From Gimibacter soli (lineage in GTDB: Bacteria; Pseudomonadota; Alphaproteobacteria; Sphingomonadales; Kordiimonadaceae): 64,000 bases of DNA. The translations under genes were made by a program, and so were the position numbers. The notes below the pieces were generated by a model. The model ran no database searches. It was not told the DNA's origin and was given only the letters and a program-made list of their open reading frames with translations. The stretch lies in contig NZ_CP116805.1 of assembly GCF_028463845.1 (NCBI RefSeq), forward strand, positions 1,674,001-1,738,000, read 5' to 3'. The first letter of the stretch is position 1; each line of letters starts with the position of its first letter. Below, piece by piece: positions 1 to 64,000 of this stretch.

Positions 1-1
1 C

Positions 2-442
2 GAGGATGTGGGCCTTGCCGACCCTGAAGCGATCCATCAGACGCTTGCCGCCAAAGACGCCTACGAGTTTCTGGGAAGCCCTGAGGGCGAGCTTGCCATC
101 GCGCAGGCAACCCTTTATCTCGCGACCGCCCCCAAATCGAACGCTGCCTACAAGGCAACAAAGGCGGCCATGCGCTCGGCACGGGAAACCGGCAGCCTGA
201 TGCCGCCCGCCCATATCCTGAATGCGCCTACGAAGCTGATGAAGGATATGGGATACGGCAAGGATTACGCTTACGACCACGACACGGTGGCGGGCGTTTC
301 CGGGCAGAATTATTTCCCCGACGATATGAACCGCGAAAGCTTCTACCAGCCGGTGGAGCGCGGTTTCGAGCGCGATATCCAGAAGCGCCTCGAATATTTC
401 GCCCGAATCCGGGCCGAGCATGCAGCTAAGACCAAGGGATGA
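2..442 (+). CDS. rarA: RarA/MgsA replication-associated recombination ATPase, C-terminal part
   Basis: This is the 3' end of a gene cut by the window edge; the open frame runs off position 1. The remaining 146 or so codons match the C-terminal tetramerisation region of RarA, an AAA+ ATPase related to clamp loaders that acts at stalled replication forks. Recognisable stretches are EDVGLADPEA near the start, YLATAPKSNAAY in the middle and the closing NYFPDDM. The Walker motifs lie upstream, outside the window. Its stop overlaps the ATG of the next gene (ATGA), so the two are probably co-transcribed. The family call is firm; the intactness of the N-terminus cannot be judged. Confidence 0.9.
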   Translation, partial: EDVGLADPEAIHQTLAAKDAYEFLGSPEGELAIAQATLYLATAPKSNAAYKATKAAMRSARETGSLMPPAHILNAPTKLMKDMGYGKDYAYDHDTVAGVSGQNYFPDDMNRESFYQPVERGFERDIQKRLEYFARIRAEHAAKTKG

Positions 443-1308
443 ACGGCTTTGTTCGCTTCGTCGGGATCGACTGGTCCGGTGCGAAGGGCGCGCGGCTGAA
501 AGGGCTGGCAGTGGCGGAGGCTGCAGCAGGGTTCGCAAGTCCCGTTCTTGCCAAGCCGGCAGGCGGCGGCAACTGGAGCCGCGAGGCGATTGCCGCCTTT
601 ATCAGTGAAGACCTGACCGCCCGTGAAGGCCGCAGCATTGTAGGGATCGATTCCGCCTTCTCGCTGCCCTTTGAAGACAAGGGGCTGTATCTGCCGGGTG
701 CCGACCTGCCTGAAGCCGCCCTCGGCCTCTGGGCGGCGATTGAGGCAGCGTCACCCGACCCGCACTTTTATGGCGGTGGCTTTGTGGAAGCGCACCGGGA
801 TCACTATCACCGCGCTGGCGGCAAGGGGGTAGCTTACGAGCGTCGGCTTCGGGTGCCCGAGGTCCTTTCGATCAAGGCGGGCCATGGCCCCTGCGAAAGC
901 GTGTTTCACCTGATCGGGCCAAGCCAGGTGGGGATGTCGGGCCTGTCGACCATTCGCATGCTGCACCGGCTGCGCGGCGTGCCGGGGATCGCCATCTGGC
1001 CGTTTGACGGGCCTGCCACCATCGCCGAAGCCAAGGTCGTGATTGTCGAGATTTACTGCGGGGCCTTCGCACGCATGGGCGGGCACAAGGGCAAGTTCCG
1101 CACGCGCGAGCATATCGATTCAGCGCTTCTCACGCTGAACAGTTATCCGCTCATGGGCGACCATCCGCCGATGGATGACAATGCGGCAGACGCCCTCGTC
1201 ACCGCCGCAGGGCTCCGCCATATTGCCCATCAGCCGAAATACTGGAATCCGCCGGGGCTTTCGGATAGGGTGCGCGCCACCGAAGGCTGGATATTCGGCG
1301 TGATTTGA
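439..1308 (+). CDS. DUF429-like protein (putative RNase H-fold nuclease)
   Basis: A 289-residue cytoplasmic protein with no signal peptide or membrane segment. The N-terminus (FVGIDWSGA) and the internal VGIDSAFSLPF resemble the beta-strand/Asp motifs of DUF429 proteins, a family with a predicted RNase H-like fold. DNAADALVTAAGLRH near the C-terminus fits the last acidic motif of that fold. Substrate and role are unknown. The start overlaps the rarA stop by 4 bases and crcB begins 10 bases after its stop, so it sits in a tightly packed run. The family assignment is by motif recognition only and is moderate. Confidence 0.6.
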   Translation: MNGFVRFVGIDWSGAKGARLKGLAVAEAAAGFASPVLAKPAGGGNWSREAIAAFISEDLTAREGRSIVGIDSAFSLPFEDKGLYLPGADLPEAALGLWAAIEAASPDPHFYGGGFVEAHRDHYHRAGGKGVAYERRLRVPEVLSIKAGHGPCESVFHLIGPSQVGMSGLSTIRMLHRLRGVPGIAIWPFDGPATIAEAKVVIVEIYCGAFARMGGHKGKFRTREHIDSALLTLNSYPLMGDHPPMDDNAADALVTAAGLRHIAHQPKYWNPPGLSDRVRATEGWIFGVI

Positions 1309-1318
1309 AGGGACAGGT

Positions 1319-1696
1319 ATGCATTCAGTTCTGGCAATTGCAGCAGGTGGGGCGCTTGGCGCCGTTGCCCGGCATTATGTCGGCGGTCTTGTGATGCGCC
1401 TCACGGGTATGGGCTTTCCCTTCGGCACGATGACCGTGAATATCCTCGGCTCCTTCCTCATGGGGGTGCTCATTGAAATGATGGCGATCAAGCTGAACGC
1501 CAGCCCCGTGTTCCGTGCCTTCTTTGCCGTCGGTGTGCTTGGCGGCTTCACCACCTTTTCAACCTTTTCGCTTGAGACCGTGCTTCTGATCGAGCGCGGC
1601 GCCATGATGCAGGCGGCCCTTTATGTGGTCGGTTCGGTCATTCTGGGTATTGCGGCGCTCTTTGCCGGTCTCGCGTTTGTACGGGGGCTTGCTTGA
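1319..1696 (+). CDS. crcB: Fluoride ion channel CrcB/Fluc
   Basis: At 125 residues with four hydrophobic segments it has the usual size and topology of a Fluc subunit, which forms antiparallel dimers in the inner membrane and exports fluoride. Diagnostic motifs are GGALGAVARHY at the N-terminus, the TVNILGSFLMG segment and the GGFTTFSTFS break in the third helix that carries the pore Phe/Thr/Ser residues. No fluoride riboswitch can precede it, since only 10 bases separate it from the upstream gene. The stop overlaps the TTG start of the downstream pseudouridine synthase. Confidence 0.95.
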   Translation: MHSVLAIAAGGALGAVARHYVGGLVMRLTGMGFPFGTMTVNILGSFLMGVLIEMMAIKLNASPVFRAFFAVGVLGGFTTFSTFSLETVLLIERGAMMQAALYVVGSVILGIAALFAGLAFVRGLA

Positions 1697-2679
1697 ACGC
1701 TGTCCAGAATATCGCCGTCGCCACTGAAGACGACGGCATCCGCATTGACCGCTGGTTCCAGCGGCATTTTCCCGATATCGGCTTCGGCGCGCTCAACAAG
1801 ATGATGCGCAAGGGCGAAGTGCGCCTTGATGGCAAGCGGGTGAAGGGTAACGAACGCGTGGCCGCCGGCCAGACCGTCCGTGTGCCACCCTATCAGGCCG
1901 CTGTCGCTGATGAAAAGCCTGCCAAGCCGCAAGGCATCCGCCTGAGTGACGAGGATATCCGCGAGATCCAGTCGTGGGTCATCTACAAGGATGCCGATGT
2001 CATCGTGATCAACAAGCCCGCTGGCCTGCCAACACAAGGCGGCACCGGAGTGACGCGGCATCTGGATGGCATGCTGGATGCCCTGATGTTCGAGAAAGAA
2101 GCCCGGCCGAAGCTCGTACACCGGCTGGACAAAGATACCTCCGGTGCGCTGCTCCTCGCGCGGTCCACGTCGGTCGCGGCATCGCTCGCCGAGGCCTTCG
2201 CAAGCCGGGTGACGGACAAGCGCTACTGGGCGCTCGTCGTTGGCACGCCCAAACAATATCAGGGCCGTATCAAGCTGATGATGGACAAGGGGCCGGGCCG
2301 GGCAGGTGCTGGCGAACGCATGATTGTCACCCCGGACGGCAAACGGTCGGTCACCGATTATCAGGTGGTGGACAAGGCCGCCGGTCGTGCCGCTTGGCTG
2401 ACGCTGAAGCCGCTCACGGGCCGGACGCACCAGCTGCGCCTGCACTGTTCTGAAATCGGTCATCCGATCGTGGGTGACGGCAAATACGGCGGCACCGAAG
2501 CCTACCTTTCGGGCGCCATTTCCCGGAAGCTGCATCTGCACAGCTATATGATCCGCTTCCCGCACCCCAAGGGCGGGATGGTGGAGGTGACAGCGCCGCT
2601 GCCGCCCCATATGGACGAAAGCTTCCGCATGCTGGGCTTCGACCCCGCATCCTATGAAGACCCCGAGTTTGAGGATTGA
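1693..2679 (+). CDS. RluA-family 23S rRNA pseudouridine synthase (RluC/RluD type)
   Basis: A 328-residue enzyme that isomerises uridines in 23S rRNA. Residues 15-65 form an S4 RNA-binding domain (RIDRWFQRHFP, then NKMMRKGEVRLDGKRV). The catalytic domain follows with the signature HRLDKDTSG; the nucleophilic aspartate is about residue 146. The later GRTHQLRLH and HPIVGDGKYG are also typical. The only upstream start is a TTG overlapping the crcB stop. This fits the S4 domain beginning within the first 20 residues, but a slightly internal start is possible. The RluC-like architecture is clear; the exact target uridines are not. Confidence 0.9.
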   Translation: MNAVQNIAVATEDDGIRIDRWFQRHFPDIGFGALNKMMRKGEVRLDGKRVKGNERVAAGQTVRVPPYQAAVADEKPAKPQGIRLSDEDIREIQSWVIYKDADVIVINKPAGLPTQGGTGVTRHLDGMLDALMFEKEARPKLVHRLDKDTSGALLLARSTSVAASLAEAFASRVTDKRYWALVVGTPKQYQGRIKLMMDKGPGRAGAGERMIVTPDGKRSVTDYQVVDKAAGRAAWLTLKPLTGRTHQLRLHCSEIGHPIVGDGKYGGTEAYLSGAISRKLHLHSYMIRFPHPKGGMVEVTAPLPPHMDESFRMLGFDPASYEDPEFED

Positions 2680-2683
2680 TCCT

Positions 2684-3382
2684 GTGAGCGGTGCAAACCG
2701 GCTGGTGATTTTTGATTGCGACGGCACGCTGGCTGACGGCGAGCATCTGATTGCCGAAGCGATGACCATGATGTTCGACCGCGAAGGCCTTGCAGCCCCC
2801 ACCCGCGCCGCCGTGCAGCGGGTGATCGGCCTGTCGCTGGCGGATGCCATGGCGGTGCTGGTGCCGGAAGCTGACGGGCAGGAGCACGAACGGCTGGCGC
2901 AGTCCTACAAGGATGCTTTCCTTGCGATGCGGGAAGCGCGCGGCAATCCGGTGGAGCCCTTGTATCCTGGCGTGATCGAGGCTTTGGAAGCTTTGAGCAA
3001 CGCCAATTTCCTGCTGGCGGTTGCCACGGGCAAATCGATGCGCGGGCTGAAGCGTGTGCTGGCGGCCCACGATATCGGGCATCATTTCATCAGCCTGCAG
3101 ACGGCCGACCATCATCCCTCGAAACCGCATCCCTCGATGATCCAGACAGCGATGGTGGACGCGGGCGCGGTGCCTGAAACCACATTGATGATCGGTGACA
3201 CAAGCTACGACATGGCGATGGCGCGCTCTGCTGGCGCTTTTGGCATTGGCGTCACGTGGGGCTATCATGGCGCGGATGAGCTGACCGCCGCCGGGGCGCA
3301 ACATCTGATCGATGATTTTTCGGCGCTTGCGCCGCTCGCACACCGCCTGACGGAGACGTTCCATGACCAACCCGCAGCCTGA
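2684..3382 (+). CDS. HAD-superfamily hydrolase (phosphoglycolate phosphatase-like)
   Basis: A 232-residue haloacid dehalogenase-like phosphatase. The N-terminal VIFDCDGTLADG gives the nucleophile Asp and the acid/base Asp of motif I. ATGKS is motif II, the lysine around KPHPSM is motif III, and MIGDTSYDMAMARSAG is the metal-binding motif IV. A helical cap lies between motifs I and II, as in Gph/PGMB-type members. I prefer the GTG at 2684 because the in-frame ATG at 2654 would overlap the upstream gene by 26 bases and add residues before the first strand; the ATG remains possible. The substrate cannot be read from the sequence. Confidence 0.85.
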   Translation: MSGANRLVIFDCDGTLADGEHLIAEAMTMMFDREGLAAPTRAAVQRVIGLSLADAMAVLVPEADGQEHERLAQSYKDAFLAMREARGNPVEPLYPGVIEALEALSNANFLLAVATGKSMRGLKRVLAAHDIGHHFISLQTADHHPSKPHPSMIQTAMVDAGAVPETTLMIGDTSYDMAMARSAGAFGIGVTWGYHGADELTAAGAQHLIDDFSALAPLAHRLTETFHDQPAA

Positions 3383-3809
3383 TATGAAGGATGATGCCCT
3401 GCGTCCGCGCGCCGGATTCCTCGTTTGCGCCGCTGTTGCAGCGGGCGGGGCGGTGGCCACCTACCTGAACGAAGACGTGATCATCGACAAAAGCGGCGAC
3501 ATGGCCTTTGTTGTGCTGCTGGCGATCTTTGTGCTGATCAGCCTGATGTTCGTCCTTTTCTTCCGCGTGCCGTCGATCGGCAACCGGCTGCTTGGCCAGT
3601 CAGCGGTGCTGGATGCCGGGCAAAGGGAAAAGAAGGGGGCGATGTCCACCTTTACCAGCCCTTTCAATGTGGAAACGGGCGTTCATGAGAAACGGCAGGC
3701 CACAGCGCGCAAGTCCGCCCGCGCCACCCGCAAGTCGGTGGCCGCCACGACCCGTGCCATGCATGCCGAGCGCAAGGCCAAGGGCCAGGATAAAGAGGGC
3801 GACGCATGA
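3363..3809 (+). CDS. Uncharacterised two-helix membrane protein
   Basis: A 148-residue protein with two hydrophobic segments, around residues 18-37 (FLVCAAVAAGGAVATYL) and 47-68 (MAFVVLLAIFVLISLMFVLFF). A basic, Lys/Arg/Ala/Thr-rich cytoplasmic tail of about 60 residues follows. I recognise no named domain. It overlaps the HAD gene by 20 bases and the ATP12 gene by 4, so it is translated as part of this run. A start at the ATG at 3384 is an alternative. Its place just before an F1-ATPase assembly factor is suggestive, but no function is assigned. Confidence 0.7.
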   Translation: MTNPQPDMKDDALRPRAGFLVCAAVAAGGAVATYLNEDVIIDKSGDMAFVVLLAIFVLISLMFVLFFRVPSIGNRLLGQSAVLDAGQREKKGAMSTFTSPFNVETGVHEKRQATARKSARATRKSVAATTRAMHAERKAKGQDKEGDA

Positions 3810-4495
3810 AGCGTTTCTATAAGGCCGTCACTGTTGAAGAAGGCGAGGGCGGCTTCACCGTCGCGCTGGATGGCCGCGTCGTGAAGACCCCGGCGAAGGC
3901 AACGCTTGTGATGCCGACCAGTGCACTCGCCGAGGCGGTTGCTGCCGAATGGGCGGCGCAGGAAGAAAAGGTGCAGCCTGATACGATGCCGCTCACCCGC
4001 CTTGCCAATACCGCGCTTGACCGTGTGGCGCTGCGGATGGACGAAGTGGCGGCAGAATTGGTTGCCTTCGGGGGATCGGACCTCCTGTGCTACCGCGCCG
4101 ACGAGCCCGAAGAACTGGTGGCGCGGCAGGCTGCGGTCTGGACACCGTATCTGGACTGGGCGCGGGATACGCTCGGTGCGCCCTTGATGGTCACAAGCGG
4201 CATCATGCCGGTGCTGCAGCCCGAGGCGAGCCTTGTGGCCCTGCGGGCTGAAGTGGCGGCTCTAGATGCCCACCAGCTGACGGCGCTTCATGGCCTGACG
4301 AACGGTTTCGGGTCGCTTGTCCTTGCCCTTGCCCGTATCAAGGGCTTCGCGAGCGTCGACGCGCTGTGGAAAGCCGCGCGCCTTGATGAGACCTATCAGG
4401 AAGAACAATGGGGCGTGGACGAAGAGGCAGCGAGGTTCGTGGCCCTTAAAAAGGCGGATGTTGATGCCGCCGACCGGCTGCTTGCATGCCTTTGA
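3806..4495 (+). CDS. ATP12-family F1-ATPase assembly chaperone
   Basis: A 229-residue soluble protein of the ATP12 family, which in mitochondria binds the F1 alpha subunit during assembly; alphaproteobacteria carry the bacterial version. Typical features are the N-terminal KRFYKAVTV, then VALDGRVVKTPAK, and LAEAVAAEWAAQ followed by MPLTRLANTALDRV. The C-terminal YQEEQWGVDEEAA is also a family signature. Length is close to normal for bacterial members. It is the last gene of an overlapping cluster; about 125 bases then separate it from pccB. Confidence 0.92.
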   Translation: MKRFYKAVTVEEGEGGFTVALDGRVVKTPAKATLVMPTSALAEAVAAEWAAQEEKVQPDTMPLTRLANTALDRVALRMDEVAAELVAFGGSDLLCYRADEPEELVARQAAVWTPYLDWARDTLGAPLMVTSGIMPVLQPEASLVALRAEVAALDAHQLTALHGLTNGFGSLVLALARIKGFASVDALWKAARLDETYQEEQWGVDEEAARFVALKKADVDAADRLLACL

Positions 4496-4621
4496 GGTGA
4501 AGAATACCATTGCCACGCTTTGGGCTGGCGCCACTGGCGATAAGCCGATATGAATTTCATCGCTTGTTGAACATACTTTTCAGCAGATTGCGGATAAGCG
4601 CACGAGGGGAGTGAAGGGTCC

Positions 4622-6154
4622 ATGAAGCATATTCTGGAGAAACTGGAAGCCAAGCGTCAGGAGGCCCGGCTCGGCGGCGGTGCTGCGCGGATCGAAGCGC
4701 AGCATGCACGTGGCAAGCTGACAGCGCGCGAACGCATCGATGTGCTTCTCGACCAAGGCAGCTTCGAAGAATATGACATGTTCGTCGAGCACCGCAGCAC
4801 GGACTTCGGCATGGCCGAGCAGAAGTTTGCGGGCGACGGCGTGGTCACGGGTTCCGGCACCATCAATGGTCGGCTCGTGTTTGTCTTCAGCCAGGATTTC
4901 ACCGTGTTCGGTGGTTCGCTTTCCGAAACCCATGCCCAGAAGATTTGCAAGGTCATGGATATGGCGATGAAGGTGGGGGCACCTGTGATCGGTCTTAACG
5001 ATTCCGGCGGTGCGCGCATTCAGGAAGGTGTCGCAGCCCTTGGCGGCTATGCTGACGTGTTCCAGAAAAACGTTCTGGCATCGGGCGTGGTGCCGCAAAT
5101 CTCGATGATCATGGGGCCGTGCGCAGGCGGGGCGGTTTATAGCCCGGCGATGACCGACTTTATCTTCATGGTGCGGGACACGAGCTATATGTTCGTCACC
5201 GGCCCCGATGTGGTGAAAACCGTGACGAACGAGATTGTCACACAGGAAGAACTGGGCGGGGCCTCGACCCACACGACGAAATCGTCGGTCGCCGACAAGG
5301 CGTTCGACAATGATGTCGAGGCGCTTGTGCAGCTGCGCCGCTTCTTCGATTTCCTGCCGCTCAACAACCGCGAAAAGCCGCCGGTGCGCCCGTCGTTTGA
5401 TAACGCGCTTCGGATCGAAAAGTCACTCGACAACATCATCCCGTCGAACCCGAACAAGCCCTATGACATGCATGAGGTGATCGAGAAGATCGTCGACGAG
5501 GGCGACTTCTTCGAACTGCAGCCGAAGCATGCGGGCAATATCCTGATCGGCCTCGCGCGGATCGACGGTGAAACTGTCGGTATCGTTGCCAACCAGCCGA
5601 TGGTGCTCGCTGGCTGCCTTGATATCGACAGCTCCAAGAAAGCCGCGCGTTTCGTGCGCTTCTGCGACTGTTTCAACATCCCGATCATCACGCTTGTTGA
5701 TGTGCCCGGCTTCCTGCCCGGCACGGCGCAGGAATATGGCGGCATCATCAAGCACGGCGCCAAGCTCTTGTTCGCTTACGGTGAAGCAACGGTGCCGAAA
5801 ATCACCGTCATCACCCGCAAGGCCTATGGCGGCGCCTATGATGTGATGGCATCGAAGCACCTGCGCGGTGACCTGAACTATGCGTGGCCGACCGCCGAGA
5901 TCGCCGTGATGGGCGCCAAGGGTGCTGTGGAAATCCTGTACCGCAAGGACAAGGACGACCCGGCCAAAATCGCCGAGCACACCAAGAATTACGAGGACCT
6001 GTTCGCCAACCCGTTCGTGGCGGCACAGCGCGGTTTCATCGACGAGGTGATCATGCCGCATTCAACCCGCAAGCGGATCGCGATGGGGCTGAAGAAGCTG
6101 GCGAACAAGCAGCTCGAAAACCCGTGGAAGAAGCACGATAACATCCCGCTTTGA
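4622..6154 (+). CDS. pccB: Propionyl-CoA carboxylase beta subunit (carboxyltransferase)
   Basis: A 510-residue acyl-CoA carboxylase carboxyltransferase subunit. It transfers the carboxyl group from carboxybiotin to propionyl-CoA, giving methylmalonyl-CoA. Both crotonase-fold halves are present. The N-half has [13 protein letters not shown] and the oxyanion segment [12 protein letters not shown]; the C-half has [17 protein letters not shown] and [11 protein letters not shown]. Length and close similarity to PccB-type sequences favour propionyl-CoA over acetyl-CoA or methylcrotonyl-CoA, though substrate is inferred. It heads an operon with a small membrane protein and pccA. The 125 bases upstream probably hold the promoter, but I see no convincing -35/-10 pair. 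Confidence 0.93.
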
Positions 6155-6164
6155 GGAGGGGCCG

Positions 6165-6398
6165 ATGGCTTCGCCGCTGCCGAAGGACGTTGAACAGTCG
6201 ATCATGGGCAATGCCCTGCGCGCTGAGGTGCGCTCGGTGGCCTTCATGGCGTTCATCCTTGGCATCGCGGTCGGCTTCGGCATCGGGGCTGCGGTCTTTG
6301 CCGACAGTGGCGCCCGCTACTATTTCGTCGCCGGGGCACTGGTCATCGGCCTCCTGTGGTTTCTCGCCGCCCGCGCCCGGCGCGGCAAACAGAATTGA
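6165..6398 (+). CDS. Small two-helix membrane protein within the pcc operon
   Basis: A 77-residue protein with a good ribosome binding site (GAGGAGGGG ahead of the ATG). Two hydrophobic segments are visible, about residues 24-46 (FMAFILGIAVGFGIGAAVFA) and 50-70 (YYFVAGALVIGLLWFLAA), closed by a basic tail. The first helix is glycine-rich. No known domain is recognised. It lies 10 bases after pccB and 22 before pccA, so it is very likely translated with the carboxylase subunits. Whether it has anything to do with the enzyme is open. Confidence 0.75.
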   Translation: MASPLPKDVEQSIMGNALRAEVRSVAFMAFILGIAVGFGIGAAVFADSGARYYFVAGALVIGLLWFLAARARRGKQN

Positions 6399-6420
6399 TT
6401 GAGGGTTAGGGGTTTCACGC

Positions 6421-8406
6421 ATGTTCAAGAAGATACTGATCGCCAACCGTGGGGAAATCGCCTGCCGGGTCATCAAGACGGCCCGCCGCATGGGTATCAA
6501 GACGGTGGCTGTTTACTCGGAAGCCGACCGTGACGCGCTGCACGTGGAAATGGCGGATGAGGCCGTGTTCATCGGTGCGCCTGCCGCCGCTGAAAGCTAT
6601 CTCGTCGCCGAGAAAATCCTGAAGGCCGCCAAGGACACGAGCGCGGAGGCGATCCATCCCGGGTACGGCTTCCTTTCCGAACGTGCTGGCTTCGTGAAAG
6701 CGGTGCAGGAGGCGGGTCTCGCCTTCATCGGGCCAGACCCCAAGGCCATCGACGCGATGGGGGACAAGATCACGTCCAAGAAGCTAGCGGCTGAAGCCGG
6801 TGTCTCCACCGTGCCCGGCCATATGGGCATCATCAAGGACGCTGACGAAGCCGCGAAGATTTCGGCCGGGATCGGCTTCCCCGTCATGCTGAAGGCCTCG
6901 GCTGGCGGCGGCGGCAAGGGCATGCGGATCGCCTTCAACGAGACCGAGGCCCGTGAAGGCTTTATCTCGGCGCAGAACGAGGCGCGCTCGTCCTTCGGCG
7001 ATGACCGCGTTTTCATCGAGAAATTTGTTGAAGAGCCGCGCCACATTGAAATCCAGGTGCTGGGCGACAAGCATGGCAATGTGATTTATCTGGGCGAGCG
7101 GGAATGTTCGATCCAGCGCCGTCACCAGAAGGTGGTGGAAGAGGCCCCTTCGCCCTTCCTTGACGAGGCCACCCGCAAGGCGATGGGCGAACAGGCCGTG
7201 GCACTGTCGAAAGCTGTAGATTATTGCAGCGCCGGCACGGTCGAATTCATCGTCGACAAGAACCGCAATTTCTATTTCCTTGAAATGAATACCCGCCTGC
7301 AGGTGGAGCATCCGGTGACCGAGGAAATCACCGGGATCGACCTTGTGGAGCAGATGATCCGTGTGGCGAATGGCGAGAAACTGACGCTGACCCAAGCGGA
7401 TGTGAAGCTCAAGGGCTGGGCCATCGAGACCCGCGTTTATGCTGAAGACCCGCTGCGGGGCTTCCTGCCGTCGATCGGGCGCCTGACCCGCTACCTGCCG
7501 CCCAAGGAAGGCGATCATGTGCGGGTGGATACAGGCGTGTATGAGGGCGCCGAGATTTCGATGTTCTATGATCCGATGATCGCCAAGCTCGTCACCATGG
7601 CGCCGACGCGGGATGAGGCAATTGCCCACCAGCGCCGCGCGCTCGACGAATATTATATCCGCGGCATCGCGCACAATATCCCGTTCCTCGCCTCGCTGAT
7701 GGCGCACCCGCGCTTCCAGTCGGGCAATATGACAACCGGCTTCATCGCCGAGGAATATCCGGACGGCTTCACCGGCGGCAACCTGACCCCGGACGTGCGC
7801 GAAGCGATGGTGGTTGCCGCACTCTTCATGAATGCGGTCGAAAAGTCGCGCGATACGCAGGTTGGCGGCCAGATCGCCATGCCGATGGGACCGCAGGAGA
7901 TCAACTGGATCGTCGGTATCGACGGCGACGATGTTGCCGCCAATATCCTGCCGATGGCGGATCATGCCGAAGTTCTGATGGGTACCAAGCGCATCCCGGT
8001 CCTCAGTGACTGGGTGCCGGGCGAGCCGATTTTCCGCGGCACCATCGGTGACGTTGAGTATGCGATGGAAATCGACCGGTTGCCGCTCGGCTACCGCCTG
8101 ACAACCGATGGCGTGAGCCGTGACCTGCGGGTGTTGACTGATCGCGCCGCCGCCCTCCATGCGCTGATGCCCGAAAAGCCCGAGCCCGACACCTCGAAGT
8201 TCCTGCTGTGCCCGATGCCGGGTCTTGTGGTCGCGGTGAATGTGGCCGAAGGCGACGAGGTGAAGGCGGGGCAGGCATTGGCGACCGTCGAAGCCATGAA
8301 GATGGAAAATATCCTGCGTGCCGCCAAGGACGCCACGGTCAAATCGGTGAAAGCGAAAGCTGGCGACAGCCTTGCGGTAGATGCCGTGATCATCGAGTTC
8401 GAATGA
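6421..8406 (+). CDS. pccA: Propionyl-CoA carboxylase alpha subunit (biotin carboxylase/biotin carrier)
   Basis: A 661-residue biotin-dependent carboxylase subunit. Domain order: biotin carboxylase N-domain (KILIANRGEIACRVI), ATP-grasp domain with the glycine-rich loop KASAGGGGKGMR, biotin carboxylase C-domain, a middle BT domain that docks the beta subunit, and a C-terminal biotinyl domain. The biotin acceptor is the Lys of EAMKMEN, about residue 627. EMNTRLQVEHPVTEEITG is the conserved catalytic segment. It needs BirA, not in this window, for biotinylation. It ends the operon and is followed within 10 bases by a strong intrinsic terminator. Confidence 0.95.
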   Translation: MFKKILIANRGEIACRVIKTARRMGIKTVAVYSEADRDALHVEMADEAVFIGAPAAAESYLVAEKILKAAKDTSAEAIHPGYGFLSERAGFVKAVQEAGLAFIGPDPKAIDAMGDKITSKKLAAEAGVSTVPGHMGIIKDADEAAKISAGIGFPVMLKASAGGGGKGMRIAFNETEAREGFISAQNEARSSFGDDRVFIEKFVEEPRHIEIQVLGDKHGNVIYLGERECSIQRRHQKVVEEAPSPFLDEATRKAMGEQAVALSKAVDYCSAGTVEFIVDKNRNFYFLEMNTRLQVEHPVTEEITGIDLVEQMIRVANGEKLTLTQADVKLKGWAIETRVYAEDPLRGFLPSIGRLTRYLPPKEGDHVRVDTGVYEGAEISMFYDPMIAKLVTMAPTRDEAIAHQRRALDEYYIRGIAHNIPFLASLMAHPRFQSGNMTTGFIAEEYPDGFTGGNLTPDVREAMVVAALFMNAVEKSRDTQVGGQIAMPMGPQEINWIVGIDGDDVAANILPMADHAEVLMGTKRIPVLSDWVPGEPIFRGTIGDVEYAMEIDRLPLGYRLTTDGVSRDLRVLTDRAAALHALMPEKPEPDTSKFLLCPMPGLVVAVNVAEGDEVKAGQALATVEAMKMENILRAAKDATVKSVKAKAGDSLAVDAVIIEFE

Positions 8407-8415
8407 ACAAAAAAA

Positions 8416-8443
8416 GGGGCGCTGACGGCGCCCCTTCTTCTTT
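8416..8443 (+). terminator. Rho-independent terminator of the pcc operon
   Basis: A perfect 7-bp G+C stem, GGGGCGC at 8416-8422 and GCGCCCC at 8428-8434, closes a 5-base loop. A T-rich tract (TTCTTCTTT) follows and a run of A precedes it. It starts 9 bases after the pccA stop. The A-run on the left means it could also stop transcription coming from the minus-strand gene on the right. Confidence 0.85.
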
Positions 8444-8458
8444 CCGGCCTCAACCCTA

Positions 8459-9592
8459 TCAAACGATCAGCAGGCGCTGGAAGAAGTCGTCGAAGCGGTC
8501 GCAGCGTGCCTTGTAGCCGGCGTTGAAATCGCTCATGTCGGCGAGGTCAAGCATGTGGTCGAAGCTGTATCCTTTGCGCCCGAGGTCATCGAGCGTGACA
8601 TAGGGGAAGCCCGCCGTGCGGCACAGTTCTTCGGTGCGCGTGTCGTGGGTGATCCACAGGGTCGGTACGCCAGCCATGATCGACATCACATTGCCATGGA
8701 AGCGCATGCCGAAGGTGAAATCAGCATCATCAAAGAAGCCGCGCCATTCTTTCCATGTGAAGAACAGGTGGGTACGGTTGAGCCCGGTATCTCGCAGCGC
8801 TTCAAGCTGTTCGGCAGGCAGGTCGAAATAGCGCCGCATCAGGGCCTGGTTCTCGCCCGAGAAAGCCTTTTCATAAGCCTCGCGGCCATCGCGCTGGTTG
8901 GTTTGCACGATCTGGTGGAAGCCGCGCGCCAGCTGGTCCTGGAACATCTGGCGCTGAACCTGTTGCAGCAGGTCGTTATTATCATAACCCTTGCGGTCGA
9001 GCTTGTAGGAAATGATCACCTTTTCCATCTGCTCGCGGTTCGGCTGCCGTACTTTGAAATCGGGATTGCCGGCGTTCAGATACATGGTCGGACAACCGAT
9101 CACCTCAACGTTTTCGATCCCGTTCTCGCGCAGCACCTTGGCCGTATATTCACCGCGAACCCCGGAAATGCCGCCCGACCGTTTGGCGACGCGGAACAGG
9201 CGCAACGTGCCCTCATGTACGGTCAGCTTCTCGTCTTCATGCTGGGCCTGTGCGCCGGCGCCGACGATCGAGAAAGGAAGTCCGGTCTCGCGGACGAATT
9301 TGGCAAGGAAGCCGAAATTGACGGTCGCCTTCAGCATGTTCGATCCGGCCAGAATGATCTGGTCGTAATTCTTTGCGATCTCGGCCGGGTCGGTTTCCTT
9401 GATCAGGCCGAGGCGGATGTGATCGATGGTGCTGCCTTCGGGGGCGAACCGGCGGATGTGATGGCGCAGCGCTTCTCCAATGAAGAGATTGCCGGAGTTT
9501 TTGCCGGAATGGAGCATCAGGTCATCGAACGACATCGAGGCCGTGTCCATATCGTCCAGGAACCAACGGCAGCCAACAACCAGATAACGCAT
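8459..9592 (-). CDS. Polysaccharide pyruvyl transferase family protein
   Basis: A 377-residue protein resembling the polysaccharide pyruvyl transferase family, which adds pyruvate ketals to sugars of exopolysaccharides and cell-wall glycans. Supporting features are the N-terminal SGKNSGNLFIGEALRHHI and the C-terminal MRFHGNVMSIMAGVPTLWI, the conserved R-x-H-G segment of this GT-B-like fold. Its donor and acceptor cannot be inferred and no other glycan genes adjoin it. It is a single-gene unit, convergent with pccA and divergent from the acylphosphatase gene. The large plus-strand frame over it is a shadow. Confidence 0.8.
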   Translation of the reverse strand: MRYLVVGCRWFLDDMDTASMSFDDLMLHSGKNSGNLFIGEALRHHIRRFAPEGSTIDHIRLGLIKETDPAEIAKNYDQIILAGSNMLKATVNFGFLAKFVRETGLPFSIVGAGAQAQHEDEKLTVHEGTLRLFRVAKRSGGISGVRGEYTAKVLRENGIENVEVIGCPTMYLNAGNPDFKVRQPNREQMEKVIISYKLDRKGYDNNDLLQQVQRQMFQDQLARGFHQIVQTNQRDGREAYEKAFSGENQALMRRYFDLPAEQLEALRDTGLNRTHLFFTWKEWRGFFDDADFTFGMRFHGNVMSIMAGVPTLWITHDTRTEELCRTAGFPYVTLDDLGRKGYSFDHMLDLADMSDFNAGYKARCDRFDDFFQRLLIV

Positions 9593-9728
9593 CTTTTTCC
9601 TCTGTTCTTCCCGCCAAACGTGGCGAATTCGGTATTTGTCTTAAAGAAGGGGGGCGGGGATTGAAAGTAGATTATTCCCGGTGCACCGCCCGTCCGTGCG
9701 CCTATAGTGGAGTGAAGGAGAACCGGAG

Positions 9729-10013
9729 ATGAACGAACGCACCGCCATCAAGGTCCGCATCCATGGAAAGGTCCAGGGCGTCTGGTATCGCGGCTGGACT
9801 GAAGGTGAAGCCAACCGGCTAGGCCTGCATGGCTGGGTAAGGAACCGCATCGATGGCACGGTGGAAGCTTTGTTCGTGGGGGATGGACCCCAAGTGGAAG
9901 CCATGCTGGCGCTCTGCCGCGAGGGGCCACCCGCCGCGAAAGTCGAAAAGCTGGTCACCGAACCGGCGCGGGGCATCACCCCGGCGCGGTTCGATGTGAA
10001 GCCGACGGTCTGA
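9729..10013 (+). CDS. Acylphosphatase
   Basis: A 94-residue enzyme that hydrolyses acyl phosphates such as acetyl phosphate or carbamoyl phosphate. The family signature is complete: GKVQGVWYRGWTEGEA contains the catalytic Arg at residue 21, and GLHGWVRNRIDGTVEA contains the catalytic Asn at residue 39. The usual bacterial start is preceded by AAGGAGAACCGGAG. It is 10 bases ahead of the GFA gene, so the two are likely co-transcribed. Confidence 0.93.
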   Translation: MNERTAIKVRIHGKVQGVWYRGWTEGEANRLGLHGWVRNRIDGTVEALFVGDGPQVEAMLALCREGPPAAKVEKLVTEPARGITPARFDVKPTV

Positions 10014-10023
10014 GGAGAGGGGA

Positions 10024-10458
10024 ATGGTCCTTCATGGCAGTTGCCGCTGCGGCAATATTCATCTCGCCCTGAGCACAGATATGGAAGCTGCGGCTTTCAC
10101 GCCGCGTGCTTGCGACTGTGATTTCTGTGTGGAGCGGGGTGCCGCCTGGATGTCTGATCCGGCGGCGAGCCTTTCCCTGACGGTGAAAAACCGAGACGAT
10201 CTCGAATTGCAGAAGCAAGGGTCCGAGACCGCTGATTTCTGGGTGTGCAAGGCGTGCGGCACAGTGGTTTGTGTGACGGCTGACCTGAACGGGCGCCGCT
10301 TTGCCACCATCAATGCCCGCGCAATGGATGATAGGCACTCATTTCAGGCGCCTGTGCCCGCCTCCCCGAAACTTCTGGCCGCAGACGAAAAACAGGCGCG
10401 CTGGGCCAAGCTCTGGATCGGTTGTGTGACTGTCAGGGATGCATTGTCAATCGGGTAG
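10024..10458 (+). CDS. GFA-family zinc-binding protein (CENP-V/GFA domain)
   Basis: A 144-residue member of the family named after glutathione-dependent formaldehyde-activating enzyme. The zinc-site cysteines are visible: C7 and C9 in GSCRCG, C30, C32 and C35 in ACDCDFC, and the pair in CKACG at about 74-77. True Gfa enzymes are a minority of this family, and nothing in the neighbourhood (no glutathione-dependent formaldehyde dehydrogenase) supports a formaldehyde role. It runs convergently into the fkbM gene, overlapping its 3' end by about 12 bases. Confidence 0.85.
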   Translation: MVLHGSCRCGNIHLALSTDMEAAAFTPRACDCDFCVERGAAWMSDPAASLSLTVKNRDDLELQKQGSETADFWVCKACGTVVCVTADLNGRRFATINARAMDDRHSFQAPVPASPKLLAADEKQARWAKLWIGCVTVRDALSIG

Positions 10459-11589
10459 GCAATAAAGCACGGTCTCGAGCCACGGGCTGTTAGAGTGATG
10501 GCCCACTTCAAAGCGGTAGCCCGGCAACAGTTCTATCAGCCTCTCGGGCAAGGTCACAAACTGCTCCGGCCCATGATAGATGCTGACCGCGAGGCGTGGC
10601 CTGTCGTGCTTCAGTATGTTCCGTGCGCCTTCGATCACCATGGGTTCTGCACCCTCGACATCCAGTTTGATGAAGTCAACTTTGCCGGGCGTATTGGTTG
10701 CGCAATAGCTGTCGATTGAGGTCGCCTCGATAACCTGGCCGCCGGCGCCTCCCTCCACCACACGGCTGCTGGCCAGATTGGCCGGATTCACGAGGAAATG
10801 AAGGTCGGTATCCATGCGCCACAAGGCTTTGGGGACTTGTGTGTACCGACCCGCTTCGACCTCGACGGCGAGGTCTGCATGAATCTGCAGGTGCGCCGAC
10901 TGTGTGGCTATGGCGTCAGACGCAGGTTCGAAAGTGACGATCCGCCCTTTGGCTGACATGGCACGCAACATGGCGCGTGTGACAAAGCCGAGATTGCCGC
11001 CACCTTCAATCACAAGCGATGTTTCTTTGAAGCTGCCGTATTCGAAATAGTGTTGGCGGATGTATGTGTCGTTCTGGCCGTACATTCTATCCATGAAAGC
11101 ATAGAAATCGGCATGGTCCTCACGGACGTCCAGACCGGGGTTGAAGCGAAGCCTGGCCAAGAAGCTGTATATTGCGCGGGAGCGATCGCTGGCGAGATGT
11201 GGCAGGATAGCATCGGCGCGCGCCGCAAAATCACGGGCATCTGCCGGCATCGCCTTGGCGGGGCGGAAAACCAGCATGATGCCATCAAGGACGCGGGCGC
11301 ACACACCGAGGTCCTGCAAATGGTGGCCGATTTCCCGAGCATACTGGTTCGCGATAACAATTGTATCTGTCTCGGCCAGATGTGTTGCGTGCTGGGTGAT
11401 GTTGTAGATCGGTGCGCCGGCAATTTCCCCGCCCGCGAAGCTTGTCAGATAACCTCGGAAATGCTCGGCTGGTCGGCCCCCTGCTTCAAGGCTGTTCTGC
11501 AGTGACGAGGCTGCCGCACCGGCTCCATAGATATAATAGGGGCCTTTAGGTATGTCGGCAGCGGTACGGATGAAGCTCGGGGATCGCAT
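10447..11589 (-). CDS. FkbM-family methyltransferase with an N-terminal Rossmann-like region
   Basis: A 380-residue protein. The C-terminal two thirds is an FkbM-type SAM-dependent methyltransferase: VIEGGGNLGFVTRAML is the SAM-binding loop, IVTFEPASD follows the second strand, and DFIKLDVEGAEPMVIEGA is the family hallmark. The first 130 or so residues are separate and begin YYIYGAGAAASSLQN, a nucleotide-binding-like G-x-G-x-x-x-S segment often fused to sugar-modifying enzymes. I chose the ATG at 11589 because the longer frame would run deep into lipB; from here the gap to lipB is about 20 bases. It probably modifies a glycan; the target is unknown. Confidence 0.85.
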   Translation of the reverse strand: MRSPSFIRTAADIPKGPYYIYGAGAAASSLQNSLEAGGRPAEHFRGYLTSFAGGEIAGAPIYNITQHATHLAETDTIVIANQYAREIGHHLQDLGVCARVLDGIMLVFRPAKAMPADARDFAARADAILPHLASDRSRAIYSFLARLRFNPGLDVREDHADFYAFMDRMYGQNDTYIRQHYFEYGSFKETSLVIEGGGNLGFVTRAMLRAMSAKGRIVTFEPASDAIATQSAHLQIHADLAVEVEAGRYTQVPKALWRMDTDLHFLVNPANLASSRVVEGGAGGQVIEATSIDSYCATNTPGKVDFIKLDVEGAEPMVIEGARNILKHDRPRLAVSIYHGPEQFVTLPERLIELLPGYRFEVGHHSNSPWLETVLYCLPD

Positions 11590-11608
11590 ATGGCTGACGG
11601 TTACCTGA

Positions 11609-12370
11609 TTACAGCTTGAACACCGGATGCGTGTCTTCGATGGCAGCCACGGGCGCGGCTGTCGCGGGTGCATCGCCCATCGGGGGCAGGCGGGTGCCGT
11701 CCATGCCGAAAAGTTCTTCGAACTGTTCGCGCAGTGCCACGTCCACATCGTCCATGGTAACCGGCAGGCCAAGGTCGGTCAGGCTCGTCACGCCGTGTTC
11801 GGCGATGCCGCAGGGGACGATGCCGCCGAAGTGGGAAAGGTCGGGCTCCACATTGATGGCGATACCGTGGAAGGTGACCCACTGGCGGACGCGCACGCCG
11901 ATGGCGGCAATCTTGTCTTCGCGGCCCTGGCCGCGTTCCACCCACACGCCGACGCGGCTGTCGCGGCGTTCGCCCTTCACATTGAAGCTGGCGAGCGTGC
12001 CGATGATCAGTTCCTCAAGGCCGTGCACGAAACGGCGCACATCCTTGCCGCGCTTCGTGAGGTCCAGCATGAAGTAAACAACCCGCTGGCCGGGGCCGTG
12101 ATAGGTATATTGCCCGCCGCGGCCGGCGTTATACACGGGGAAGCGATCAGGGTCGATCAGGTCCGACGGATCGGCGCTGGTGCCAGCGGTGTAAAGCGGC
12201 GGATGCTCAACGAGCCACACAAGCTCACCCGCTGTTCCTTCCTTGATGGCCTTGACGCGCGCTTCCATGAAGGCGAGGGCATCCGGATAGTCCACAAGGC
12301 CGTCGGCGATCAGCCATTCAGCTTCGGGCAGCGGCATTGCTTCATAGGGGAGGGCGGCGTTCTGGGGCAT
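11609..12370 (-). CDS. lipB: Octanoyl-[acyl-carrier protein]:protein octanoyltransferase LipB
   Basis: A 253-residue enzyme that moves octanoyl groups from ACP to lipoyl domains, the first step of endogenous lipoate synthesis. Landmarks are [27 protein letters not shown], the catalytic lysine in [11 protein letters not shown] (about K153) and the thioester-forming cysteine in IVPCGI (C187). It is slightly longer than E. coli LipB because of an N-terminal extension common in alphaproteobacteria. It is the first gene of a two-gene minus-strand unit with fkbM and diverges from the fliN-like gene. Confidence 0.95.
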
Positions 12371-12531
12371 CTCAATCGGTCCTTCTGTCGTGCGCTTCTT
12401 TTAGCCCTCCCGCCCGCTTCCGCAAAGGCTGTTGGCAAATATCTTGCATTTTCTGTGGCGCGTGAGTGTCTTATGATATTTATTGCCGTATGGCCCCGGT
12501 TCAATAGGGCCCCGGTCCCGGGAGGAAACGC

Positions 12532-12768
12532 GTGAGCGCCGTCAATCGAGTCGCCGTAGAAATCAGTGTCGTGCTAGGCCGCACCTATATGCCGGTCCGC
12601 CAGCTCCTGAAGATGGGGCGGGGTGCCGTGATCGACCTTGATGCCAAGCACGAGGACGAATGCTGGGTCTATGCAAACGGCGAACTGGTGGCGCGCGGCG
12701 AGATCATCATCATCGGTGACAAGATCGGTATCACCATCACCCGGATGATGAGCGAACTGCAGGTCTGA
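12532..12768 (+). CDS. fliN: Short orphan FliN/SpoA-domain flagellar motor switch protein
   Basis: A 78-residue protein made almost wholly of one SpoA domain, the dimerising core of FliN and type III secretion C-ring proteins. The match covers VEISVVLGRTYMPVRQLLKMGRGAVIDLD and NGELVARGEIIIIGDKIGITIT in the family order. The N-terminal region that canonical FliN uses to contact FliM or FliH is missing. The start is a GTG with a strong GGGAGGA site. No other flagellar gene is nearby. It could be the real C-ring FliN encoded apart from the main cluster, or a specialised variant. Confidence 0.85.
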   Translation: MSAVNRVAVEISVVLGRTYMPVRQLLKMGRGAVIDLDAKHEDECWVYANGELVARGEIIIIGDKIGITITRMMSELQV

Positions 12769-12823
12769 ACGCCGCAGCTTTCCGCCGTTTTTGTGCCCAT
12801 CCAAAAAAAATGCAAAATAGGGC

Positions 12824-12852
12824 TTGCTGACCCTGAAACAAATTGGTAGCTA
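12824..12852 (+). promoter_or_regulatory. Likely sigma-70-type promoter of tRNA-Leu
   Basis: TTGCTG at 12824-12829 and TAGCTA at 12847-12852 are separated by exactly 17 bases, and the mature tRNA begins 16 bases after the -10 box. The local sequence is A-rich upstream (12800-12820), as in many stable-RNA promoters. No experimental support. Confidence 0.5.
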
Positions 12853-12868
12853 AGCCCCCGTTCCGGTC

Positions 12869-12955
12869 GCGGTCGTGGCGGAATTGGTAGACGCGCAGCG
12901 TTGAGGTCGCTGTGGGGTAACACCCGTGGAAGTTCGAGTCTTCTCGACCGCACCA
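12869..12955 (+). tRNA. tRNA-Leu (anticodon GAG)
   Basis: An 87-nt tRNA with a long variable arm typical of leucine tRNAs. The acceptor stem pairs GCGGTCG (12869-12875) with CGACCGC (12945-12951), followed by discriminator A and an encoded CCA. The anticodon stem CAGCG/CGCTG encloses the loop TTGAGGT, putting the anticodon GAG at 12903-12905, which reads CUC and CUU. The T-loop GTTCGAGTC is normal. No intron is seen. Confidence 0.97.
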
Positions 12956-12977
12956 ATCTCCCGAAAGGGAGAACGGA

Positions 12978-13009
12978 AAAAAGGGTCCCGATGTTTCGGG
13001 GCCCTTTTT
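12978..13009 (+). terminator. Rho-independent terminator after tRNA-Leu
   Basis: A 14-bp stem (left arm 12978-12991, right arm 12996-13009) with one G-T wobble closes a 4-base loop and ends in five T. It lies 22 bases after the tRNA. A small extra hairpin, CTCCC-GAAA-GGGAG at 12958-12971, sits directly behind the CCA end and may help 3' processing. Confidence 0.85.
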
Positions 13010-13094
13010 CGTTTTGGGGGTACGCGCCGGTGGACAAGGGCTTCGGCCTCCTGTTCAATGCCGCCAGTATCGTTGCTTTTCGGAGGGGAAAATC

Positions 13095-13772
13095 ATGCAG
13101 GATAAAGTGATCGCCGTAACCGGTGCGGCTGGTGCGCTGGGGCGTGCTGTGTGCGACAAACTCGCGGGGCTTGGCGCCAGTGTCGTCGGGATTGATCTTG
13201 CCTCCCTCACCGCAGGCGGCGCCATCGTCACGGCCTGTGGCGGGGTGGACCTGACGAATGCGGACGCCGTGAACGGCGCCTTCGCGAAAATCGCCAAAGC
13301 GCACGGGACGCTCGACGGGCTTGTCAATGTGGCGGGCGGCTTTGCGTGGGAAACGGTTGCCGATGGCTCGGACGAGACCTGGGACCGGATGTACCGGATG
13401 AATGTGCGCACCGCCCTGTTGGCATCCAAGGCAGCCTTGCCCATCCTGCACCGCCCCGGTGGCAGTGTGGTCAATATCGGCGCTGCAGCCTCGCAGAAGG
13501 CCGATATGGGTATGGGCGGCTATGCAGCCTCCAAGGCCGGTGTGTCGCGCCTTACGGAAAGTCTGGCGGCGGAACTGAAGGATGCAGGCGTGCGGGTGAA
13601 TGCGGTGCTGCCCTCGATCATCGACACAGCCACCAACCGCAAAGACATGCCCGATGCCGATTTCAGCCGCTGGGTTGCGCCGGATGCGCTGGCGGACGCG
13701 ATTGCGTTCCTGTTGTCGGATGCTGCCCGCGCCGTGACCGGCGCATTGCTGCCGGTCACCGGGCGAGTTTAA
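13095..13772 (+). CDS. SDR-family oxidoreductase
   Basis: A 225-residue classical short-chain dehydrogenase/reductase. The dinucleotide loop is TGAAGALG (9-16), VNVAGG is the NNAG-equivalent, and the catalytic Tyr/Lys pair is in GGYAASKAG (Y143, K147). The usual catalytic Ser position lies in an Ala-rich NIGAAASQ stretch, so the exact serine is uncertain. The ATG at 13095 is chosen because it follows a GGAGGGGAAA ribosome site and starts directly on the first strand. Substrate unknown. It converges on the MFS transporter gene. Confidence 0.85.
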   Translation: MQDKVIAVTGAAGALGRAVCDKLAGLGASVVGIDLASLTAGGAIVTACGGVDLTNADAVNGAFAKIAKAHGTLDGLVNVAGGFAWETVADGSDETWDRMYRMNVRTALLASKAALPILHRPGGSVVNIGAAASQKADMGMGGYAASKAGVSRLTESLAAELKDAGVRVNAVLPSIIDTATNRKDMPDADFSRWVAPDALADAIAFLLSDAARAVTGALLPVTGRV

Positions 13773-13819
13773 TCTCGCCAAATCAAGCCCGCGCGGCGCC
13801 TGAGCGGCGTGTCACGCGT

Positions 13820-15385
13820 TCAATGTCCGCCGGTCGCGCGCTGCACCGGACCTTTGGGTTTGGGCATCAGCCAGATGGCGGCGGCTGTCACCAGAATGAT
13901 CAGGCCGACGATGAAGAACAGCTCGTTCGTTGCCACCATCACACTCTGGCTTTGCACCATGTTGTCGAGCGTGGCGCGGGCCTGCTCGTAGCTCATGCCG
14001 GTTGAGGTCAGCTGGTCGATGGCGCCAGCCGGGTCATTCAGTGTTTCGGCCATATCCACCTTGTTGCGCGTGCCGCCGTTCTGCCATGCCGTGGTGACGA
14101 TGGCGGTCGCGAACGCGACGGCCGAGGTGCGCACGAAACCGAGCATGCCGGCCGCCGCCGGCACTTCATGCGGCTTCACTGTCTGCATCGAAACCGAGGT
14201 CAGTGGCACGAAGAAGAAGGGCATGCCAAGGCCCACCAGCATCTGCACAAACGCGATCTGCTCGAACGTCATATTCTGGGCGAACCCGGCACGCAGGAGT
14301 GTGCAGCCGGCAAGGACGCTGAGTCCGTAGCTCATCATCAGCCGGGGATCGAGCTTTGACATCAGCATCGCCGCAACCGGCGCCATGAAGATGGCGAGCG
14401 CCCCGTTGAAGGCCATGACCTCACCCGCGTAGGTCGCGGTGTATCCCATATTGAGCTGCAGCCACAAAGGCACCAGCACGATGGAGGCGAAATAGCAGCC
14501 GAAAGTGATGCCCATGGCCGCGCAGGCGATGGCGAAGGGCGGATAGCGGAAGATGCGCAGGTCCACGATCGGATGCTCTTCCCCGAGTTCCCAGATTACG
14601 AACAGAACAAAGCCGACGGCGGCAACGATGGCGAAGCCGACGATCATTGGCGAGGAGAACCAGTCATGCGTTTCGCCGTTGTCGAGCATCATCTGCATGG
14701 AGCCGACCCACACGATAAGCAGCGCGAGGCCGATGAAATCCACGCGTACCTTTTTGATCGGCGTTTCCCGCACCGAAAGGAGGTTCCAGGCGAAAATGGC
14801 GCAGACGATGCCGATGGGCACGTTGATATAGAAAGCCCAGGGCCAGCCCACCGTATCGGCAATATGGCCACCGACGAGCGGCCCGCAGATGGGGGCAAGG
14901 ATCGTCGTCATGGTCCAGAGGCCGATCGTCAGGTTCGATCGTTTGGGCGGGCTGATCCGCATCAACAGAACCTGCGACATGGGCATCAGCGGCCCGCCGG
15001 TCAGCCCCTGCAGGATGCGGAAGGCAACCAGCGTCTGGATCGACTGCGAGAAGCCGCATAGCGCCGAGGCAATGGCGAAAAGGACAGCAGACGTGCAGAA
15101 AACCCGCACAGCGCCGAACCGGTTGGCGAGCCACCCGGATAGCGGCACCATGATCGCCTCCGCCACGGCGTAGGAGGTGATGACCCACGTGCCTTCGTGC
15201 GAGGATACGGCAAGGCCGCTCGCTATATGCGGCACGGCGACATTGACGATGGTCATGTCGAGCACCGCCATGAAGTTGGCGAGCGCGAGGATGAGGACGG
15301 CACCGGCAAGCGCCGGCCCCTTCATTATCACGCTTGGCGGTTCAACGGCCTTTGTCTCAGGCGAAATGGCCTTGGCGGCGCTCAT
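13820..15385 (-). CDS. DHA2-family MFS drug efflux permease (EmrB/QacA type)
   Basis: A 521-residue inner-membrane transporter with about 14 hydrophobic helices. The first helix NFMAVLDMTIVNVAVPHIA carries the acidic motif D1 of DHA2 pumps. The region after helix 2 (GWLANRFGAVRVF) is motif A, and GPLVGGHIADTVGWPWAFYINVPIG is motif C and the following loop. It works with the adjacent membrane-fusion and outer-membrane proteins to export drugs or other toxic compounds by proton antiport. It starts 11 bases after the HlyD gene and is the last gene of the efflux operon. Confidence 0.93.
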   Translation of the reverse strand: MSAAKAISPETKAVEPPSVIMKGPALAGAVLILALANFMAVLDMTIVNVAVPHIASGLAVSSHEGTWVITSYAVAEAIMVPLSGWLANRFGAVRVFCTSAVLFAIASALCGFSQSIQTLVAFRILQGLTGGPLMPMSQVLLMRISPPKRSNLTIGLWTMTTILAPICGPLVGGHIADTVGWPWAFYINVPIGIVCAIFAWNLLSVRETPIKKVRVDFIGLALLIVWVGSMQMMLDNGETHDWFSSPMIVGFAIVAAVGFVLFVIWELGEEHPIVDLRIFRYPPFAIACAAMGITFGCYFASIVLVPLWLQLNMGYTATYAGEVMAFNGALAIFMAPVAAMLMSKLDPRLMMSYGLSVLAGCTLLRAGFAQNMTFEQIAFVQMLVGLGMPFFFVPLTSVSMQTVKPHEVPAAAGMLGFVRTSAVAFATAIVTTAWQNGGTRNKVDMAETLNDPAGAIDQLTSTGMSYEQARATLDNMVQSQSVMVATNELFFIVGLIILVTAAAIWLMPKPKGPVQRATGGH

Positions 15386-15396
15386 GGCACTTTGCC

Positions 15397-16473
15397 TCAG
15401 TCATCAAGCTGGATTTTGGCGGTCATCGAAAGGCCGACACGGAGCGGATGGCTCGCCACTTCTGCCGCATCAAGCGCGATGCGGACGGGCAGGCGCTGCA
15501 CGACCTTGATCCAGTTGCCGGTGGCATTCTGGGCCGGGATCAGCGAGAAGGCTGCACCCGTGCCGGCACCCAGCCCTTCAACAGTGCCGTGATACACGAC
15601 CTCGTCGCCGTAAATATCTGCCCAAAGGGTGACCTTCTGGCCGGTATGGACGCGTTCGAGCTGCGCTTCCTTGAAGTTGGCATTCACATAAACGTCCGAA
15701 AGCGGCACGATCTGCATCAGGGCGGCACCTACGGCAACATGCTGGCCGGGCTGCGCGGTCAGGCGGGCGATGACGCCGCTTTCAGCCGCGCGGATGATGG
15801 TGCGGTCGAGGTCCAGAAGCACCTGATCGCGGGCAGCGCGGGCAGCGGCAACCTCGGGGTGATGCTCAACGTCCGTGCCTTCCACATAAACAAGCTCAGC
15901 TTCCAGCTGGCGCTTGGCAGCATCGAGGGCGGCGGTGGCGTTGGCAAAGGCGTTGCTGGCGGCCGTCAGCTCGTCGCCCGATACGGCGCCCGATTTTGCG
16001 AGCTTTTGCCGGCGGTCGAGATCCACCTTCGTGCGGGTGACGTCCGCCTCGCGGGCCTTGATCTGGGCGCGCACGGTTTCAACGGCGGCGAAGGCCTGCC
16101 GCACGCGGCGTTCGGCAGATGCGAGCCGCGCCTCGGCATTGGCGAGCGCCAGTTCGGCGTCGGCCTTGTCGAGCGTGACGAGAACCTCGCCTTTGCGAAC
16201 AAGCTGGGTGTCATTCACCGGCACATCCATCACCGTGCCTTCAACGAGCGGGGTGACGTGGACGAGCGAGGCTTCCACATAGGCGTTGTCGGTTTCCACG
16301 TAGTGAGAACCGACGAGATACCACCAACTGGTCCAGCCCGCGCCAACGGCAGCGACGACCAGAAGGAAACCCACCATCAGGCGCTTGCGCGTGCGGCGGC
16401 GCGCCAGCGTGGCATCGGCATCGGAATCAGGGAGGGCGGCGCTGTCGTTCGCCTTGTTGTCTGCGTCAGTCAT
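15397..16473 (-). CDS. HlyD/EmrA-family membrane fusion protein
   Basis: A 358-residue periplasmic adaptor. An N-terminal cytoplasmic stretch with an RRRTRKR basic patch precedes one membrane anchor at about residues 33-52 (LMVGFLLVVAAVGAGWTSWW). A lipoyl/barrel half follows (VTPLVEGTVMDVPVNDTQLVRKGEVL), then a long alpha-helical hairpin rich in Ala, Arg and Glu, then the second lipoyl half. It bridges the MFS permease to the NodT outer-membrane channel. Its start overlaps the end of the nodT-like gene by 8 bases. Confidence 0.93.
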   Translation of the reverse strand: MTDADNKANDSAALPDSDADATLARRRTRKRLMVGFLLVVAAVGAGWTSWWYLVGSHYVETDNAYVEASLVHVTPLVEGTVMDVPVNDTQLVRKGEVLVTLDKADAELALANAEARLASAERRVRQAFAAVETVRAQIKAREADVTRTKVDLDRRQKLAKSGAVSGDELTAASNAFANATAALDAAKRQLEAELVYVEGTDVEHHPEVAAARAARDQVLLDLDRTIIRAAESGVIARLTAQPGQHVAVGAALMQIVPLSDVYVNANFKEAQLERVHTGQKVTLWADIYGDEVVYHGTVEGLGAGTGAAFSLIPAQNATGNWIKVVQRLPVRIALDAAEVASHPLRVGLSMTAKIQLDD

Positions 16474-17950
16474 TTGCAGTCTCGTTTTTCTGGGGGAGGT
16501 CGGGGGTCACATAACCGCCACCGAGCGCGCGGACGAGCGCGACATGCTGGGCGAAGACACGGGCATCGAGGTTCGCAACCTGCTGACGCGCGGTGAGGAG
16601 CCGGTCTTCAGCCTGCAGCACATCGGAGAAGCGGGAAAGACCGCCTTCGTAGCGGGCCCGGGCGATCTGCCATGCCTTGGTCGCTTGGGCGCCCGCCTCA
16701 CGGGCGTGGGCGGCTTCGGCTTCAAGCGCGCGTTCAGTGGCCAGCACGTCAGCCACTTCCTTGAAGGCTCCGGTCACGGCCTTGTCATACATGGAGATGG
16801 CATAGAGATAGTCGCTCTGGGCTTCATTCAACTTGGCCATAAGCCGCTGGCGGGCGAAAAGCGGCAGCGAGATCGACGGGCCAACCTGCCCGATGATCGA
16901 ATCGCCGTGGATCAGGTCATCGATCCCGAGCGCCTCAAGCCCGACAAGCGCACCCAGATTGACGTTGGGGTAAAAGTCCGCCGTTGCCACCTTGATCTGG
17001 GCCGCTGCTGCAATTGCCTGCTGCTTGGTGGCCGCGATATCGGGCCGGCGGGCCACGAGGTTTGCTGGCAGATTCGCCGGGATGGTCATCGCGGGCAGGG
17101 TGGGCTTTTCAGGCAATGCTATTTCAAGCCCGCGGTCCGGCCCCTTGCCAAGGAGAGCGGCAATCTGGTTGCGCACGAGGCTGATCTGGCCGTCGATAGC
17201 TGCGATGGTCGCCCTGGCGCTGGCAAGAGTTGAACGCGCATCGGCGACCGCGCCCTCGTTTTCAAGGCCGGCTTCCATGCGGCGGGCTGTCAGGTCCACG
17301 CTTTCCTGCCGGATGCGCACGGCATCAAGCGCCATGGCGCGGTCGGCACTGAGGCGCACCAGATCGGCATAGGCCATGGCGATGGCGGTGGAGAGGGTGA
17401 GGCGCGTGGCCTCGCCCTCGGCGCGGATGGCTTCGGCGGTGGCGCCTGCAGCGTCTATCCTTGCCTTGTTGCGACCGAAGAGATCGAGATCATACCCCGC
17501 CTGAATGTAAACCCGGCCACGGTCGTGCCAGCCATCGGGCAGGAAGGCCTTGAATTCGTCCGGATAGCCCATGTTCAGGCTTTGCCGTACGCCTTGCAGT
17601 TCACCGACGACGGTGACATCCGGCAGACGCAGGGCGCCAGCGGACTGGAGTGCTGCAAGCGCGGACTGCAGGCGGGCGTCGGCCATGCGAATGTCGGGGG
17701 CGCCGGCCAATGCTTCCTCGATCAGGCCGTCCAAGACGGGGTCGCCGTAAGCTTTCCACCAATTGCCAGCGGGCCATGCACCGCGCTCGGCCATCAGGCT
17801 TTCAGCAACCTGATAGTCGCTGGCGGGTGTGGGTGCCGGGAGGGTGGCAAGTTCGGGCGCGCAGGCGGCCAAAAGAAGAGGTGCGGCCACCAGTAGTGGC
17901 CGCACCTTGGCGGGGAGGCCATGTCGTGCAGGGGGGAGTAACGACATCAT
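16466..17950 (-). CDS. NodT/OprM-type outer-membrane efflux lipoprotein
   Basis: A 494-residue outer-membrane factor of tripartite efflux pumps. The N-terminus has a lipoprotein signal ending in LAAC, with the lipidated cysteine at residue 30. Two OEP repeats follow, with the typical WWKAYGDPVLDGLI at about residue 60 and LVARRPDIAATKQQ in the second half. The frame opens at 17995, but that start would sit on the palindromic operator, so I place it at 17950 (or the next ATG, 17947). It is the first gene of the efflux operon, divergent from a TetR regulator. Confidence 0.9.
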   Translation of the reverse strand: MMSLLPPARHGLPAKVRPLLVAAPLLLAACAPELATLPAPTPASDYQVAESLMAERGAWPAGNWWKAYGDPVLDGLIEEALAGAPDIRMADARLQSALAALQSAGALRLPDVTVVGELQGVRQSLNMGYPDEFKAFLPDGWHDRGRVYIQAGYDLDLFGRNKARIDAAGATAEAIRAEGEATRLTLSTAIAMAYADLVRLSADRAMALDAVRIRQESVDLTARRMEAGLENEGAVADARSTLASARATIAAIDGQISLVRNQIAALLGKGPDRGLEIALPEKPTLPAMTIPANLPANLVARRPDIAATKQQAIAAAAQIKVATADFYPNVNLGALVGLEALGIDDLIHGDSIIGQVGPSISLPLFARQRLMAKLNEAQSDYLYAISMYDKAVTGAFKEVADVLATERALEAEAAHAREAGAQATKAWQIARARYEGGLSRFSDVLQAEDRLLTARQQVANLDARVFAQHVALVRALGGGYVTPDLPQKNETAND

Positions 17951-17976
17951 TTTAGTCTCGACAGCTTGTAACAAAA

Positions 17977-17991
17977 ACCGTACAGTACGGT
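17977..17991. promoter_or_regulatory. Palindromic operator, probably for the adjacent TetR regulator
   Basis: ACCGTACAGTACGGT is a perfect 7-1-7 inverted repeat. It lies between the divergent efflux operon and the TetR gene, 27 bases before the outer-membrane gene start and 73 before the regulator start. Size, symmetry and place match TetR/AcrR operators that repress both the pump and the regulator. Binding itself is inferred. Confidence 0.6.
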
Positions 17992-18063
17992 ACATATTTG
18001 CGGACCATAGGCCAGCAACGCCAAAAACACAAGGCCTAACTATGCGTCCGGGGCGGAGGGAAC

Positions 18064-18681
18064 TTGACCAAGAAACAATTGCGGGGTGATGCCAAGCGCG
18101 AATCCATTCTGGAAATCGCGTTTCAGGCCTTCCTTGATAATGGCTATGCAGGCACGTCGATGGCGACGATTGCGGCGCGCGTCGGTGGCTCGAAAGGCAC
18201 GCTTTACAGCTTCTTTGCCAGCAAGGAAGAGCTGTTCTTCTCGGTGCTAGATGCCCGTATCGAGGTGCACGGCGCTCCGATCCGCGCCGCCATCAAGGCC
18301 GAAGGGCCGCCCCGGCAGGTTCTTTTCGGCTATGGCACCAAACTGATGCAGGCGATCCTGTCGGACGCCGGGCTGGCCTTCCAGCGCCTGATCATCGCCG
18401 AATCCGAACGCTTCCCTGAACTTGCCCGTGTTTTCTATGAGCGTGGCCCCAAACGCGGGCTCGAAGAACTGGCGCAATATTTCAGCCGTATCATGCAGGA
18501 AGGACTGCTGAGGGAAGCCGATCCGCTGATGGTGGCACGGCAGTTCAATGCGCTTTGCCGGATGGATTTCAAGGAAAAGCGGCTGTGGGGCGTGCTTGAT
18601 ACCGTGAGTGCCGGGCAGATTGACGAAACGGTGAAGGCGGCGGTGGAAACGATCCTCGCGGCATACGCACCGGCGCGATAA
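18064..18681 (+). CDS. TetR/AcrR-family transcriptional regulator of the efflux operon
   Basis: A 205-residue regulator. The N-terminal helix-turn-helix domain is complete: ILEIAFQAFLDNGYAGTSMATIAARVGGSKGTLYSFFASKEELF. The C-terminal ligand-binding domain resembles the AcrR/RamR-like C-terminal domain. The start appears to be TTG with a GGAGGGA site a few bases upstream. The divergent arrangement with nodT-hlyD-mfs and the palindrome between them argue that it represses that pump and is induced by a pump substrate. Confidence 0.88.
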   Translation: MTKKQLRGDAKRESILEIAFQAFLDNGYAGTSMATIAARVGGSKGTLYSFFASKEELFFSVLDARIEVHGAPIRAAIKAEGPPRQVLFGYGTKLMQAILSDAGLAFQRLIIAESERFPELARVFYERGPKRGLEELAQYFSRIMQEGLLREADPLMVARQFNALCRMDFKEKRLWGVLDTVSAGQIDETVKAAVETILAAYAPAR

Positions 18682-18696
18682 TAGCGGCTTGTATTT

Positions 18697-18714
18697 TCAC
18701 ACTGACCAGTGTGA
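18697..18714. promoter_or_regulatory. 18-bp perfect palindrome upstream of the acyl-CoA dehydrogenase gene
   Basis: TCACACTGACCAGTGTGA is a perfect 8-2-8 inverted repeat in the gap between the TetR gene and the acyl-CoA dehydrogenase gene. It has no T tail and the short AC spacer does not suit an RNA hairpin, so a protein operator is more likely than a terminator. It differs from the ACCGTAC palindrome at 17977, so a different regulator is expected. Confidence 0.5.
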
Positions 18715-18783
18715 TGGTACGTCATGACTTGGGAAGGGACAGCGCGCCGGGGGGGGCGGCTGTACGAAATGGGAGGAGGCGGC

Positions 18784-19947
18784 ATGTCCGTACTGGGAAT
18801 ACCTGATCCTGAATTCATGCAGGACGAAGAAATCAGCATGTACCGCGACGCCGTCGGCAAGTTCCTTGACCGGCACGCACCCGAAAAGCGCATCGAAAAG
18901 TGGCGCGAGGACGGCCAGGTGGAGCGCGAATTCTGGCGCGAAGCCGGCGAGGCCGGGCTTCTGGGCGTCAGCGTTCCCACCGAATATGGCGGCCACGGCG
19001 GCGATTTCCGCCACGATATCGTGGTGGTTGATCAGGTGGCGCGGCGCGGCATCGAGGGCTTCGCGGCGAGCCTTCATAACGTGATCATCACCCCCTATAT
19101 CCAGACCCACGGCACCGAGGAACAGAAGAAGCGCTGGCTGCCACGGCTTGTCTCCGGCGAGCTGGTCTCTGCCATTGCCATGAGCGAACCGGGTGCGGGC
19201 TCGGACCTGCAATCGATCCGCACAACGGCGATCAAGGAAGGCAATGGATACCGGTTGAACGGGTCGAAAACCTTCATCTCCAACGGCCAGATTGCCGACC
19301 TGATCGTTGTGGTCGCCAAAACGGACCCGAGCCAGGGGGCAAAGGGCACCTCGCTTCTGGTGATCGAGACCGACGGGCTTGAGGGTTTCTCGCGTGGCAA
19401 GAAGCTCGACAAGATCGGCCTTGATGCGCAGGACACGTCGGAGCTTTTCTTCAACAATGTGTTTGTGCCTGCCGATAACCTGCTTGGCGGCGTCGAGGGG
19501 CGCGGCTTCTACCAGCTGATGGCAGAACTGCCGCGCGAACGCCTGATCATCGCCATCGGCAGCGTGATCGTGATGGAAAAAGCCATCGAAACGACGCTCG
19601 ATTATGTGAAAAACCGCAAGGCCTTCGGCCAGACCGTGTTCGATTTCCAGAATACCCAGTTCAAGCTGGCTGAATGCAAGGCCAAGGCAACGGTCGCGAA
19701 GGTCTTCATCAATGACTGCGTGAACAAGGTGCTGAAACGCGAACTGGACGTGACGACCGCCTCGATTGCCAAGATGTGGTCCACCGAAACCGAGTGGGAA
19801 ATCGTCGATACCTGCCTGCAGCTGCATGGCGGCTATGGCTATATCAACGAATATCCCATCGCGAAGATGTTCCGTAATTCGCGCGTCCAGCGTATCTATG
19901 GCGGATCGACGGAGATCATGAAGCTTCTGATCGCCCGCTCGCTTTAG
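18784..19947 (+). CDS. Acyl-CoA dehydrogenase (long-chain-like)
   Basis: A 387-residue FAD flavoenzyme for the first oxidation of acyl-CoA. Landmarks are AIAMSEPGAGSDLQ (FAD/substrate segment), GSKTFISNG, and the C-terminal QLHGGYGYINEYPIAKMFR followed by RIYGGSTEIMK. The GG in IYGG replaces the Glu used by medium-chain enzymes, but ELPRERL carries the Glu used by long-chain and isovaleryl types, so the enzyme looks active. The ATG at 18784 with its GGGAGGAGGC site is preferred over an earlier ATG at 18724. It is followed 24 bases later by an SDR of the same pathway type. Confidence 0.92.
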   Translation: MSVLGIPDPEFMQDEEISMYRDAVGKFLDRHAPEKRIEKWREDGQVEREFWREAGEAGLLGVSVPTEYGGHGGDFRHDIVVVDQVARRGIEGFAASLHNVIITPYIQTHGTEEQKKRWLPRLVSGELVSAIAMSEPGAGSDLQSIRTTAIKEGNGYRLNGSKTFISNGQIADLIVVVAKTDPSQGAKGTSLLVIETDGLEGFSRGKKLDKIGLDAQDTSELFFNNVFVPADNLLGGVEGRGFYQLMAELPRERLIIAIGSVIVMEKAIETTLDYVKNRKAFGQTVFDFQNTQFKLAECKAKATVAKVFINDCVNKVLKRELDVTTASIAKMWSTETEWEIVDTCLQLHGGYGYINEYPIAKMFRNSRVQRIYGGSTEIMKLLIARSL

Positions 19948-19971
19948 AAAAAGAAACGAAAGGAACAGTCC

Positions 19972-20751
19972 ATGCAGATTTCAGGAACGGCTGCTGTTGT
20001 CACCGGCGGGGCCTCGGGGCTTGGCGAAGCGACCGCCCGCGCACTGGCCGCCGCCGGCGCAAAAGTCGCCATTTTCGATATGAATACCGAGAAGGGCGAA
20101 GCCGTCGCTGCCGAGATCGGCGGGGTTTTCTGCAAGGTTGATGTGCGCTCGGATGAAGCGGTTGACGCCGGCTTTGCCAAGGCGCGCGCCGCCCACGGGC
20201 AGGAGCGTATCCTCGTCAACTGCGCGGGCACCGGCAACGCGGTGAAGACCGCCAGCCGCGACAAGAAAACGGGCGAGATCCGCCACTTCCCGCTCGACGC
20301 CTTTGAAGCGATCATCCAGATCAACCTGATCGGCACCTTCCGCTGCATCGCCAAGTCGTCGGCAGGCATGCTGGCGCTTGACTCGCTTGAGGACGGCGCC
20401 CGCGGTGCCATCGTCAATACGGCGTCGGTCGCGGCTGAAGACGGCCAGATGGGGCAGGCTGCCTATTCGGCCTCCAAGGGTGGTGTTGTGGGCATGACCT
20501 TGCCGGTCGCACGTGACCTTTGCGGTGAAGGCATCCGGGTGAACACGATCCTCCCCGGCATCTTCAACACGCCCCTGATGAATGGCATGCCGGAGAATGT
20601 GAAAGACGCGCTTGCCGCATCCGTTCCCTTCCCGAAACGGCTGGGCGATCCGGCGGAATATGCGAGCCTCGCGCTTGAGATGATTCGCAACAATTATTTC
20701 AACGGCGAGGATGTGCGGCTGGATGGCTCCATTCGTATGGGCATGCGCTGA
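19972..20751 (+). CDS. SDR 3-hydroxyacyl-CoA dehydrogenase, HSD17B10 type
   Basis: A 259-residue classical SDR resembling type II 3-hydroxyacyl-CoA dehydrogenase. TGGASGLG (11-18) is the NAD loop, VNCAGTG the NNAG-equivalent, and the triad is S152, Y165 and K169 (AAYSASKGG). The extended segment after VNCAG with KTGEIRHFPLDAF is typical of HSD17B10-like enzymes, as are KSSAGMLA and LPVARDL. With the acyl-CoA dehydrogenase upstream it would oxidise 3-hydroxyacyl-CoA during fatty acid or isoleucine breakdown, feeding propionyl-CoA to the pcc enzymes. That pathway link is inference. Confidence 0.88.
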   Translation: MQISGTAAVVTGGASGLGEATARALAAAGAKVAIFDMNTEKGEAVAAEIGGVFCKVDVRSDEAVDAGFAKARAAHGQERILVNCAGTGNAVKTASRDKKTGEIRHFPLDAFEAIIQINLIGTFRCIAKSSAGMLALDSLEDGARGAIVNTASVAAEDGQMGQAAYSASKGGVVGMTLPVARDLCGEGIRVNTILPGIFNTPLMNGMPENVKDALAASVPFPKRLGDPAEYASLALEMIRNNYFNGEDVRLDGSIRMGMR

Positions 20752-20766
20752 CGCCTCAAACGAATG

Positions 20767-20808
20767 CCGGGCTGCTGCCACGCTTGAAAAAGCCGAGGGG
20801 CAGCCCGG
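20767..20808 (+). other. Inverted repeat after the SDR gene
   Basis: CCGGGCTGC (20767-20775) and GCAGCCCGG (20800-20808) pair perfectly across a 24-base loop that itself holds GCTT-GAAA-AAGC. It begins 15 bases after the SDR stop. There is no T tract, so it is a weak terminator at best or an mRNA 3' structure. The remaining bases up to mgtE hold nothing I recognise. Confidence 0.4.
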
Positions 20809-20944
20809 TGTTCCTGCCTGAATAAAGGCGCTTCCAACTCTCCGGTGGACAGGGCGATTTCCCTTGGCTTATCAAGGGGGCTGGCTGCCGGGGCGTGCCT
20901 CCGGTAGCATGGCAGGCGAAACAACACTTTCCGGGGAGGCGGGC

Positions 20945-22387
20945 ATGGCAGGGACGGACCTTGATCCGAATCGCGATCCGGAAGACGTCGAAGGCGAAAC
21001 CGCCATCCATCCCGACGATGTGGACGCCACTATCCCGGATACCGACCCCCACCTTTCCAAGGAATTCACGGCGCGCGTCATTGATGCGATTCGCGACGAG
21101 GATCAGGATCGCGCCCGGTCGCTTGTATCCGAGCTGCACGCCGCCGACCTTGCTGACCTTCTCGAGGGCCTGTCGTCCGCCAACCGGATCAGCCTTGTCC
21201 AGCTTCTGGGCGAGGAACTGGACCCTGAGGTGCTTTACGAGGTGGACGCCAGCGTCAAGGCGGACATTGTCGAGCATATCCCGAACGAGCAGATCGCCGA
21301 GGCGCTGACCGAGCTTGATACCGACGATGCCGTCTATGTTCTCGAGGAACTGGACGACGAAGACCGGGAAGAAGTGCTGCAGGCGCTGGACGCCGACGAC
21401 CGGGTGGCCATCGAGGAAAGCCTGAGTTATCCGGCCGAATCCGCGGGCCGCCTGATGCAGCGCGACCTTGTGGCGCTGCCGGAATTCTGGACCGTCGGCC
21501 AGACGATTGACTATCTGCGGTCTGAAACCACCGAAATCCCGGAAGATTTCTACGATATCTTCGTGGTCGATCCCTCGCATCACCCGGTTGGCACGGTGCC
21601 GCTGTCGCGCGTCATGCGCACGCACCGCCCCGTCACGCTTGGCGAGATGATGGACAAGGACCCCTATGTGATCGACGCCGAGGCGGATCAGGAAGAGGTC
21701 GCTTACCAGTTCACCAAATATCACCTGATCTCGGCGGCGGTTGTGGACAAGAACAGGCGGCTTGTCGGCGTGGTGACGGTGGACGATATCGTCGAGGTTA
21801 TCGAGGAAGAGGCCGAGGAAGACATCATGGCGCTCGCCGGTGTGGCGGACGCCAGCCTTAACGAAAGCATCCTGACGATCACCCGCCAGCGTTTCGTGTG
21901 GCTGCTGATCAACATGATTACCGCTGTGGCTTCGGCCTATGTGATTTCGGCCTTCGGCGCGACGATCCAGCAGATGGTGGCGCTTGCGGCCCTCATGCCC
22001 ATCGTGGCCTCGATTGGCGGCAATGCAGGCAACCAGACGATGACGATTGCCGTGCGCGCCCTTGCCACCAAGGAGCTGAGCACCCTGAACGTCTGGCGCG
22101 TCATGAGCCGCGAGCTGACGACCGCCTCGATGAATGGCGCTGGCCTCGCGCTTGTGGCGGGTGTCGTTGTGTGGCTGGTGTTCCAGAATCCGCTGTTGGG
22201 GGGCGTGATGGCGGCAGCGTTGCTGATCAATACCATCGTCGCGGGCCTTTCCGGCCTTCTGGTGCCGATGGGCCTGTCGCGCGCGGGGATTGACCCAGCG
22301 GTTGCCTCAACCGTGCTCGTGACAACTATCACCGATGTGGTCGGCTTCCTCGCATTCCTCGGGCTCGCAGCCCTAGTGCTGCTTTAG
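20945..22387 (+). CDS. mgtE: Magnesium transporter MgtE
   Basis: A 480-residue Mg2+ channel. Order of parts: an N-terminal superhelical acidic domain with DAADLADLLEGL-like repeats (about 30-170), two CBS domains (DIFVVDPSHHPVGTVPLSRVMR and the second around VVDKNRRLVGVVTVDDIV), a plug helix, then five membrane helices from about residue 320. The pore-lining SIGGNAGNQTMTI is conserved. I start at the ATG at 20945, which has a GGAGGCGGGC site; upstream in-frame TTG and ATG codons lack one. An extra acidic N-terminal tail of about 30 residues precedes the N domain. No M-box-like leader was seen. Confidence 0.93.
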   Translation: MAGTDLDPNRDPEDVEGETAIHPDDVDATIPDTDPHLSKEFTARVIDAIRDEDQDRARSLVSELHAADLADLLEGLSSANRISLVQLLGEELDPEVLYEVDASVKADIVEHIPNEQIAEALTELDTDDAVYVLEELDDEDREEVLQALDADDRVAIEESLSYPAESAGRLMQRDLVALPEFWTVGQTIDYLRSETTEIPEDFYDIFVVDPSHHPVGTVPLSRVMRTHRPVTLGEMMDKDPYVIDAEADQEEVAYQFTKYHLISAAVVDKNRRLVGVVTVDDIVEVIEEEAEEDIMALAGVADASLNESILTITRQRFVWLLINMITAVASAYVISAFGATIQQMVALAALMPIVASIGGNAGNQTMTIAVRALATKELSTLNVWRVMSRELTTASMNGAGLALVAGVVVWLVFQNPLLGGVMAAALLINTIVAGLSGLLVPMGLSRAGIDPAVASTVLVTTITDVVGFLAFLGLAALVLL

Positions 22388-22396
22388 GGAGGCGGT

Positions 22397-23194
22397 ATGG
22401 AGCGCGGACCAGTCCTTCTTGTCGATGATGAACCGGTGGTTCTGCGCATGCAGGCCGCCGCCGTGCGTCAGTTCGGGTTCGAGACGATCATCGCGGAATC
22501 AGCGGACGAGGGCATCTCGATGGTGCGGCGTTTCAACCCGTCGCTCATCGTCTCGGACGTGCAGATGCCGGGTCGGGACGGGTTCGAGATGCTGGATGAG
22601 CTTGGCACCCGCGGCCTGAAGACCATGCCGGTGATCTATATGACCGGCTATGACACGCTTGAGACCGTGCGCCGGGGCCTGAAGGCCGGGGGTGACGATT
22701 TCATCATCAAGGGTGAAACGGTGGACCGCCTGCGCCAGCGCATCGCTTTCTGGGCGACCAGCGGCTTTGCGGGCCTGCCGCTGGAACTGCGCCGCCGCAC
22801 GCTGGAGGCGTCCTACAAGGTCGAGGACGACAAGGTGCGGCAGGTGGAGGCCTATATCGGCGCCGACCGCGATCTGGTGCGCGATGTGGCAGCGGAAATC
22901 GGGCGTGAGCTGGTGCCGGTGCATCCGGGATACGGCAAGCGGCTTATCGAGCGCATCTGCCTGATCAGCCGGATTTCGAAGCTGGTGATGGAGCGCAGCC
23001 GCACCTTCGGCGATTATCTGCGCTTCCCCGACTATGTTTTCAATGTAACCCGCGATGTTGGCCCCGAATGGGCCGATGAAAGCTGGACGATCCTGAAGCA
23101 TTTTGACGACTGGACACTGGACCCGCGCTTCGGTCGCGCCGGTGCGAGCCCGCTGCAATGCTACCGGGACTACAGCTGGTTCGACAGCGAATAG
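22397..23194 (+). CDS. Response regulator with an uncharacterised helical C-terminal domain
   Basis: A 265-residue protein. Residues 5-120 are a receiver domain with VDDEP (D10, D11), the phospho-acceptor D54 in IVSDVQMPGRDG, T83 and K105. From about 125 to the end is a region I do not recognise. It is helical and charged, with conserved-looking VHPGYGKRLIERICLISRISKLVMERSR and a Trp/Asp/Tyr-rich tail. It is not a DNA-binding, GGDEF, EAL or HD-GYP output. It starts 10 bases after mgtE and ends 8 bases before the M28 peptidase gene, so the three may be one transcript. No partner kinase is adjacent. Confidence 0.8.
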   Translation: MERGPVLLVDDEPVVLRMQAAAVRQFGFETIIAESADEGISMVRRFNPSLIVSDVQMPGRDGFEMLDELGTRGLKTMPVIYMTGYDTLETVRRGLKAGGDDFIIKGETVDRLRQRIAFWATSGFAGLPLELRRRTLEASYKVEDDKVRQVEAYIGADRDLVRDVAAEIGRELVPVHPGYGKRLIERICLISRISKLVMERSRTFGDYLRFPDYVFNVTRDVGPEWADESWTILKHFDDWTLDPRFGRAGASPLQCYRDYSWFDSE

Positions 23195-23201
23195 GGAGAA
23201 A

Positions 23202-24818
23202 ATGATGCGTCAGGTGATGAAGGCCGGGCTTGCGCTCGTGCTGATGGGGGCGGGCGTGGTGAGCGCCGATGATCAGGTCGATCTCGACATGGTCACCAAG
23301 ATCCGGGAAGAAGGCTTCCGCCGCTCCCATGTGATGGAAACCCTGCAGCATCTGACCGACGAGATCGGCCCGCGCCTGACCGGTTCGCCCGCCATGCGGC
23401 TGGCGAACGACTGGACCCGCGACAAGTTCACGGAATGGGGCCTGAAGGACGCGCGCCTTGAAGGCTTCGAGTTCGGCCCCGGCTGGACGCCTGTGCGGTC
23501 TGAAATCCATCTCACCAGCCCGCGTGCCGAGCAGCTTTACGGCCTGCCGATTGCCTGGCATCCGGGCACCGAAGGCAAGATGGACGGCGAGATCGTGGTC
23601 GCGCCCATGAAATCGGCCAAGGATTTCGACAAATACAAAGGCAAGCTCAAGGGCAAGATCGTGCTCGTCGACGCGGTGCCGGAGCAGAAAGAGCCTTCGA
23701 ACAAGGTCTTCACCCGGCTGGATGACAAAGCGCTGCAAGACGAGGCGAGCTATAACCTGCCGTCCTCGCCGCAGGCTGACCTCGATTCCTGGATCGACCA
23801 TGTAGCCTTCGGCTACGAGCGTGAAGCCTTCCTGCAGGCGGAAGGGGCTGTTGCGATGGTCAGCCGCAGCCGGCGCCCGGGCAACCTGATCGATGCGTCG
23901 GGTTACCAGTACAAGCAGGGCATGCTGCCGAAACTGCCGGCGGTTTCGCTGGCGGCTGAGGATTACGGCATGCTGGTGCGCCTCTCGGAAGCCGATGACA
24001 AGCGCCCGGTGACGATCAGCCTTGATGTGGCGGTCACTTACCATAACGAGGATATGAAATCCTATTCGACCCTCGCCGATATTCCGGGCAAGGCCAAGAA
24101 TGCGGAAGTCGTGATGGCCGGTGCGCATCTCGATAGCTGGCGGGTTGGCGACGGGGCGGTTGATAACGGTGCCGGTACAGCCGTTGTGATGGAAGCCGCC
24201 CGCATCCTGAAAGCGCTTGGCGTGCAGCCCAAACGCACGATCCGTTTCGCGCTCTGGGGCGGGGAAGAGCAGGGCTATTATGGCTCGCAGCGTTATGTGA
24301 TCGACCATCTGGCTGACCGCCCGACGAACGTGGAGGGCAAGCTGAAGTATCTGACACCCTACGAGCAGCAGTTCGGCCGCTTCCCGATCAGCTTCAAGCC
24401 GGGTTACGAGAAATTCTCGGTCTATTTCAACCTCGACAATGGCTCGGGCAAAATCCGCGGCATCTATACCGAGGGCAATGCGAAGGCAGCCGCCATTTTT
24501 GGCAAATGGTTCGCGCCTTTCCATGATCTGGGCGCCGAGACGATCACGATGAATGAAACCGGCGGTACGGACCACGAGCCGTTCGATGATATCGGCCTGC
24601 CGGGCTTCCAGTTCATCCAGGAGCCGCTGGATTATGGAACCCGCACGCACCACACCCAGATCGATACGCTGGAAAACGCCTACGAGGACGACCTGAAGCA
24701 GGCGGCGGTTATCATGGCGACCTTCCTTTATGAAGCTGCCATGCGCGACGAGCGCTTCCCGCGCAAGCCGATGCCGGTGATGGAAGGCGACAAGAAGGAC
24801 GAAAAGGCCGAGGAGTAA
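23202..24818 (+). CDS. Secreted M28-family zinc aminopeptidase with PA domain
   Basis: A 538-residue exported peptidase. The N-terminus is a signal peptide (KAGLALVLMGAGVVSA). A protease-associated insert lies in the middle, and the catalytic M28 part carries the metal ligands and acid/base: GAHLDSWRVGDGAVDNGAG (His and Asp), ALWGGEEQG (the two Glu) and GGTDHEPFDDIGLPG (the last His). The acidic and Lys-rich C-terminal tail has no clear role. The ATG at 23202, next to GGGAG, is chosen over the upstream frame opening. It probably trims peptides in the periplasm or outside the cell. Its stop lies 3 bases from the stop of a duplicated panC end on the other strand. Confidence 0.9.
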   Translation: MMRQVMKAGLALVLMGAGVVSADDQVDLDMVTKIREEGFRRSHVMETLQHLTDEIGPRLTGSPAMRLANDWTRDKFTEWGLKDARLEGFEFGPGWTPVRSEIHLTSPRAEQLYGLPIAWHPGTEGKMDGEIVVAPMKSAKDFDKYKGKLKGKIVLVDAVPEQKEPSNKVFTRLDDKALQDEASYNLPSSPQADLDSWIDHVAFGYEREAFLQAEGAVAMVSRSRRPGNLIDASGYQYKQGMLPKLPAVSLAAEDYGMLVRLSEADDKRPVTISLDVAVTYHNEDMKSYSTLADIPGKAKNAEVVMAGAHLDSWRVGDGAVDNGAGTAVVMEAARILKALGVQPKRTIRFALWGGEEQGYYGSQRYVIDHLADRPTNVEGKLKYLTPYEQQFGRFPISFKPGYEKFSVYFNLDNGSGKIRGIYTEGNAKAAAIFGKWFAPFHDLGAETITMNETGGTDHEPFDDIGLPGFQFIQEPLDYGTRTHHTQIDTLENAYEDDLKQAAVIMATFLYEAAMRDERFPRKPMPVMEGDKKDEKAEE

Positions 24819-24821
24819 GCC

Positions 24822-24887
24822 TCAGCCGATTGCCATATTGTCGAGAAGGCGGACGGGGCCGAGACTCAGAGTGGCCAGCTGTTGAAG
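24822..24887 (-). pseudogene. Detached 3' end of panC (second copy)
   Basis: Read on the minus strand this encodes a PanC C-terminus ending GPVRLLDNMAIG and a TGA stop. Bases 24832-24856 are identical over 25 nt to 25826-25850 inside the intact panC, and 6 more match after one mismatch. Upstream of that core the two copies encode similar residues with different bases (LATLSLG versus LAVARLG). It has no start codon and is only about 21 codons. It lies immediately behind the DUF4238 stop, in the same reading frame. It reads as a leftover gene end displaced by insertion or recombination. Confidence 0.75.
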
Positions 24888-24911
24888 ATCGACAGATTCA
24901 AATGATGGCTG

Positions 24912-25769
24912 CTATTTCGGAGCGGCAAGCGAAGCTAAAAGCTCGACGGACCTACTGGCTACGATATTGCTTTGCCTAAAAATTTGCTGATTTGCGCGAC
25001 GGATTGCGTCTCCGTCTTCTAACCAGAAGACATTTTCGCCGGTTTTGTTCCAGCTCGGCCCAATCGCGATATTGTGAGCGATGGGAAGCCACACTTCGGC
25101 TTGGGTGTTTTTCAGTATTGTTGTGCTCGGACCGTCGAGTCTCAGTATTGGGACACTACCGATTACAAAGCTTTTGTGTGGTTTCGCAATGACGATGATG
25201 TTGATCCCCACTTTTCCGAGGGCAGGTTCGACGACTTCGCTGGATCTTGAAAGAGCATGTATCCGAGCTTTTTCTAGAACTCTTTTCATCGCTTTTGGGT
25301 CGTCAAATTTGGCTGCGACCTGCTCCTCGCTCATTCCATGCTTTTCAGCTATTTTGGGGATGACTGCCTCAATATGACGGCTCCAATTCTCATCCGTGAA
25401 GAAGGGAGCATGAATCTCCGGGGTTCTTTTGTACTGATGAACAAAGAAGTGATCCCAGATGCGCCGCTCATCTGGCGATAATTTGGGGTATTTTTCGGAG
25501 GATATCGCATGGATTATTTTTCTAACTATTGGAGCGGTATGGTCCTCTAGTTTTGAATAGGCGATTTCCAAGGCAGGATTCTTATCACCAGATGCCATGG
25601 TGTATGAGTATAGATGGTTTTGCAGGAAGGCATTTTCTGGCGTCGCTCGATGAATATCGCCGGTTTTCTTGTTGAAAACATGAAGCTGTCCATCTTGAGC
25701 GCAGAAGTTTTTAAGCAAGAGTATCGGAACATAGTGATGTCTCTTGGGTGTGGAAGCGGCGCCGGCCAT
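24912..25769 (-). CDS. DUF4238-family protein, probably acquired
   Basis: A 285-residue protein with the DUF4238 hallmark HHYVP at residues 11-15 followed by LLLKNFC and a short beta region (GQLHVFNKKTG). The middle is helical with RRIWDHFFVHQYKRTPEI, and the end is rich in beta strands. The biochemical role of the family is not known to me. The gene is visibly richer in A+T than all its neighbours and uses many codons they avoid. It is flanked by two copies of the panC 3' end. The ATG at 25769 is preferred, since the longer frame extends into panC; a GAGGA-type site precedes it. Confidence 0.85.
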   Translation of the reverse strand: MAGAASTPKRHHYVPILLLKNFCAQDGQLHVFNKKTGDIHRATPENAFLQNHLYSYTMASGDKNPALEIAYSKLEDHTAPIVRKIIHAISSEKYPKLSPDERRIWDHFFVHQYKRTPEIHAPFFTDENWSRHIEAVIPKIAEKHGMSEEQVAAKFDDPKAMKRVLEKARIHALSRSSEVVEPALGKVGINIIVIAKPHKSFVIGSVPILRLDGPSTTILKNTQAEVWLPIAHNIAIGPSWNKTGENVFWLEDGDAIRRANQQIFRQSNIVASRSVELLASLAAPK

Positions 25770-25794
25770 CGTATTCCTCAGTAAAGTTATATCG

Positions 25795-25823
25795 AGGATA
25801 CGATGGTTAGTGTTGCTGTCCAA
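25795..25823 (-). promoter_or_regulatory. Possible promoter of the DUF4238 gene inside the panC end
   Basis: On the minus strand TTGGAC (25823-25818) and TATCCT (25800-25795) are 17 bases apart, about 26 bases ahead of the DUF4238 ATG. The -35 box overlaps the last codons of panC. A better -10-like TATAAC also occurs just downstream. Plausible but unproven. Confidence 0.35.
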
Positions 25824-26682
25824 TCGCCATATTGTCGAGAAGGCGGACGGCGCCGAGGCGCGCAACGGCAAGAACACGCGCCGGGGGATGCCCCGGCGCC
25901 AGTGTTTCAAGGGGGGTGAGGCTCGCGGCATCGACGATGGATATATAGTCGACCGACTGGAAACCGGCAGCGATGAGCTTGGCCGTGGCGGCTTTCTCCA
26001 GCGCGCGGAGATTGGCGCCCGGTTTGGCATCCGCGACCAGTGCTTTGAGGATCAGGTTGAACTGCCCGGCCACTGCGCGCTCAGCTTCGCTCAGATACGC
26101 GTTGCGGGATGACGCGGCGAGGCCGTCTGCCTCGCGGATCAGCGTACCGCCCAGAATTTCGACCGGGATATCCAAGTCCGCCACAAAGCGCCGGATAACG
26201 GCAAGCTGCTGGAAGTCCTTCTCGCCGAAGATCGCCACATCAGGCAGTGCCTGCAGCAGCAGTTTGGTGACGATGGTGGCGACACCATCGAAATGGCCGG
26301 GGCGAATGGCACCTTCGAAGCCAACGGTGACGCCCGCCACCTGCACGCGGGTTGTGGCGCCTTCGGGATACATCTCGGCGACACTCGGGCAGTAAACGAG
26401 GCTTGCGGGCGTGGCGGCGAGCTTTTCGCGGTCGGCGTCTTCGGTGCGGGGATAGCGGTCGAAATCCTCGTTGGGGCCGAACTGGGTCGGGTTCACGAAG
26501 ATCGACACGATCACGCGGTCGGTATGCTTCGCCACAGCATCCACGAGCGACAGGTGGCCGTGGTGCAGCGCGCCCATCGTGGGCACGAGGCCGACCCGCA
26601 GCCCTTCGCGCTTCCATGCGGCCACAGTGGCGCGCAGGTCCGCAATCGTACGCACGACGGGGGGAAGGGCGGGGCTTGTCAT
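25807..26682 (-). CDS. panC: Pantothenate synthetase PanC
   Basis: A 291-residue enzyme that joins pantoate and beta-alanine using ATP, a step towards coenzyme A. PTMGALHHGHLSLV carries the HIGH-like ATP motif (residues 40-43). FVNPTQFGPNEDFDRYPR is the pantoate region, and GEKDFQQLAVIRR and SSRNAYLS (the KMSKS equivalent) follow. The gene ends NMAIGQQH, whereas a second detached copy of the same end stops at NMAIG, so the last three codons look newly acquired. The active site is complete. The panB gene is not in the window. Confidence 0.95.
   Translation of the reverse strand: MTSPALPPVVRTIADLRATVAAWKREGLRVGLVPTMGALHHGHLSLVDAVAKHTDRVIVSIFVNPTQFGPNEDFDRYPRTEDADREKLAATPASLVYCPSVAEMYPEGATTRVQVAGVTVGFEGAIRPGHFDGVATIVTKLLLQALPDVAIFGEKDFQQLAVIRRFVADLDIPVEILGGTLIREADGLAASSRNAYLSEAERAVAGQFNLILKALVADAKPGANLRALEKAATAKLIAAGFQSVDYISIVDAASLTPLETLAPGHPPARVLAVARLGAVRLLDNMAIGQQH
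25826..25857. repeat. Right copy of the panC 3'-end direct repeat
   Basis: Matches 24832-24863 with 25 identical bases, one mismatch, then 6 identical bases. The two copies are in the same orientation and lie about 990 bases apart, flanking the AT-richer DUF4238 gene. This is the arrangement expected of att sites or of a recombination junction at a gene 3' end. Confidence 0.7.
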
Positions 26683-26712
26683 GATGAGAAATCCTCGGGT
26701 GGTCGCCGTGAT

Positions 26713-27675
26713 TCAGCCGCGGGCCAGCCGCACGCTATCCAGATCTTCGAGCCCGTTATAGGTGATGATGCCCATGATGTCGTTCACATAATCCTGGCCG
26801 CGCTCGGAATAGTCAGCAAGCGACGGGGCGAGGGCGGGGCCGGTCAGCGGTTCGGCCTGTTCGCGCAGGGCCGCCCGGCGCAGGCGTAGCGAGCGGTAGC
26901 TGGCGTGGCGGTTCAGATTGATCATGTAGCTTTTGACGCTGTCCAGAAGCTCGTTGAAGCTTTTGACCTTGTGGTTGCGGCCGGCCGCACGGGCGCGCGG
27001 CACGATGCCGTCGGCGTCATCACCCCACACCCATTCGCCAAAGAGGGCATTGCCCTGCAGGGCAAAATGGCTGGTGCCCCAGCCCGATTCCATGGCCGCC
27101 TGCGCGAGCGCGAGCGACGGGGGAATCACATCGACCCTGAGAAGCAAATCCTTGAAAACGCGGGGTTCCAGCTTTTCGCCGATCGGCACGCGGAAGGTGC
27201 GGGCCACCGTGCGCAGCCATTTTTCATCGTAGCTGCGGACACTGCCGCGCGATTCGAAGCGCGCCTTGATGGCGAGGATGCGGTTGCGGTCCGATTCGAT
27301 AATTTCGTTGGCGCGCAGCACCAGCGGCAGGATCGCCGCCGTGAACATGCGCTTGCGCTCCTCAACCAGTTCTATTTCCGCGATATTTTCGGGCAGGCGA
27401 GTCGCAAAGGCGCGGGGAATGTCGCCTTCAGCCGTCAGATCGGTGCTGAGAACGGCATAGACATGCTCGATCACTTCTTCGGGGTCACCGGTCGTCATGG
27501 CGCTCGGCGGCTCGCCGATCAGATAGTCGGGTACGGCGATCTCAAGGTCAGCCGTCGGGGCGCTGACAAGCAGAAGGCGCGCGAATCCAACCGGCACAAC
27601 GGCCAGGATGAACGCGATCACCAATACTGCAAGGCCGTTCCGGGACGTCCCCGTCATGCGCGCCGCTACTCCCAA
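26713..27675 (-). CDS. Bax-like glucosaminidase-domain protein
   Basis: A 320-residue protein with one N-terminal membrane anchor (GLAVLVIAFILAVVPVGFARLLL), so the bulk should be periplasmic. The C-terminal half is a glucosaminidase/lysozyme-like domain of the Bax type: PPSLALAQAAMESGWGTSHFALQGNALFGEW contains the expected catalytic Glu in MESGWG, followed by ESYMINL-type helices. It probably cuts peptidoglycan glycan strands. A start at the second Met (27657) is an alternative. It diverges from mipZ, with about 155 bases between the starts. Confidence 0.85.
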   Translation of the reverse strand: MGVAARMTGTSRNGLAVLVIAFILAVVPVGFARLLLVSAPTADLEIAVPDYLIGEPPSAMTTGDPEEVIEHVYAVLSTDLTAEGDIPRAFATRLPENIAEIELVEERKRMFTAAILPLVLRANEIIESDRNRILAIKARFESRGSVRSYDEKWLRTVARTFRVPIGEKLEPRVFKDLLLRVDVIPPSLALAQAAMESGWGTSHFALQGNALFGEWVWGDDADGIVPRARAAGRNHKVKSFNELLDSVKSYMINLNRHASYRSLRLRRAALREQAEPLTGPALAPSLADYSERGQDYVNDIMGIITYNGLEDLDSVRLARG

Positions 27676-27753
27676 TCTTTCACCGATAGCTAGTTGTGTA
27701 CACGAAGGCTGCTTAATAAAAACTAACAGGTAGCGCGGGCCTTCGTCCTGCTA

Positions 27754-27781
27754 TTGACAGGGGGGCGCCGGGCCCTAATAA
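27754..27781 (+). promoter_or_regulatory. Sigma-70-like promoter of mipZ
   Basis: A consensus -35 box TTGACA (27754-27759) and TAATAA (27776-27781) are separated by 16 G+C-rich bases. Transcription would begin near 27788, about 43 bases before the TTG start of mipZ. This placement argues against the GTG at 27795 as the start. Confidence 0.55.
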
Positions 27782-27830
27782 CTCGTGCGACTTTGTGGCT
27801 CTTTTTTGGCCGTTTAGAGGAGATACCGCG

Positions 27831-28694
27831 TTGACGACGGGTCAGGCAAGCACCAACACGCATTTGCCCCGCCGCCCCTATGTGATCGTTCTCGGCAACG
27901 AAAAGGGTGGTTCCGGCAAATCCACAACGGCCATGCATATCGTGGTTTCCCTTTTGCGCGAAGGCTTTAGGGTCGGCACGATCGACCTCGACGGCCGGCA
28001 AAAGAGCCTCACACGCTATATCGAAAACCGTCGGGCCTATTGCAAGGCCAACGATGTCGAACTTCCGATGCCGCTTGAACGCGTTATCGTCCGTTCCACC
28101 GCCCGCACCAGCGATGAAGCTGAGGCGGACGAAAAAATGCGGTTCGAGGATACCTATGTCGAGCTGATGGATCAGGTTGACGTGATCGTGATCGATTGTC
28201 CGGGGTCCGATACCTTCCTGTCGCGCCTTGCGCATACTGCAGCCGATACGCTGGTGACCCCCATCAACGACAGTTTCGTCGATCTGGACCTGATCGCCCG
28301 TATTGACCCCAAGTCCTACAAGGTCGCCGGCCCGAGCCTTTATGCCGAGATGGTGTGGAAGGCCCGTCAGCGCCGCCAGATGGCCGATGGTGGTACCATC
28401 GACTGGGTACTGCTGCGGAACCGTGTGGGCGCTGTGCATGCCAAAAACAAGGAACGTGTCGAAAGCGTGGTCGAGGAACTGACCAAGCGTATCGGCGTGC
28501 GTTATATCTCCGGCCTTGGCGAACGGGTGATCTACCGCGAGCTTTTCCCGAACGGCCTGACGCTGATGGACCTGCGCGATGAAGGCGTTTCCGAGCGCAA
28601 CGATTTCAGCATGTCGCATGTGGCGGCCCGGCAGGAGCTTCGGGCGCTGATGGACGGGCTCAATCTCGCCTTCCGGCGCGAGAAGGTCGCCTGA
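27831..28694 (+). CDS. mipZ: Division-plane positioning ATPase MipZ
   Basis: A 287-residue ParA/MinD-type ATPase that binds ParB near origins and inhibits FtsZ assembly, so placing the septum at mid-cell. The deviant Walker A KGGSGKST is at residues 25-32. GTIDLDGRQKSLTRYIENRRA is specific to MipZ rather than ParA, and VIVIDCPGSDTFLSR is Walker B. DWVLLRNRVG fits the MipZ C-terminal part. The start is taken as TTG with an AGAGGAGA site 7 bases ahead; a GTG at 27795 is less likely. ParB is not in the window. The J-domain gene follows after 7 bases. Confidence 0.93.
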   Translation: MTTGQASTNTHLPRRPYVIVLGNEKGGSGKSTTAMHIVVSLLREGFRVGTIDLDGRQKSLTRYIENRRAYCKANDVELPMPLERVIVRSTARTSDEAEADEKMRFEDTYVELMDQVDVIVIDCPGSDTFLSRLAHTAADTLVTPINDSFVDLDLIARIDPKSYKVAGPSLYAEMVWKARQRRQMADGGTIDWVLLRNRVGAVHAKNKERVESVVEELTKRIGVRYISGLGERVIYRELFPNGLTLMDLRDEGVSERNDFSMSHVAARQELRALMDGLNLAFRREKVA

Positions 28695-28701
28695 GGCGGC
28701 T

Positions 28702-29139
28702 ATGGGCTGGCTCCTGATCGGTCTCCTGATCGCTGCGGCGTTCCTCATTCTTCTGGAATGGTGGGCACGCACGGATGTGGATTCGGCCAAGCGCGTGCTT
28801 TTCTGGGCGGCTGTCGGCGCCTGTATCCTCCTTTGCCTCTTTCTGGTGGCGACGGGCCGTGGCCTTGCGGCGATTGTTCCCGTCGGTATTTCCCTGTGGC
28901 GGTTCCGCAATATGGGCAAGGCAGCGCGCGAGGCGGGCGAACGCATGGTGCGGCCCCGCAAGGGCGGCATGAGCCGCAAGGAAGCGCTCGAGGTGCTGGG
29001 GCTGAAGGAAGGGGCGAGCGTCGCCGAGGTCAATACGGCCTACCGCCGGCTGATGGCCGTCAACCATCCCGACAAGGGCGGCAGCGACTGGATGGCTGCC
29101 AAGCTGAACGAAGCCCGCAAGGTGCTTCTGGACGATTAA
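28702..29139 (+). CDS. Membrane-anchored J-domain protein
   Basis: A 145-residue protein with two N-terminal hydrophobic segments (about 3-20 and 32-65) and a C-terminal J-domain from about residue 85. The J-domain has EALEVLGLKEGASVAEVNTAYRRLM and the HPD signature in VNHPDKGGSD. It lacks the G/F, zinc and C-terminal domains of DnaJ. The layout, a membrane anchor then a short J-domain, is like mitochondrial Pam18/TIM14 and its alphaproteobacterial relatives. It would recruit DnaK to the inner membrane. It sits directly behind mipZ. Confidence 0.88.
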   Translation: MGWLLIGLLIAAAFLILLEWWARTDVDSAKRVLFWAAVGACILLCLFLVATGRGLAAIVPVGISLWRFRNMGKAAREAGERMVRPRKGGMSRKEALEVLGLKEGASVAEVNTAYRRLMAVNHPDKGGSDWMAAKLNEARKVLLDD

Positions 29140-29211
29140 CCATACCATTGACGCCGTGCAGTGGCGCTGCCACTGTGTCGGCACTTTCGATCCATTTCTT
29201 CCGAGGCAGAT

Positions 29212-30591
29212 ATGAGCGCACACGCTTTCCACCCCACGGTTCTTCGCGAGTATGACGTTCGCGGCATCATCGATGAAACGCTCGGGGCGGATGACGCACG
29301 CGCGCTTGGCAAGGCCTTCGGCACCAAGGCGGTGGCAACCGGCGGCAAGAAAATCGTGGTCGGCTACGATGGCCGGGTATCTTCGCCCGCGCTGCGCGAT
29401 GCGCTTGTGGATGGCCTGCGCTCCACCGGGGTCGATGTCACCGATATCGGGCTCGGCGCCACGCCGATGACCTATTATGCGATGTTTGAACTCGATGCCG
29501 ACGGCTGCATCATGATCACCGGTTCGCACAATCCGCCGAATTACAACGGCTTCAAGATGATGATGCACAAGAAGCCGGTGTTCGGGGAAGCGATCCAGGA
29601 ACTCGGCGCTGTTGCCAAGGCTGGCGACTATGCGACCGGCAAGGGCGGGTACGAACAGGTTGACGTGTTCGACCGCTATATCGACCGCCTGATGAAAGAT
29701 TTCGAAGGCGCCAGCTTCACCGTGGCTTGGGACCCGTCGAACGGCTCGGCCGGGCCGGCTGTGGCCGCACTCGCCAAGCGCCTGCCGGGCAAGCATTATG
29801 TGATCAACGAGGAAGTCGATGGCACCTTCCCCAATCACCATGCCGACCCGACCGTTGAGAAAAACCTTGAGCAGCTGAAGGCGCTGGTGCGCGAAAAGGG
29901 CTGCGACATGGGCATCGCCTTCGATGGCGACGGCGACCGGATCGGTGCCGTGGACAGCGAAGGCCGTGTGGTCTGGGGTGACCAGCTGCTGGCGATCCTC
30001 GCCGGCCAGCTGCTGAAAGAACTGCCGGGCGCGCCGATCATCGCCGATGTGAAGGCAAGCCAGGCGCTTTACGACCGGATCGCTGAACTGGGCGGCCAGC
30101 CCGTGATGTGGAAAACCGGCCACTCGCTGATCAAATCGAAGATGGTGGAGCTTTCCTCGCCGCTCGCAGGCGAGATGTCGGGCCATATCTTCTTCAAGCA
30201 TAAATTCTATGGCCATGACGACGCGCTTTACGCCGCCGTCCGCCTGCTGAACGCGGTGGCCGATCAGGGCGGCAGCCTGAAAGCCCTGAAGGACGGCCTG
30301 CCGGCCGCCATCAACACACCCGAACTGCGCTTCGACTGCGACGATTTCCGCAAGTTCGAAGTGATCAAGGAAGTTCAGAAGCGTCTGGAAGCTGCGGGGG
30401 CCGATATGTCGACCGTGGACGGTGTTCGTGTGAAGACGGCGGACGGCTGGTGGCTCCTGCGCGCCTCCAACACGCAAGCCGTTCTGGTGGCACGCTGCGA
30501 GGCCTCGTCCGAGGCCGGCCTCGACCGCCTGAAGGCCGAGCTTGTGGCGGCGCTGACCGCCTCCGGCGTGGAGCCGCCTGCCGACCTTTAG
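29212..30591 (+). CDS. Phosphomannomutase/phosphoglucomutase
   Basis: A 459-residue alpha-D-phosphohexomutase of the AlgC/ManB type, interconverting sugar 1- and 6-phosphates for nucleotide-sugar synthesis. All four functional loops are seen: the phosphoserine loop ITGSHNPPNYNG (Ser105), the metal loop FDGDGDR, the sugar loop GEMSGH and the phosphate-binding RASNTQ. The ATG at 29212 begins right before the family N-terminus (FHPTVLREYDVRGI). Mannose versus glucose preference cannot be decided; enzymes of this type often take both. Confidence 0.92.
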   Translation: MSAHAFHPTVLREYDVRGIIDETLGADDARALGKAFGTKAVATGGKKIVVGYDGRVSSPALRDALVDGLRSTGVDVTDIGLGATPMTYYAMFELDADGCIMITGSHNPPNYNGFKMMMHKKPVFGEAIQELGAVAKAGDYATGKGGYEQVDVFDRYIDRLMKDFEGASFTVAWDPSNGSAGPAVAALAKRLPGKHYVINEEVDGTFPNHHADPTVEKNLEQLKALVREKGCDMGIAFDGDGDRIGAVDSEGRVVWGDQLLAILAGQLLKELPGAPIIADVKASQALYDRIAELGGQPVMWKTGHSLIKSKMVELSSPLAGEMSGHIFFKHKFYGHDDALYAAVRLLNAVADQGGSLKALKDGLPAAINTPELRFDCDDFRKFEVIKEVQKRLEAAGADMSTVDGVRVKTADGWWLLRASNTQAVLVARCEASSEAGLDRLKAELVAALTASGVEPPADL

Positions 30592-30690
30592 GGCCGCCCG
30601 AGCCGATCACGGCTGATCACATCCGTTTTTACCCCTTTAATGGCGCGCTATATGCGTTACATTATGGAGGTAACGACGGATGGAGAGACC

Positions 30691-31023
30691 ATGCCCGACA
30701 AGCGGCAAGACATCGGCAAGACAGGAGGCACGGGCACCGGGGTTCTCACCCGGCCCGAGGCCAAGACCAAAAAGCCGTCCATGTACAAGGTTCTGCTGCT
30801 TAACGACGACTACACGCCGATGGAGTTTGTCGTTCATGTGCTGCAGCGCTTCTTCCGCATGACCGTGGAAGACGCGACGCAGGTGATGCTGCATGTCCAC
30901 CAGAAGGGGGTCGGGATTTGCGGTGTTTTCACCTATGAGGTGGCCGAGACCAAGGTCAATCAGGTGCTTTCGCTGGCTCGCCAGCACGAGCATCCCCTCC
31001 AGTGCACCATGGAAAAAGAGTAA
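30691..31023 (+). CDS. clpS: ATP-dependent Clp protease adaptor ClpS
   Basis: A 110-residue N-end rule adaptor that delivers substrates with bulky N-terminal residues to ClpAP. The core is complete: [24 protein letters not shown], then [21 protein letters not shown]. The N-terminal tail of about 30 residues is flexible and Gly/Thr/Lys-rich, as needed for ClpA engagement. I start at 30691; an in-frame ATG at 30664 with a TGGAGG site could extend it by nine residues. The gene lies 23 bases before clpA. Confidence 0.94.
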
Positions 31024-31046
31024 CCCCCAGTCACAAGGAACAGACC

Positions 31047-33431
31047 GTGCCCCGTTTTTCTCCGAACCTTGAAAACACACTCCACAGGGCACTGCATGAG
31101 GCGAACGAGCGTGCCCATGAATATGCAACGCTCGAACATCTCCTGCTTGCCCTGATCGACGATGGCGACGCGCTTGCTGTGCTGCGCGCCTGCGATGTGG
31201 ATATCGATGTCCTGCGCGACCAGATCGTGACCTATCTGGACGAGGAACTGGATAGCCTGCGCGTTGAAGGCAGCTCGGTTGAAGCCACACCCACCGCTGG
31301 GTTCCAGCGTGTAGTGCAACGCGCCCTCCTGCATGTGCAGTCGTCAGGGCGCGAGGAAATCACGGGTGCCAATCTCCTCGTGGCCCTTTTCTCGGAACGC
31401 GAAAGCCACGCCGTTTACTTCCTGCAAAGCCAGGATATGACCCGCCTTGATGCCGTCAGCTATATCAGCCACGGCATCGCCAAAGTGCCGGGCTATAGCG
31501 AGCCGCGCGCGGTGCGCGGTGCGGATGAGGAAGACAGCGAGGAAGAAGCGACCTCGAAAGAGACCGAACAGCCCGCTGGCGGCGAGAAGAAAGCCGACAC
31601 CGCGCTTAACGCCTATTGCGTGAACCTGAATGCCAAGGCGAAGGCCGGCAAGGTCGATCCGCTCATCGGCCGTGACGCCGAGCTGGAGCGCGCGATCCAG
31701 ATCCTTTGCCGCCGTTCGAAAAACAACCCGCTCTTTGTCGGTGATCCCGGCGTTGGCAAAACGGCGATTGCCGAGGGCCTCGCCCGCAATATCGTCTCGG
31801 GTGATGTGCCGGACGTGCTGAAGGGCGCCACCATTTTCGCGCTCGATATGGGCGCACTGCTGGCCGGCACGCGCTATCGCGGTGACTTTGAAGAACGCCT
31901 GAAGTCGGTCGTCAAGGAGCTTGAAAATTACGACGGCGCGGTGCTGTTTATCGATGAAATCCATACGGTGATCGGCGCTGGTGCCACCTCGGGCGGGGCG
32001 ATGGATGCCTCGAACCTCCTCAAGCCCGCGCTTGCCTCCGGCTCGATCCGCTGCATGGGGTCGACGACCTACAAGGAATTCCGCAGCCATTTCGAGAAAG
32101 ACCGCGCACTGCTGCGCCGGTTCCAGAAGATCGATGTGAATGAGCCGACCGTGGCGGATTCGGTGAAAATCCTGACGGGCCTGAAGCCCTATTTCGAGGA
32201 ACATCACCACGTTCGCTACACGGCGGACGCGATCAAGACGGCGGTGGAGCTTGCCGACCGTTACATCACCGACCGCAAGCTGCCGGACAAGGCCATCGAT
32301 GTGATCGACGAAAGCGGTGCGGCACAGATGCTGCTCGCGCCTTCGAAGCGCAAGAAGACCATCGGCGTGAAAGAGATCGAGGCTGTGGTGGCCAAGATCG
32401 CCCGCATCCCGCCGAAAAGCGTTTCGCGCGACGAGACCCGCGTCATGTCCACGCTCGAAGCTGACCTCAAGCGGGTCGTGTTCGGGCAGGACCCGGCGAT
32501 CAGCGCGCTTACTACCGCGATCAAACTGTCGCGGGCCGGCCTGCGCGCGCAGAACAAGCCGATTGGCTCCTATCTCTTCTCCGGCCCCACGGGGGTCGGG
32601 AAAACCGAGGTTGCCCGCCAGCTCGCTAACCTTCTGGGTGTTGAGCTGCACCGGTTCGACATGTCGGAATATATGGAACGTCACTCGATCTCGCGGCTCA
32701 TCGGTGCCCCGCCGGGCTATGTGGGCTTCGATCAGGGCGGCCTGTTGACCGATGCCGTCGACCAGCATCCGCACTGTGTGTTGCTCCTGGACGAGATCGA
32801 GAAGGCGCACCCTGATCTCTTCAACGTGCTTCTGCAGGTGATGGATAACGGGACGCTGACCGACCATAACGGCAAGAAGGTCGATTTCCGCAACGTGGTG
32901 CTGATCATGACCACCAACGCGGGTGCAGCGGACATGGCGAAAAGTGCCATCGGTTTCGGCCGCGAAACGAACGAGAGCGCGGCAGAGGATGCCGTTAAGC
33001 AGATGTTCAGCCCCGAGTTCCGCAACCGACTGGATGCCATCGTGCCCTTCGATTATCTGCCGCCGGCGGTGGTTTCCCGTGTGGTCGAGAAATTCGTGCT
33101 GGAGCTTGAGCTGCAGCTGGCCGAACGCAACGTGGAAATCTCGCTCAATGACGAGGCCAAGGAATGGCTCGCCGACAAGGGCTATGACCGCCTGTATGGC
33201 GCGCGGCCGCTGGCGCGCCTCATTCAGGAAGAGATCAAGAAGCCGCTGGCCGATGAACTTCTCTTCGGCAAGCTCGCCAAGGGCGGCGAAGTGGTGGTGA
33301 AGATGGCAGGCGGCAAACCTGTTTTCGAGGTCACCCCGCATGCCCCGAAAGCGCCGAGCCCGTCGAAAGCCAAGAAGGGGCGGGCCGTCGCCAAGCGCAA
33401 GACGCCGAAGCCGCCCGTGCCGGTGAAATAG
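31047..33431 (+). CDS. clpA: ATP-dependent Clp protease ATPase subunit ClpA
   Basis: A 794-residue AAA+ unfoldase that pairs with ClpP. Residues 1-145 are the double Clp-N repeat that docks ClpS. A Glu/Asp/Lys-rich linker runs from about 155 to 185. The first AAA module has GDPGVGKT (232-239) and the second GPTGVGKT (about 513-520), each with Walker B acidic residues (FIDEIH and LLDEIEKAH). The C-terminal tail is Lys/Pro/Ala-rich. The start is a GTG following AAGGAAC; the frame opens a little earlier without a site. ClpS directly upstream forms the usual pair; clpP is elsewhere. Confidence 0.95.
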   Translation: MPRFSPNLENTLHRALHEANERAHEYATLEHLLLALIDDGDALAVLRACDVDIDVLRDQIVTYLDEELDSLRVEGSSVEATPTAGFQRVVQRALLHVQSSGREEITGANLLVALFSERESHAVYFLQSQDMTRLDAVSYISHGIAKVPGYSEPRAVRGADEEDSEEEATSKETEQPAGGEKKADTALNAYCVNLNAKAKAGKVDPLIGRDAELERAIQILCRRSKNNPLFVGDPGVGKTAIAEGLARNIVSGDVPDVLKGATIFALDMGALLAGTRYRGDFEERLKSVVKELENYDGAVLFIDEIHTVIGAGATSGGAMDASNLLKPALASGSIRCMGSTTYKEFRSHFEKDRALLRRFQKIDVNEPTVADSVKILTGLKPYFEEHHHVRYTADAIKTAVELADRYITDRKLPDKAIDVIDESGAAQMLLAPSKRKKTIGVKEIEAVVAKIARIPPKSVSRDETRVMSTLEADLKRVVFGQDPAISALTTAIKLSRAGLRAQNKPIGSYLFSGPTGVGKTEVARQLANLLGVELHRFDMSEYMERHSISRLIGAPPGYVGFDQGGLLTDAVDQHPHCVLLLDEIEKAHPDLFNVLLQVMDNGTLTDHNGKKVDFRNVVLIMTTNAGAADMAKSAIGFGRETNESAAEDAVKQMFSPEFRNRLDAIVPFDYLPPAVVSRVVEKFVLELELQLAERNVEISLNDEAKEWLADKGYDRLYGARPLARLIQEEIKKPLADELLFGKLAKGGEVVVKMAGGKPVFEVTPHAPKAPSPSKAKKGRAVAKRKTPKPPVPVK

Positions 33432-33447
33432 GCTTAAACTCCGCTGC

Positions 33448-33486
33448 CGACCACCTGATCAACCCTTTTTGAAGGGCAGGTGGTCG
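33448..33486. other. Nested hairpin between clpA and the FemAB-like gene
   Basis: CGACCACCTG (33448-33457) pairs perfectly with CAGGTGGTCG (33477-33486), enclosing a second stem CCCTT/AAGGG. It spans the last codons and stop of the minus-strand gene and lies 17 bases after the clpA stop. It lacks a clear external T tract, so it may act as a bidirectional 3' structure rather than a classic terminator. Confidence 0.45.
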
Positions 33487-34601
33487 CGCAGGCTTTCCCC
33501 CATTTCAGCAACCTCGCGGCGTTCCATGCGCAGGAACCGGGCGACCGCTTTGCGGAAGCTGTCGTTCGGGATCGCATGTGCGCTCAGGGTTTCGACCGGC
33601 TCGTAGCCGCGCGCCAGCTTGTGCGGGCCCTGGGCGCCGGCCTCCACGCGCTTCAGGCCGTGGGCGATGGCCCAGTCGATGGCCTGATAATAGCAGGTCT
33701 CGAAATGCAGGTTGGCGTGATCCTCCACGCAGCCCCAATAGCGGCCATAAAGCGTATCGTCGCCAATCAGATTGAGGGCACCTGCGATGGACATCCCGTC
33801 ACGTTCGGCGAGGATCAGCAGGATGCGGTCTGCCATCGCCTTGCCGATCAGGCTGAAGAAAGCCCGGTTCAGATAGGGCTGCCCCCATTTGCGGTTGCCG
33901 GTGTCGATATAGAAATCGAAGAAGGCATCCCAGTGCGCCTCGGTGATCTCATGGCCTTTCAGGTGCCGGAAGCTGATGCCGGCTTCCGTCACGCTCCGGC
34001 GTTCCTTCCTGATCTGCTTGCGTTTCGAGGAAGAAAGCACAACGAGGAAGTTGTCGAAGCCCTCATAGCCCTTGTTGAACCAGTGGAACTGCTGGTCCGC
34101 GCGGATCAGGTAGCCGGCGGCTTCAAAGATCGCCCGCTCATCCGGTTCGATGAAGGTTGCGTGCAGCGAAGAGAGGCCGTTTGCGGCGGTGATGTCGGCT
34201 GCCGCCTTGGCGAGCGCCGTCTTCAAGGCAGCGGTTGGCGCCAGCAGGCGGGGGCCGGTGACCGGCGTGAAAGGCACCGCTGACTGCAGCTTCGGATAAT
34301 AGCGCCCGCCCGCACGCTCATAGGCGTCTGCCCAGCCATGGTCGAACACATATTCGCCGTAGGAATGGCTTTTGGCATAAAGCGGCATGGCGGCCACGAG
34401 CGCGCCGGTGTCGTCAGCGAGCGTCAGGTGTGTTGCCTGCCAGCCGGTGCCGGGGCCAACCGAGCCGGACTTTTCGAGGGACGCCAGAAAAGCGTGGGAG
34501 ACGAAGGGGTTGGTATTGCCGGCGAGGGCATCCCATGCGGCGGCGTCAATCTCGAGGATGCTGGAAACAAGCTGCGGCGAAAGGCGCGTGTCGTCTGGCA
34601 T
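33459..34601 (-). CDS. FemAB-like GNAT protein (DUF482/PF04339 type)
   Basis: A 380-residue protein of a family distantly related to FemABX aminoacyltransferases and GNAT enzymes. Typical stretches are NPFVSHAFLASLEKSGSVGPGTGW at the N-terminus, KRKQIRKERRSVTEAGISF in the middle, and GRYWGCVEDHANLHFETCYYQAIDWAIAHGLKRVEAGAQGPHKLARGYEP in the C-terminal half. A role in cell-envelope or peptidoglycan modification is suggested for the family but not established. It is the last gene of a minus-strand unit after ridA-like and GDPD genes. Confidence 0.85.
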   Translation of the reverse strand: MPDDTRLSPQLVSSILEIDAAAWDALAGNTNPFVSHAFLASLEKSGSVGPGTGWQATHLTLADDTGALVAAMPLYAKSHSYGEYVFDHGWADAYERAGGRYYPKLQSAVPFTPVTGPRLLAPTAALKTALAKAAADITAANGLSSLHATFIEPDERAIFEAAGYLIRADQQFHWFNKGYEGFDNFLVVLSSSKRKQIRKERRSVTEAGISFRHLKGHEITEAHWDAFFDFYIDTGNRKWGQPYLNRAFFSLIGKAMADRILLILAERDGMSIAGALNLIGDDTLYGRYWGCVEDHANLHFETCYYQAIDWAIAHGLKRVEAGAQGPHKLARGYEPVETLSAHAIPNDSFRKAVARFLRMERREVAEMGESLRDHLPFKKG

Positions 34602-34602
34602 G

Positions 34603-35340
34603 TCAGCCGGTCACCGCGGGGGATTCGAAAATCGGCGCGTCCGCATGCTGGGCCGCCACCTTTTCCTGATGGGCGGTCCGCACGGTCCATGTGGCGACGA
34701 GCCCGCCTTTCGCGCGCCAGTCATGGATGATCTTGTTGGGCAGCAGGTTCACATCCACCGCCAGAAAATCAGGCTGTGTGCGCTTCAGCCAATAGGGAAT
34801 CAGGAGCCGGGCACGCATGCGCGACAGCGTCTCCTTGCCCATGATGATACCGCGCGGGAGGAGCGGCAGATGATGGCGGCACCAGTCGGTCACGTAGGGA
34901 TTGAAGGACATGATCGCGACAGGGCCATGATAGCCATGCAAGGCCTCGCGCACGGCGGCCATCAGCTTCGGTACCTTGGTGTCCTTCTCGGTCTTCACTT
35001 CGATATAGAGCGCGACATTCGATCCGATGGCATGCAGCACATCGGCCAGAAGTGGCATCGGAAGACCGCTGGCGCCTACTGGCAAGGCTTTTAGATCAGC
35101 GTAGGGCACTTCCTTCACGAGGCCGACCCCGGCGGTCAGCCGGTCGAGCGTCTTGTCGTGGAAAACAACAACCTGCCCGTCGGCGGAAAGCCGTACATCG
35201 ATCTCGATGGCAAAGCCTTGCGCGACGGCGGCTTCCACGGCGGGCAGGGTGTTTTCCACCCGCACGCTGTCCCTCGCATGCAGCCCGCGGTGTGCGACCG
35301 GGGATTTGGCAAGCCAGGGAAAGGTGCGGGTTTCTGTCAT
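34603..35340 (-). CDS. Glycerophosphodiester phosphodiesterase
   Basis: A 245-residue GDPD enzyme that hydrolyses glycerophosphodiesters from phospholipid turnover to glycerol 3-phosphate and an alcohol. The catalytic and metal residues are visible: AHRGLHARDSVRVENT (H17, R18, E29), IEIDVRLSADGQVVVFHD (Glu46, Asp48 and the second catalytic His), and later KTEK and VDVN. No signal peptide is present, so it acts in the cytoplasm. Its ATG overlaps the stop of the RidA gene upstream and its stop is 2 bases from the FemAB-like gene. Confidence 0.92.
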   Translation of the reverse strand: MTETRTFPWLAKSPVAHRGLHARDSVRVENTLPAVEAAVAQGFAIEIDVRLSADGQVVVFHDKTLDRLTAGVGLVKEVPYADLKALPVGASGLPMPLLADVLHAIGSNVALYIEVKTEKDTKVPKLMAAVREALHGYHGPVAIMSFNPYVTDWCRHHLPLLPRGIIMGKETLSRMRARLLIPYWLKRTQPDFLAVDVNLLPNKIIHDWRAKGGLVATWTVRTAHQEKVAAQHADAPIFESPAVTG

Positions 35341-35801
35341 CAGGCGATCTCGATCAGCGCGTCGATCTCGACCGGGACATTGAGCGGCAGAGCATTGGTG
35401 CCAACAGCCGAACGGCTGTGGCGACCCTTGTCGCCGAACACATCAACCATCAGGTCGCTGGCGGCGTTCACCACCTTCGGCTGGTCACCGTAGCCATCGA
35501 TGCAATTGACGAAGGCGCCAAGCTTGACGACGCGAACAACGCGGTCGAGGTCACCACCCGTGGCCGCTTTCATCTGGGCAATCAGGTTGAGTGCGCACTG
35601 GCGGGCAGCGGCACAGGCGTCTTCGAAGCTCACGTCGGCGCCGACCTTGCCGGTATAGGCGATCTTGCCGTCACGTACCGGAATCTGGCCGGAAATGCTG
35701 ACGAGATTGCCGCTCACCACGAAAGGCACATAGTTGGCAACGGGGGCGACGGGCGTCGGCAGTTCGATCCCGAGTTCCTTGAGGCGGGCGTCGATGGTCA
35801 T
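35340..35801 (-). CDS. RidA/YjgF-family protein
   Basis: A 153-residue member of the Rid family. Recognisable parts are NYVPFVVSGNLVSISGQIPVRDGKIAYTGKVGAD, then ARQCALNLIAQMKAATGGDLDRVVRVVKLGAFVNC, and the C-terminal GRHSRSAVGTNALPLNVPVEIDALIEIA. It is longer than canonical RidA and belongs to a side branch whose imine deaminase activity is not certain. The ATG at 35801 fits the family start; the frame opens 11 codons earlier. First gene of the unit with GDPD and the FemAB-like protein. Confidence 0.87.
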   Translation of the reverse strand: MTIDARLKELGIELPTPVAPVANYVPFVVSGNLVSISGQIPVRDGKIAYTGKVGADVSFEDACAAARQCALNLIAQMKAATGGDLDRVVRVVKLGAFVNCIDGYGDQPKVVNAASDLMVDVFGDKGRHSRSAVGTNALPLNVPVEIDALIEIA

Positions 35802-35890
35802 GGGTCTTGTCTCCGGAAATAGCGATAGGACCACCCTTATACAGGGCGGTCCTAGCCGGCGACAAGGGGCGCAAGCGCCCGATCACGGGA

Positions 35891-36595
35891 TTATTCAGCG
35901 GCGGCTTCGAAGGCCTGTTTGCGCACCAGCTTGTCGCGGTACATGGCCTGGTCGGCATGGTCGATCAGCCGGGCGGGGTCGGTGGCGCCGTTGAAGCTCA
36001 TCACACCGATGGAGCAATGCACGGGGATTGCGATCCCGGCAAAGCTGACGGTGGAGGCATTGATCATCTGCTGGACCGTGCGGATGCGTTTCTCGCCCTC
36101 AACCGCGTCACAGCGGGTGAGCACGATGGCAAATTCGTCCCCGGCAAGGCGGGCCACCACGTCGGTGGTGCGCGTCAGTTTCACCAGCATCTGGGCGACG
36201 TGGCGAAGTACGGCATCACCGGCCAGATGGCCGTGGCGGTCGTTGATGCCCTTGAAGCCGTCAAGATCGATAAAGCCGAGGACGCCTTCGTCATTATGAC
36301 GGGCGGCGGCGGCCATCACGTCGCCAAGGCGGGTTTTCAGGCCGCGGCGGTTGGGGATGCCGGTCAGGTCATCGGTCGAGGAGAGCTGCTCGAGATAGGC
36401 AATCCGCTCCGCCTGTACCGACATGCGCTGTTCGGCGGCGGCGGCGTAGCTCAGAACCTCGCTCACCAGTTGCCAGCCGTTGCTGTCAAACTTGATCTGG
36501 GCGTCTGACGCCGTCTGGATCAGGCGACCGGCCAGCTGGCTGACATAGGGATTGATATCCATCTTGGGCTCTTTGCGGGCACGATGATGCGTCAT
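35891..36595 (-). CDS. GGDEF-domain diguanylate cyclase with AGDEF motif
   Basis: A 234-residue cytoplasmic protein. The first 70 residues are helical with no named domain. A GGDEF domain follows: TDDLTGIPNRRGL, FIDLDGFKGINDRHGHLAGD, then the signature, which here reads AGDEF (151-155). Ala at the first position is tolerated in some active cyclases. The inhibitory I-site RxxD is intact as RTTD (142-145), five residues before. The ATG at 36595 has a strong AAGGAG site. It stands alone, between the RidA unit and dinB. Confidence 0.88.
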   Translation of the reverse strand: MTHHRARKEPKMDINPYVSQLAGRLIQTASDAQIKFDSNGWQLVSEVLSYAAAAEQRMSVQAERIAYLEQLSSTDDLTGIPNRRGLKTRLGDVMAAAARHNDEGVLGFIDLDGFKGINDRHGHLAGDAVLRHVAQMLVKLTRTTDVVARLAGDEFAIVLTRCDAVEGEKRIRTVQQMINASTVSFAGIAIPVHCSIGVMSFNGATDPARLIDHADQAMYRDKLVRKQAFEAAAE

Positions 36596-36685
36596 GACGA
36601 ACTCCTTACCGGTTTTGTCGACTGCATCTCACCATGCAAACGGAGTGCCACAATGATTGGCATTTAGTTTATTGAAATATATCGG

Positions 36686-37996
36686 TTATTTCGACTTCTT
36701 GTCAGGGTTGTTTGCGGCATTTTTTGCCGGAAGGGTGCGGCCTTTGCCGATGGCATCGCGCCCGAATTTGGCCCTGAGCGCATCAAGGGCACGTTCAGTT
36801 GTGGCGCGTTTGGTGCGGCCGGGGTCGATAAGATCCGGCTGGTCGGCCTCGACCGGCGGGCGGAACTGCGATCCGCCGATGCCGATCAGCCGGTAGGGCG
36901 TGCCGTCCGCCAGCGGCTTCAGCATGTCGCGGCCCACTTCAAACAGGGTTTCGGCAAGCTGGGTAGGCGCATCGAGCGTGCGGGAGCGGGTGACCGTCCG
37001 GTGCATGCTGGTTTTCAGCTTCAGCGTGATGGTGAGGGCGGCGAGGTTCTTCTTTTTCAGGCCTTCGGATGTGCGCTCGGCCTGCCGCCACAGATGATCT
37101 TCAAGGGCTTCGAAATCCGCCAGATCGCGGTCCAGCGTGATCTCGGACGATACGCTTTTCACCGGCTGATCGGCGGAGACACGGCGGCGGTCCTCGCCGC
37201 GTGCCAGATGATAAAGGCGCGATCCCATATCGCCGTAGCGGCGCACCAGCCGGCTTTCGTCCATCCCCTGCAACTGGCTGATCATGGTCAGCCCGTCCTT
37301 TTGCAGTTTGGCGGCCATCTGCGCACCGACCCCATAGATGCGACTAATGGGGAGGGCTGCGAGGATGGTTTTCGCGTCGCTTTCGCCGATCACGGTGAAG
37401 CCGCGCGGCTTTTGCATGTCGGAGGCGAGCTTCGCGAGGAATTTGTTGGGGGCAAGGCCCACGGAAATCGTGATGCCGATTTCGCGTTCGATTTCGGCAG
37501 CTAGGCGCGCAAGCATCACGGCGGGCGGTGCGCCGTGCAGGCGCTCGGTACCGGAAAGGTCCATGAAAGCTTCGTCGATGGAGACAGGCTCCACAAGCGG
37601 TGTCAGGCGCGCCATCATGGCACGGACCTGCAGCCCCACTTCCTTGTATTTCCGCATATCGGGCATCAGGACGACGGCGTCAGGGCACAATTTCCGCGCC
37701 TGATACATCGGCATCGCCGACCGCACGCCTGACAGCCGGGCGATATAGCAGGCGGTGGAAACCACCCCCCGCCCGCCGGTGCCGCCGATGATCAGGGGCT
37801 TGTCCTTCAGCCCCGGGTCATCGCGCTTTTCGATGGTCGCATAGAATGCGTCGCAGTCCATATGGGCGATGGTCAGGCCGACAAGTTCGGCGTGTCCCAC
37901 GGTGCGTCGGCTGTCGCAAACCGGGCAGGGGGCGGGGCCAGGCATGGCCTCGAACCGGTGAAAGCCATCGCGGCAAAGGAAAGGTACGGGGGTCAT
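36686..37996 (-). CDS. dinB: DNA polymerase IV (DinB) with N-terminal zinc-finger-like extension
   Basis: A 436-residue Y-family translesion polymerase. Catalytic carboxylates are in AHMDCDAFYATIEK and SIDEAFMDLSG; the helix-hairpin-helix and little-finger domains follow. Unlike E. coli DinB it begins with about 38 extra residues holding C8, H13, C24 and C27 (CRDGFHRF and CPVC), which look like a small metal-binding ribbon. No clear beta-clamp motif was located at the end, which is Lys/Asn-rich. Its start overlaps the stop of the HAD gene upstream (ATGA). No SOS box was identified. Confidence 0.93.
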   Translation of the reverse strand: MTPVPFLCRDGFHRFEAMPGPAPCPVCDSRRTVGHAELVGLTIAHMDCDAFYATIEKRDDPGLKDKPLIIGGTGGRGVVSTACYIARLSGVRSAMPMYQARKLCPDAVVLMPDMRKYKEVGLQVRAMMARLTPLVEPVSIDEAFMDLSGTERLHGAPPAVMLARLAAEIEREIGITISVGLAPNKFLAKLASDMQKPRGFTVIGESDAKTILAALPISRIYGVGAQMAAKLQKDGLTMISQLQGMDESRLVRRYGDMGSRLYHLARGEDRRRVSADQPVKSVSSEITLDRDLADFEALEDHLWRQAERTSEGLKKKNLAALTITLKLKTSMHRTVTRSRTLDAPTQLAETLFEVGRDMLKPLADGTPYRLIGIGGSQFRPPVEADQPDLIDPGRTKRATTERALDALRAKFGRDAIGKGRTLPAKNAANNPDKKSK

Positions 37997-38649
37997 GGCC
38001 GCACGTGGATATCCTCGGCCAGCTTGCGGATATGATCGTGCGCTGCTGCCCAGTCGTCGATCCGGGTGTGAGCATCGGGCGCCGGTGGCAGAAGGGCAGC
38101 AAGGCGCGGGTCGGCCACCATATGGAGGCGGTGTGTGGCGGGCGCATGGCGGGCGACGGAGGCGTGATGTGGCGGCAGGTCATCCACAAACACGGCAGGG
38201 GCACTGCGGCCCGCCGTGAGCGTTGCCACAAACTCGCCCTTGCCGCCTTTCGAGGCAATCACGGGGTAGGGCATGCCGTGCCCGGCGAGATTCTCAGCGC
38301 GGGCTTCACGCTGGGGCGCCGGCACGTTTGAAAGCACCACGATCTGCCAGTCGGCACTGAGGGACGCGAGCGCCTCGGCCGCCCCCTTCACCGGCTCGAT
38401 ATGGCGGGTGCGGGCGGCGAAGAAGGATGAGAGAAGCTCGCGGACATGCTCGGGCGCCACTATCCCGCCGTGGCGGTCGTAAACATTGCCGGTGATCGCA
38501 AAGCTCGTGAGCCGCAGTTCATAGCCTTCACTGAGGAGATAGACTTCGAGCGCTTCCATGAAACGCAACAAAACCTCGTCCGCGTCCAGGATGAGGAGCG
38601 GCTTTGCGGGATTGAGGCTTGCGGCAATGGCCTCGGCGCTTGTCACCAT
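37993..38649 (-). CDS. HAD-like hydrolase
   Basis: A 218-residue protein with the order of HAD motifs: LILDADEVLL (D22, D24), VVLSNVP for motif II, a lysine in SKGGKGEF, and VFVDDLPPH for motif IV. A helical cap lies between the first two. Substrate unknown; annotators would often call it hypothetical. I start at the ATG at 38649, which overlaps the stop of the DUF3572 gene; its own stop overlaps the dinB start. The three genes form one unit. Confidence 0.75.
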   Translation of the reverse strand: MVTSAEAIAASLNPAKPLLILDADEVLLRFMEALEVYLLSEGYELRLTSFAITGNVYDRHGGIVAPEHVRELLSSFFAARTRHIEPVKGAAEALASLSADWQIVVLSNVPAPQREARAENLAGHGMPYPVIASKGGKGEFVATLTAGRSAPAVFVDDLPPHHASVARHAPATHRLHMVADPRLAALLPPAPDAHTRIDDWAAAHDHIRKLAEDIHVRP

Positions 38650-38924
38650 TCCACCCCTTTGCCGCCGCCGAGTGCGCGCCATGCGGCAACCACATCTTCG
38701 GGCTTCCTGTCAACTGAGGCAGCGAACTCGACGAGATCGGGCTCGAAGTCGATGAGGAAGCCAAGCACGCTCGCCTGCATATCGGCCTCGGAAAGCCCGG
38801 CGCGCAGGGCATCGGCATCCAGCCCGGTGATCGCGAAAAAGCGGTCCCTGAGGGCGTCTTCCGCCACGATATGCGCGACCGCCTGCAGGGCCATGGTTTC
38901 GGCTTCGATCGTCTGAATGGGCAT
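38643..38924 (-). CDS. DUF3572 protein
   Basis: A 93-residue helical protein matching DUF3572, a small alphaproteobacterial family (ETMALQAVAHIVAEDALRDRFFAITGLDADALR, ending VVAAWRALGGG). Function unknown. The ATG at 38924 is preceded by an AGGAGT site and fits the family; an upstream ATG at 38966 is less likely. It heads a unit with the HAD gene and dinB, divergent from divK. Confidence 0.85.
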   Translation of the reverse strand: MPIQTIEAETMALQAVAHIVAEDALRDRFFAITGLDADALRAGLSEADMQASVLGFLIDFEPDLVEFAASVDRKPEDVVAAWRALGGGKGVEW

Positions 38925-38996
38925 AGGGACTCCTGCGACGCGTCGGGGCTTGGATTCGGCTTTCATAATAGGAGAGGGGCGGGCAGTTTAAAAGTC

Positions 38997-39013
38997 ATCA
39001 GCAATGTGCTGAT
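38997..39013. promoter_or_regulatory. Inverted repeat in the divK/DUF3572 divergent region
   Basis: ATCAGCAATGTGCTGAT is a perfect 7-3-7 inverted repeat 91 bases before the divK ATG. It has no T tract. It could be a regulator site for either direction; no CtrA-type TTAA-N7-TTAA pair was found in this gap. Confidence 0.4.
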
Positions 39014-39035
39014 AAGCTTGTCTTTTGACAGAAAG

Positions 39036-39065
39036 CGAGCCTATTATTCCAAACAGATAGGCTCG
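39036..39065. promoter_or_regulatory. Second inverted repeat ahead of divK
   Basis: CGAGCCTAT (39036-39044) and ATAGGCTCG (39057-39065) are perfect 9-base arms around a 12-base A-rich centre, ending 38 bases before the divK ATG. A TTGACA at 39025-39030 precedes it, but no -10 box sits at normal spacing. It could be an operator or a hairpin in the divK leader. Confidence 0.45.
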
Positions 39066-39103
39066 TAGCTGGTTTGAGCAGAAGCCAAAGTCCAGGGGGT
39101 GGT

Positions 39104-39469
39104 ATGGAGAAGAAGATCCTGATCGTCGAAGATAACGAGCTTAATATGAAGCTCTTCTGCGACCTTCTCGAAGCCCACAACTACAAGGTTATCCAGACCC
39201 GGGATGGGATGGCGGCGCTTGATCTGGCCCGCGAACACAATCCCGATCTGATCCTCATGGACATTCAGTTGCCCGAGGTTTCCGGCCTTGAAGTCACAAA
39301 ATGGCTAAAGGAAGACGAAGACCTGCGAAAAATCCCCGTTGTCGCCGTGACGGCCTTTGCCATGAAGGGTGACGAGGAAAAAATCCGCGAAGGCGGATGT
39401 GAAGCCTATATCGCCAAGCCGATTTCGGTCGGCCACTTTCTTGAAACCGTCAAGCAGTTTGCCGGGTAG
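39104..39469 (+). CDS. divK: Single-domain response regulator DivK
   Basis: A 121-residue receiver-only protein that, in Caulobacter relatives, controls the DivJ/PleC and DivL-CckA-CtrA circuits. It has the acidic pair in [18 protein letters not shown], phospho-acceptor D53 in [13 protein letters not shown], the Thr in VVAVTAFAM and the Lys in AYIAKPIS. Length equals that of other DivK proteins. The ATG at 39104 follows GGGGTGGT. PleD starts 6 bases after its stop, the conserved alphaproteobacterial order. Confidence 0.94.
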
Positions 39470-39475
39470 TAATCG

Positions 39476-40852
39476 ATGACAGCCCGTGTTTTGGTGGTGG
39501 ACGATGTGCCACCCAACGTCAAGCTTTTGGAAGCGAAGCTGACGAGCGAGTATTTTGATGTTCTGACGGCTTTCAGTGGTCCCGAAGCGCTGGATGTGAT
39601 CTCGCGCGAACATCCCGATATCATCCTTCTTGATGTCATGATGCCCGGCATGGACGGGTTCGAGGTATGCCGCCGCATCAAGGCGGACGCTGCGACCTCG
39701 CACATCCCTGTGGTGATGGTGACTGCCCTTGACCAGCCTTCCGACCGTGTGGCGGGGCTTGAGGCGGGCGCTGACGACTTCCTGACGAAGCCTGTGCAGG
39801 ATCTGGCCCTTTTCGCCCGCGTCAAATCGCTGGTGCGCCTGAAGGTCATGATGGACGAGCTCCGGAACCGCGAGGCAACGGGCACCACGCTCGGCTGGGA
39901 AGGTGATCTGGACGATCCGATTGCCAACGAGCTGCCTGACAATGCCGCCATCCTTGTGGTGGACGAACAGGAACGCGTGATGGAGCGTATTGCCCGCGCG
40001 CTTGAAGGGGTCGGGGACGTCACCTTCATGACGGGCGGCGACGATGTAGCCGAGCGTGCCCGCGAGAAATCGTTCGACCTGATCATCGTTTCGCTCACCA
40101 TGAAATCGACGGACGGCCTGCGGGTCTGCTCCAAGCTTCGCTCGTTCGAGGAAACGCGCCACGTGCCGATTCTTGTGATGGTCGACGATGGCAATGCCAA
40201 ATTCCTCGTCCGCGCCCTTGAGATGGGCGTGAACGACTATGTGGTGCGCCCCGTCGACCGGATGGAGTTTCTGGCGCGGGTGAAGACCCAGCTGAAGCGC
40301 AAGCGCTATGCCGACAAGCTGTGGGAAAACTTCCATGTGTCGATGCAGCTTGCCACCACCGACGCGGTGACCGGGCTTTATAACCGTCACTATCTGACGA
40401 CCCACATGGAAACCCAGCTGCAGACGGCGCAGAAGCGCGGCAAGCCGCTATCCGTGATGATTCTCGATATCGACTTCTTCAAGAAGGTCAACGATACCTA
40501 CGGCCATGCCGCGGGCGACCTTGTGCTGAAGGAATTTGCGAATCGCATCGCCCGCAATATCCGCGGGGTGGACCTTGCGGCCCGTTACGGCGGCGAGGAA
40601 TTCGTAGTGATGATGCCCGATACGCCGCTTGACTGGGCGCATATGATTGCGGACCGGTTGCGCCAGGAAGTGGCGGAGCAGTTTTTCGATATCGGCTCCA
40701 GCGACGGTCCGATCAATGTGACCGTGTCGATCGGCGTGGCCGTGGCCGGCGAAAGCGCGACCCCTGCCGAGCTTCTGGACGCCGCCGACAAGGCGCTTTA
40801 TGCCGCCAAGGAAGGCGGGCGTAACCGCGTGGTGCTGGCGCCGACCGTCTGA
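39476..40852 (+). CDS. pleD: Response regulator/diguanylate cyclase PleD (REC-REC-GGDEF)
   Basis: A 458-residue c-di-GMP synthase controlling polar development in relatives. The first receiver has phospho-acceptor D53 in ILLDVMMPGMDG. The second (about 155-275) is an adaptor receiver with Ser in place of the acceptor (IIVSLTMKSTDG). The catalytic domain has GGEEF at 372-376 and an intact product-inhibition site RGVD at 363-366, in the same spacing as Caulobacter PleD. So it should be an active, feedback-controlled cyclase switched on by phosphorylation. Confidence 0.95.
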   Translation: MTARVLVVDDVPPNVKLLEAKLTSEYFDVLTAFSGPEALDVISREHPDIILLDVMMPGMDGFEVCRRIKADAATSHIPVVMVTALDQPSDRVAGLEAGADDFLTKPVQDLALFARVKSLVRLKVMMDELRNREATGTTLGWEGDLDDPIANELPDNAAILVVDEQERVMERIARALEGVGDVTFMTGGDDVAERAREKSFDLIIVSLTMKSTDGLRVCSKLRSFEETRHVPILVMVDDGNAKFLVRALEMGVNDYVVRPVDRMEFLARVKTQLKRKRYADKLWENFHVSMQLATTDAVTGLYNRHYLTTHMETQLQTAQKRGKPLSVMILDIDFFKKVNDTYGHAAGDLVLKEFANRIARNIRGVDLAARYGGEEFVVMMPDTPLDWAHMIADRLRQEVAEQFFDIGSSDGPINVTVSIGVAVAGESATPAELLDAADKALYAAKEGGRNRVVLAPTV

Positions 40853-40874
40853 TTCCGGCGGGAAAAGACAAAAG

Positions 40875-40905
40875 AAAAAGGGCTGTGAAACTCACAGCCC
40901 TTTTT
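40875..40905. terminator. Bidirectional terminator between pleD and rpmG
   Basis: A perfect 14-bp stem (40875-40888 with 40892-40905) around a 3-base loop. It has A-runs on the left and T-runs on the right, so it can stop pleD transcription on the plus strand and rpmG transcription on the minus strand. Confidence 0.88.
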
Positions 40906-40930
40906 CGTATCACCTGCGGTGAAAGCCAGA

Positions 40931-41098
40931 TTACTTGATCTTGGCTTCCTTGAACTCAACATGCTTACGGACGACCGGGTCGTACTTCCGAAGGACCATC
41001 TTTTCCGTCATGGTGCGCGGGTTTTTCTTGGTCACATAGAAGTAGCCGGTGTCAGCAGTGCTGAGCAGCTTGATCTTGATGCTGGACGGCTTTGCCAT
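40931..41098 (-). CDS. rpmG: 50S ribosomal protein L33
   Basis: A 55-residue basic protein of the large ribosomal subunit. The translation begins [18 protein letters not shown] and contains [20 protein letters not shown] and [14 protein letters not shown], an unbroken match to alphaproteobacterial L33. It lacks the zinc-binding Cys pairs, so it is the zinc-free form. It follows the pleD terminator in convergent orientation, as in many relatives. Confidence 0.95.
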
Positions 41099-41308
41099 CG
41101 GTCTTACTCCGAGAATTCCGTTAACGAGATCGCCAGTTGGCGACCGGTTCGACGGCGCAACATACTGTCAGGGGGCGATAAGTCAAGCGCAGATTGGCCA
41201 TTCTGGCGGGAAAAATCCGCCCGATGGATCAATTACCCGAAAACGCTAATGGATGAGTAACTAATCCTGTGCCAAAAGAGGGGCACACAATTTGCGACGG
41301 GGCCCAGA

Positions 41309-42079
41309 ATGATTACCGAAAACGAGCTGCTGCAGGAACTGAGAACCGAAGCGATTGATACGGTTGAAGACCGTCTCGCCGGCCTTTCGGAGACCTTGCA
41401 GCGCTTTGGCGACAGCAATCTGAAATCGCGGGATATCCTGGCCACGGTCAAGCTTGAGGTCCATTCGCTGAAAACGGTGGCGGCCAGCTTCGACATGAAG
41501 GCTCTGAAGGCGGTTTGCCACCGCTGCGAAGATTATATCTTCAACCTTTCGGATCTGGCCCCGCAGGCGATTGTCGATATCCAGACATTTGCCGACCGCA
41601 TGTCGGAATGCCTCGATGCCTTCGTCCATAACCGCGACGTCGATATCTCGCAACTGGTGCGCAAGCTGCCAGCCAAACGGGCAAGCTTTGAAGTTGGCGA
41701 TGTGACCGTCACTGACATGGAAGTGATGCTGGTGATGGAGCCGGGCACGGCGAACAAGATCGTCACCCGCGAGCTTCTGGAATGTGGCTACCGCATGGTC
41801 AACGTGGCCTCCACGATGGATGCCATCCAGTTGATCCCCTCGATGCGGCCGGATCTTGTGATCGTCTCGCGCGTGATGCCGGAGCTTTCGGGCGTCGATC
41901 TTGCCTGCGCGCTACGCTCCATGCCCTCCACCCGGGCGATCCCGGTGGCGCTTCTGGCGTCTATCGAGCGCAACGACCCGCACCTTGCCGACCTGCCGAA
42001 AGACGTGCCGGTGCTGCGCAAGGGTACCAATTTCTCGAACGATGTCGCCGACGTCTTCGTGAAGCTCGGGATTCTCTAA
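41309..42079 (+). CDS. HPt-like/pseudo-receiver two-domain protein
   Basis: A 256-residue cytoplasmic protein. Residues 1-115 are helical and resemble a histidine phosphotransfer domain, with a candidate phospho-His H52 in VKLEVHSLKTVAASF. Residues 135-256 have the alternating pattern of a receiver (MEVMLVMEPGTANKIVTRELLECGY, then LVIVSRVMPELSGVDLACALRSM), but the acceptor Asp is Ser187 and the acidic pair is reduced to one Glu. A Lys near 238 remains. It diverges from rpmG and converges on rnr. A phosphorelay role next to divK-pleD is inferred. Confidence 0.7.
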   Translation: MITENELLQELRTEAIDTVEDRLAGLSETLQRFGDSNLKSRDILATVKLEVHSLKTVAASFDMKALKAVCHRCEDYIFNLSDLAPQAIVDIQTFADRMSECLDAFVHNRDVDISQLVRKLPAKRASFEVGDVTVTDMEVMLVMEPGTANKIVTRELLECGYRMVNVASTMDAIQLIPSMRPDLVIVSRVMPELSGVDLACALRSMPSTRAIPVALLASIERNDPHLADLPKDVPVLRKGTNFSNDVADVFVKLGIL

Positions 42080-42085
42080 AAAGCT

Positions 42086-44392
42086 TTAAGGCCGCCGACG
42101 CTTCCGGCGCGGCGGATGCTCTGTCTTCTCGCGCGGGCTTGTCGATTGCGGGCCACCGCCACGTTTCGGGCTGCGGCGCCCCTTGCTCGCCATCCGGCGG
42201 GCTTTGGGGCCAGCCGCACCCGGATGCCGTTCACCGGCCATCTCAAGCCGCAGGCCGCCCGTGAAGGGATTGGCCTCCAGAAGCTTCACTTCCACCCGGT
42301 CACCTAAGCGGAATGTCTCGCCCGTGCGCTCGCCGATCAGCGAATGGTGGGTTTCGTCGTGCCGGTAGAAATCGGCCCCGAGCTGCGAAATGGGGATGAG
42401 CCCGTCGCCGCATGAAGGCTCCAGCAGCACAAACAGCCCGAACTTGTTCACGCCCGTGATGCGGCCCTCGAAATAGTCGCCGATACGGTCGCCGAGGTAA
42501 GCGGCGATATAGCGTGCGGTCGAATCGCGTTCGGCGGCCATGGCGCGGCGTTCGGTGGAGCTGATATGTTCGCCCACCATCGTCATTTCCTCGATCTCGC
42601 CTTCGGTGAGACCGTCCTTGCCAAGCTTCAGCGCGCGGATCAGGCCGCGGTGCACCACAAGGTCGGAATAGCGGCGAATGGGGCTCGTGAAGTGGGCGTA
42701 GCGCTGCAGCGCGAGGCCGAAGTGGCCGAGATTGTCAGGGCTATAGTAAGCCTGTGTCTGGCTTCGCAGCACCACTTCATTGACCATGGTTTCGACCGGC
42801 GTGCCCGAAACCTTTTTCAGAAGGCCATTGAAGAGCCGCGGCATCATCACCTGACCCTTCGGGGTCGGCAGGTCAAGCGTGCGGAGGAAATCAGAAAGCG
42901 CCTCGATCTTGTCGAAGGCGGGTTCCTCGTGCACGCGGTACATGGCAGGCACCCGGTGCTTCTCCAGCTCCTCGGCGGCGGCCACGTTCGCCATGATCAT
43001 GAATTCCTCGACCACACGGTGCGTATCCAGCCGCTCACGCACATTGATGCGGGCAACGTGGCCGTTCTCACCGAGCTCAATCTTGCGTTCGGGCATGTCG
43101 AGGTCCAGCGGCTCGCGCTTTGCCCGCGCCATCATGATGGCCTTCCAGGCGCTGTGGAGCGGCTTCAGGACGCTATCGAGGAGCGGGGCGGTGGTTTCGT
43201 CCGTAATGCCATCAAGCGCGGCCTGTGCCTGCGCATAATGGATATTGGCCGCCGACCGCATCAGCCCGCGAACGAACTTGTGGCGGATCTTGTTGCCCTC
43301 GGCATCGAACCACATGTGAACCGCAAGGCAGGCACGCTCCACGCCCGGCATCAGGCTGCAGAGGTCAGCCGACAATTCCTCGGGCAGCATCGGCACGACG
43401 CGGTCAGGGAAGTAGCAGCTGTTGCCGCGCTTCTTGGCTTCCACATCGAGCGCACTGTCGGGCGTCACATAATGAGCAACGTCGGCGATGGCGACGATGG
43501 TATGCCAGCCCCCCTTGTTCTGAGCGTCCGTGTCGGCTTCGGCCCAGATAGCATCGTCATGGTCGCGTGCGTCAGCGGGGTCGATGGTGATAAGCGGAAT
43601 ATCGCGCAGGTCCGTGCGGTCACCCAGCACCACGGGCTTGGCGGCTTTCGCGGCCTTGATCACATCGGCCGGGAAAACATGCGGGATATCATAGGCATGG
43701 ATGGCAATAAGGCTGATCGACCGGGCGTCGGAAACGTCGCCCAGTCGTTCGGTCACGCGCGCCATGCGGGGTCCGAGCCGCTCGCGGCCCTTGCGGACCG
43801 GCATGGCCACCACAAGTTCGCCTTCGATGGCATTGCCGGTGTCGCCAGCGGCGACCAGATAGTCGTCGCGGTTCTTCTTGTCGATCGGATGGATGCGACC
43901 GCCATTTTCGCCGCCATGGAACACACCCATGATGCTGGCGGGTGCATTCGGCAATATCTTCAGGACTTCGGCCTGATAGCGGGTCTCACCGCGCCGTACT
44001 TCGCGCAGGCGCACCAGTGCGCGGTCGCCGGGGCCCATGGCCGGGCCCTTGTGGCGTTTGCCCATGGCGAGCGCGATTTTGGGCGGTGCGCCTTCGCCTT
44101 CCCAGTTCACCGGTTTCACGAAGGCTTCGCCCTCGCGGTCGAGCCCGGCGAATTCAACAACCTGGACGGAAGGCAGGCGGTCAGACGGGCGCAGGGATTT
44201 GGAGAAATCCTTGGCGATCAGGCCGTCGTCTGTCATCTCGCGGAGAAGCTTTTTCAGCTGGACCTTGTCGGGGCCCTTCACATCGAAGGCGCGGGCGATG
44301 TCGCGCTTGGTGACACGACCTTCGAAGCCCTTGATGAAATCGAGGACGGCTTCGCGGCTGGGCATGCCCTCGATCTCGTTTTTCTTGGCCAA
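42086..44392 (-). CDS. rnr: Ribonuclease R
   Basis: A 768-residue processive 3'-5' exoribonuclease that degrades structured RNA. An N-terminal winged-helix region (DFIKGFEGRVTKRDIARAF) precedes cold-shock domains. The RNB catalytic core has TIDPADARDHDDAIWAE (Asp271, 277, 279, 280). A C-terminal S1 domain follows (FEGRITGVNKFGLFVLLEPSCGDGLIP), with an Arg/Lys/Gly-rich tail. It starts about 37 bases after topA and is the last gene of a long minus-strand run. Large plus-strand open frames here are shadows. Confidence 0.95.
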   Translation of the reverse strand: MAKKNEIEGMPSREAVLDFIKGFEGRVTKRDIARAFDVKGPDKVQLKKLLREMTDDGLIAKDFSKSLRPSDRLPSVQVVEFAGLDREGEAFVKPVNWEGEGAPPKIALAMGKRHKGPAMGPGDRALVRLREVRRGETRYQAEVLKILPNAPASIMGVFHGGENGGRIHPIDKKNRDDYLVAAGDTGNAIEGELVVAMPVRKGRERLGPRMARVTERLGDVSDARSISLIAIHAYDIPHVFPADVIKAAKAAKPVVLGDRTDLRDIPLITIDPADARDHDDAIWAEADTDAQNKGGWHTIVAIADVAHYVTPDSALDVEAKKRGNSCYFPDRVVPMLPEELSADLCSLMPGVERACLAVHMWFDAEGNKIRHKFVRGLMRSAANIHYAQAQAALDGITDETTAPLLDSVLKPLHSAWKAIMMARAKREPLDLDMPERKIELGENGHVARINVRERLDTHRVVEEFMIMANVAAAEELEKHRVPAMYRVHEEPAFDKIEALSDFLRTLDLPTPKGQVMMPRLFNGLLKKVSGTPVETMVNEVVLRSQTQAYYSPDNLGHFGLALQRYAHFTSPIRRYSDLVVHRGLIRALKLGKDGLTEGEIEEMTMVGEHISSTERRAMAAERDSTARYIAAYLGDRIGDYFEGRITGVNKFGLFVLLEPSCGDGLIPISQLGADFYRHDETHHSLIGERTGETFRLGDRVEVKLLEANPFTGGLRLEMAGERHPGAAGPKARRMASKGRRSPKRGGGPQSTSPREKTEHPPRRKRRRP

Positions 44393-44429
44393 GTCAGGTT
44401 CCTTTCAGGCTTGGCGGGGGAGGGGCATC

Positions 44430-47015
44430 TTACCCGGCTTTTGCGGTCTTGGCTTTCGCCTTCGCAGGAGCCTTTTTCTTGGCGGCGGGTTTCTTGCCGC
44501 CTTTCGATGCCTTGGCGGCAAGCCATTCGACCGCTTGCTCCATCGTAACCGACTGCGGATCGGTGCCTTTGGGGAGGGTGGCGTTCGTCTTGCCGTGATT
44601 GACATAGGGGCCGTAGCGGCCATCCAGCACTTTCACGCTTTCGCCGTCCGTCGGATGGGCGCCAAGGTCCTTCAGGGTTGTCTTGGCAGCACCGCCCTTG
44701 CGGTCCGGCGTGTCGGCGAGAAGGGCGACAGCGCGGTTGAGGCCAACTGCGAAAACTTCCTCCGTGGAGCCGAGCTTCGCATATTTGCCGTCATGCGCCA
44801 GATAGGGGCCATAGCGACCGATGGATGCTGTGATCGGCTGACCGCTTTCCGGATGCATGCCCACTTCGCGCGGCAGCGACAGCAGCGCAAGCGCCTTTTC
44901 AAGGTCAACCGCGTCAGGCTTCATATCCTTGGGGATCGAAGCACGCGGCGGCTTGGTGCCCTTGGCGCCTTCGCCGATCTGCAGGTAAGGCCCGAAACGA
45001 CCGTTCCTGAGCGTTACGGCCTCACCCGATTTCGGATCGGTGCCAAGCTCGACCACACCGTCGCCAACTTCTTCGGATGCTGCGCCATTGTCGTTGGCGC
45101 CGAAGGGGCGGGTATAGCTGCATTCGGGGTAGCGCGAGCAGCCGACAAACGCACCGTAGCGCGACAGGCGCAGGCCAAGCCGGCCTTCATTGCACACCGG
45201 GCAAACGCGCGGGTCGTGGCCTTCGTCCTTCGCCGGGAACAGAAGCGGCGCCAGATATTCATCCAACGCATCGATCACCACCGCGGTGCGAACACCGATG
45301 ATTTCTTCGGTCTTGGGTTTGAAGTCGGTCCAGAATTCCTTCAGGACCTTTTTCCAGTCCAGCTCACCGGCCGAAATGTCATCCAGCTGTTCTTCAAGCT
45401 TCGCGGTGAAATCATATTCCACATAGCGCGGGAAGAATTTCTCGAGGAAGGCGGTCACAAGCCGGCCCTTGTCCTCGGGGATGAAGCGGTTCCTGTCCAT
45501 CGTCACATATTCGCGCTCGCGCAGAACGGTGAGGATGGAGGCATAGGTGGACGGGCGGCCGATGCCGAGCTCTTCCAGCTTCTTCACGAGGCTTGCTTCG
45601 GAATAGCGCGGCGGTGCTTCGGTGAAATGCTGGTTGGCGTTGACCCCGTTCAGTTTCAGCGCTTCGCCGTCGGCGAGCTTCGGCAGGCGGTTGCTGTCTT
45701 CATCGTCATCGCTGGCGCTGTCGTCGCGGCCTTCCTGATAGACATTCAGGAAGCCGTCGAACTGCACAACGGTGCCGGTGGCCCGCAGCTCAACCGACTT
45801 GTCGCCATTGAAGATGGTGACCGTGGTGCGCTCCACACGTGCGCTTTCCATCTGGCTCGAAACCGTACGGCGCCAGATCAGCTCGTAAAGCTTGCGCTCG
45901 TCATCATCCAGCGCATGGGCGATATCGGCCGGGCGGCGCATCACATCCGTCGGGCGGATGGCTTCGTGCGCTTCCTGGGCGTTCTTCGCTTTGGTTTTAT
46001 ACATGCGGGGCGCATCCGGCAGATAATCCTTGCCGTAGCGGTCGCCGATAAGGTTGCGGACCGAGTTCAGCGCTTCCTGCGCGATGGTGACACCATCCGT
46101 ACGCATATAGGTGATAAGGCCGGTAACCTCGCCGCCGATCGACTTGCCCTCATACAGCGCCTGCGCGGTTCGCATCGTCTTGTTCGCCGGGAAGCCGAGC
46201 TTGCGGGCGGCTTCCTGCTGCAGGGTCGAGGTGGTGAAGGGCGGCTGCGGGTGGCGCTGGGCGGGCTTGCGCTCCACGCTTTCCACTTTCAGGCCGCCAG
46301 CCTTCACGCGCGCTTCAGCGGCACGGGCGAGCTGTTCGTTTTTCAGGTCCAGCTTCTTCAGCTTCTCACCGTCGAGCGCGAAGAGGCGGGCATTGAAGCC
46401 ATCGCCGGCGCCGTTCGCGAGGGCGGCTTCGATGGACCAGTATTCTTCGGCGACGAATCGCTCGATTTCCGATTCGCGTTCGCACACAAGGCGTAGCGCC
46501 ACGGATTGCACACGGCCAGCCGAACGTGCACCGGGCAGCTTGCGCCACAGAACCGGCGACAGGGTGAAGCCGACGAGATAATCCAGCGCGCGACGGGCGA
46601 GATAGGCGTTGACCAGTTCTTCATCCAGGTCGCGCGGGTGCGCCATCGCCTTCAGGATCGCCGATTTGGTGATCTCGTTGAAGACGACGCGTTTGACTTC
46701 CTTGCCCTTCAGGGCGCGCTTGCCGGCCAGAACTTCAAGGACGTGCCAGCTGATCGCTTCCCCTTCACGGTCGGGGTCAGTCGCCAGATAAAGGCGATCG
46801 GCATCCTTCACAGCCTTGGCGATATCACTGAGACGCTTGTTGGACGCGGCATCGACTTCCCAGTTCATGGCGAAATCGTCATCGGGTTTTACCGAGCCGT
46901 CTTTCGCCGGCAGGTCGCGCACGTGGCCGAAGCTCGCCAGAACTGTGTAGTCCTTGCCAAGGTACTTGTTGATGGTTTTCGCCTTGGCGGGCGATTCGAC
47001 AATGACGACATTCAT
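44430..47015 (-). CDS. topA: DNA topoisomerase I (type IA)
   Basis: An 861-residue enzyme that relaxes negative supercoils. The Toprim domain has VVIVESPAKAKTINKYLG and TDPDREGEAISWH. The active-site Tyr is Y303 in GLITYMRTDG. After about residue 580 comes one Cys4 zinc finger (CPVCNEGRLGLRLSRYGAFVGC...CSY), then several GRYGPY repeats of the Topo_C type with no further zinc cysteines, and a Lys/Ala-rich basic tail. This layout is usual in alphaproteobacteria. It lies between dprA and rnr on the same strand. Confidence 0.96.
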   Translation of the reverse strand: MNVVIVESPAKAKTINKYLGKDYTVLASFGHVRDLPAKDGSVKPDDDFAMNWEVDAASNKRLSDIAKAVKDADRLYLATDPDREGEAISWHVLEVLAGKRALKGKEVKRVVFNEITKSAILKAMAHPRDLDEELVNAYLARRALDYLVGFTLSPVLWRKLPGARSAGRVQSVALRLVCERESEIERFVAEEYWSIEAALANGAGDGFNARLFALDGEKLKKLDLKNEQLARAAEARVKAGGLKVESVERKPAQRHPQPPFTTSTLQQEAARKLGFPANKTMRTAQALYEGKSIGGEVTGLITYMRTDGVTIAQEALNSVRNLIGDRYGKDYLPDAPRMYKTKAKNAQEAHEAIRPTDVMRRPADIAHALDDDERKLYELIWRRTVSSQMESARVERTTVTIFNGDKSVELRATGTVVQFDGFLNVYQEGRDDSASDDDEDSNRLPKLADGEALKLNGVNANQHFTEAPPRYSEASLVKKLEELGIGRPSTYASILTVLREREYVTMDRNRFIPEDKGRLVTAFLEKFFPRYVEYDFTAKLEEQLDDISAGELDWKKVLKEFWTDFKPKTEEIIGVRTAVVIDALDEYLAPLLFPAKDEGHDPRVCPVCNEGRLGLRLSRYGAFVGCSRYPECSYTRPFGANDNGAASEEVGDGVVELGTDPKSGEAVTLRNGRFGPYLQIGEGAKGTKPPRASIPKDMKPDAVDLEKALALLSLPREVGMHPESGQPITASIGRYGPYLAHDGKYAKLGSTEEVFAVGLNRAVALLADTPDRKGGAAKTTLKDLGAHPTDGESVKVLDGRYGPYVNHGKTNATLPKGTDPQSVTMEQAVEWLAAKASKGGKKPAAKKKAPAKAKAKTAKAG

Positions 47016-47136
47016 GAAATCGGCTTCTCCGGCTCGTTCTGGGCGGGAATCACTTAAAATACGGGGCCCCTTGTCTCACCTAGTTGGAAGTCGCCCAGAA
47101 TGCAACGGCCTTTGTAAACCGAAGGCCAAAGGACAT

Positions 47137-48276
47137 TCAGGCCAGAAGGGCGACACGCCCGCCCGGATAGCGCACCACAAGCCCGCCAAGCTCGAGTTCC
47201 AGCACAAGGGCTGCCACTTCTCCAGCCGGCAGGCCAGACAGACGGATCAGGTCATCCATCGCGGTGGGCGAGGGGGAGAGAAGCCCCTTCACTTTTTCGC
47301 GGGCTGCGGTGTTTGTCTCCGGCACTTTGGGCGGCGCATGATCGAAAAGCGGCAGGCCGGACGGATCGCGGAGCGCGCGGCTGCGCAGGCTTTCGATCTC
47401 GTTCAATACGTCAGTAGCCGTCTCGACAAGGATCGCGCCTTCACGCAGCAACTGGTTGGCGCCGCCGGCGCGCGGATCGAGCGGCGAGCCGGGCACCGCG
47501 AAAACCTCGCGGCCCTGTTCGCCCGCCAGCCGCGCGGTGATAAGCGACCCCGAGCGAAGAGCGGCTTCCACGACGAGCACGCCAAGCGACAGGCCACTGA
47601 TCAGCCGGTTGCGGCGCGGGAAGTGCCGAGCTTGCGGTTCGGTGCCGAGCGGCATTTCGGAAACCAGAAGGCCTTCCTCGCCGATCTTTTCCTGCAGGGC
47701 CGCATTCTCGCGGGGGTAGGTGATATCCAGCCCGCCGGCGAGGCAGGCGATGGTGCCACCCTTGAGGGATGCGGCATGGGCGGCGGCATCGATCCCGCGG
47801 GCAAGGCCCGAGGCAACAACGAGCCCGGCACCGCCAAGGCCCGCCGCGATCATCTGGGCGATCTTCAATCCGGCGGCACTGGCGTTCCTTGTGCCGACGA
47901 TGCCGATGGCATCGCGCGCCAGAAGGCTTGCCTGCCCCTTCGCAAACAGCACGGGCGGGGCGTCTTCCGTGGCAGCGAGGAGGGCGGGGTAGGCGCTATC
48001 CCCCAGAAACAGCGGAAAGGCGCCGAAGCGGGCGAGGGCGGAGAGTTCCTTTTCGGCCTCGGCTTTTGTCGGGATACGTAGCGGCCCCTTGCGACCGCCT
48101 TTGGCGGCAAGACCCGGCACTGCATCAAGGGCCGCCTCGGCGCTGCCGAAGCGGGCGATCAGGTGCCGCCAGGTGATGGGGCCGATACTGTCGGTGCGGA
48201 TGAGGCGCAGCCGGGCGAGACATTCGCTTTCCGCGAGAGGCGCGGTTTGCCCGCCGGTGTGGAAGCTGCCATGCAT
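47137..48276 (-). CDS. dprA: DNA-processing protein DprA/Smf
   Basis: A 379-residue protein that loads RecA on incoming single-stranded DNA during transformation. An N-terminal SAM-like region (LARLRLIRTDSIGPITWRHLI) precedes the Rossmann domain with IGIVGTRNASAAG, VASGLARGIDAAAH and TIACLAGGLD. A C-terminal winged-helix domain (DLIRLSGLPAGEVAALVLELELGGLV) closes the protein. Length is normal. It is about 47 bases downstream of plsY and 120 bases upstream of topA. Confidence 0.94.
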   Translation of the reverse strand: MHGSFHTGGQTAPLAESECLARLRLIRTDSIGPITWRHLIARFGSAEAALDAVPGLAAKGGRKGPLRIPTKAEAEKELSALARFGAFPLFLGDSAYPALLAATEDAPPVLFAKGQASLLARDAIGIVGTRNASAAGLKIAQMIAAGLGGAGLVVASGLARGIDAAAHAASLKGGTIACLAGGLDITYPRENAALQEKIGEEGLLVSEMPLGTEPQARHFPRRNRLISGLSLGVLVVEAALRSGSLITARLAGEQGREVFAVPGSPLDPRAGGANQLLREGAILVETATDVLNEIESLRSRALRDPSGLPLFDHAPPKVPETNTAAREKVKGLLSPSPTAMDDLIRLSGLPAGEVAALVLELELGGLVVRYPGGRVALLA

Positions 48277-48323
48277 GCGCCGACTGTGCCGGAGCAGCGG
48301 CCTCTAATCAACCGAAAGCTCGG

Positions 48324-48956
48324 TTATTCGCCTTCCGGTTTTTCCGGTGCTGCTTCGGATTTCTTGCCGATACGGCTTTCGGTGCCTTTGATGAGCCGTC
48401 CGATATTATCCTTGTGGCGAATGAAGATGACGATGGTCATCACCAGAATGAAAGGCCACAGGAGAACCTTGTCGCTCGGGAACAGATAAGCAGAAAGGAG
48501 GGGCGCTGCGACCGCTGCCACAAGGGCGGCGAGCGAGCTGTAGCGGGTGATGGCCGCTACAACGACCCAGATGAGCGCAGTCGCCCCCATCGTGGCCGGC
48601 GAAATGGCGAGAAGCGTACCGAAGAAGGTGGCCACGCCCTTGCCGCCCTTGAAGCCGAGATAGATGGGGAAGCAATGCCCCATGAAGGCAACGGCACCTG
48701 CAAGCGGCGCGATGCCCGGCTCCACCAGCCACGCTGTCAGGCCGACTGCTATGGCGCCTTTACCGGCATCCAGAAGGAGCGTCAGGAGCGCGAGATCCTT
48801 GCGGCCGGTGCGCAGAACGTTGGTGGCGCCGATATTGCCCGAGCCGATGGCTCGGATATCGCCAAGGCCCGCCAGATGCGTGATCACCAGCCCAAAGGGC
48901 ACCGAGCCCAGCATATAGGCGAAGATCAGGATGAAATCGGCGGCAACCCCCATCAT
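48324..48956 (-). CDS. plsY: Acyl-phosphate:glycerol-3-phosphate acyltransferase PlsY
   Basis: A 210-residue inner-membrane enzyme making lysophosphatidic acid from acyl phosphate. It has about five membrane helices and the three family motifs: GSVPFG near the start, GSGNIGATNVLRTG, and LGFKGGKGVATFFG with GHCFP just before. A cytoplasmic Lys/Glu/Pro-rich tail ends it. I start at 48956, where ATGATG overlaps the pyrC-like stop. It needs PlsX, not in the window. Confidence 0.94.
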   Translation of the reverse strand: MMGVAADFILIFAYMLGSVPFGLVITHLAGLGDIRAIGSGNIGATNVLRTGRKDLALLTLLLDAGKGAIAVGLTAWLVEPGIAPLAGAVAFMGHCFPIYLGFKGGKGVATFFGTLLAISPATMGATALIWVVVAAITRYSSLAALVAAVAAPLLSAYLFPSDKVLLWPFILVMTIVIFIRHKDNIGRLIKGTESRIGKKSEAAPEKPEGE

Positions 48957-50203
48957 GAAGGCTCTCCCGTATAAACCGGCTTGCCGGCCACAATAGTGCG
49001 CCACACGCGGCCTTGCACCGGCAAAGTATCAAAGGGTGTGTTACGGGCTTTCGAGAGGAAAGCGCTGCGATCAACCCGCCACGGCTTGGCCGGGTCGAAG
49101 ATCACGAAATCGGCGTTGGCACCGACATTGAGCGTGCCGGACGACAGGCCCAGAAGTTTCGCAGGCGTGAAGGTCATCGCCTTCAGCACGGTCATCAGGT
49201 CAAGGCTGCCGGCATGGACGGGGGCAAGGGCGAGCGGCAACAGCGTCTCGAAAGCGCTGATCCCGGCGGAAGCCTGCGCGAAAGGCAGACGCTTCACATC
49301 CTCGCTGCGCGGATCATGGTCGGAGACGATCACATCGATGGTGCCATCCTTGATCCCATCGATCAGGGCCTTGCGGTCCTCTTCGGTGCGGAGCGGCGGG
49401 CTGACCTTCGCGAAGGTGCGATAGCCTTCCACCGCATTCTCGTTGAGATGCAGATAATGGGGCGCGGTTGCCGCCGTTACCCGGGCGCCGCGCTTTTTGG
49501 CGGCGCGCACGGCCTCGACCCCGGCAGCGGACGAGATAAGTGCGAAATGCAGGCGGCTGTCGGTCATTTCGGCAAGCCGCGCGTCACGCTCGATCTGGAT
49601 CACTTCGGCTTCAACCGGCACGCCGGCAAGGCCAAGCCGGGTCGCGACTTCGCCTTCGTGGGCGACACCACTGGCGGCGAGCGAGCCTTCTTCCGGGAAT
49701 TGGACGATCAGCGCCCCGAAATAGTTGGCATATTCCAGCAGCCGGCGAAGCACCTGCGCGTTCGCGATGGCGCGGCGGCAATCGGTGAAGGCAACGGCAC
49801 CGGCTTCCTGCATCTGGCCGATCTCGGCAATTTCCTCGCCGTGCATGCCTTTGGTGGCGGCACCCATGGGGTAAACCCGCACGCTTGAATAGTCCTTGGC
49901 GCGGCGGCGGATGCGCTCGACCGGGGCATCGGTATCGATGACGGTCGTCTGGTCGGGCTGCAGCACCACGGTGGTGATCCCGCCGGCGGCAGCGGCGTCG
50001 GTATCCACCTGATGGGCGCGCATGTCGACAAGGCCCGGCGCCAGCACGCGGCCCTTGCAATCAACAATGTGGGAGGCACCGGTCGTGGTGGCAGCAGCGC
50101 CGACCGCGAGGATGCGGCCGTCTTCAACCGTCAGGGTGCCGATTTCATCAAGGCCCGATGCCGGGTCCATCAGGCGGGCGTTCGTGTAGGCCGTGATGCT
50201 CAT
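48953..50203 (-). CDS. pyrC: Dihydroorotase-like protein lacking metal ligands (PyrC' type)
   Basis: A 416-residue amidohydrolase-fold protein in the pyrB-pyrC position. Active class I dihydroorotases have a D-x-H-x-H-x-R-x-P-G metal site; here that stretch reads [11 protein letters not shown], with the first His replaced by Arg and about a dozen residues missing before AAAAGG. Later ligand positions also differ: the His of AHCEEN is Gln168 (LIVQFPEEG), and the His of HVCH-type motifs is lost in RLHFALISS. Only the Asp of SDHDP remains. It resembles the inactive PyrC' that helps assemble aspartate transcarbamoylase in Pseudomonas. A separate active pyrC should exist elsewhere. Confidence 0.85.
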
Positions 50204-51204
50204 GCCTCGCCTCCTTCGCGCAGGTTGCGGGTCAGGATATCAAGGCAGGCCATCCGCACGGCGACGCCCATTTCCACCTGTTCCTCGATGGCGGAGCGGT
50301 CGAAATCGTCGGCCACATCGGAGGCAATTTCCACACCCCGGTTCATCGGGCCGGGGTGCATCACAAGCACATCGTCCTTGGCGACGGCGAGCTTGTCACG
50401 GGTCAGGCCCCAGAACTGGTAATATTCGCGCAAGGAGGGCAGGAAGCCGCCCTGCATGCGTTCCTGCTGCAGGCGCAGCATCATCACCACGTCGGCGTCC
50501 TTCAGGCCTTCATCCATGCGGGTGTAAACCTCGACCCCCAGCCGGTCGACATCCTTCGGCAGCAGCGTCGGCGGTGCCACCAGCCGGACGCGGGCGCCCA
50601 TGGCCGTGAGGAGATAGATGTTCGAACGTGCCACGCGGCTGTGGGTGATATCGCCCGAAATCGCGATGATCTGGCCGTGCAGCTTACCCTTGCGGCGGCG
50701 GATGGTGAGGGCGTCGAGCAGCGCCTGGGTCGGATGCTCGCTCCGCCCGTCGCCCGCGTTGATCACGGCACAGCTCATTTTCTCGGACAGAAGCTTCACA
50801 GCACCCGAGTCCGCGTGGCGCATCACCAGCACATCGGGGTGCATGGCATTGAGCGTGGCGGCAGTATCAAGGAGCGTTTCACCCTTTTTGATCGAGCTCG
50901 TACCCGTCGACATCGAGATCGTATCCATGCCAAGGCGCTTGCCGGCAATCTCGAAGCTCATCAGCGTACGGGTGGAGTTCTCGAAAAAGAGGTTGATCTG
51001 CGTCAGGCCTGCGCAAATCGGGGTCGTCTTCTGGGCTCGCCGGTTCTGGTCAACATAGCGGTCGGCGGTATCCAAGAGGTGCTGGATCGTGGTGGGGTCC
51101 AGCCCCCAGGTGCCGAGAAGATGTTTGTGCGGAAAGGCGATTCCCGACGGCGGCGCAATCTCTGCGCGGACATACGGGTCATGATCGGACGACTTTGTGC
51201 TCAT
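50200..51204 (-). CDS. pyrB: Aspartate carbamoyltransferase catalytic subunit
   Basis: A 334-residue enzyme joining carbamoyl phosphate and aspartate, the committed step of pyrimidine synthesis. The carbamoyl phosphate site [13 protein letters not shown] (STRT at 77-80) is intact, as are [26 protein letters not shown] and the C-terminal [11 protein letters not shown]. An N-terminal extension of about 25 residues is usual for ATCases that bind a PyrC-like partner. Its stop overlaps the start of the pyrC-like gene. No pyrI regulatory gene is present. Confidence 0.95.
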
Positions 51205-51251
51205 GAAAGTGGCCTTATAGGGCTAAATGACTGGAGCGACAAGGGGCTGCC

Positions 51252-51710
51252 TCAAAACGCATCGAGCGCGCCTTGCAGGATATAGGCGGCTGCCATCTTG
51301 TCGATCACTTCCTTGCGCCGCGCGCGGCTCGAATCCGCGTCCAGCAGCGTGCGTTCAACGGCAGCAGTCGAAAGGCGTTCGTCCCACAGCGTCTGCGGCA
51401 GGTCGATGACGCCCGAGAGGTTCTCGCAGAAGGATTTGGTGGACTGGCAGCGTGGGCCTTCCGACCCGTCCATATTGACCGGCCAACCGATGACGAAACC
51501 GCCCACCTTTTGCTCTGCCACGATGGCGGCAAGGCGCGCCGCATCGTTCCGGAACTTGGTGCGCACGATGGTTTCCATCGGCGTCGCGATGGTCAATGTG
51601 GTGTCGGATAGTGCCACGCCGATCGTTTTGGAGCCGACGTCAAGGCCGACGAGCCGGTATCCGCGCTGGATACCGGCCTTCAGGTCGCGCAAGGGGACAA
51701 GCCTGCTCAT
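51252..51710 (-). CDS. ruvX: Putative Holliday junction resolvase RuvX/YqgF
   Basis: A 152-residue RNase H-fold nuclease implicated in 16S rRNA 5'-end maturation and resolution of DNA junctions. Key motifs are [17 protein letters not shown] with the first catalytic Asp, [17 protein letters not shown] and [16 protein letters not shown]. The ATG at 51710 overlaps the stop of the DUF3089 gene (ATGA); the frame opens nine codons earlier. It is the last gene before pyrB on this strand. Confidence 0.92.
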
Positions 51711-52876
51711 TCCGCTGCAGCACCTGCGGGTGCCCATGCACGGGCGCGGGCCTCGGCGTTGGCACGCAGGTTCATATAGAAGAGGTTGATGTCATAGACG
51801 TGGAAATTCTCGCCCGGCCATTTGTATTCCAGCCACTCGGGCGTTGTCGGAATATCGGTAAGGTACAGAATGCCGTCCTGGCACTGGGTGCCGGTGAAAT
51901 TGCGGATCGGCTTGCCAAGCGGTGCGTCGGTCAGGTCCATCACCACGGCACCCATGTTGGTGGAGCGGGTGTCGTTGCCGCCGATCTTCCAGTCTTCGGG
52001 GTTGGTGCACAGCATATTGGTACCGGCAAGCGGTTCGCCGTTCAGGCCGCGGGCATTATCGAACCATGCCTTGATGCCGGACGGATCACCGCCGAGCGCA
52101 TAGCTTTGCCACGAAACCACGCAGCCGGTATCGGTCGCGCTGTCGCAAGCCTCCACGCCGTTGATGGCACCGATATCGCCTTCAATGCTGACCGGCCAGC
52201 CGATCACATAGGCGGCGGCCAGCATCGGGGTCAGTTCGGTGCCGTCGAACCGGTCCTTCAGGAGATGCAGCACATGCACCGCGCCCTGGCTGTGGCCGGC
52301 AAGGATGATCGGGCGGCTGGCATCGCGCCCGGCCACAAAGGCATCGAAGGCCGCAAGGACATCGCTGTAGGCGAGGTCAAGCGCGCGGGCGCCGTTTTCA
52401 CCCATGCCTTCCTCTTCCTCGAGGAAGGCGCCAAGGCCGGCCTGCCGGTATTTCGGCGCATAGATCGTGCCCGCCACATTGAAGGCGCTGGCCTGATGCT
52501 TGAACGAGAGGAGCGCGGTGTAGCGGTTGGTCTTTTCGTCATCAAGGGGCGCATTCCAGTGCGCACGGTTCAGATATGTCGTCGGATGCACGAAGAAGAC
52601 GTCGGCAACCGGCGCCATCTTGTGGGTCATCACCCCTTCGGGCGTGTGGGCGCCGAGGGCGGGGTTTTCCGGGCTGATCCACCAGCTGTCCGTCTTGCTG
52701 TAGTCTGGCTGTTCGCTCGGGGCGTCTTCAGCGAAATCATGGCCGGGCACGAAGGCGAGGCGCATGGCGGTATCCTGGTTGGCGCCGAACCATGTCATGC
52801 CCGCCAGCACAACAAGCACGACAACCACGATACCGATCAGGAAATAGACAGCCGGATGACGGCGCGTTTCAGACAT
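51707..52876 (-). CDS. DUF3089 protein, alpha/beta-hydrolase-like
   Basis: A 389-residue protein with one N-terminal membrane anchor at about 10-28 ([21 protein letters not shown]), so the rest should be periplasmic. It shows the DUF3089 pattern: [19 protein letters not shown], then [19 protein letters not shown] with the nucleophile elbow GHSQG (Ser196), and a C-terminal His-containing region ([16 protein letters not shown]). It is likely a lipase or esterase of unknown substrate. Co-directional and overlapping with ruvX. Confidence 0.85.
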
Positions 52877-52897
52877 GGAATTCCCCCTTGGATTGGC

Positions 52898-53422
52898 TCA
52901 GGGCCACAGGGCCATCAGCCGGTCATTGACGACGCGACCATCTTCATAGCGCACCGCCCCCTTGCGTTCACCCTCTAAAATGAAGCCAAAGGAGGTGTAA
53001 AGCGCTTCGGCCGCAGCATTGTCGGCATGCACATGCAGTTCGATCTTGCGGATATAGGGATGCGCCTTCACCCAGTCGATAAGGGTGGCGAGCAGTTTCC
53101 GCCCGATCCCGGTGCGGCCCCGATCGGCGCGGACTGACATGGCGAAGGTCAGTACATGCCGCACCCGCTGGCGCGGATCCACCCAGCCATCAATCATGCC
53201 GATGATTTCCCCGCCTGTGTCGGTCGCGATGAAGCAGATTTCACCAGAGGAGGACAGCTTCCGCACAATCCAGCGCCACCGCGCAAAGGTCGATATGCGG
53301 TATTCGTCGGGTGCCGTGATCAGGTGATCTGAGGTTTCATAGACGCGTTTGACATAGGCATTGAGGGCGCGGGCGTCCCCCAGTTCCACCTCACGCACCA
53401 AAATCCCGCGACTTTCCGTCAT
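52898..53422 (-). CDS. GNAT-family N-acetyltransferase
   Basis: A 174-residue acetyltransferase. The acetyl-CoA binding motif A is VRADRGRTGIGRKLLATLIDW, and ELHVHADNAAAEALYTSFGFILEGERKGAVRYEDG is the usual C-terminal half with the conserved Tyr. It resembles members acting on small molecules or protein N-termini, but no substrate can be given. I use the ATG at 53422; the longer frame has no ribosome site. It diverges from gatC. Confidence 0.87.
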   Translation of the reverse strand: MTESRGILVREVELGDARALNAYVKRVYETSDHLITAPDEYRISTFARWRWIVRKLSSSGEICFIATDTGGEIIGMIDGWVDPRQRVRHVLTFAMSVRADRGRTGIGRKLLATLIDWVKAHPYIRKIELHVHADNAAAEALYTSFGFILEGERKGAVRYEDGRVVNDRLMALWP

Positions 53423-53508
53423 TCCCGCTTGCTCCCGGCTTGGGGCGGCGCTAAGTTGCCGCCCTGATTTTATGTTGCAACGCGACACGTCTTTCCAAGG
53501 GATTTTCC

Positions 53509-53799
53509 ATGTCGGACATTGACAAAGCCACCGTGGCAAAGATCGCACGGCTGGCGCGCATCCGCATCGAGGATGACAAGCTTGACCATCTGGCCGGTGA
53601 ACTCAACGGCATCATGCACTGGATCGAGCAGCTGAACGAAGTGAATACCGATAACATCGCGCCGATGGCGAGCGTGGTGGATGCCAAGCTGCGCTGGCGA
53701 CAGGATGAGGTGAATGATGGCGGCATCCAGGACAAGGTCCTGAAAAATGCGCCGAACGCCGAATACGGCTTCTTCACCGTTCCCAAAGTGATCGAGTAG
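53509..53799 (+). CDS. gatC: Asp-tRNA(Asn)/Glu-tRNA(Gln) amidotransferase subunit C
   Basis: A 96-residue subunit that wraps around GatA and stabilises the GatCAB complex. The family pattern is plain: [39 protein letters not shown], then [22 protein letters not shown]. First gene of the gatCAB operon, 7 bases before gatA. Confidence 0.95.
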
Positions 53800-53806
53800 G
53801 CCTCAA

Positions 53807-55288
53807 ATGACCGACCTGACCAAACTGACAATCGCCGCCGCCCGCGACCTGATGGCGAAGGGCGAGCTTTCCTCGCGTGAGCTGACCGAAGCCCATATCA
53901 AGGCTGTGGAAGCCGCGCGTCCGCTGAATGCCTATGTGGCCGAAACCCCCGAGATTGCGCTGGCGCAGGCAGATGCTGCCGATGCCAAGCGCAAGGCGGG
54001 TGACGCGAAGGCCATGACCGGTATCCCGGTCGGCATCAAGGACCTGTTCGCCACCAAAGGTGTGCACACGCAGGCGTGCTCGCACATTCTCGATGGCTTC
54101 AAGCCCGAGTATGAATCGACCGTGACCCAGAAACTTTGGGACAATGGTGCGGTGATGCTTGGCAAACTGAACATGGACGAGTTCGCCATGGGGTCGTCGA
54201 ACGAGACGAGCTATTACGGCCCGGTGAAAAACCCGTGGCGCGCCGAAGGCTCGAACAAGGATTATGTGCCCGGTGGTTCGTCGGGTGGTTCGGTGGCCTC
54301 GGTTGCCGGTTACGCCGCGATGGGCGCGACCGCATCGGACACCGGCGGTTCGATCCGCCAGCCTGCCGCCTTCACCGGCACCTATGGCATCAAGCCGACC
54401 TACGGCCGCTGCAGCCGTTATGGCATGGTGGCGTTCGCGAGCTCGCTCGACCAGGCCGGTACCATCACCCGCACGGTGCGCGACGGCGCGATCATGCTGG
54501 AAAGCATCTGCGGCTTCGACCCCAAGGATTCGACCAGCGTGAACATGGCGGTGCCGAATTTTGAAGCTGCCCTCACCGGCGACATCCGCGGCCTGAAAGT
54601 CGGTATTCCGCAGGAATATCATCTGGCCGGCATGCCCGCCGAGATCGAGGCGCTGTGGCATCAGGGCATCGAATGGATGAAGGCTGCGGGTGCCGAGGTT
54701 GTCGATATCAACCTGCCGCACACCAAATATGCCCTGCCGACCTATTATATCGTGGCTCCTGCCGAGGCTTCCTCGAACCTCGCCCGCTATGACGGTGTCC
54801 GCTACGGCCTGCGCAATGTGCCGAACGGCGGCGGCCTGAATGATATGTACGAAGCGACCCGCGCCGCCGGCTTCGGTGACGAGGTGAAGCGCCGCATCAT
54901 GATCGGCACCTATGTGCTGTCGGCCGGTTACTATGACGCCTACTATCTGAAGGCCCAGAAGGTGCGCCAGCTGATTTCGGACGATTTCAAGCGTGCGTTT
55001 GAAAAGGTCGATGTGATCCTGACTCCGACCGCGCCTTCGGCAGCCTTTGCCTTCGGCGAGAAGTCGGACGATCCGGTTTCCATGTATCTCAATGACGTCT
55101 TCACCGTGCCGGCGTCGCTGGCCGGTATCCCGGGCGCCAGCGTTGCTGCTGGCCTTGACGCACAGGGACTGCCCCTCGGGCTGCAGATCCTCGGTCGTCC
55201 GTTCGACGAGGAAACCGTGCTGCGCGTCTCCGGCGTGATTGAAGAAGCGGCGGCCCTGAAGGCCGAACCCAAAGTATGGTGGAGGTAA
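53807..55288 (+). CDS. gatA: Asp-tRNA(Asn)/Glu-tRNA(Gln) amidotransferase subunit A
   Basis: A 493-residue amidase that frees ammonia from glutamine for tRNA-dependent transamidation. The Ser-cis-Ser-Lys triad is visible: K78 in GIKDLF, the cis-Ser in VPGGSSGGS (about 158), and the nucleophile Ser182 in [14 protein letters not shown]. Length is normal. A GatCAB system means that Gln-tRNA, Asn-tRNA or both are made by the indirect route here. Confidence 0.96.
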
Positions 55289-55293
55289 GCACC

Positions 55294-56781
55294 ATGGCGA
55301 AATATATCATTCAGGGTGCGACCGGCGATTTCGAAGTGGTGCTGGGGCTTGAGGTCCACGCACAGGTCACCTCGAACGCGAAGCTCTTCTCGGGCGCTGC
55401 CACCGATTTCGGTGCCGAGCCGAACGCGCAGGTGTCGCTTGTCGATGCCGCGATGCCCGGCATGCTGCCAACGATCAACGAGGAATGCGTGCGTCAGGCC
55501 GTGCGTACGGGTCTGGCACTTGGTGCCCAGATCAACAAATACTCGGTGTTTGACCGTAAGAACTATTTCTATGCCGATCTGCCGCAAGGCTATCAGATCA
55601 GCCAGTTCAAGCATCCGGTCGTGGGCGAGGGGATCGTGAAGATCGACCTTGAGGACGGTTCCACCAAGGAAATCGGGATCGAGCGTATCCACCTTGAGCA
55701 GGACGCCGGCAAGTCGATGCATGACCAGCATCCGCAGTTCACCTATGTGGACCTGAACCGCTCGGGCGTTGCGCTTATGGAAATCGTTTCGAAGCCGGAT
55801 ATGCGCAGCCCCGAAGAGGCCGGTGCGTACCTCACCAAGCTTCGCACGATCCTGCGCTATATCGGTTCGTGCGACGGCAACATGGAGCAGGGCTCGATGC
55901 GCGCCGACGTGAACGTGTCGGTCCGTCGTCCCGGCGAACCCTTCGGCACGCGCTGCGAGATCAAGAACGTGAACTCGATCCGCTTCGTGCGTCAGGCCAT
56001 CGAATATGAAGCCCGCCGTCAGGTGGACATCATCGAGGATGGCGGCAAGATCGATCAGGAAACTCGCCTCTTTGACCCCGTGAAGGGTGAAACCCGCTCG
56101 ATGCGGTCGAAGGAAGAAGCGCACGATTATCGCTACTTCCCTGATCCCGACCTGCTGCCCCTGGAGTTCGACGATGCCTTCATCGATGCAGCACGTTCGA
56201 GCCTGCCGGAATTGCCGGACGACAAGCACGCCCGTTTCGAGGCCGAGCTTGGCCTTTCGGCCTACAACGCTTCCGTTCTGGTCGCGGAGCAGGAATCGGC
56301 TTCCTTCTTCGAAGTAATTTTGGACGAAACCGTCAAGGCCACCAAGAAACCGGCGAAGGACGTGGCCACCAAGGTTGCCAACTGGGTGATCGGCGATCTC
56401 TTTGGCGCGCTCAACAAGGCTGGCAAATTGGTTGCCGACAGCCCGGTGAGCGCAAAGCAGGGTGCCGAGCTTCTGGCGCTGATTGAAGACGGCACTATCT
56501 CGGGCCGTATCGCCAAGGAAGTGTTCGAACTGATGTTCGAGACCGGCAAGGACGCCGGCACGATCGTTGAGGAAAAAGGCCTGAAGCAGGTTTCCGATAC
56601 GGGTGCCATCGAGAAGATTATCGACGAGGTGATCGCCGCGAACCCCGGCCAGTTGGCGGAATACCGTGGTGGCAAGGACAAGCTCATCGGCTTCTTCGTC
56701 GGTCAGGTGATGAAGCTTTCGGGCGGCAAGGCCAACCCGGGCCTCGTGAACCAGCTTCTGAAGCCGAAACTCGACGGCTGA
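55294..56781 (+). CDS. gatB: Asp-tRNA(Asn)/Glu-tRNA(Gln) amidotransferase subunit B
   Basis: A 495-residue subunit that binds the misacylated tRNA and ATP and performs the transamidation. Signature parts are [49 protein letters not shown] and [11 protein letters not shown]. The C-terminal helical YqeY-like domain runs from about residue 390. The ATG at 55294 follows a GGAGGT site 5 bases after gatA. An intrinsic terminator stands about 30 bases behind it. Confidence 0.96.
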
Positions 56782-56811
56782 CCGGGCGGGCCACGCTCCT
56801 GAAAATGTGAT

Positions 56812-56836
56812 AAGGGCCGGTTTTCCGGCCCTTTTT
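56812..56836 (+). terminator. Rho-independent terminator of gatCAB
   Basis: A 9-bp stem, AAGGGCCGG (56812-56820) and CCGGCCCTT (56825-56833), with loop TTTT and a following T run. Confidence 0.88.
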
Positions 56837-56894
56837 CATTGCCACATTTCCGCCACGGCCGCATTGGAGTATGATGCCAGAGGAGAGTGTGACC

Positions 56895-57347
56895 ATGCTT
56901 CGTGCGTCTGCCATCGCCGCTGGCCTCATCGCTGCCAGCACAAACGCCGCATTTGCGGACGAATTGCCGTGCATCGGCAGTGGCTGTGATGCCTATGTCC
57001 TTGATGCTACCCCCGTTTATGGCCCGAGCCCTGAAAAAGTGCGGGCACGCCAGAAAGTGATCGGCGGCGCGCTTGGCGGGCTCGCCGGTGGCCTGATTGG
57101 GGATGAAGTCGGTGGCACTGGCGGTGCGATTGCCGGCGTGGCCCTTGGAGCCGTGCTTGGCATGCAGAAGCCCGACAAGGACCGGATGGAGCGTCAGGCA
57201 CGCTACTACCGCGAACAATATCTGGCAGGCACGGATATCAGCTACGACCCCTCGCGGCCGATACCCGCTGTTGCCCATTGGCGGGGCGAGCCGCGGCAAT
57301 TTCCGTCCGTGGTCCTGCTGCCAATTCCGCTCGGCCCGGATGACTGA
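56895..57347 (+). CDS. Secreted glycine-zipper protein
   Basis: A 150-residue exported protein. The signal peptide is LRASAIAAGLIAASTNAAFA, cleaved before DELPC. A short Cys-containing stretch (LPCIGSGC) follows, then a glycine-zipper pair of helices at about residues 55-90 (GGALGGLAGGLIGDEVGG and GAIAGVALGAVLG), as in 2TM glycine-zipper outer-membrane proteins. The C-terminal third is Tyr/Arg-rich. The ATG at 56895 is chosen from the GAGGAGAGTG site. First of three glycine-zipper genes in a row. Confidence 0.8.
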   Translation: MLRASAIAAGLIAASTNAAFADELPCIGSGCDAYVLDATPVYGPSPEKVRARQKVIGGALGGLAGGLIGDEVGGTGGAIAGVALGAVLGMQKPDKDRMERQARYYREQYLAGTDISYDPSRPIPAVAHWRGEPRQFPSVVLLPIPLGPDD

Positions 57348-57423
57348 ATGATGAACAGCCCGGTTCAGACTGCATTCAGCAGGCCGGGCATAGTGTGTAA
57401 GCGTCCCTTATCAGGAGGCCGCG

Positions 57424-58686
57424 ATGTTGAAGAAAAGTTTCGTCCTTATGTGCCTCGCCTCGGTTGCGCTGCCGGCCATTTCGGTGGAAGCAGGCGACAA
57501 GCGCGATGACCGGCGTCAGGAACAAAAAGCCCAGCGTCAGGAACAGCGCGCCCAGCGCCAGGAGCAACGGGCACAGCGTCAGGAACAGCGGGCGCCGCGT
57601 CAAGAACGTGCGGAACGCACCGAACGCCGGAGCCCGCAACCGCAGGCACAGCCCCAGCAACGCCCGCAGCCGCAACAGCGTCAGGCACAACAGCGCCAGC
57701 AGCCGCAAGATCGCGGTGGCCGTGAGCCCGTGGCGCGCCTTTCGGGCCAGCCGGAACAGTATCAGCAGACTGTACCGATGCAGATGTCATCGCGCGACCA
57801 GAAGCGCGGTCAGGTGAAAAAGGCGGATGCGCCGCGGAAAACGTCTTCGGGCAAGCCGAGCGGCTATCAGTACCAGTATCAGAAGCCGGTGAAGCAGGAC
57901 TATGGTACGTCGAATTACCAGTCCCGTGATGATCGCGGCCGCGACCGTGATCGCGATGATCGCAACAAGCACAGTTACAGGAATGACCACAAGGATCGCC
58001 ACGACCGGAATGACCGTCATGACCGGAACGGCCGTGACAAACACAAGTGGGATCACAAGGACAAGCATAACTACAAGTACAAGCACAGCTACCGGCACGA
58101 TAACCACCGGTATCGCTACTGGTATCCGGGCTATAGCTATCACTATCGTCCGATCCTGTGGACGCCTGGGCACCTGTACTATGGCTACACTTGGGGCGGT
58201 CACTATTATTATCCGCGCGGCCACTTCCGCCATCACGGATACTATTACAGCCCGATCGTTGTTGTGGGGCACCACCACCACCATGGGTGCGGCCACCATT
58301 ATTTCGACGGCTACTGGTATGACCGTCCGGTGATTGGCTTCAGCTACAACTACTATGATGGCGGCAACAATTATTACCGCGAAAGTGATAGCGGCGCCGG
58401 CATTCTGGGTGCCACGCTGGGTGCGCTCTTTGGCGGTATCCTTGGGGCCGAGATCGATGGTGGCCACAACCGTACGGCGGGCGCCGTGATTGGCGCTGTG
58501 ACGGGCGCTGTGGTCGGCCACGAGCTGGCGACAAGCGGCAGCGGCAACAACAGCAGCAGTGGCAGCGACCAGCGCTACTATTACCGCGACGAAGGCCAGG
58601 AAGTGCGGAACTGCATATCCTACAGCTTCGAGAACGGCGAATATGTCTGCACCAAATGGACGGTCGAATATCGGTACGACGACTGA
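57424..58686 (+). CDS. Exported Tyr/His-rich low-complexity protein with glycine zipper
   Basis: A 420-residue protein in distinct blocks. Residues 1-23 are a signal peptide. Residues 31-60 are four copies of a seven-residue RQEQRAQ unit. A Gln/Pro-rich stretch runs to about 100. Residues 165-235 are dense in Asp, Arg, His and Lys (DRDRDD, HDRNDRHDRN, HKDKHNYK). Residues 235-325 are extremely rich in Tyr, His, Trp and Gly (HYYYPRGHFRHHGYYY, GHHHHHGCGHH). A glycine zipper follows at about 335-370 (GILGATLGALFGGILGAE, GAVIGAVTGAVVG). The C-terminal CISYSFENGEYVCTKW could form a disulfide. No enzymatic domain. A surface or metal-binding role is possible but unproven. Confidence 0.8.
   Translation: MLKKSFVLMCLASVALPAISVEAGDKRDDRRQEQKAQRQEQRAQRQEQRAQRQEQRAPRQERAERTERRSPQPQAQPQQRPQPQQRQAQQRQQPQDRGGREPVARLSGQPEQYQQTVPMQMSSRDQKRGQVKKADAPRKTSSGKPSGYQYQYQKPVKQDYGTSNYQSRDDRGRDRDRDDRNKHSYRNDHKDRHDRNDRHDRNGRDKHKWDHKDKHNYKYKHSYRHDNHRYRYWYPGYSYHYRPILWTPGHLYYGYTWGGHYYYPRGHFRHHGYYYSPIVVVGHHHHHGCGHHYFDGYWYDRPVIGFSYNYYDGGNNYYRESDSGAGILGATLGALFGGILGAEIDGGHNRTAGAVIGAVTGAVVGHELATSGSGNNSSSGSDQRYYYRDEGQEVRNCISYSFENGEYVCTKWTVEYRYDD
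57514..57597 (+). repeat. Tandem 21-bp coding repeat (4 copies)
   Basis: Four in-frame copies of a 21-base unit encode RQEQKAQ/RQEQRAQ/RQEQRAP; a fifth partial copy (RQER) follows. Copies differ at third bases, so the array is not a very recent expansion, but it is a likely site of length variation between strains. Confidence 0.8.
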
Positions 58687-58717
58687 TCGTCCCGCAGGAT
58701 AAGGGAGCAGAATGGGG

Positions 58718-58748
58718 AAGGGCGGCAATCTGGCCGCCCTTTCTTGTT
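58718..58748 (+). terminator. Probable terminator of the Tyr/His-rich gene
   Basis: AAGGGCGGC (58718-58726) pairs with GCCGCCCTT (58733-58741) around a 6-base loop and is followed by TCTTGTT. It sits 31 bases after the gene's stop. Confidence 0.7.
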
Positions 58749-58768
58749 TGCCTGCAAACGCACAAAGA

Positions 58769-58796
58769 AAAAGCCCCGCCGGAATGCGGGGCTTTT
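58769..58796 (-). terminator. Terminator of the SlyB-like lipoprotein gene
   Basis: An 11-bp perfect stem (58769-58779 with 58786-58796) around CGGAAT. On the minus strand a T run follows, 20 bases beyond the stop of the lipoprotein gene; it could also act on the plus strand. Confidence 0.8.
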
Positions 58797-58815
58797 CGTT
58801 CAATAGGCAGGTCGC

Positions 58816-59322
58816 CTAGTTGCTGCGACGGTCGTCATAGACGATCTTGGATTGATCCAGCACCAGCCGGGCTTCACGGCCATACAGGATCACCACCGGC
58901 GCGCCGGGCTGCAGCGGCACGTCATCGGCCTGCACCAGCGTCACAAGGCCGCCGTTTTCGGTTTTGACGATATATTCGTAACCGGTGCGGTTGCCCGATT
59001 TCTTTTCCACGTCGTTACCAATGAGGCCGCCGATCAGGGCGCCAGCGATGGCACCCGCCACCGCGCCTTCACCGTGGCCACCGATTGCGGCACCCGTGGC
59101 GCCGCCGATACCGGCACCGGCGAGGCCGCCGTAGCCCTTTTTCGGGCCAGAAATCTGCACCTGGCGCACGCTTTCCACAGTGCCGCGCTCTGCATGCTGC
59201 ACCTGGCCAGCCGCACTTGAGCTGTAGGTTTTGGAATCAGGCGCTGTCGCGCAGGCGCCAAGGCCGATAACAGCAGGCACCAGCAGGGCGGCGGCGAGGG
59301 AACGGGAGATAGTCTTTTTCAT
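58816..59322 (-). CDS. SlyB/PcP-like outer-membrane lipoprotein with glycine zipper
   Basis: A 168-residue lipoprotein. The signal ends in the lipobox LGAC with the modified cysteine at residue 24. HAERGTVESVRQVQI is the typical start of this family, followed by a glycine-zipper hairpin GGLAGAGIGGATGAAIGG and GAVAGAIAGALIGGLIGNDVE, then a small beta domain (YEYIVKTENGGLVTLVQAD). SlyB-like proteins are thought to aid outer-membrane integrity under stress. I start at 59322; the frame is open further upstream without a site. It converges on the Tyr/His-rich gene. Confidence 0.88.
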   Translation of the reverse strand: MKKTISRSLAAALLVPAVIGLGACATAPDSKTYSSSAAGQVQHAERGTVESVRQVQISGPKKGYGGLAGAGIGGATGAAIGGHGEGAVAGAIAGALIGGLIGNDVEKKSGNRTGYEYIVKTENGGLVTLVQADDVPLQPGAPVVILYGREARLVLDQSKIVYDDRRSN

Positions 59323-59487
59323 GTCAATCAAACTCCGGGCACATGTCCTGACAATATAGGTGCACCTTGAAAAGGGCAGATTCAAGGCAGGGGCGAAAGG
59401 TCATCGTTGTCATGTGTCTGCAACATTCAGCCGTAAAATGACCCTCGGCAAAGCTTGCATGCCGTGTTCGGAAGTATTGGAAGCGGA

Positions 59488-60669
59488 ATGTTTATGGGTA
59501 TCACAATCGGGTCGATTGCCAGTCTGGTGGCACCGGCGAGCCCCGAGGACTTTTGCGGCACGCTCTACGACCGCTTCACGGCAGATGATACCCTGCAATC
59601 CATCGCCGTTGTCGATGGCCGCCGCCCGGTGGGCCTTGTGCGCCGGATGGACCTGATGCTGAAGCTCGCCGACAAGTTCGGTCGCCCGCTTTTCGAACGT
59701 CGCCCCGTTCGTTTTGTCATGGATGAAAGCCCGATGGTTATCGAAGCGGGCATGTCGCTTGACGAGATCAATGCCCGGCTGGTGCGCGACGGCGCATCGC
59801 TGACCCAGGGCTTCATCGTCACACAGGGCGGGCTCTATCACGGGATCGGTACGGCCCAGACGGTCCTGCAGGCGAACATGCAGCGCGCCGAGGAGCGGAT
59901 GCGGCAACTGGAGCGCGCCCATCTGGCCGCGGAATCCGCCAACCGCGCCAAGACCCAGTTTCTGGCCAATATGAGCCACGAGCTTCGCACCCCCCTGAAT
60001 TCCATTATCGGCTTTTCGGACCTGATCATTGAAAGCTCGGATCGCGGCAAGCCTCTGGATGCGATGACCGATTATGTCGGCGATATCCGCATTGCCGGGC
60101 GGCACCTGCTGAATGTCATCAACAGCATCCTTGATATGTCGAAGATCGAGGCCGGCGCGTTTGAACTGCGCGAGGACCATGAAGACCCGGCGGAGCTTGC
60201 CTATCAGGCGGTTCGCATGATGGACGGGACAAGCCGCCGCGCCGAAGTGAAGATCGAAATCGAAGCCCCCGACCACTGCGAGGACCTTTGGGCCGATCTG
60301 CAGGTGGCCCGGCAGGTGCTGATCAATCTTCTGTCGAATGCCGTCAAATTCTCGCCCGCTGGCGCAACCGTCCACCTGATCCTGTCGGAACATGCCGATG
60401 GCTGCTTCTCCTTCGAGGTGCGCGACCACGGCTCAGGCATTTCACCGGCAGACCTCGAGCGCGTACTGAAGCCGTTCGAGCAGGTGGACGGTGCGATTGC
60501 CCGGCGCCACGAGGGCACGGGGCTTGGCCTGCCGCTGGTGCAGGCCTTCATGGAAGCGCACGGCGGCACGCTTGCCCTTGAAAGCGAAATCGGCGTCGGG
60601 ACACGCGCCATCGTCACCTTCCCGGCGGATCGCTATCACCCGCGCACCAAGCTTTTCAACGCCATCTGA
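59488..60669 (+). CDS. CBS-domain sensor histidine kinase
   Basis: A 393-residue cytoplasmic kinase with no membrane segment. Residues 1-120 look like a CBS pair (DTLQSIAVVDGRRPVGLVRRMDLM and the second half ending FIVTQGGLYHGIGTA). A coiled segment (QRAEERMRQLERAHLAAESANRAKTQF) leads into the HisKA domain with H164 in NMSHELRTPLNSIIGFSDL. The HATPase domain has NLLSNAVKFSPAG, DHGSGISPADLERV and GTGLGLPLV. All catalytic boxes are intact. The start at 59488 has a GGAAGCGGA site. No response regulator is adjacent. CBS domains often sense adenine nucleotides, but ligand is unknown. Confidence 0.85.
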   Translation: MFMGITIGSIASLVAPASPEDFCGTLYDRFTADDTLQSIAVVDGRRPVGLVRRMDLMLKLADKFGRPLFERRPVRFVMDESPMVIEAGMSLDEINARLVRDGASLTQGFIVTQGGLYHGIGTAQTVLQANMQRAEERMRQLERAHLAAESANRAKTQFLANMSHELRTPLNSIIGFSDLIIESSDRGKPLDAMTDYVGDIRIAGRHLLNVINSILDMSKIEAGAFELREDHEDPAELAYQAVRMMDGTSRRAEVKIEIEAPDHCEDLWADLQVARQVLINLLSNAVKFSPAGATVHLILSEHADGCFSFEVRDHGSGISPADLERVLKPFEQVDGAIARRHEGTGLGLPLVQAFMEAHGGTLALESEIGVGTRAIVTFPADRYHPRTKLFNAI

Positions 60670-60901
60670 CCGTCGCTGCCGGCGCTTCAAGATTCGGTTT
60701 TGAGCAGGCCCCGGCCTTTGGTACACTCGATACCGGAAGGGTAGCGGGTCATTCTCCATCGCCCCTTCCCAAGAAACCAAGTCCGCTATTTCTGACGTCA
60801 GGTTCCGCTGCCCTTCGGGCGGCCGGGATGGGCGCTGGCTTTTGTCTTCATATGGCGAGCCGCAGGAGAGAAGTGAACCGCAGGGATGCGGAGAGACGGA
60901 A

Positions 60902-61180
60902 ATGGGTCAGAAGGACATGGAGTTATATTCATATGTGCAGGAGCGCATGGCCGGGGCCGAGACAGGCCAGGCCGACGCGCTATATGATCTGGGGCTACTC
61001 TATTCCACGGGGCAGGGGGTCGAGCGCGACTATGTGCAGGCTCACAAATGGTTCAATCTGGCAGCGATCCGTGGTGTGCGGCGCGCGCAGGTGGACCGTA
61101 CCGAACTCGCCCGTGACATGACATTCGCCCAGATTGCCGAGGCACAAAAACAGGCGCGCGAGTGGCTGAATACCCATTGA
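60902..61180 (+). CDS. Single Sel1-like-repeat mini-protein
   Basis: A 92-residue protein with one clear Sel1/TPR-like repeat: GQADALYDLGLLYSTGQGVERDYVQAHKWFNLAAIRG. A helical tail (TFAQIAEAQKQAREWL) follows that looks like the cap of a longer Sel1 array. There is no signal peptide in the chosen frame (ATG at 60902 after GGAGAGACGG); the frame extends upstream to 60842 without a good start. About 230 bases upstream, after the kinase stop, contain nothing I recognise. The role is unknown, probably a protein-interaction adaptor. Confidence 0.75.
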   Translation: MGQKDMELYSYVQERMAGAETGQADALYDLGLLYSTGQGVERDYVQAHKWFNLAAIRGVRRAQVDRTELARDMTFAQIAEAQKQAREWLNTH

Positions 61181-61199
61181 GCAGGCTGGAAGGCAGCGG

Positions 61200-63959
61200 T
61201 CAGGACCGGTCTGTCTCCAGTATCCTGTCGATGAGGAAGGCCAGATGGTCGCGGTGTGTCTGCGTGGCAAGGTCACCCCGCCAACGGCTCATGTCGTTGC
61301 GGATGGCGCGCAGGTTTGAAAGCGCCGCCGCCCTTGAGACATAGTCATGTGACCCGCCTTCCATGACGATCATCAGAAACTGCACATAGAGTGTCTGCAA
61401 TTCCTGCCGGTAGGCGTTCACGCTGCCGCGGCTGTCATCGTCGAAAATCGCTTCCGACAGATCGGTCATCATCCGCACAACCGGATACTCGTTTCCGTAA
61501 AGCCCGCTGTCCGTCAGGCGCAGCAGTGTCACCGGATGCAGCAGGTGATAGAGAATACCAGCCTGGATATTGGCAACGCGGGCGATGGGTTTGGGGTCGT
61601 CCGTCCCGAAGAAATTGAAGAAGCCGCGCCGCTCGATCCCCAGTTGCTGCAGGAGGCTCGCATCCACCTTGAAGGCTTCGGGGGCAAAGATATTGTCACG
61701 CAGCAGCTTCATGGCTTCGCGCTGGCGGGCCATCGGCACCGGCGTATAGGGTCGCGCGGCGCCCTTCTGGCCGGCGACAGCCTTGTCCACATACACCCCG
61801 CCGATGTAGCGCGAAATGACCCTGCCTTGTGTCGCCATGTCGGCTGTCAGGATCAGATAGGCATTCCTGAGCGCCTGATAGCTCTCGCCCGGTTTCACCA
61901 TGCGCCCGGCGATTTCGCCAAGGGCTTTGCGGTCGAGCGCCAGCCGGTCAGCAGCGTAGCGCATCGCATCGTCCGTCAGGTCATTCAGATTGATGCGCGG
62001 GTCGATCCCCTTGCCGGGTTCACGCATGTCATCGGCATCGTTCGCAAAGGCCAGCGCCTTTTCGGTCGAGCGCGCGAGGAGCGCAGTGCGTTTGGCGGTA
62101 TCGCTGACTGTCGGATCGTAGCCGAAGCGGATAGCCCAGATATCGTAGGCGCCGGGCTCTGTCGGGAAATAGTCACCCTGCGGCTTGCCGGGCGGCGCGA
62201 AATTGATGGCAGGATAATCCATCACAGAGCCGAGCTTGACGCCGCCCGCCTGTTTGAAGGCATCGGCATAGGGCAGCGACTGGCTCGCCATCATATTGTG
62301 GGTGAGGCCGAGCGTATGGCCAATCTCGTGGGTGACGAGATAGGCAACCGTTTGTTCCAGCAGCCGTTTGCGCTCGTCTTCCGGGCGGTCAAAAACGGCT
62401 GAAAGCGCCATCGCATAGTTAAGATTCTGGTGCAGCATGGTGCCGACGTCGCACTGTGCCTGCATCTGGCGCGGGTCTGACTTTGCCGTTTCCACCGTCA
62501 TCGGCAGCGGATCCGCCCAGACGGCAGCGGCCGTGTCGCCTTCAAACACATCGCGCATCTGTAAAAGCTGAGCGAGCGTGCTGTATTCAAGGATCACATC
62601 GGCGCCAAGGATTTCGCCCGTCAGCGGGTTGGTGAAGCGTGGACCATAGCCCGAGAAAGGCGGCTGCGGGCTCGCTACCCAGCGGATGACATTGTAGCGG
62701 ATATCATCGGCGTCCCAGTCGGCATCATCGGGCTGGGTTTTCACCACGATCACATTCGTGAAGCCTGCAGCTTCGAACGCCTTGTTCCAGCCAAGGGCCG
62801 CCTTTTCGATGATGGGGCGCAGCTCCAGGGGCGTCGTATTTTCGATCCACCAGACGATGGACTTCACCGGATCGGAAAGCGGGGCTTCCGGGTCTTTCTT
62901 GATGAGCCGCCAGCGCGAGATCATGTCGCGCCAGGGCGTGATATCGGTGCTGGTCAGGTCGTTCTGATAATCGACGAAATAGCCGACGCGCGGGTCATCA
63001 AGGCGTGGCTCGAACTTGTCGTCAGGTTTCGCCAGCAGCGTATGCGCCACCCGAACGGTCACAATACGTGGATCGGTGATCTCAAAACCCGCACCCGCAT
63101 TTTGCGGCACTGGATTGACGAATACATAGTCGACAACAACCGCGGTGTTTTCCGGATAGTTCCGGATCAGTGATACGCGGGAGCGTTCCTTGTCGAGCTT
63201 GCCGAGGCTGAAGCCGCCGTTGGCGCCACCGGGCAGGGGGGGCGGTTTCACGGGGTCGAAGCTTTCGTCAACGAACAGCGCGTCAGCGCGCACGAGGAAG
63301 CGCCGCTCGGCACCGGTGCCGCTTGCGGCCTCGATCCGCATCACATCGATCACGGCGGGGCTGACGTTGGCGCCGGCAGACCGCGCCAGCGGGCTCTTTT
63401 CATCGTAGTAGAAATAGGGGTTGCTCTCGACGATCTCGATCTTGTCGAAGCGGCGGATCAGGCGGAATACCTTCTTCTGGCGGTACTGGCCGCGGAAATG
63501 GCCACCTTCCACCACGCCGTCCGACACCTGAGACACATAGATGAAATCACGGTTCAGCTGGCTTGCCGCAATCTCCATCCTGAGGGCACCGGTCTTGGTG
63601 TCACGGTACAGCGGGAACAGGCCTTCCATCTTCTGCTGGCCCTTGACGCGGGCCTCGATGGTATTGGTCGGTTCTTTCGGCTTTTTCTCGGCCTTGTCGT
63701 CCGAATTTTCGTCTTTCTTGGGCGGTGCCTTCTTCTCGTCCTTCTTCGCCTCGTCGGGCTTTTCGTCCTTGGGCTCGTCCGGTTTCGGTGGTTCGTCCTT
63801 CGGCGGCTCGGCGGGCTTGGGCGGATTGGGGTCGTCAACCGGCGGCTTTTCCGGCTTCGGGTCGTCGGCAAAGGCAGCAGGCATGCCGATGCAGGCAGCG
63901 AGCGCCAGCCCGATGGTCCGGTGAAGGAGAAGAGAACGGAGGGAGCGCGGCACCGGCAT
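61200..63959 (-). CDS. Large secreted zinc-dependent metalloprotease (DUF5117/DUF4953 type)
   Basis: A 919-residue exported protein. A signal peptide (IGLALAACIGMPAAFA) is followed by a long Pro/Lys/Asp/Glu-rich linker from about 32 to 95. The body then matches the DUF5118-DUF5117-DUF4953 arrangement of bacterial zinc metalloproteases: MEGLFPLYRDTKTGALRMEI, SVVWWIENTTPLELRPIIEKAALGWNKAFEAAGF-like regions, and the metzincin-type zinc site HEIGHTLGLTH (H544, E545, H548, H554). Substrate unknown. It is the last gene of the window. The 41 bases upstream of its start hold only a GGAG-like site. Confidence 0.88.
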   Translation of the reverse strand: MPVPRSLRSLLLHRTIGLALAACIGMPAAFADDPKPEKPPVDDPNPPKPAEPPKDEPPKPDEPKDEKPDEAKKDEKKAPPKKDENSDDKAEKKPKEPTNTIEARVKGQQKMEGLFPLYRDTKTGALRMEIAASQLNRDFIYVSQVSDGVVEGGHFRGQYRQKKVFRLIRRFDKIEIVESNPYFYYDEKSPLARSAGANVSPAVIDVMRIEAASGTGAERRFLVRADALFVDESFDPVKPPPLPGGANGGFSLGKLDKERSRVSLIRNYPENTAVVVDYVFVNPVPQNAGAGFEITDPRIVTVRVAHTLLAKPDDKFEPRLDDPRVGYFVDYQNDLTSTDITPWRDMISRWRLIKKDPEAPLSDPVKSIVWWIENTTPLELRPIIEKAALGWNKAFEAAGFTNVIVVKTQPDDADWDADDIRYNVIRWVASPQPPFSGYGPRFTNPLTGEILGADVILEYSTLAQLLQMRDVFEGDTAAAVWADPLPMTVETAKSDPRQMQAQCDVGTMLHQNLNYAMALSAVFDRPEDERKRLLEQTVAYLVTHEIGHTLGLTHNMMASQSLPYADAFKQAGGVKLGSVMDYPAINFAPPGKPQGDYFPTEPGAYDIWAIRFGYDPTVSDTAKRTALLARSTEKALAFANDADDMREPGKGIDPRINLNDLTDDAMRYAADRLALDRKALGEIAGRMVKPGESYQALRNAYLILTADMATQGRVISRYIGGVYVDKAVAGQKGAARPYTPVPMARQREAMKLLRDNIFAPEAFKVDASLLQQLGIERRGFFNFFGTDDPKPIARVANIQAGILYHLLHPVTLLRLTDSGLYGNEYPVVRMMTDLSEAIFDDDSRGSVNAYRQELQTLYVQFLMIVMEGGSHDYVSRAAALSNLRAIRNDMSRWRGDLATQTHRDHLAFLIDRILETDRS

Positions 63960-64000
63960 GGTTTGGCTCCGGCTCAGCTCGGGCTTTTCAGCATTGTCTC

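Follow-up and report, generated by a model that had tools for sequence, protein, structure and literature searches.

The open reading frame at 41309..42079 of the window (the whole 64,000-nucleotide stretch of the Gimibacter soli genome analysed here) encodes a small signalling protein with a likely working HPt domain and a receiver domain unable to take phosphate. The first-pass annotation had noted an HPt domain and an Asp-less receiver in this frame, and that observation is confirmed. Both domains are known; their fusion, and the family it defines, appear to be new as far as NCBIfam and the open-licence PMC literature show. The following features were assigned to the gene:

41309..42079, + strand: HPt-pseudo-receiver gene (ORF with ATG start, 256 aa and stop codon)
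41318..41626, + strand: HPt four-helix bundle, residues 4-106 (Pfam, AlphaFold, fold and profile comparison)
41462..41464, + strand: codon of His52, the predicted phospho-His, in HSLKT context (His in 27/28 orthologues; aligned with the His of CheA P1)
41660..41671, + strand: RxLP linker motif, residues 118-121 (P121 in 78/78 and R118 in 69/78 further family members)
41714..42076, + strand: Asp-less pseudo-receiver, residues 136-256 (fold comparison, AlphaFold, active-site alignment)
41867..41869, + strand: Ser187 codon, where a receiver normally has its phospho-acceptor Asp (alignment; no Asp in 106 family rows)

Domain organization of the protein

The model of the whole protein, predicted by AlphaFold from a 50-row family alignment, has a mean pLDDT of 87.0 and a pTM of 0.81; its linker region contains a short helix (residues 113-118), after which the receiver fold begins. 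All NCBIfam matches to the 256-aa protein are far under the cut-offs (best 39.2 vs 296.2 bits), and no description of an HPt-pseudo-receiver fusion or family was found in the literature searched, namely open-licence PMC papers, in agreement with the earlier remark that no named protein has this architecture.

The N-terminal half matches the Pfam family Hpt (PF01627) on residues 10-88 with an E-value of 1.6e-8 and a score of 35.1 bits, which passes the cut-off of 24.6. Helices are predicted by AlphaFold at residues 4-35, 40-60, 64-78 and 85-106. Since receivers took up the fold lists obtained with the whole model, the HPt half was modelled alone, and residues 1-115 gave a four-helix bundle with a pLDDT of 91.6 and a pTM of 0.82. 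The first-pass annotation had made its reading depend on such a bundle, and the one predicted is CheA-P1-like: the best match in VIA-align was CheA P1 (1i5n), with a Z of 15.0, an rmsd of 2.4 and 106 aligned residues. At E <= 0.001 Foldseek matched nothing; its list is headed by a designed bundle (3.0e-3), followed by 1i5n (3.5e-3). Redesigned and designed bundles score close to CheA P1 in the fold comparison, and the sequence match to CheA P1 is therefore the stronger evidence. In the search of solved structures with a family profile of residues 1-115, CheA P1 chains were found at E-values from 8.9e-9 to 4.2e-6 (2ld6 at 8.9e-9, 1i5n at 1.1e-7), the top match being BRIC1, an engineered repeat protein (1.3e-11). 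In all four alignments displayed, the His column of the profile sits on the His of the HxxKG motif of CheA P1.

The active-site stretch reads His52-Ser-Leu-Lys55-Thr56, so that HxxK is present and the Gly of HxxKG is absent, with Thr56 in its place; this Gly is common in HPt domains and not universal. The phospho-His that had been called plausible at H52 is thus placed within a Pfam match above the cut-off, in a CheA-P1-like bundle and in line with the His of CheA P1. Judged from the alignments and the model, His52 is the predicted phosphorylation site, and the HPt half is likely functional. With CheA P1 and the Hpt family (PF01627) the protein shares the four-helix bundle, the aligned active-site His and HxxK; it differs from them in being a 256-aa protein without kinase domains, in the Thr after Lys and in its fusion to a dead receiver.

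Residues 136-256 have a receiver fold, with Z up to 17.6, an rmsd of 2.1 and 120 aligned residues against solved structures, and match CheY, DivK and PleD at Z of about 17, which bears out the earlier expectation of a receiver in this half. Pfam Response_reg (PF00072) reached 26.9 bits on residues 151-216, under the cut-off of 30.2, and in the AlphaFold model helix alpha4 is reduced to a three-residue turn between beta4 and beta5. Ser187 stands at the position of the phospho-acceptor Asp; the acidic-pair position after beta1, with two acidic residues in DivK or PleD, holds Met143-Glu144; Ala217 is found at the receiver Thr position, and Lys238 is retained at the conserved Lys after beta5. Because of Ser187 and Met143-Glu144, the receiver is without what metal binding and phosphate acceptance need. 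According to the alignment and the model, this half is a pseudo-receiver, that is, a receiver fold lacking the residues for phosphotransfer, and is predicted to be incapable of phosphorylation. The description of a pocket with Ser at the Asp position and one acidic residue was right for the query, but Glu144 occurs in only 16/28 orthologues.

The second receiver of PleD (window 39926-40315), encoded two genes from the HPt-pseudo-receiver gene, is likewise a pseudo-receiver with Ser at the phospho-Asp position. Derivation of the family pseudo-receiver from it was considered and rejected. The receiver tree included 16 family pseudo-receivers, 28 of the 37 receiver places of the genome, DivK, and six PleD proteins with both of their receivers; the PleD second receivers form a branch of their own (100/100), and all 16 family pseudo-receivers form another (100/100) on a long stem (2.27 changes per column). 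Given this single branch and the absence of Asp from every member examined, the loss of Asp looks old and the domain maintained, not decaying.

In the genome containing the window, five other HPt matches were found, four of them above the cut-off. The gene at 41309-42079 is the sole family member there at E <= 1e-12 in the profile search, and the search of the genome with the query matched, besides this gene, only receivers. Outside the window, at about 2355335-2356970 of the same genome (G000:C1; L136, 329-1965), three adjacent minus-strand ORFs encode an HPt-like protein (HDMKGQGGTFGYP), a receiver and an HPt protein; this group looks like another small relay cluster.

Distribution and conservation of the family

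Full-length orthologues were found in 28 of the 29 Kordiimonadaceae genomes, and some match in all 29. Their identity to the query is 56-97%, with 84 positions invariant over the 28; the named relatives are Pseudokordiimonas caeni (97%) and several Kordiimonas species. The contig scan for relatives yielded 14 loci, all of close relatives, and plasmid searches for the named relatives gave nothing of full length. The first-pass annotation had also staked its reading on conservation of H52 among orthologues, and His52 is kept in 27 of the 28 (Arg in the other, L041), with Lys55 in all. Residue 56 is Ser in 20, Thr in five and Ala in three orthologues, Gly being absent. In the pseudo-receiver, residue 143 is Met in 28/28; residue 144 is Glu in 16, Ala in nine and Gln, Gly or Pro in the rest; residue 187 is Ser in 27 and Asn in one (L041); and Lys238 is present in 28/28. 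L041, which belongs to Kordiimonas sediminis by its contig, thus has both Arg52 and the sole Asn187, and is also among the four orthologues without the upstream element described below. The remaining genome, G006, has no HPt-pseudo-receiver gene, yet contains divK, pleD, rpmG, rnr and topA in order.

The orthologue profile at E <= 1e-12 detected the family in 46/385 genomes sampled across the class (45/384 without the genome of origin) and, at the order level, in 49/196 genomes, 28 of which are Kordiimonadaceae. From the class level, 57 of the 59 genes at E <= 1e-12 outside the genome of origin were taken (omitting G127 and the second place in G372), and from the order level, 21 of the 23 places beyond the 28 orthologues (omitting G417 and G422). 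The 78 further family loci examined include two paralogues within Kordiimonadaceae; L072 gave no match. The position of the phospho-acceptor Asp holds Ser in 55 of the 78, Ala in 11, Thr in six, Asn in three, and Gly, Gln and Pro in one each. Accordingly, Asp occurs at this position in 0/106 members, comprising the 28 orthologues and the 78 further loci; as none has it, the dead receiver is probably ancestral in the family. The conserved Lys position holds Lys in 40 and Arg in 14 of the 78, and Thr-Ser after beta4 is kept in 72/78. In one further member, L207 (G055:C51), located beside divK-rnr-topA, the pseudo-receiver has a gap between two matched pieces in one open frame, and Pro stands at the Asp position; the gap may reflect a real deletion or a faulty assembly.

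The His52 position is readable in 77 of the 78 further members, L117 being partial, and holds His in 45 and another residue in 32. On a quick tree of 83 rows, built with the His column excluded, the His state changed at least 10 times. The 45 His-bearing members kept Lys in 37 cases and the Gly of HxxKG in 37, as against six and 10, respectively, in the 32 His-less members. This joint retention of His and HxxKG is as expected if the His-bearing members are under selection for phosphotransfer. For scale, a published review of aspartate-less receivers counts 90 of 10,312 Hpt domains (0.9%) without His and 3,111 of 152,269 receivers (2.0%) without Asp (PMC12632262); the 77 readable members all belong to one family and do not count as independent cases.

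Mean pairwise column identity is higher in the pseudo-receiver than in the HPt domain in all sets compared: 0.40 vs 0.27 over the 77 members, 0.79 vs 0.62 over the 28 Kordiimonadaceae and 0.48 vs 0.29 in the His-less members alone. The least conserved stretch of the pseudo-receiver is the place of alpha4 (0.39 in Kordiimonadaceae). In the aligned sequences, the conserved part of the family is the pseudo-receiver together with the linker proline P121, and His52 is less fixed. With the HPt His lost in 32/77 members, docking via the pseudo-receiver is a likelier candidate for the constant part of the function than phosphotransfer.

Gene neighbourhood and upstream element

In the window, divK and pleD on the plus strand are followed by rpmG on the minus strand, the HPt-pseudo-receiver gene on the plus strand, and rnr and topA on the minus strand. 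The features around the gene are as follows:

39104..39469, + strand: ORF which we take to be divK, with a single receiver domain
39476..40852, + strand: pleD, with receiver, pseudo-receiver and GGDEF domains (ORF, Pfam)
40874..40906, - strand: terminator-like hairpin (15 pairs; minus-strand score) separating pleD from rpmG
40931..41098, - strand: ORF, presumably rpmG (ribosomal protein L33), antisense, between pleD and the HPt-pseudo-receiver gene
41242..41271, + strand: conserved upstream element, an 11-bp-spaced TAA repeat (CTAA-N7-GTAAC), with CTAA 63 bp from the start codon
42086..44392, - strand: ORF assumed to be rnr (ribonuclease R) in view of synteny across loci, convergent, with its stop 7 bp past the stop of the HPt-pseudo-receiver gene

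The plus strand of the hairpin at 40874..40906 also ends in a T run; terminator-like hairpins occur at two sites in 1.4 kb, against 1.3 expected from shuffles. Because the minus-strand rpmG and the hairpin lie between, the gene neighbours divK-pleD without forming one operon with them and looks monocistronic. Its position next to divK-pleD, to which attention had been drawn, therefore stands as a neighbourhood and not as an operon partnership.

The order divK-pleD-(rpmG)-HPt-pseudo-receiver gene-rnr-topA is kept in several lineages. In the search for co-occurrence with divK and pleD that had been proposed, 14 of the 78 further loci have divK in the flank (13 of them also pleD, L207 being without it) and three have rnr-topA only; 61 have none of divK, pleD, rnr and topA in the fetched flank. 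Flank lengths differ and some are cut by contig ends, so the 17 linked loci are a lower bound. Raw counts show His in 16/17 linked and 29/60 unlinked members, an association that is not phylogenetically independent and is therefore unusable as proof of a tie between His and linkage; with a sign test restricted to independent pairs, the median p was 1 (4 pairs, supported branches). Three genomes (G087, G222 and G315) each contain a linked copy with His and an unlinked copy without it, and G222 and G315 have an additional unlinked copy in which His is present. Ten proteins encoded next to unlinked members were scanned with Pfam and represent an AAA ATPase, enoyl-CoA hydratase, AhpC/TSA, GlnE, aminotransferase, alpha/beta hydrolase, PAS histidine kinase, pentapeptide repeat, SEC-C and globin-MCP; no common theme was found among the ten.

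The pattern NTAAY-N6-GTAAC was found upstream of the gene in 24 of the 28 orthologous loci and nowhere else in these loci (<= 3.8 kb) on either strand. Its beginning lies 60-78 bp ahead of the start codon in 21 of these loci and 102-164 bp ahead in the other three. In longer loci of 14 relatives (8.5-12.8 kb), the element was present once in 13 and absent from one. With a matrix built without the genus of the window, the window site scored 20.3 bits and the next site in the 64 kb 2.5 bits. Outside the orthologues, a looser form was found upstream of one of 17 linked and four of 60 unlinked members; given so few matches, the element is a feature of Kordiimonadaceae. Around the site in G006 where the gene is missing, 14 kb contain a single match to a looser pattern, which lies inside rpmG and lacks the GTAAC half; as G006 lacks both the gene and the full element, the element is tied to the gene rather than to rpmG.

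A wider set of sites was also sought. In the genome of origin, YTAAN7KTAACYA had 12 matches, two of which are one palindromic place, against six for the reversed control, and no cell-cycle or flagellar gene was recognised by eye among the ORFs flanking these places beyond the gene's own neighbourhood. At L148, which we take to be the ctrA locus, the matrix gave no site above 5.0 bits. A long form of the element, searched with two mismatches allowed in the 29 family genomes, had 23 matches in 17 genomes; 17 of them lie upstream of the gene, and the six elsewhere have two mismatches each. The long form was unmatched in the genome of origin and in 11 others. Six further matches against 13 in the reversed control are at chance level, and hence no regulon was found. 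A CtrA regulon was accordingly dropped, the matches beyond the gene being at chance level and no further cell-cycle gene being recognised by eye beside the sites. The TAA half-sites of the element are spaced as in the CtrA site published for R. sphaeroides, TAA N7 TTAA (PMC9430884), with G for T, a resemblance in spacing only; control of the element by CtrA is a lead, not a result. As a separate observation, several TTAA-N7-TTAACYA sites in the genome of origin (L210-L221) lie near ORFs with signal-peptide-like starts, as judged by eye, and possibly represent a regulon unrelated to the HPt-pseudo-receiver gene.

Proposed function

The protein stands about an even chance of being a soluble phosphotransfer adaptor, in which an HPt domain is steered by a phosphorylation-independent docking domain. 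Computation covers both folds, the conservation pattern, the neighbourhood and the upstream element; that His52 passes on phosphate, that the pseudo-receiver docks and which proteins are its partners is inferred. The HPt domain would probably carry phosphate on His52 between receiver domains. The pseudo-receiver, not being phosphorylatable, would dock on a kinase or receiver partner without phosphate and would bring the HPt domain to it, and an intact HPt domain would exchange phosphate with the receiver there. The partner would plausibly belong to the network including CckA, DivK and PleD, as the neighbourhood suggests. In relatives without His52, the docking function alone would remain.

The adaptor function is favoured by the HPt fold and motif, by His52 in 27/28 and Lys55 in 28/28 orthologues, by the joint retention of His and HxxKG, by the stronger conservation of the pseudo-receiver and, as raw counts that ignore phylogeny, by the share of His-bearing members among linked (16/17) vs unlinked (29/60) loci. 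Counted against it are the Ser, Thr or Ala after Lys55 in all 28 Kordiimonadaceae, where 37/45 His-bearing relatives have Gly, the Arg52 of L041, where the gene is kept nevertheless, and the separation of the gene from pleD by rpmG and the hairpin. Moreover, G006 has divK-pleD-rpmG-rnr and no such gene, and the network can therefore work without the protein.

It had been suggested earlier that the protein is a scaffold or a phosphate sink; a scaffold is plausible, whereas the receiver half, having neither Asp nor the acidic pair, cannot be a sink. The main rival of the adaptor is a pure scaffold or kinase inhibitor, possible but on the whole unlikely, in which the pseudo-receiver would bind a kinase transmitter (CckA, PleC or DivJ type) so as to block or redirect it, the HPt bundle serving as no more than a second binding surface, even with His52 kept. 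This would account for the absence of His from 32/77 readable relatives with the pseudo-receiver still conserved, also in the His-less ones (0.48); the retention of His52 (27/28) and Lys55 (28/28) in Kordiimonadaceae is something that a scaffold does not need. A precedent is Osp of Rhodobacter sphaeroides, described as an alphaproteobacterial receiver-like inhibitor of CckA, without the acidic pair, presumed monocistronic and with a CtrA-like site upstream (PMC9430884). This site, TAA-N7-TTAA, lies 54 bp upstream of the osp start (PMC9430884); here TAA-N7-GTAA lies 60-78 bp upstream in 21/24 loci and 102-164 bp upstream in three. Compared by description, Osp is a single domain with Asp kept and Lys lost, the reverse of the HPt-pseudo-receiver family, and in the passages on its distribution it is confined to clades of Rhodobacterales (PMC9430884).

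Other published systems resemble the protein in part. Aspartate-less receivers and pseudo-receivers share with it the receiver fold without phospho-Asp; the present protein has, in addition, no acidic pair, a turn for alpha4 and an HPt domain as its fusion partner, and the passages on these proteins describe no HPt-pseudo-receiver fusion (PMC12632262). A 2015 census lists 312 proteins of type RRHPt, likewise with one receiver and one HPt domain per protein (PMC4558063), and the bare combination of receiver and HPt is therefore not new. The receiver comes last in the present protein; the census passage is silent on domain order and on whether the receiver is dead or live (PMC4558063).

An elaboration of the adaptor function, improbable as a whole, is that of an old adaptor family, undescribed in the literature searched, that would set the output of CckA-DivK-PleD. 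The dead receiver would dock on the kinase transmitter and the tethered HPt domain would drain or reroute phosphate; His would have been dropped in many lineages, leaving a pure kinase binder, and a CtrA-like operator of its own would close a feedback loop.

That the pseudo-receiver binds a small molecule, e.g., c-di-GMP from PleD, and thereby controls the HPt domain is quite improbable. The gene does have pleD as a neighbour, and the pseudo-receiver of ShkA binds c-di-GMP (PMC7010744), but the contacts in ShkA are on the alpha4-beta5-alpha5 face (PMC12632262), and here alpha4 is a turn in the model. In the Caulobacter ShkA-ShpA-TacA relay, a pseudo-receiver and a phosphotransfer protein also take part in one cell-cycle relay, but, compared by description, they belong to separate proteins, and ShkA is a kinase (PMC7010744). 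The place of alpha4 is, moreover, the least conserved stretch of the pseudo-receiver in Kordiimonadaceae (0.39). Very improbable is a phosphate sink in which the HPt domain would drain the phosphate of DivK or PleD via His52 without onward transfer. HPt domains can take phosphate from receivers, and divK-pleD is the neighbourhood of the gene; against this, the receiver half cannot hold phosphate, and phospho-His normally equilibrates back to receivers, so that a lasting sink would need a phosphatase. A decaying HPt-receiver relic without function, to which the loss of the catalytic Asp, and of His in relatives, might point, is hardly credible beside 84 invariant positions over 28 orthologues of 56-97% identity, a conserved upstream element and presence in 28/29 Kordiimonadaceae.

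Pseudo-receivers are common, and their mode of switching is described as largely open (PMC12632262). The family represents a natural series, in which the same dead receiver is joined to an intact HPt domain in some lineages and to an inactivated one in others, and the form with intact HPt adjoins divK-pleD in several lineages. It allows docking to be separated from phosphotransfer within one and the same protein. Should CckA, PleC or DivJ prove to be the partner, the cell-cycle network of alphaproteobacteria would gain one more input, beyond the Caulobacter and rhizobial models.
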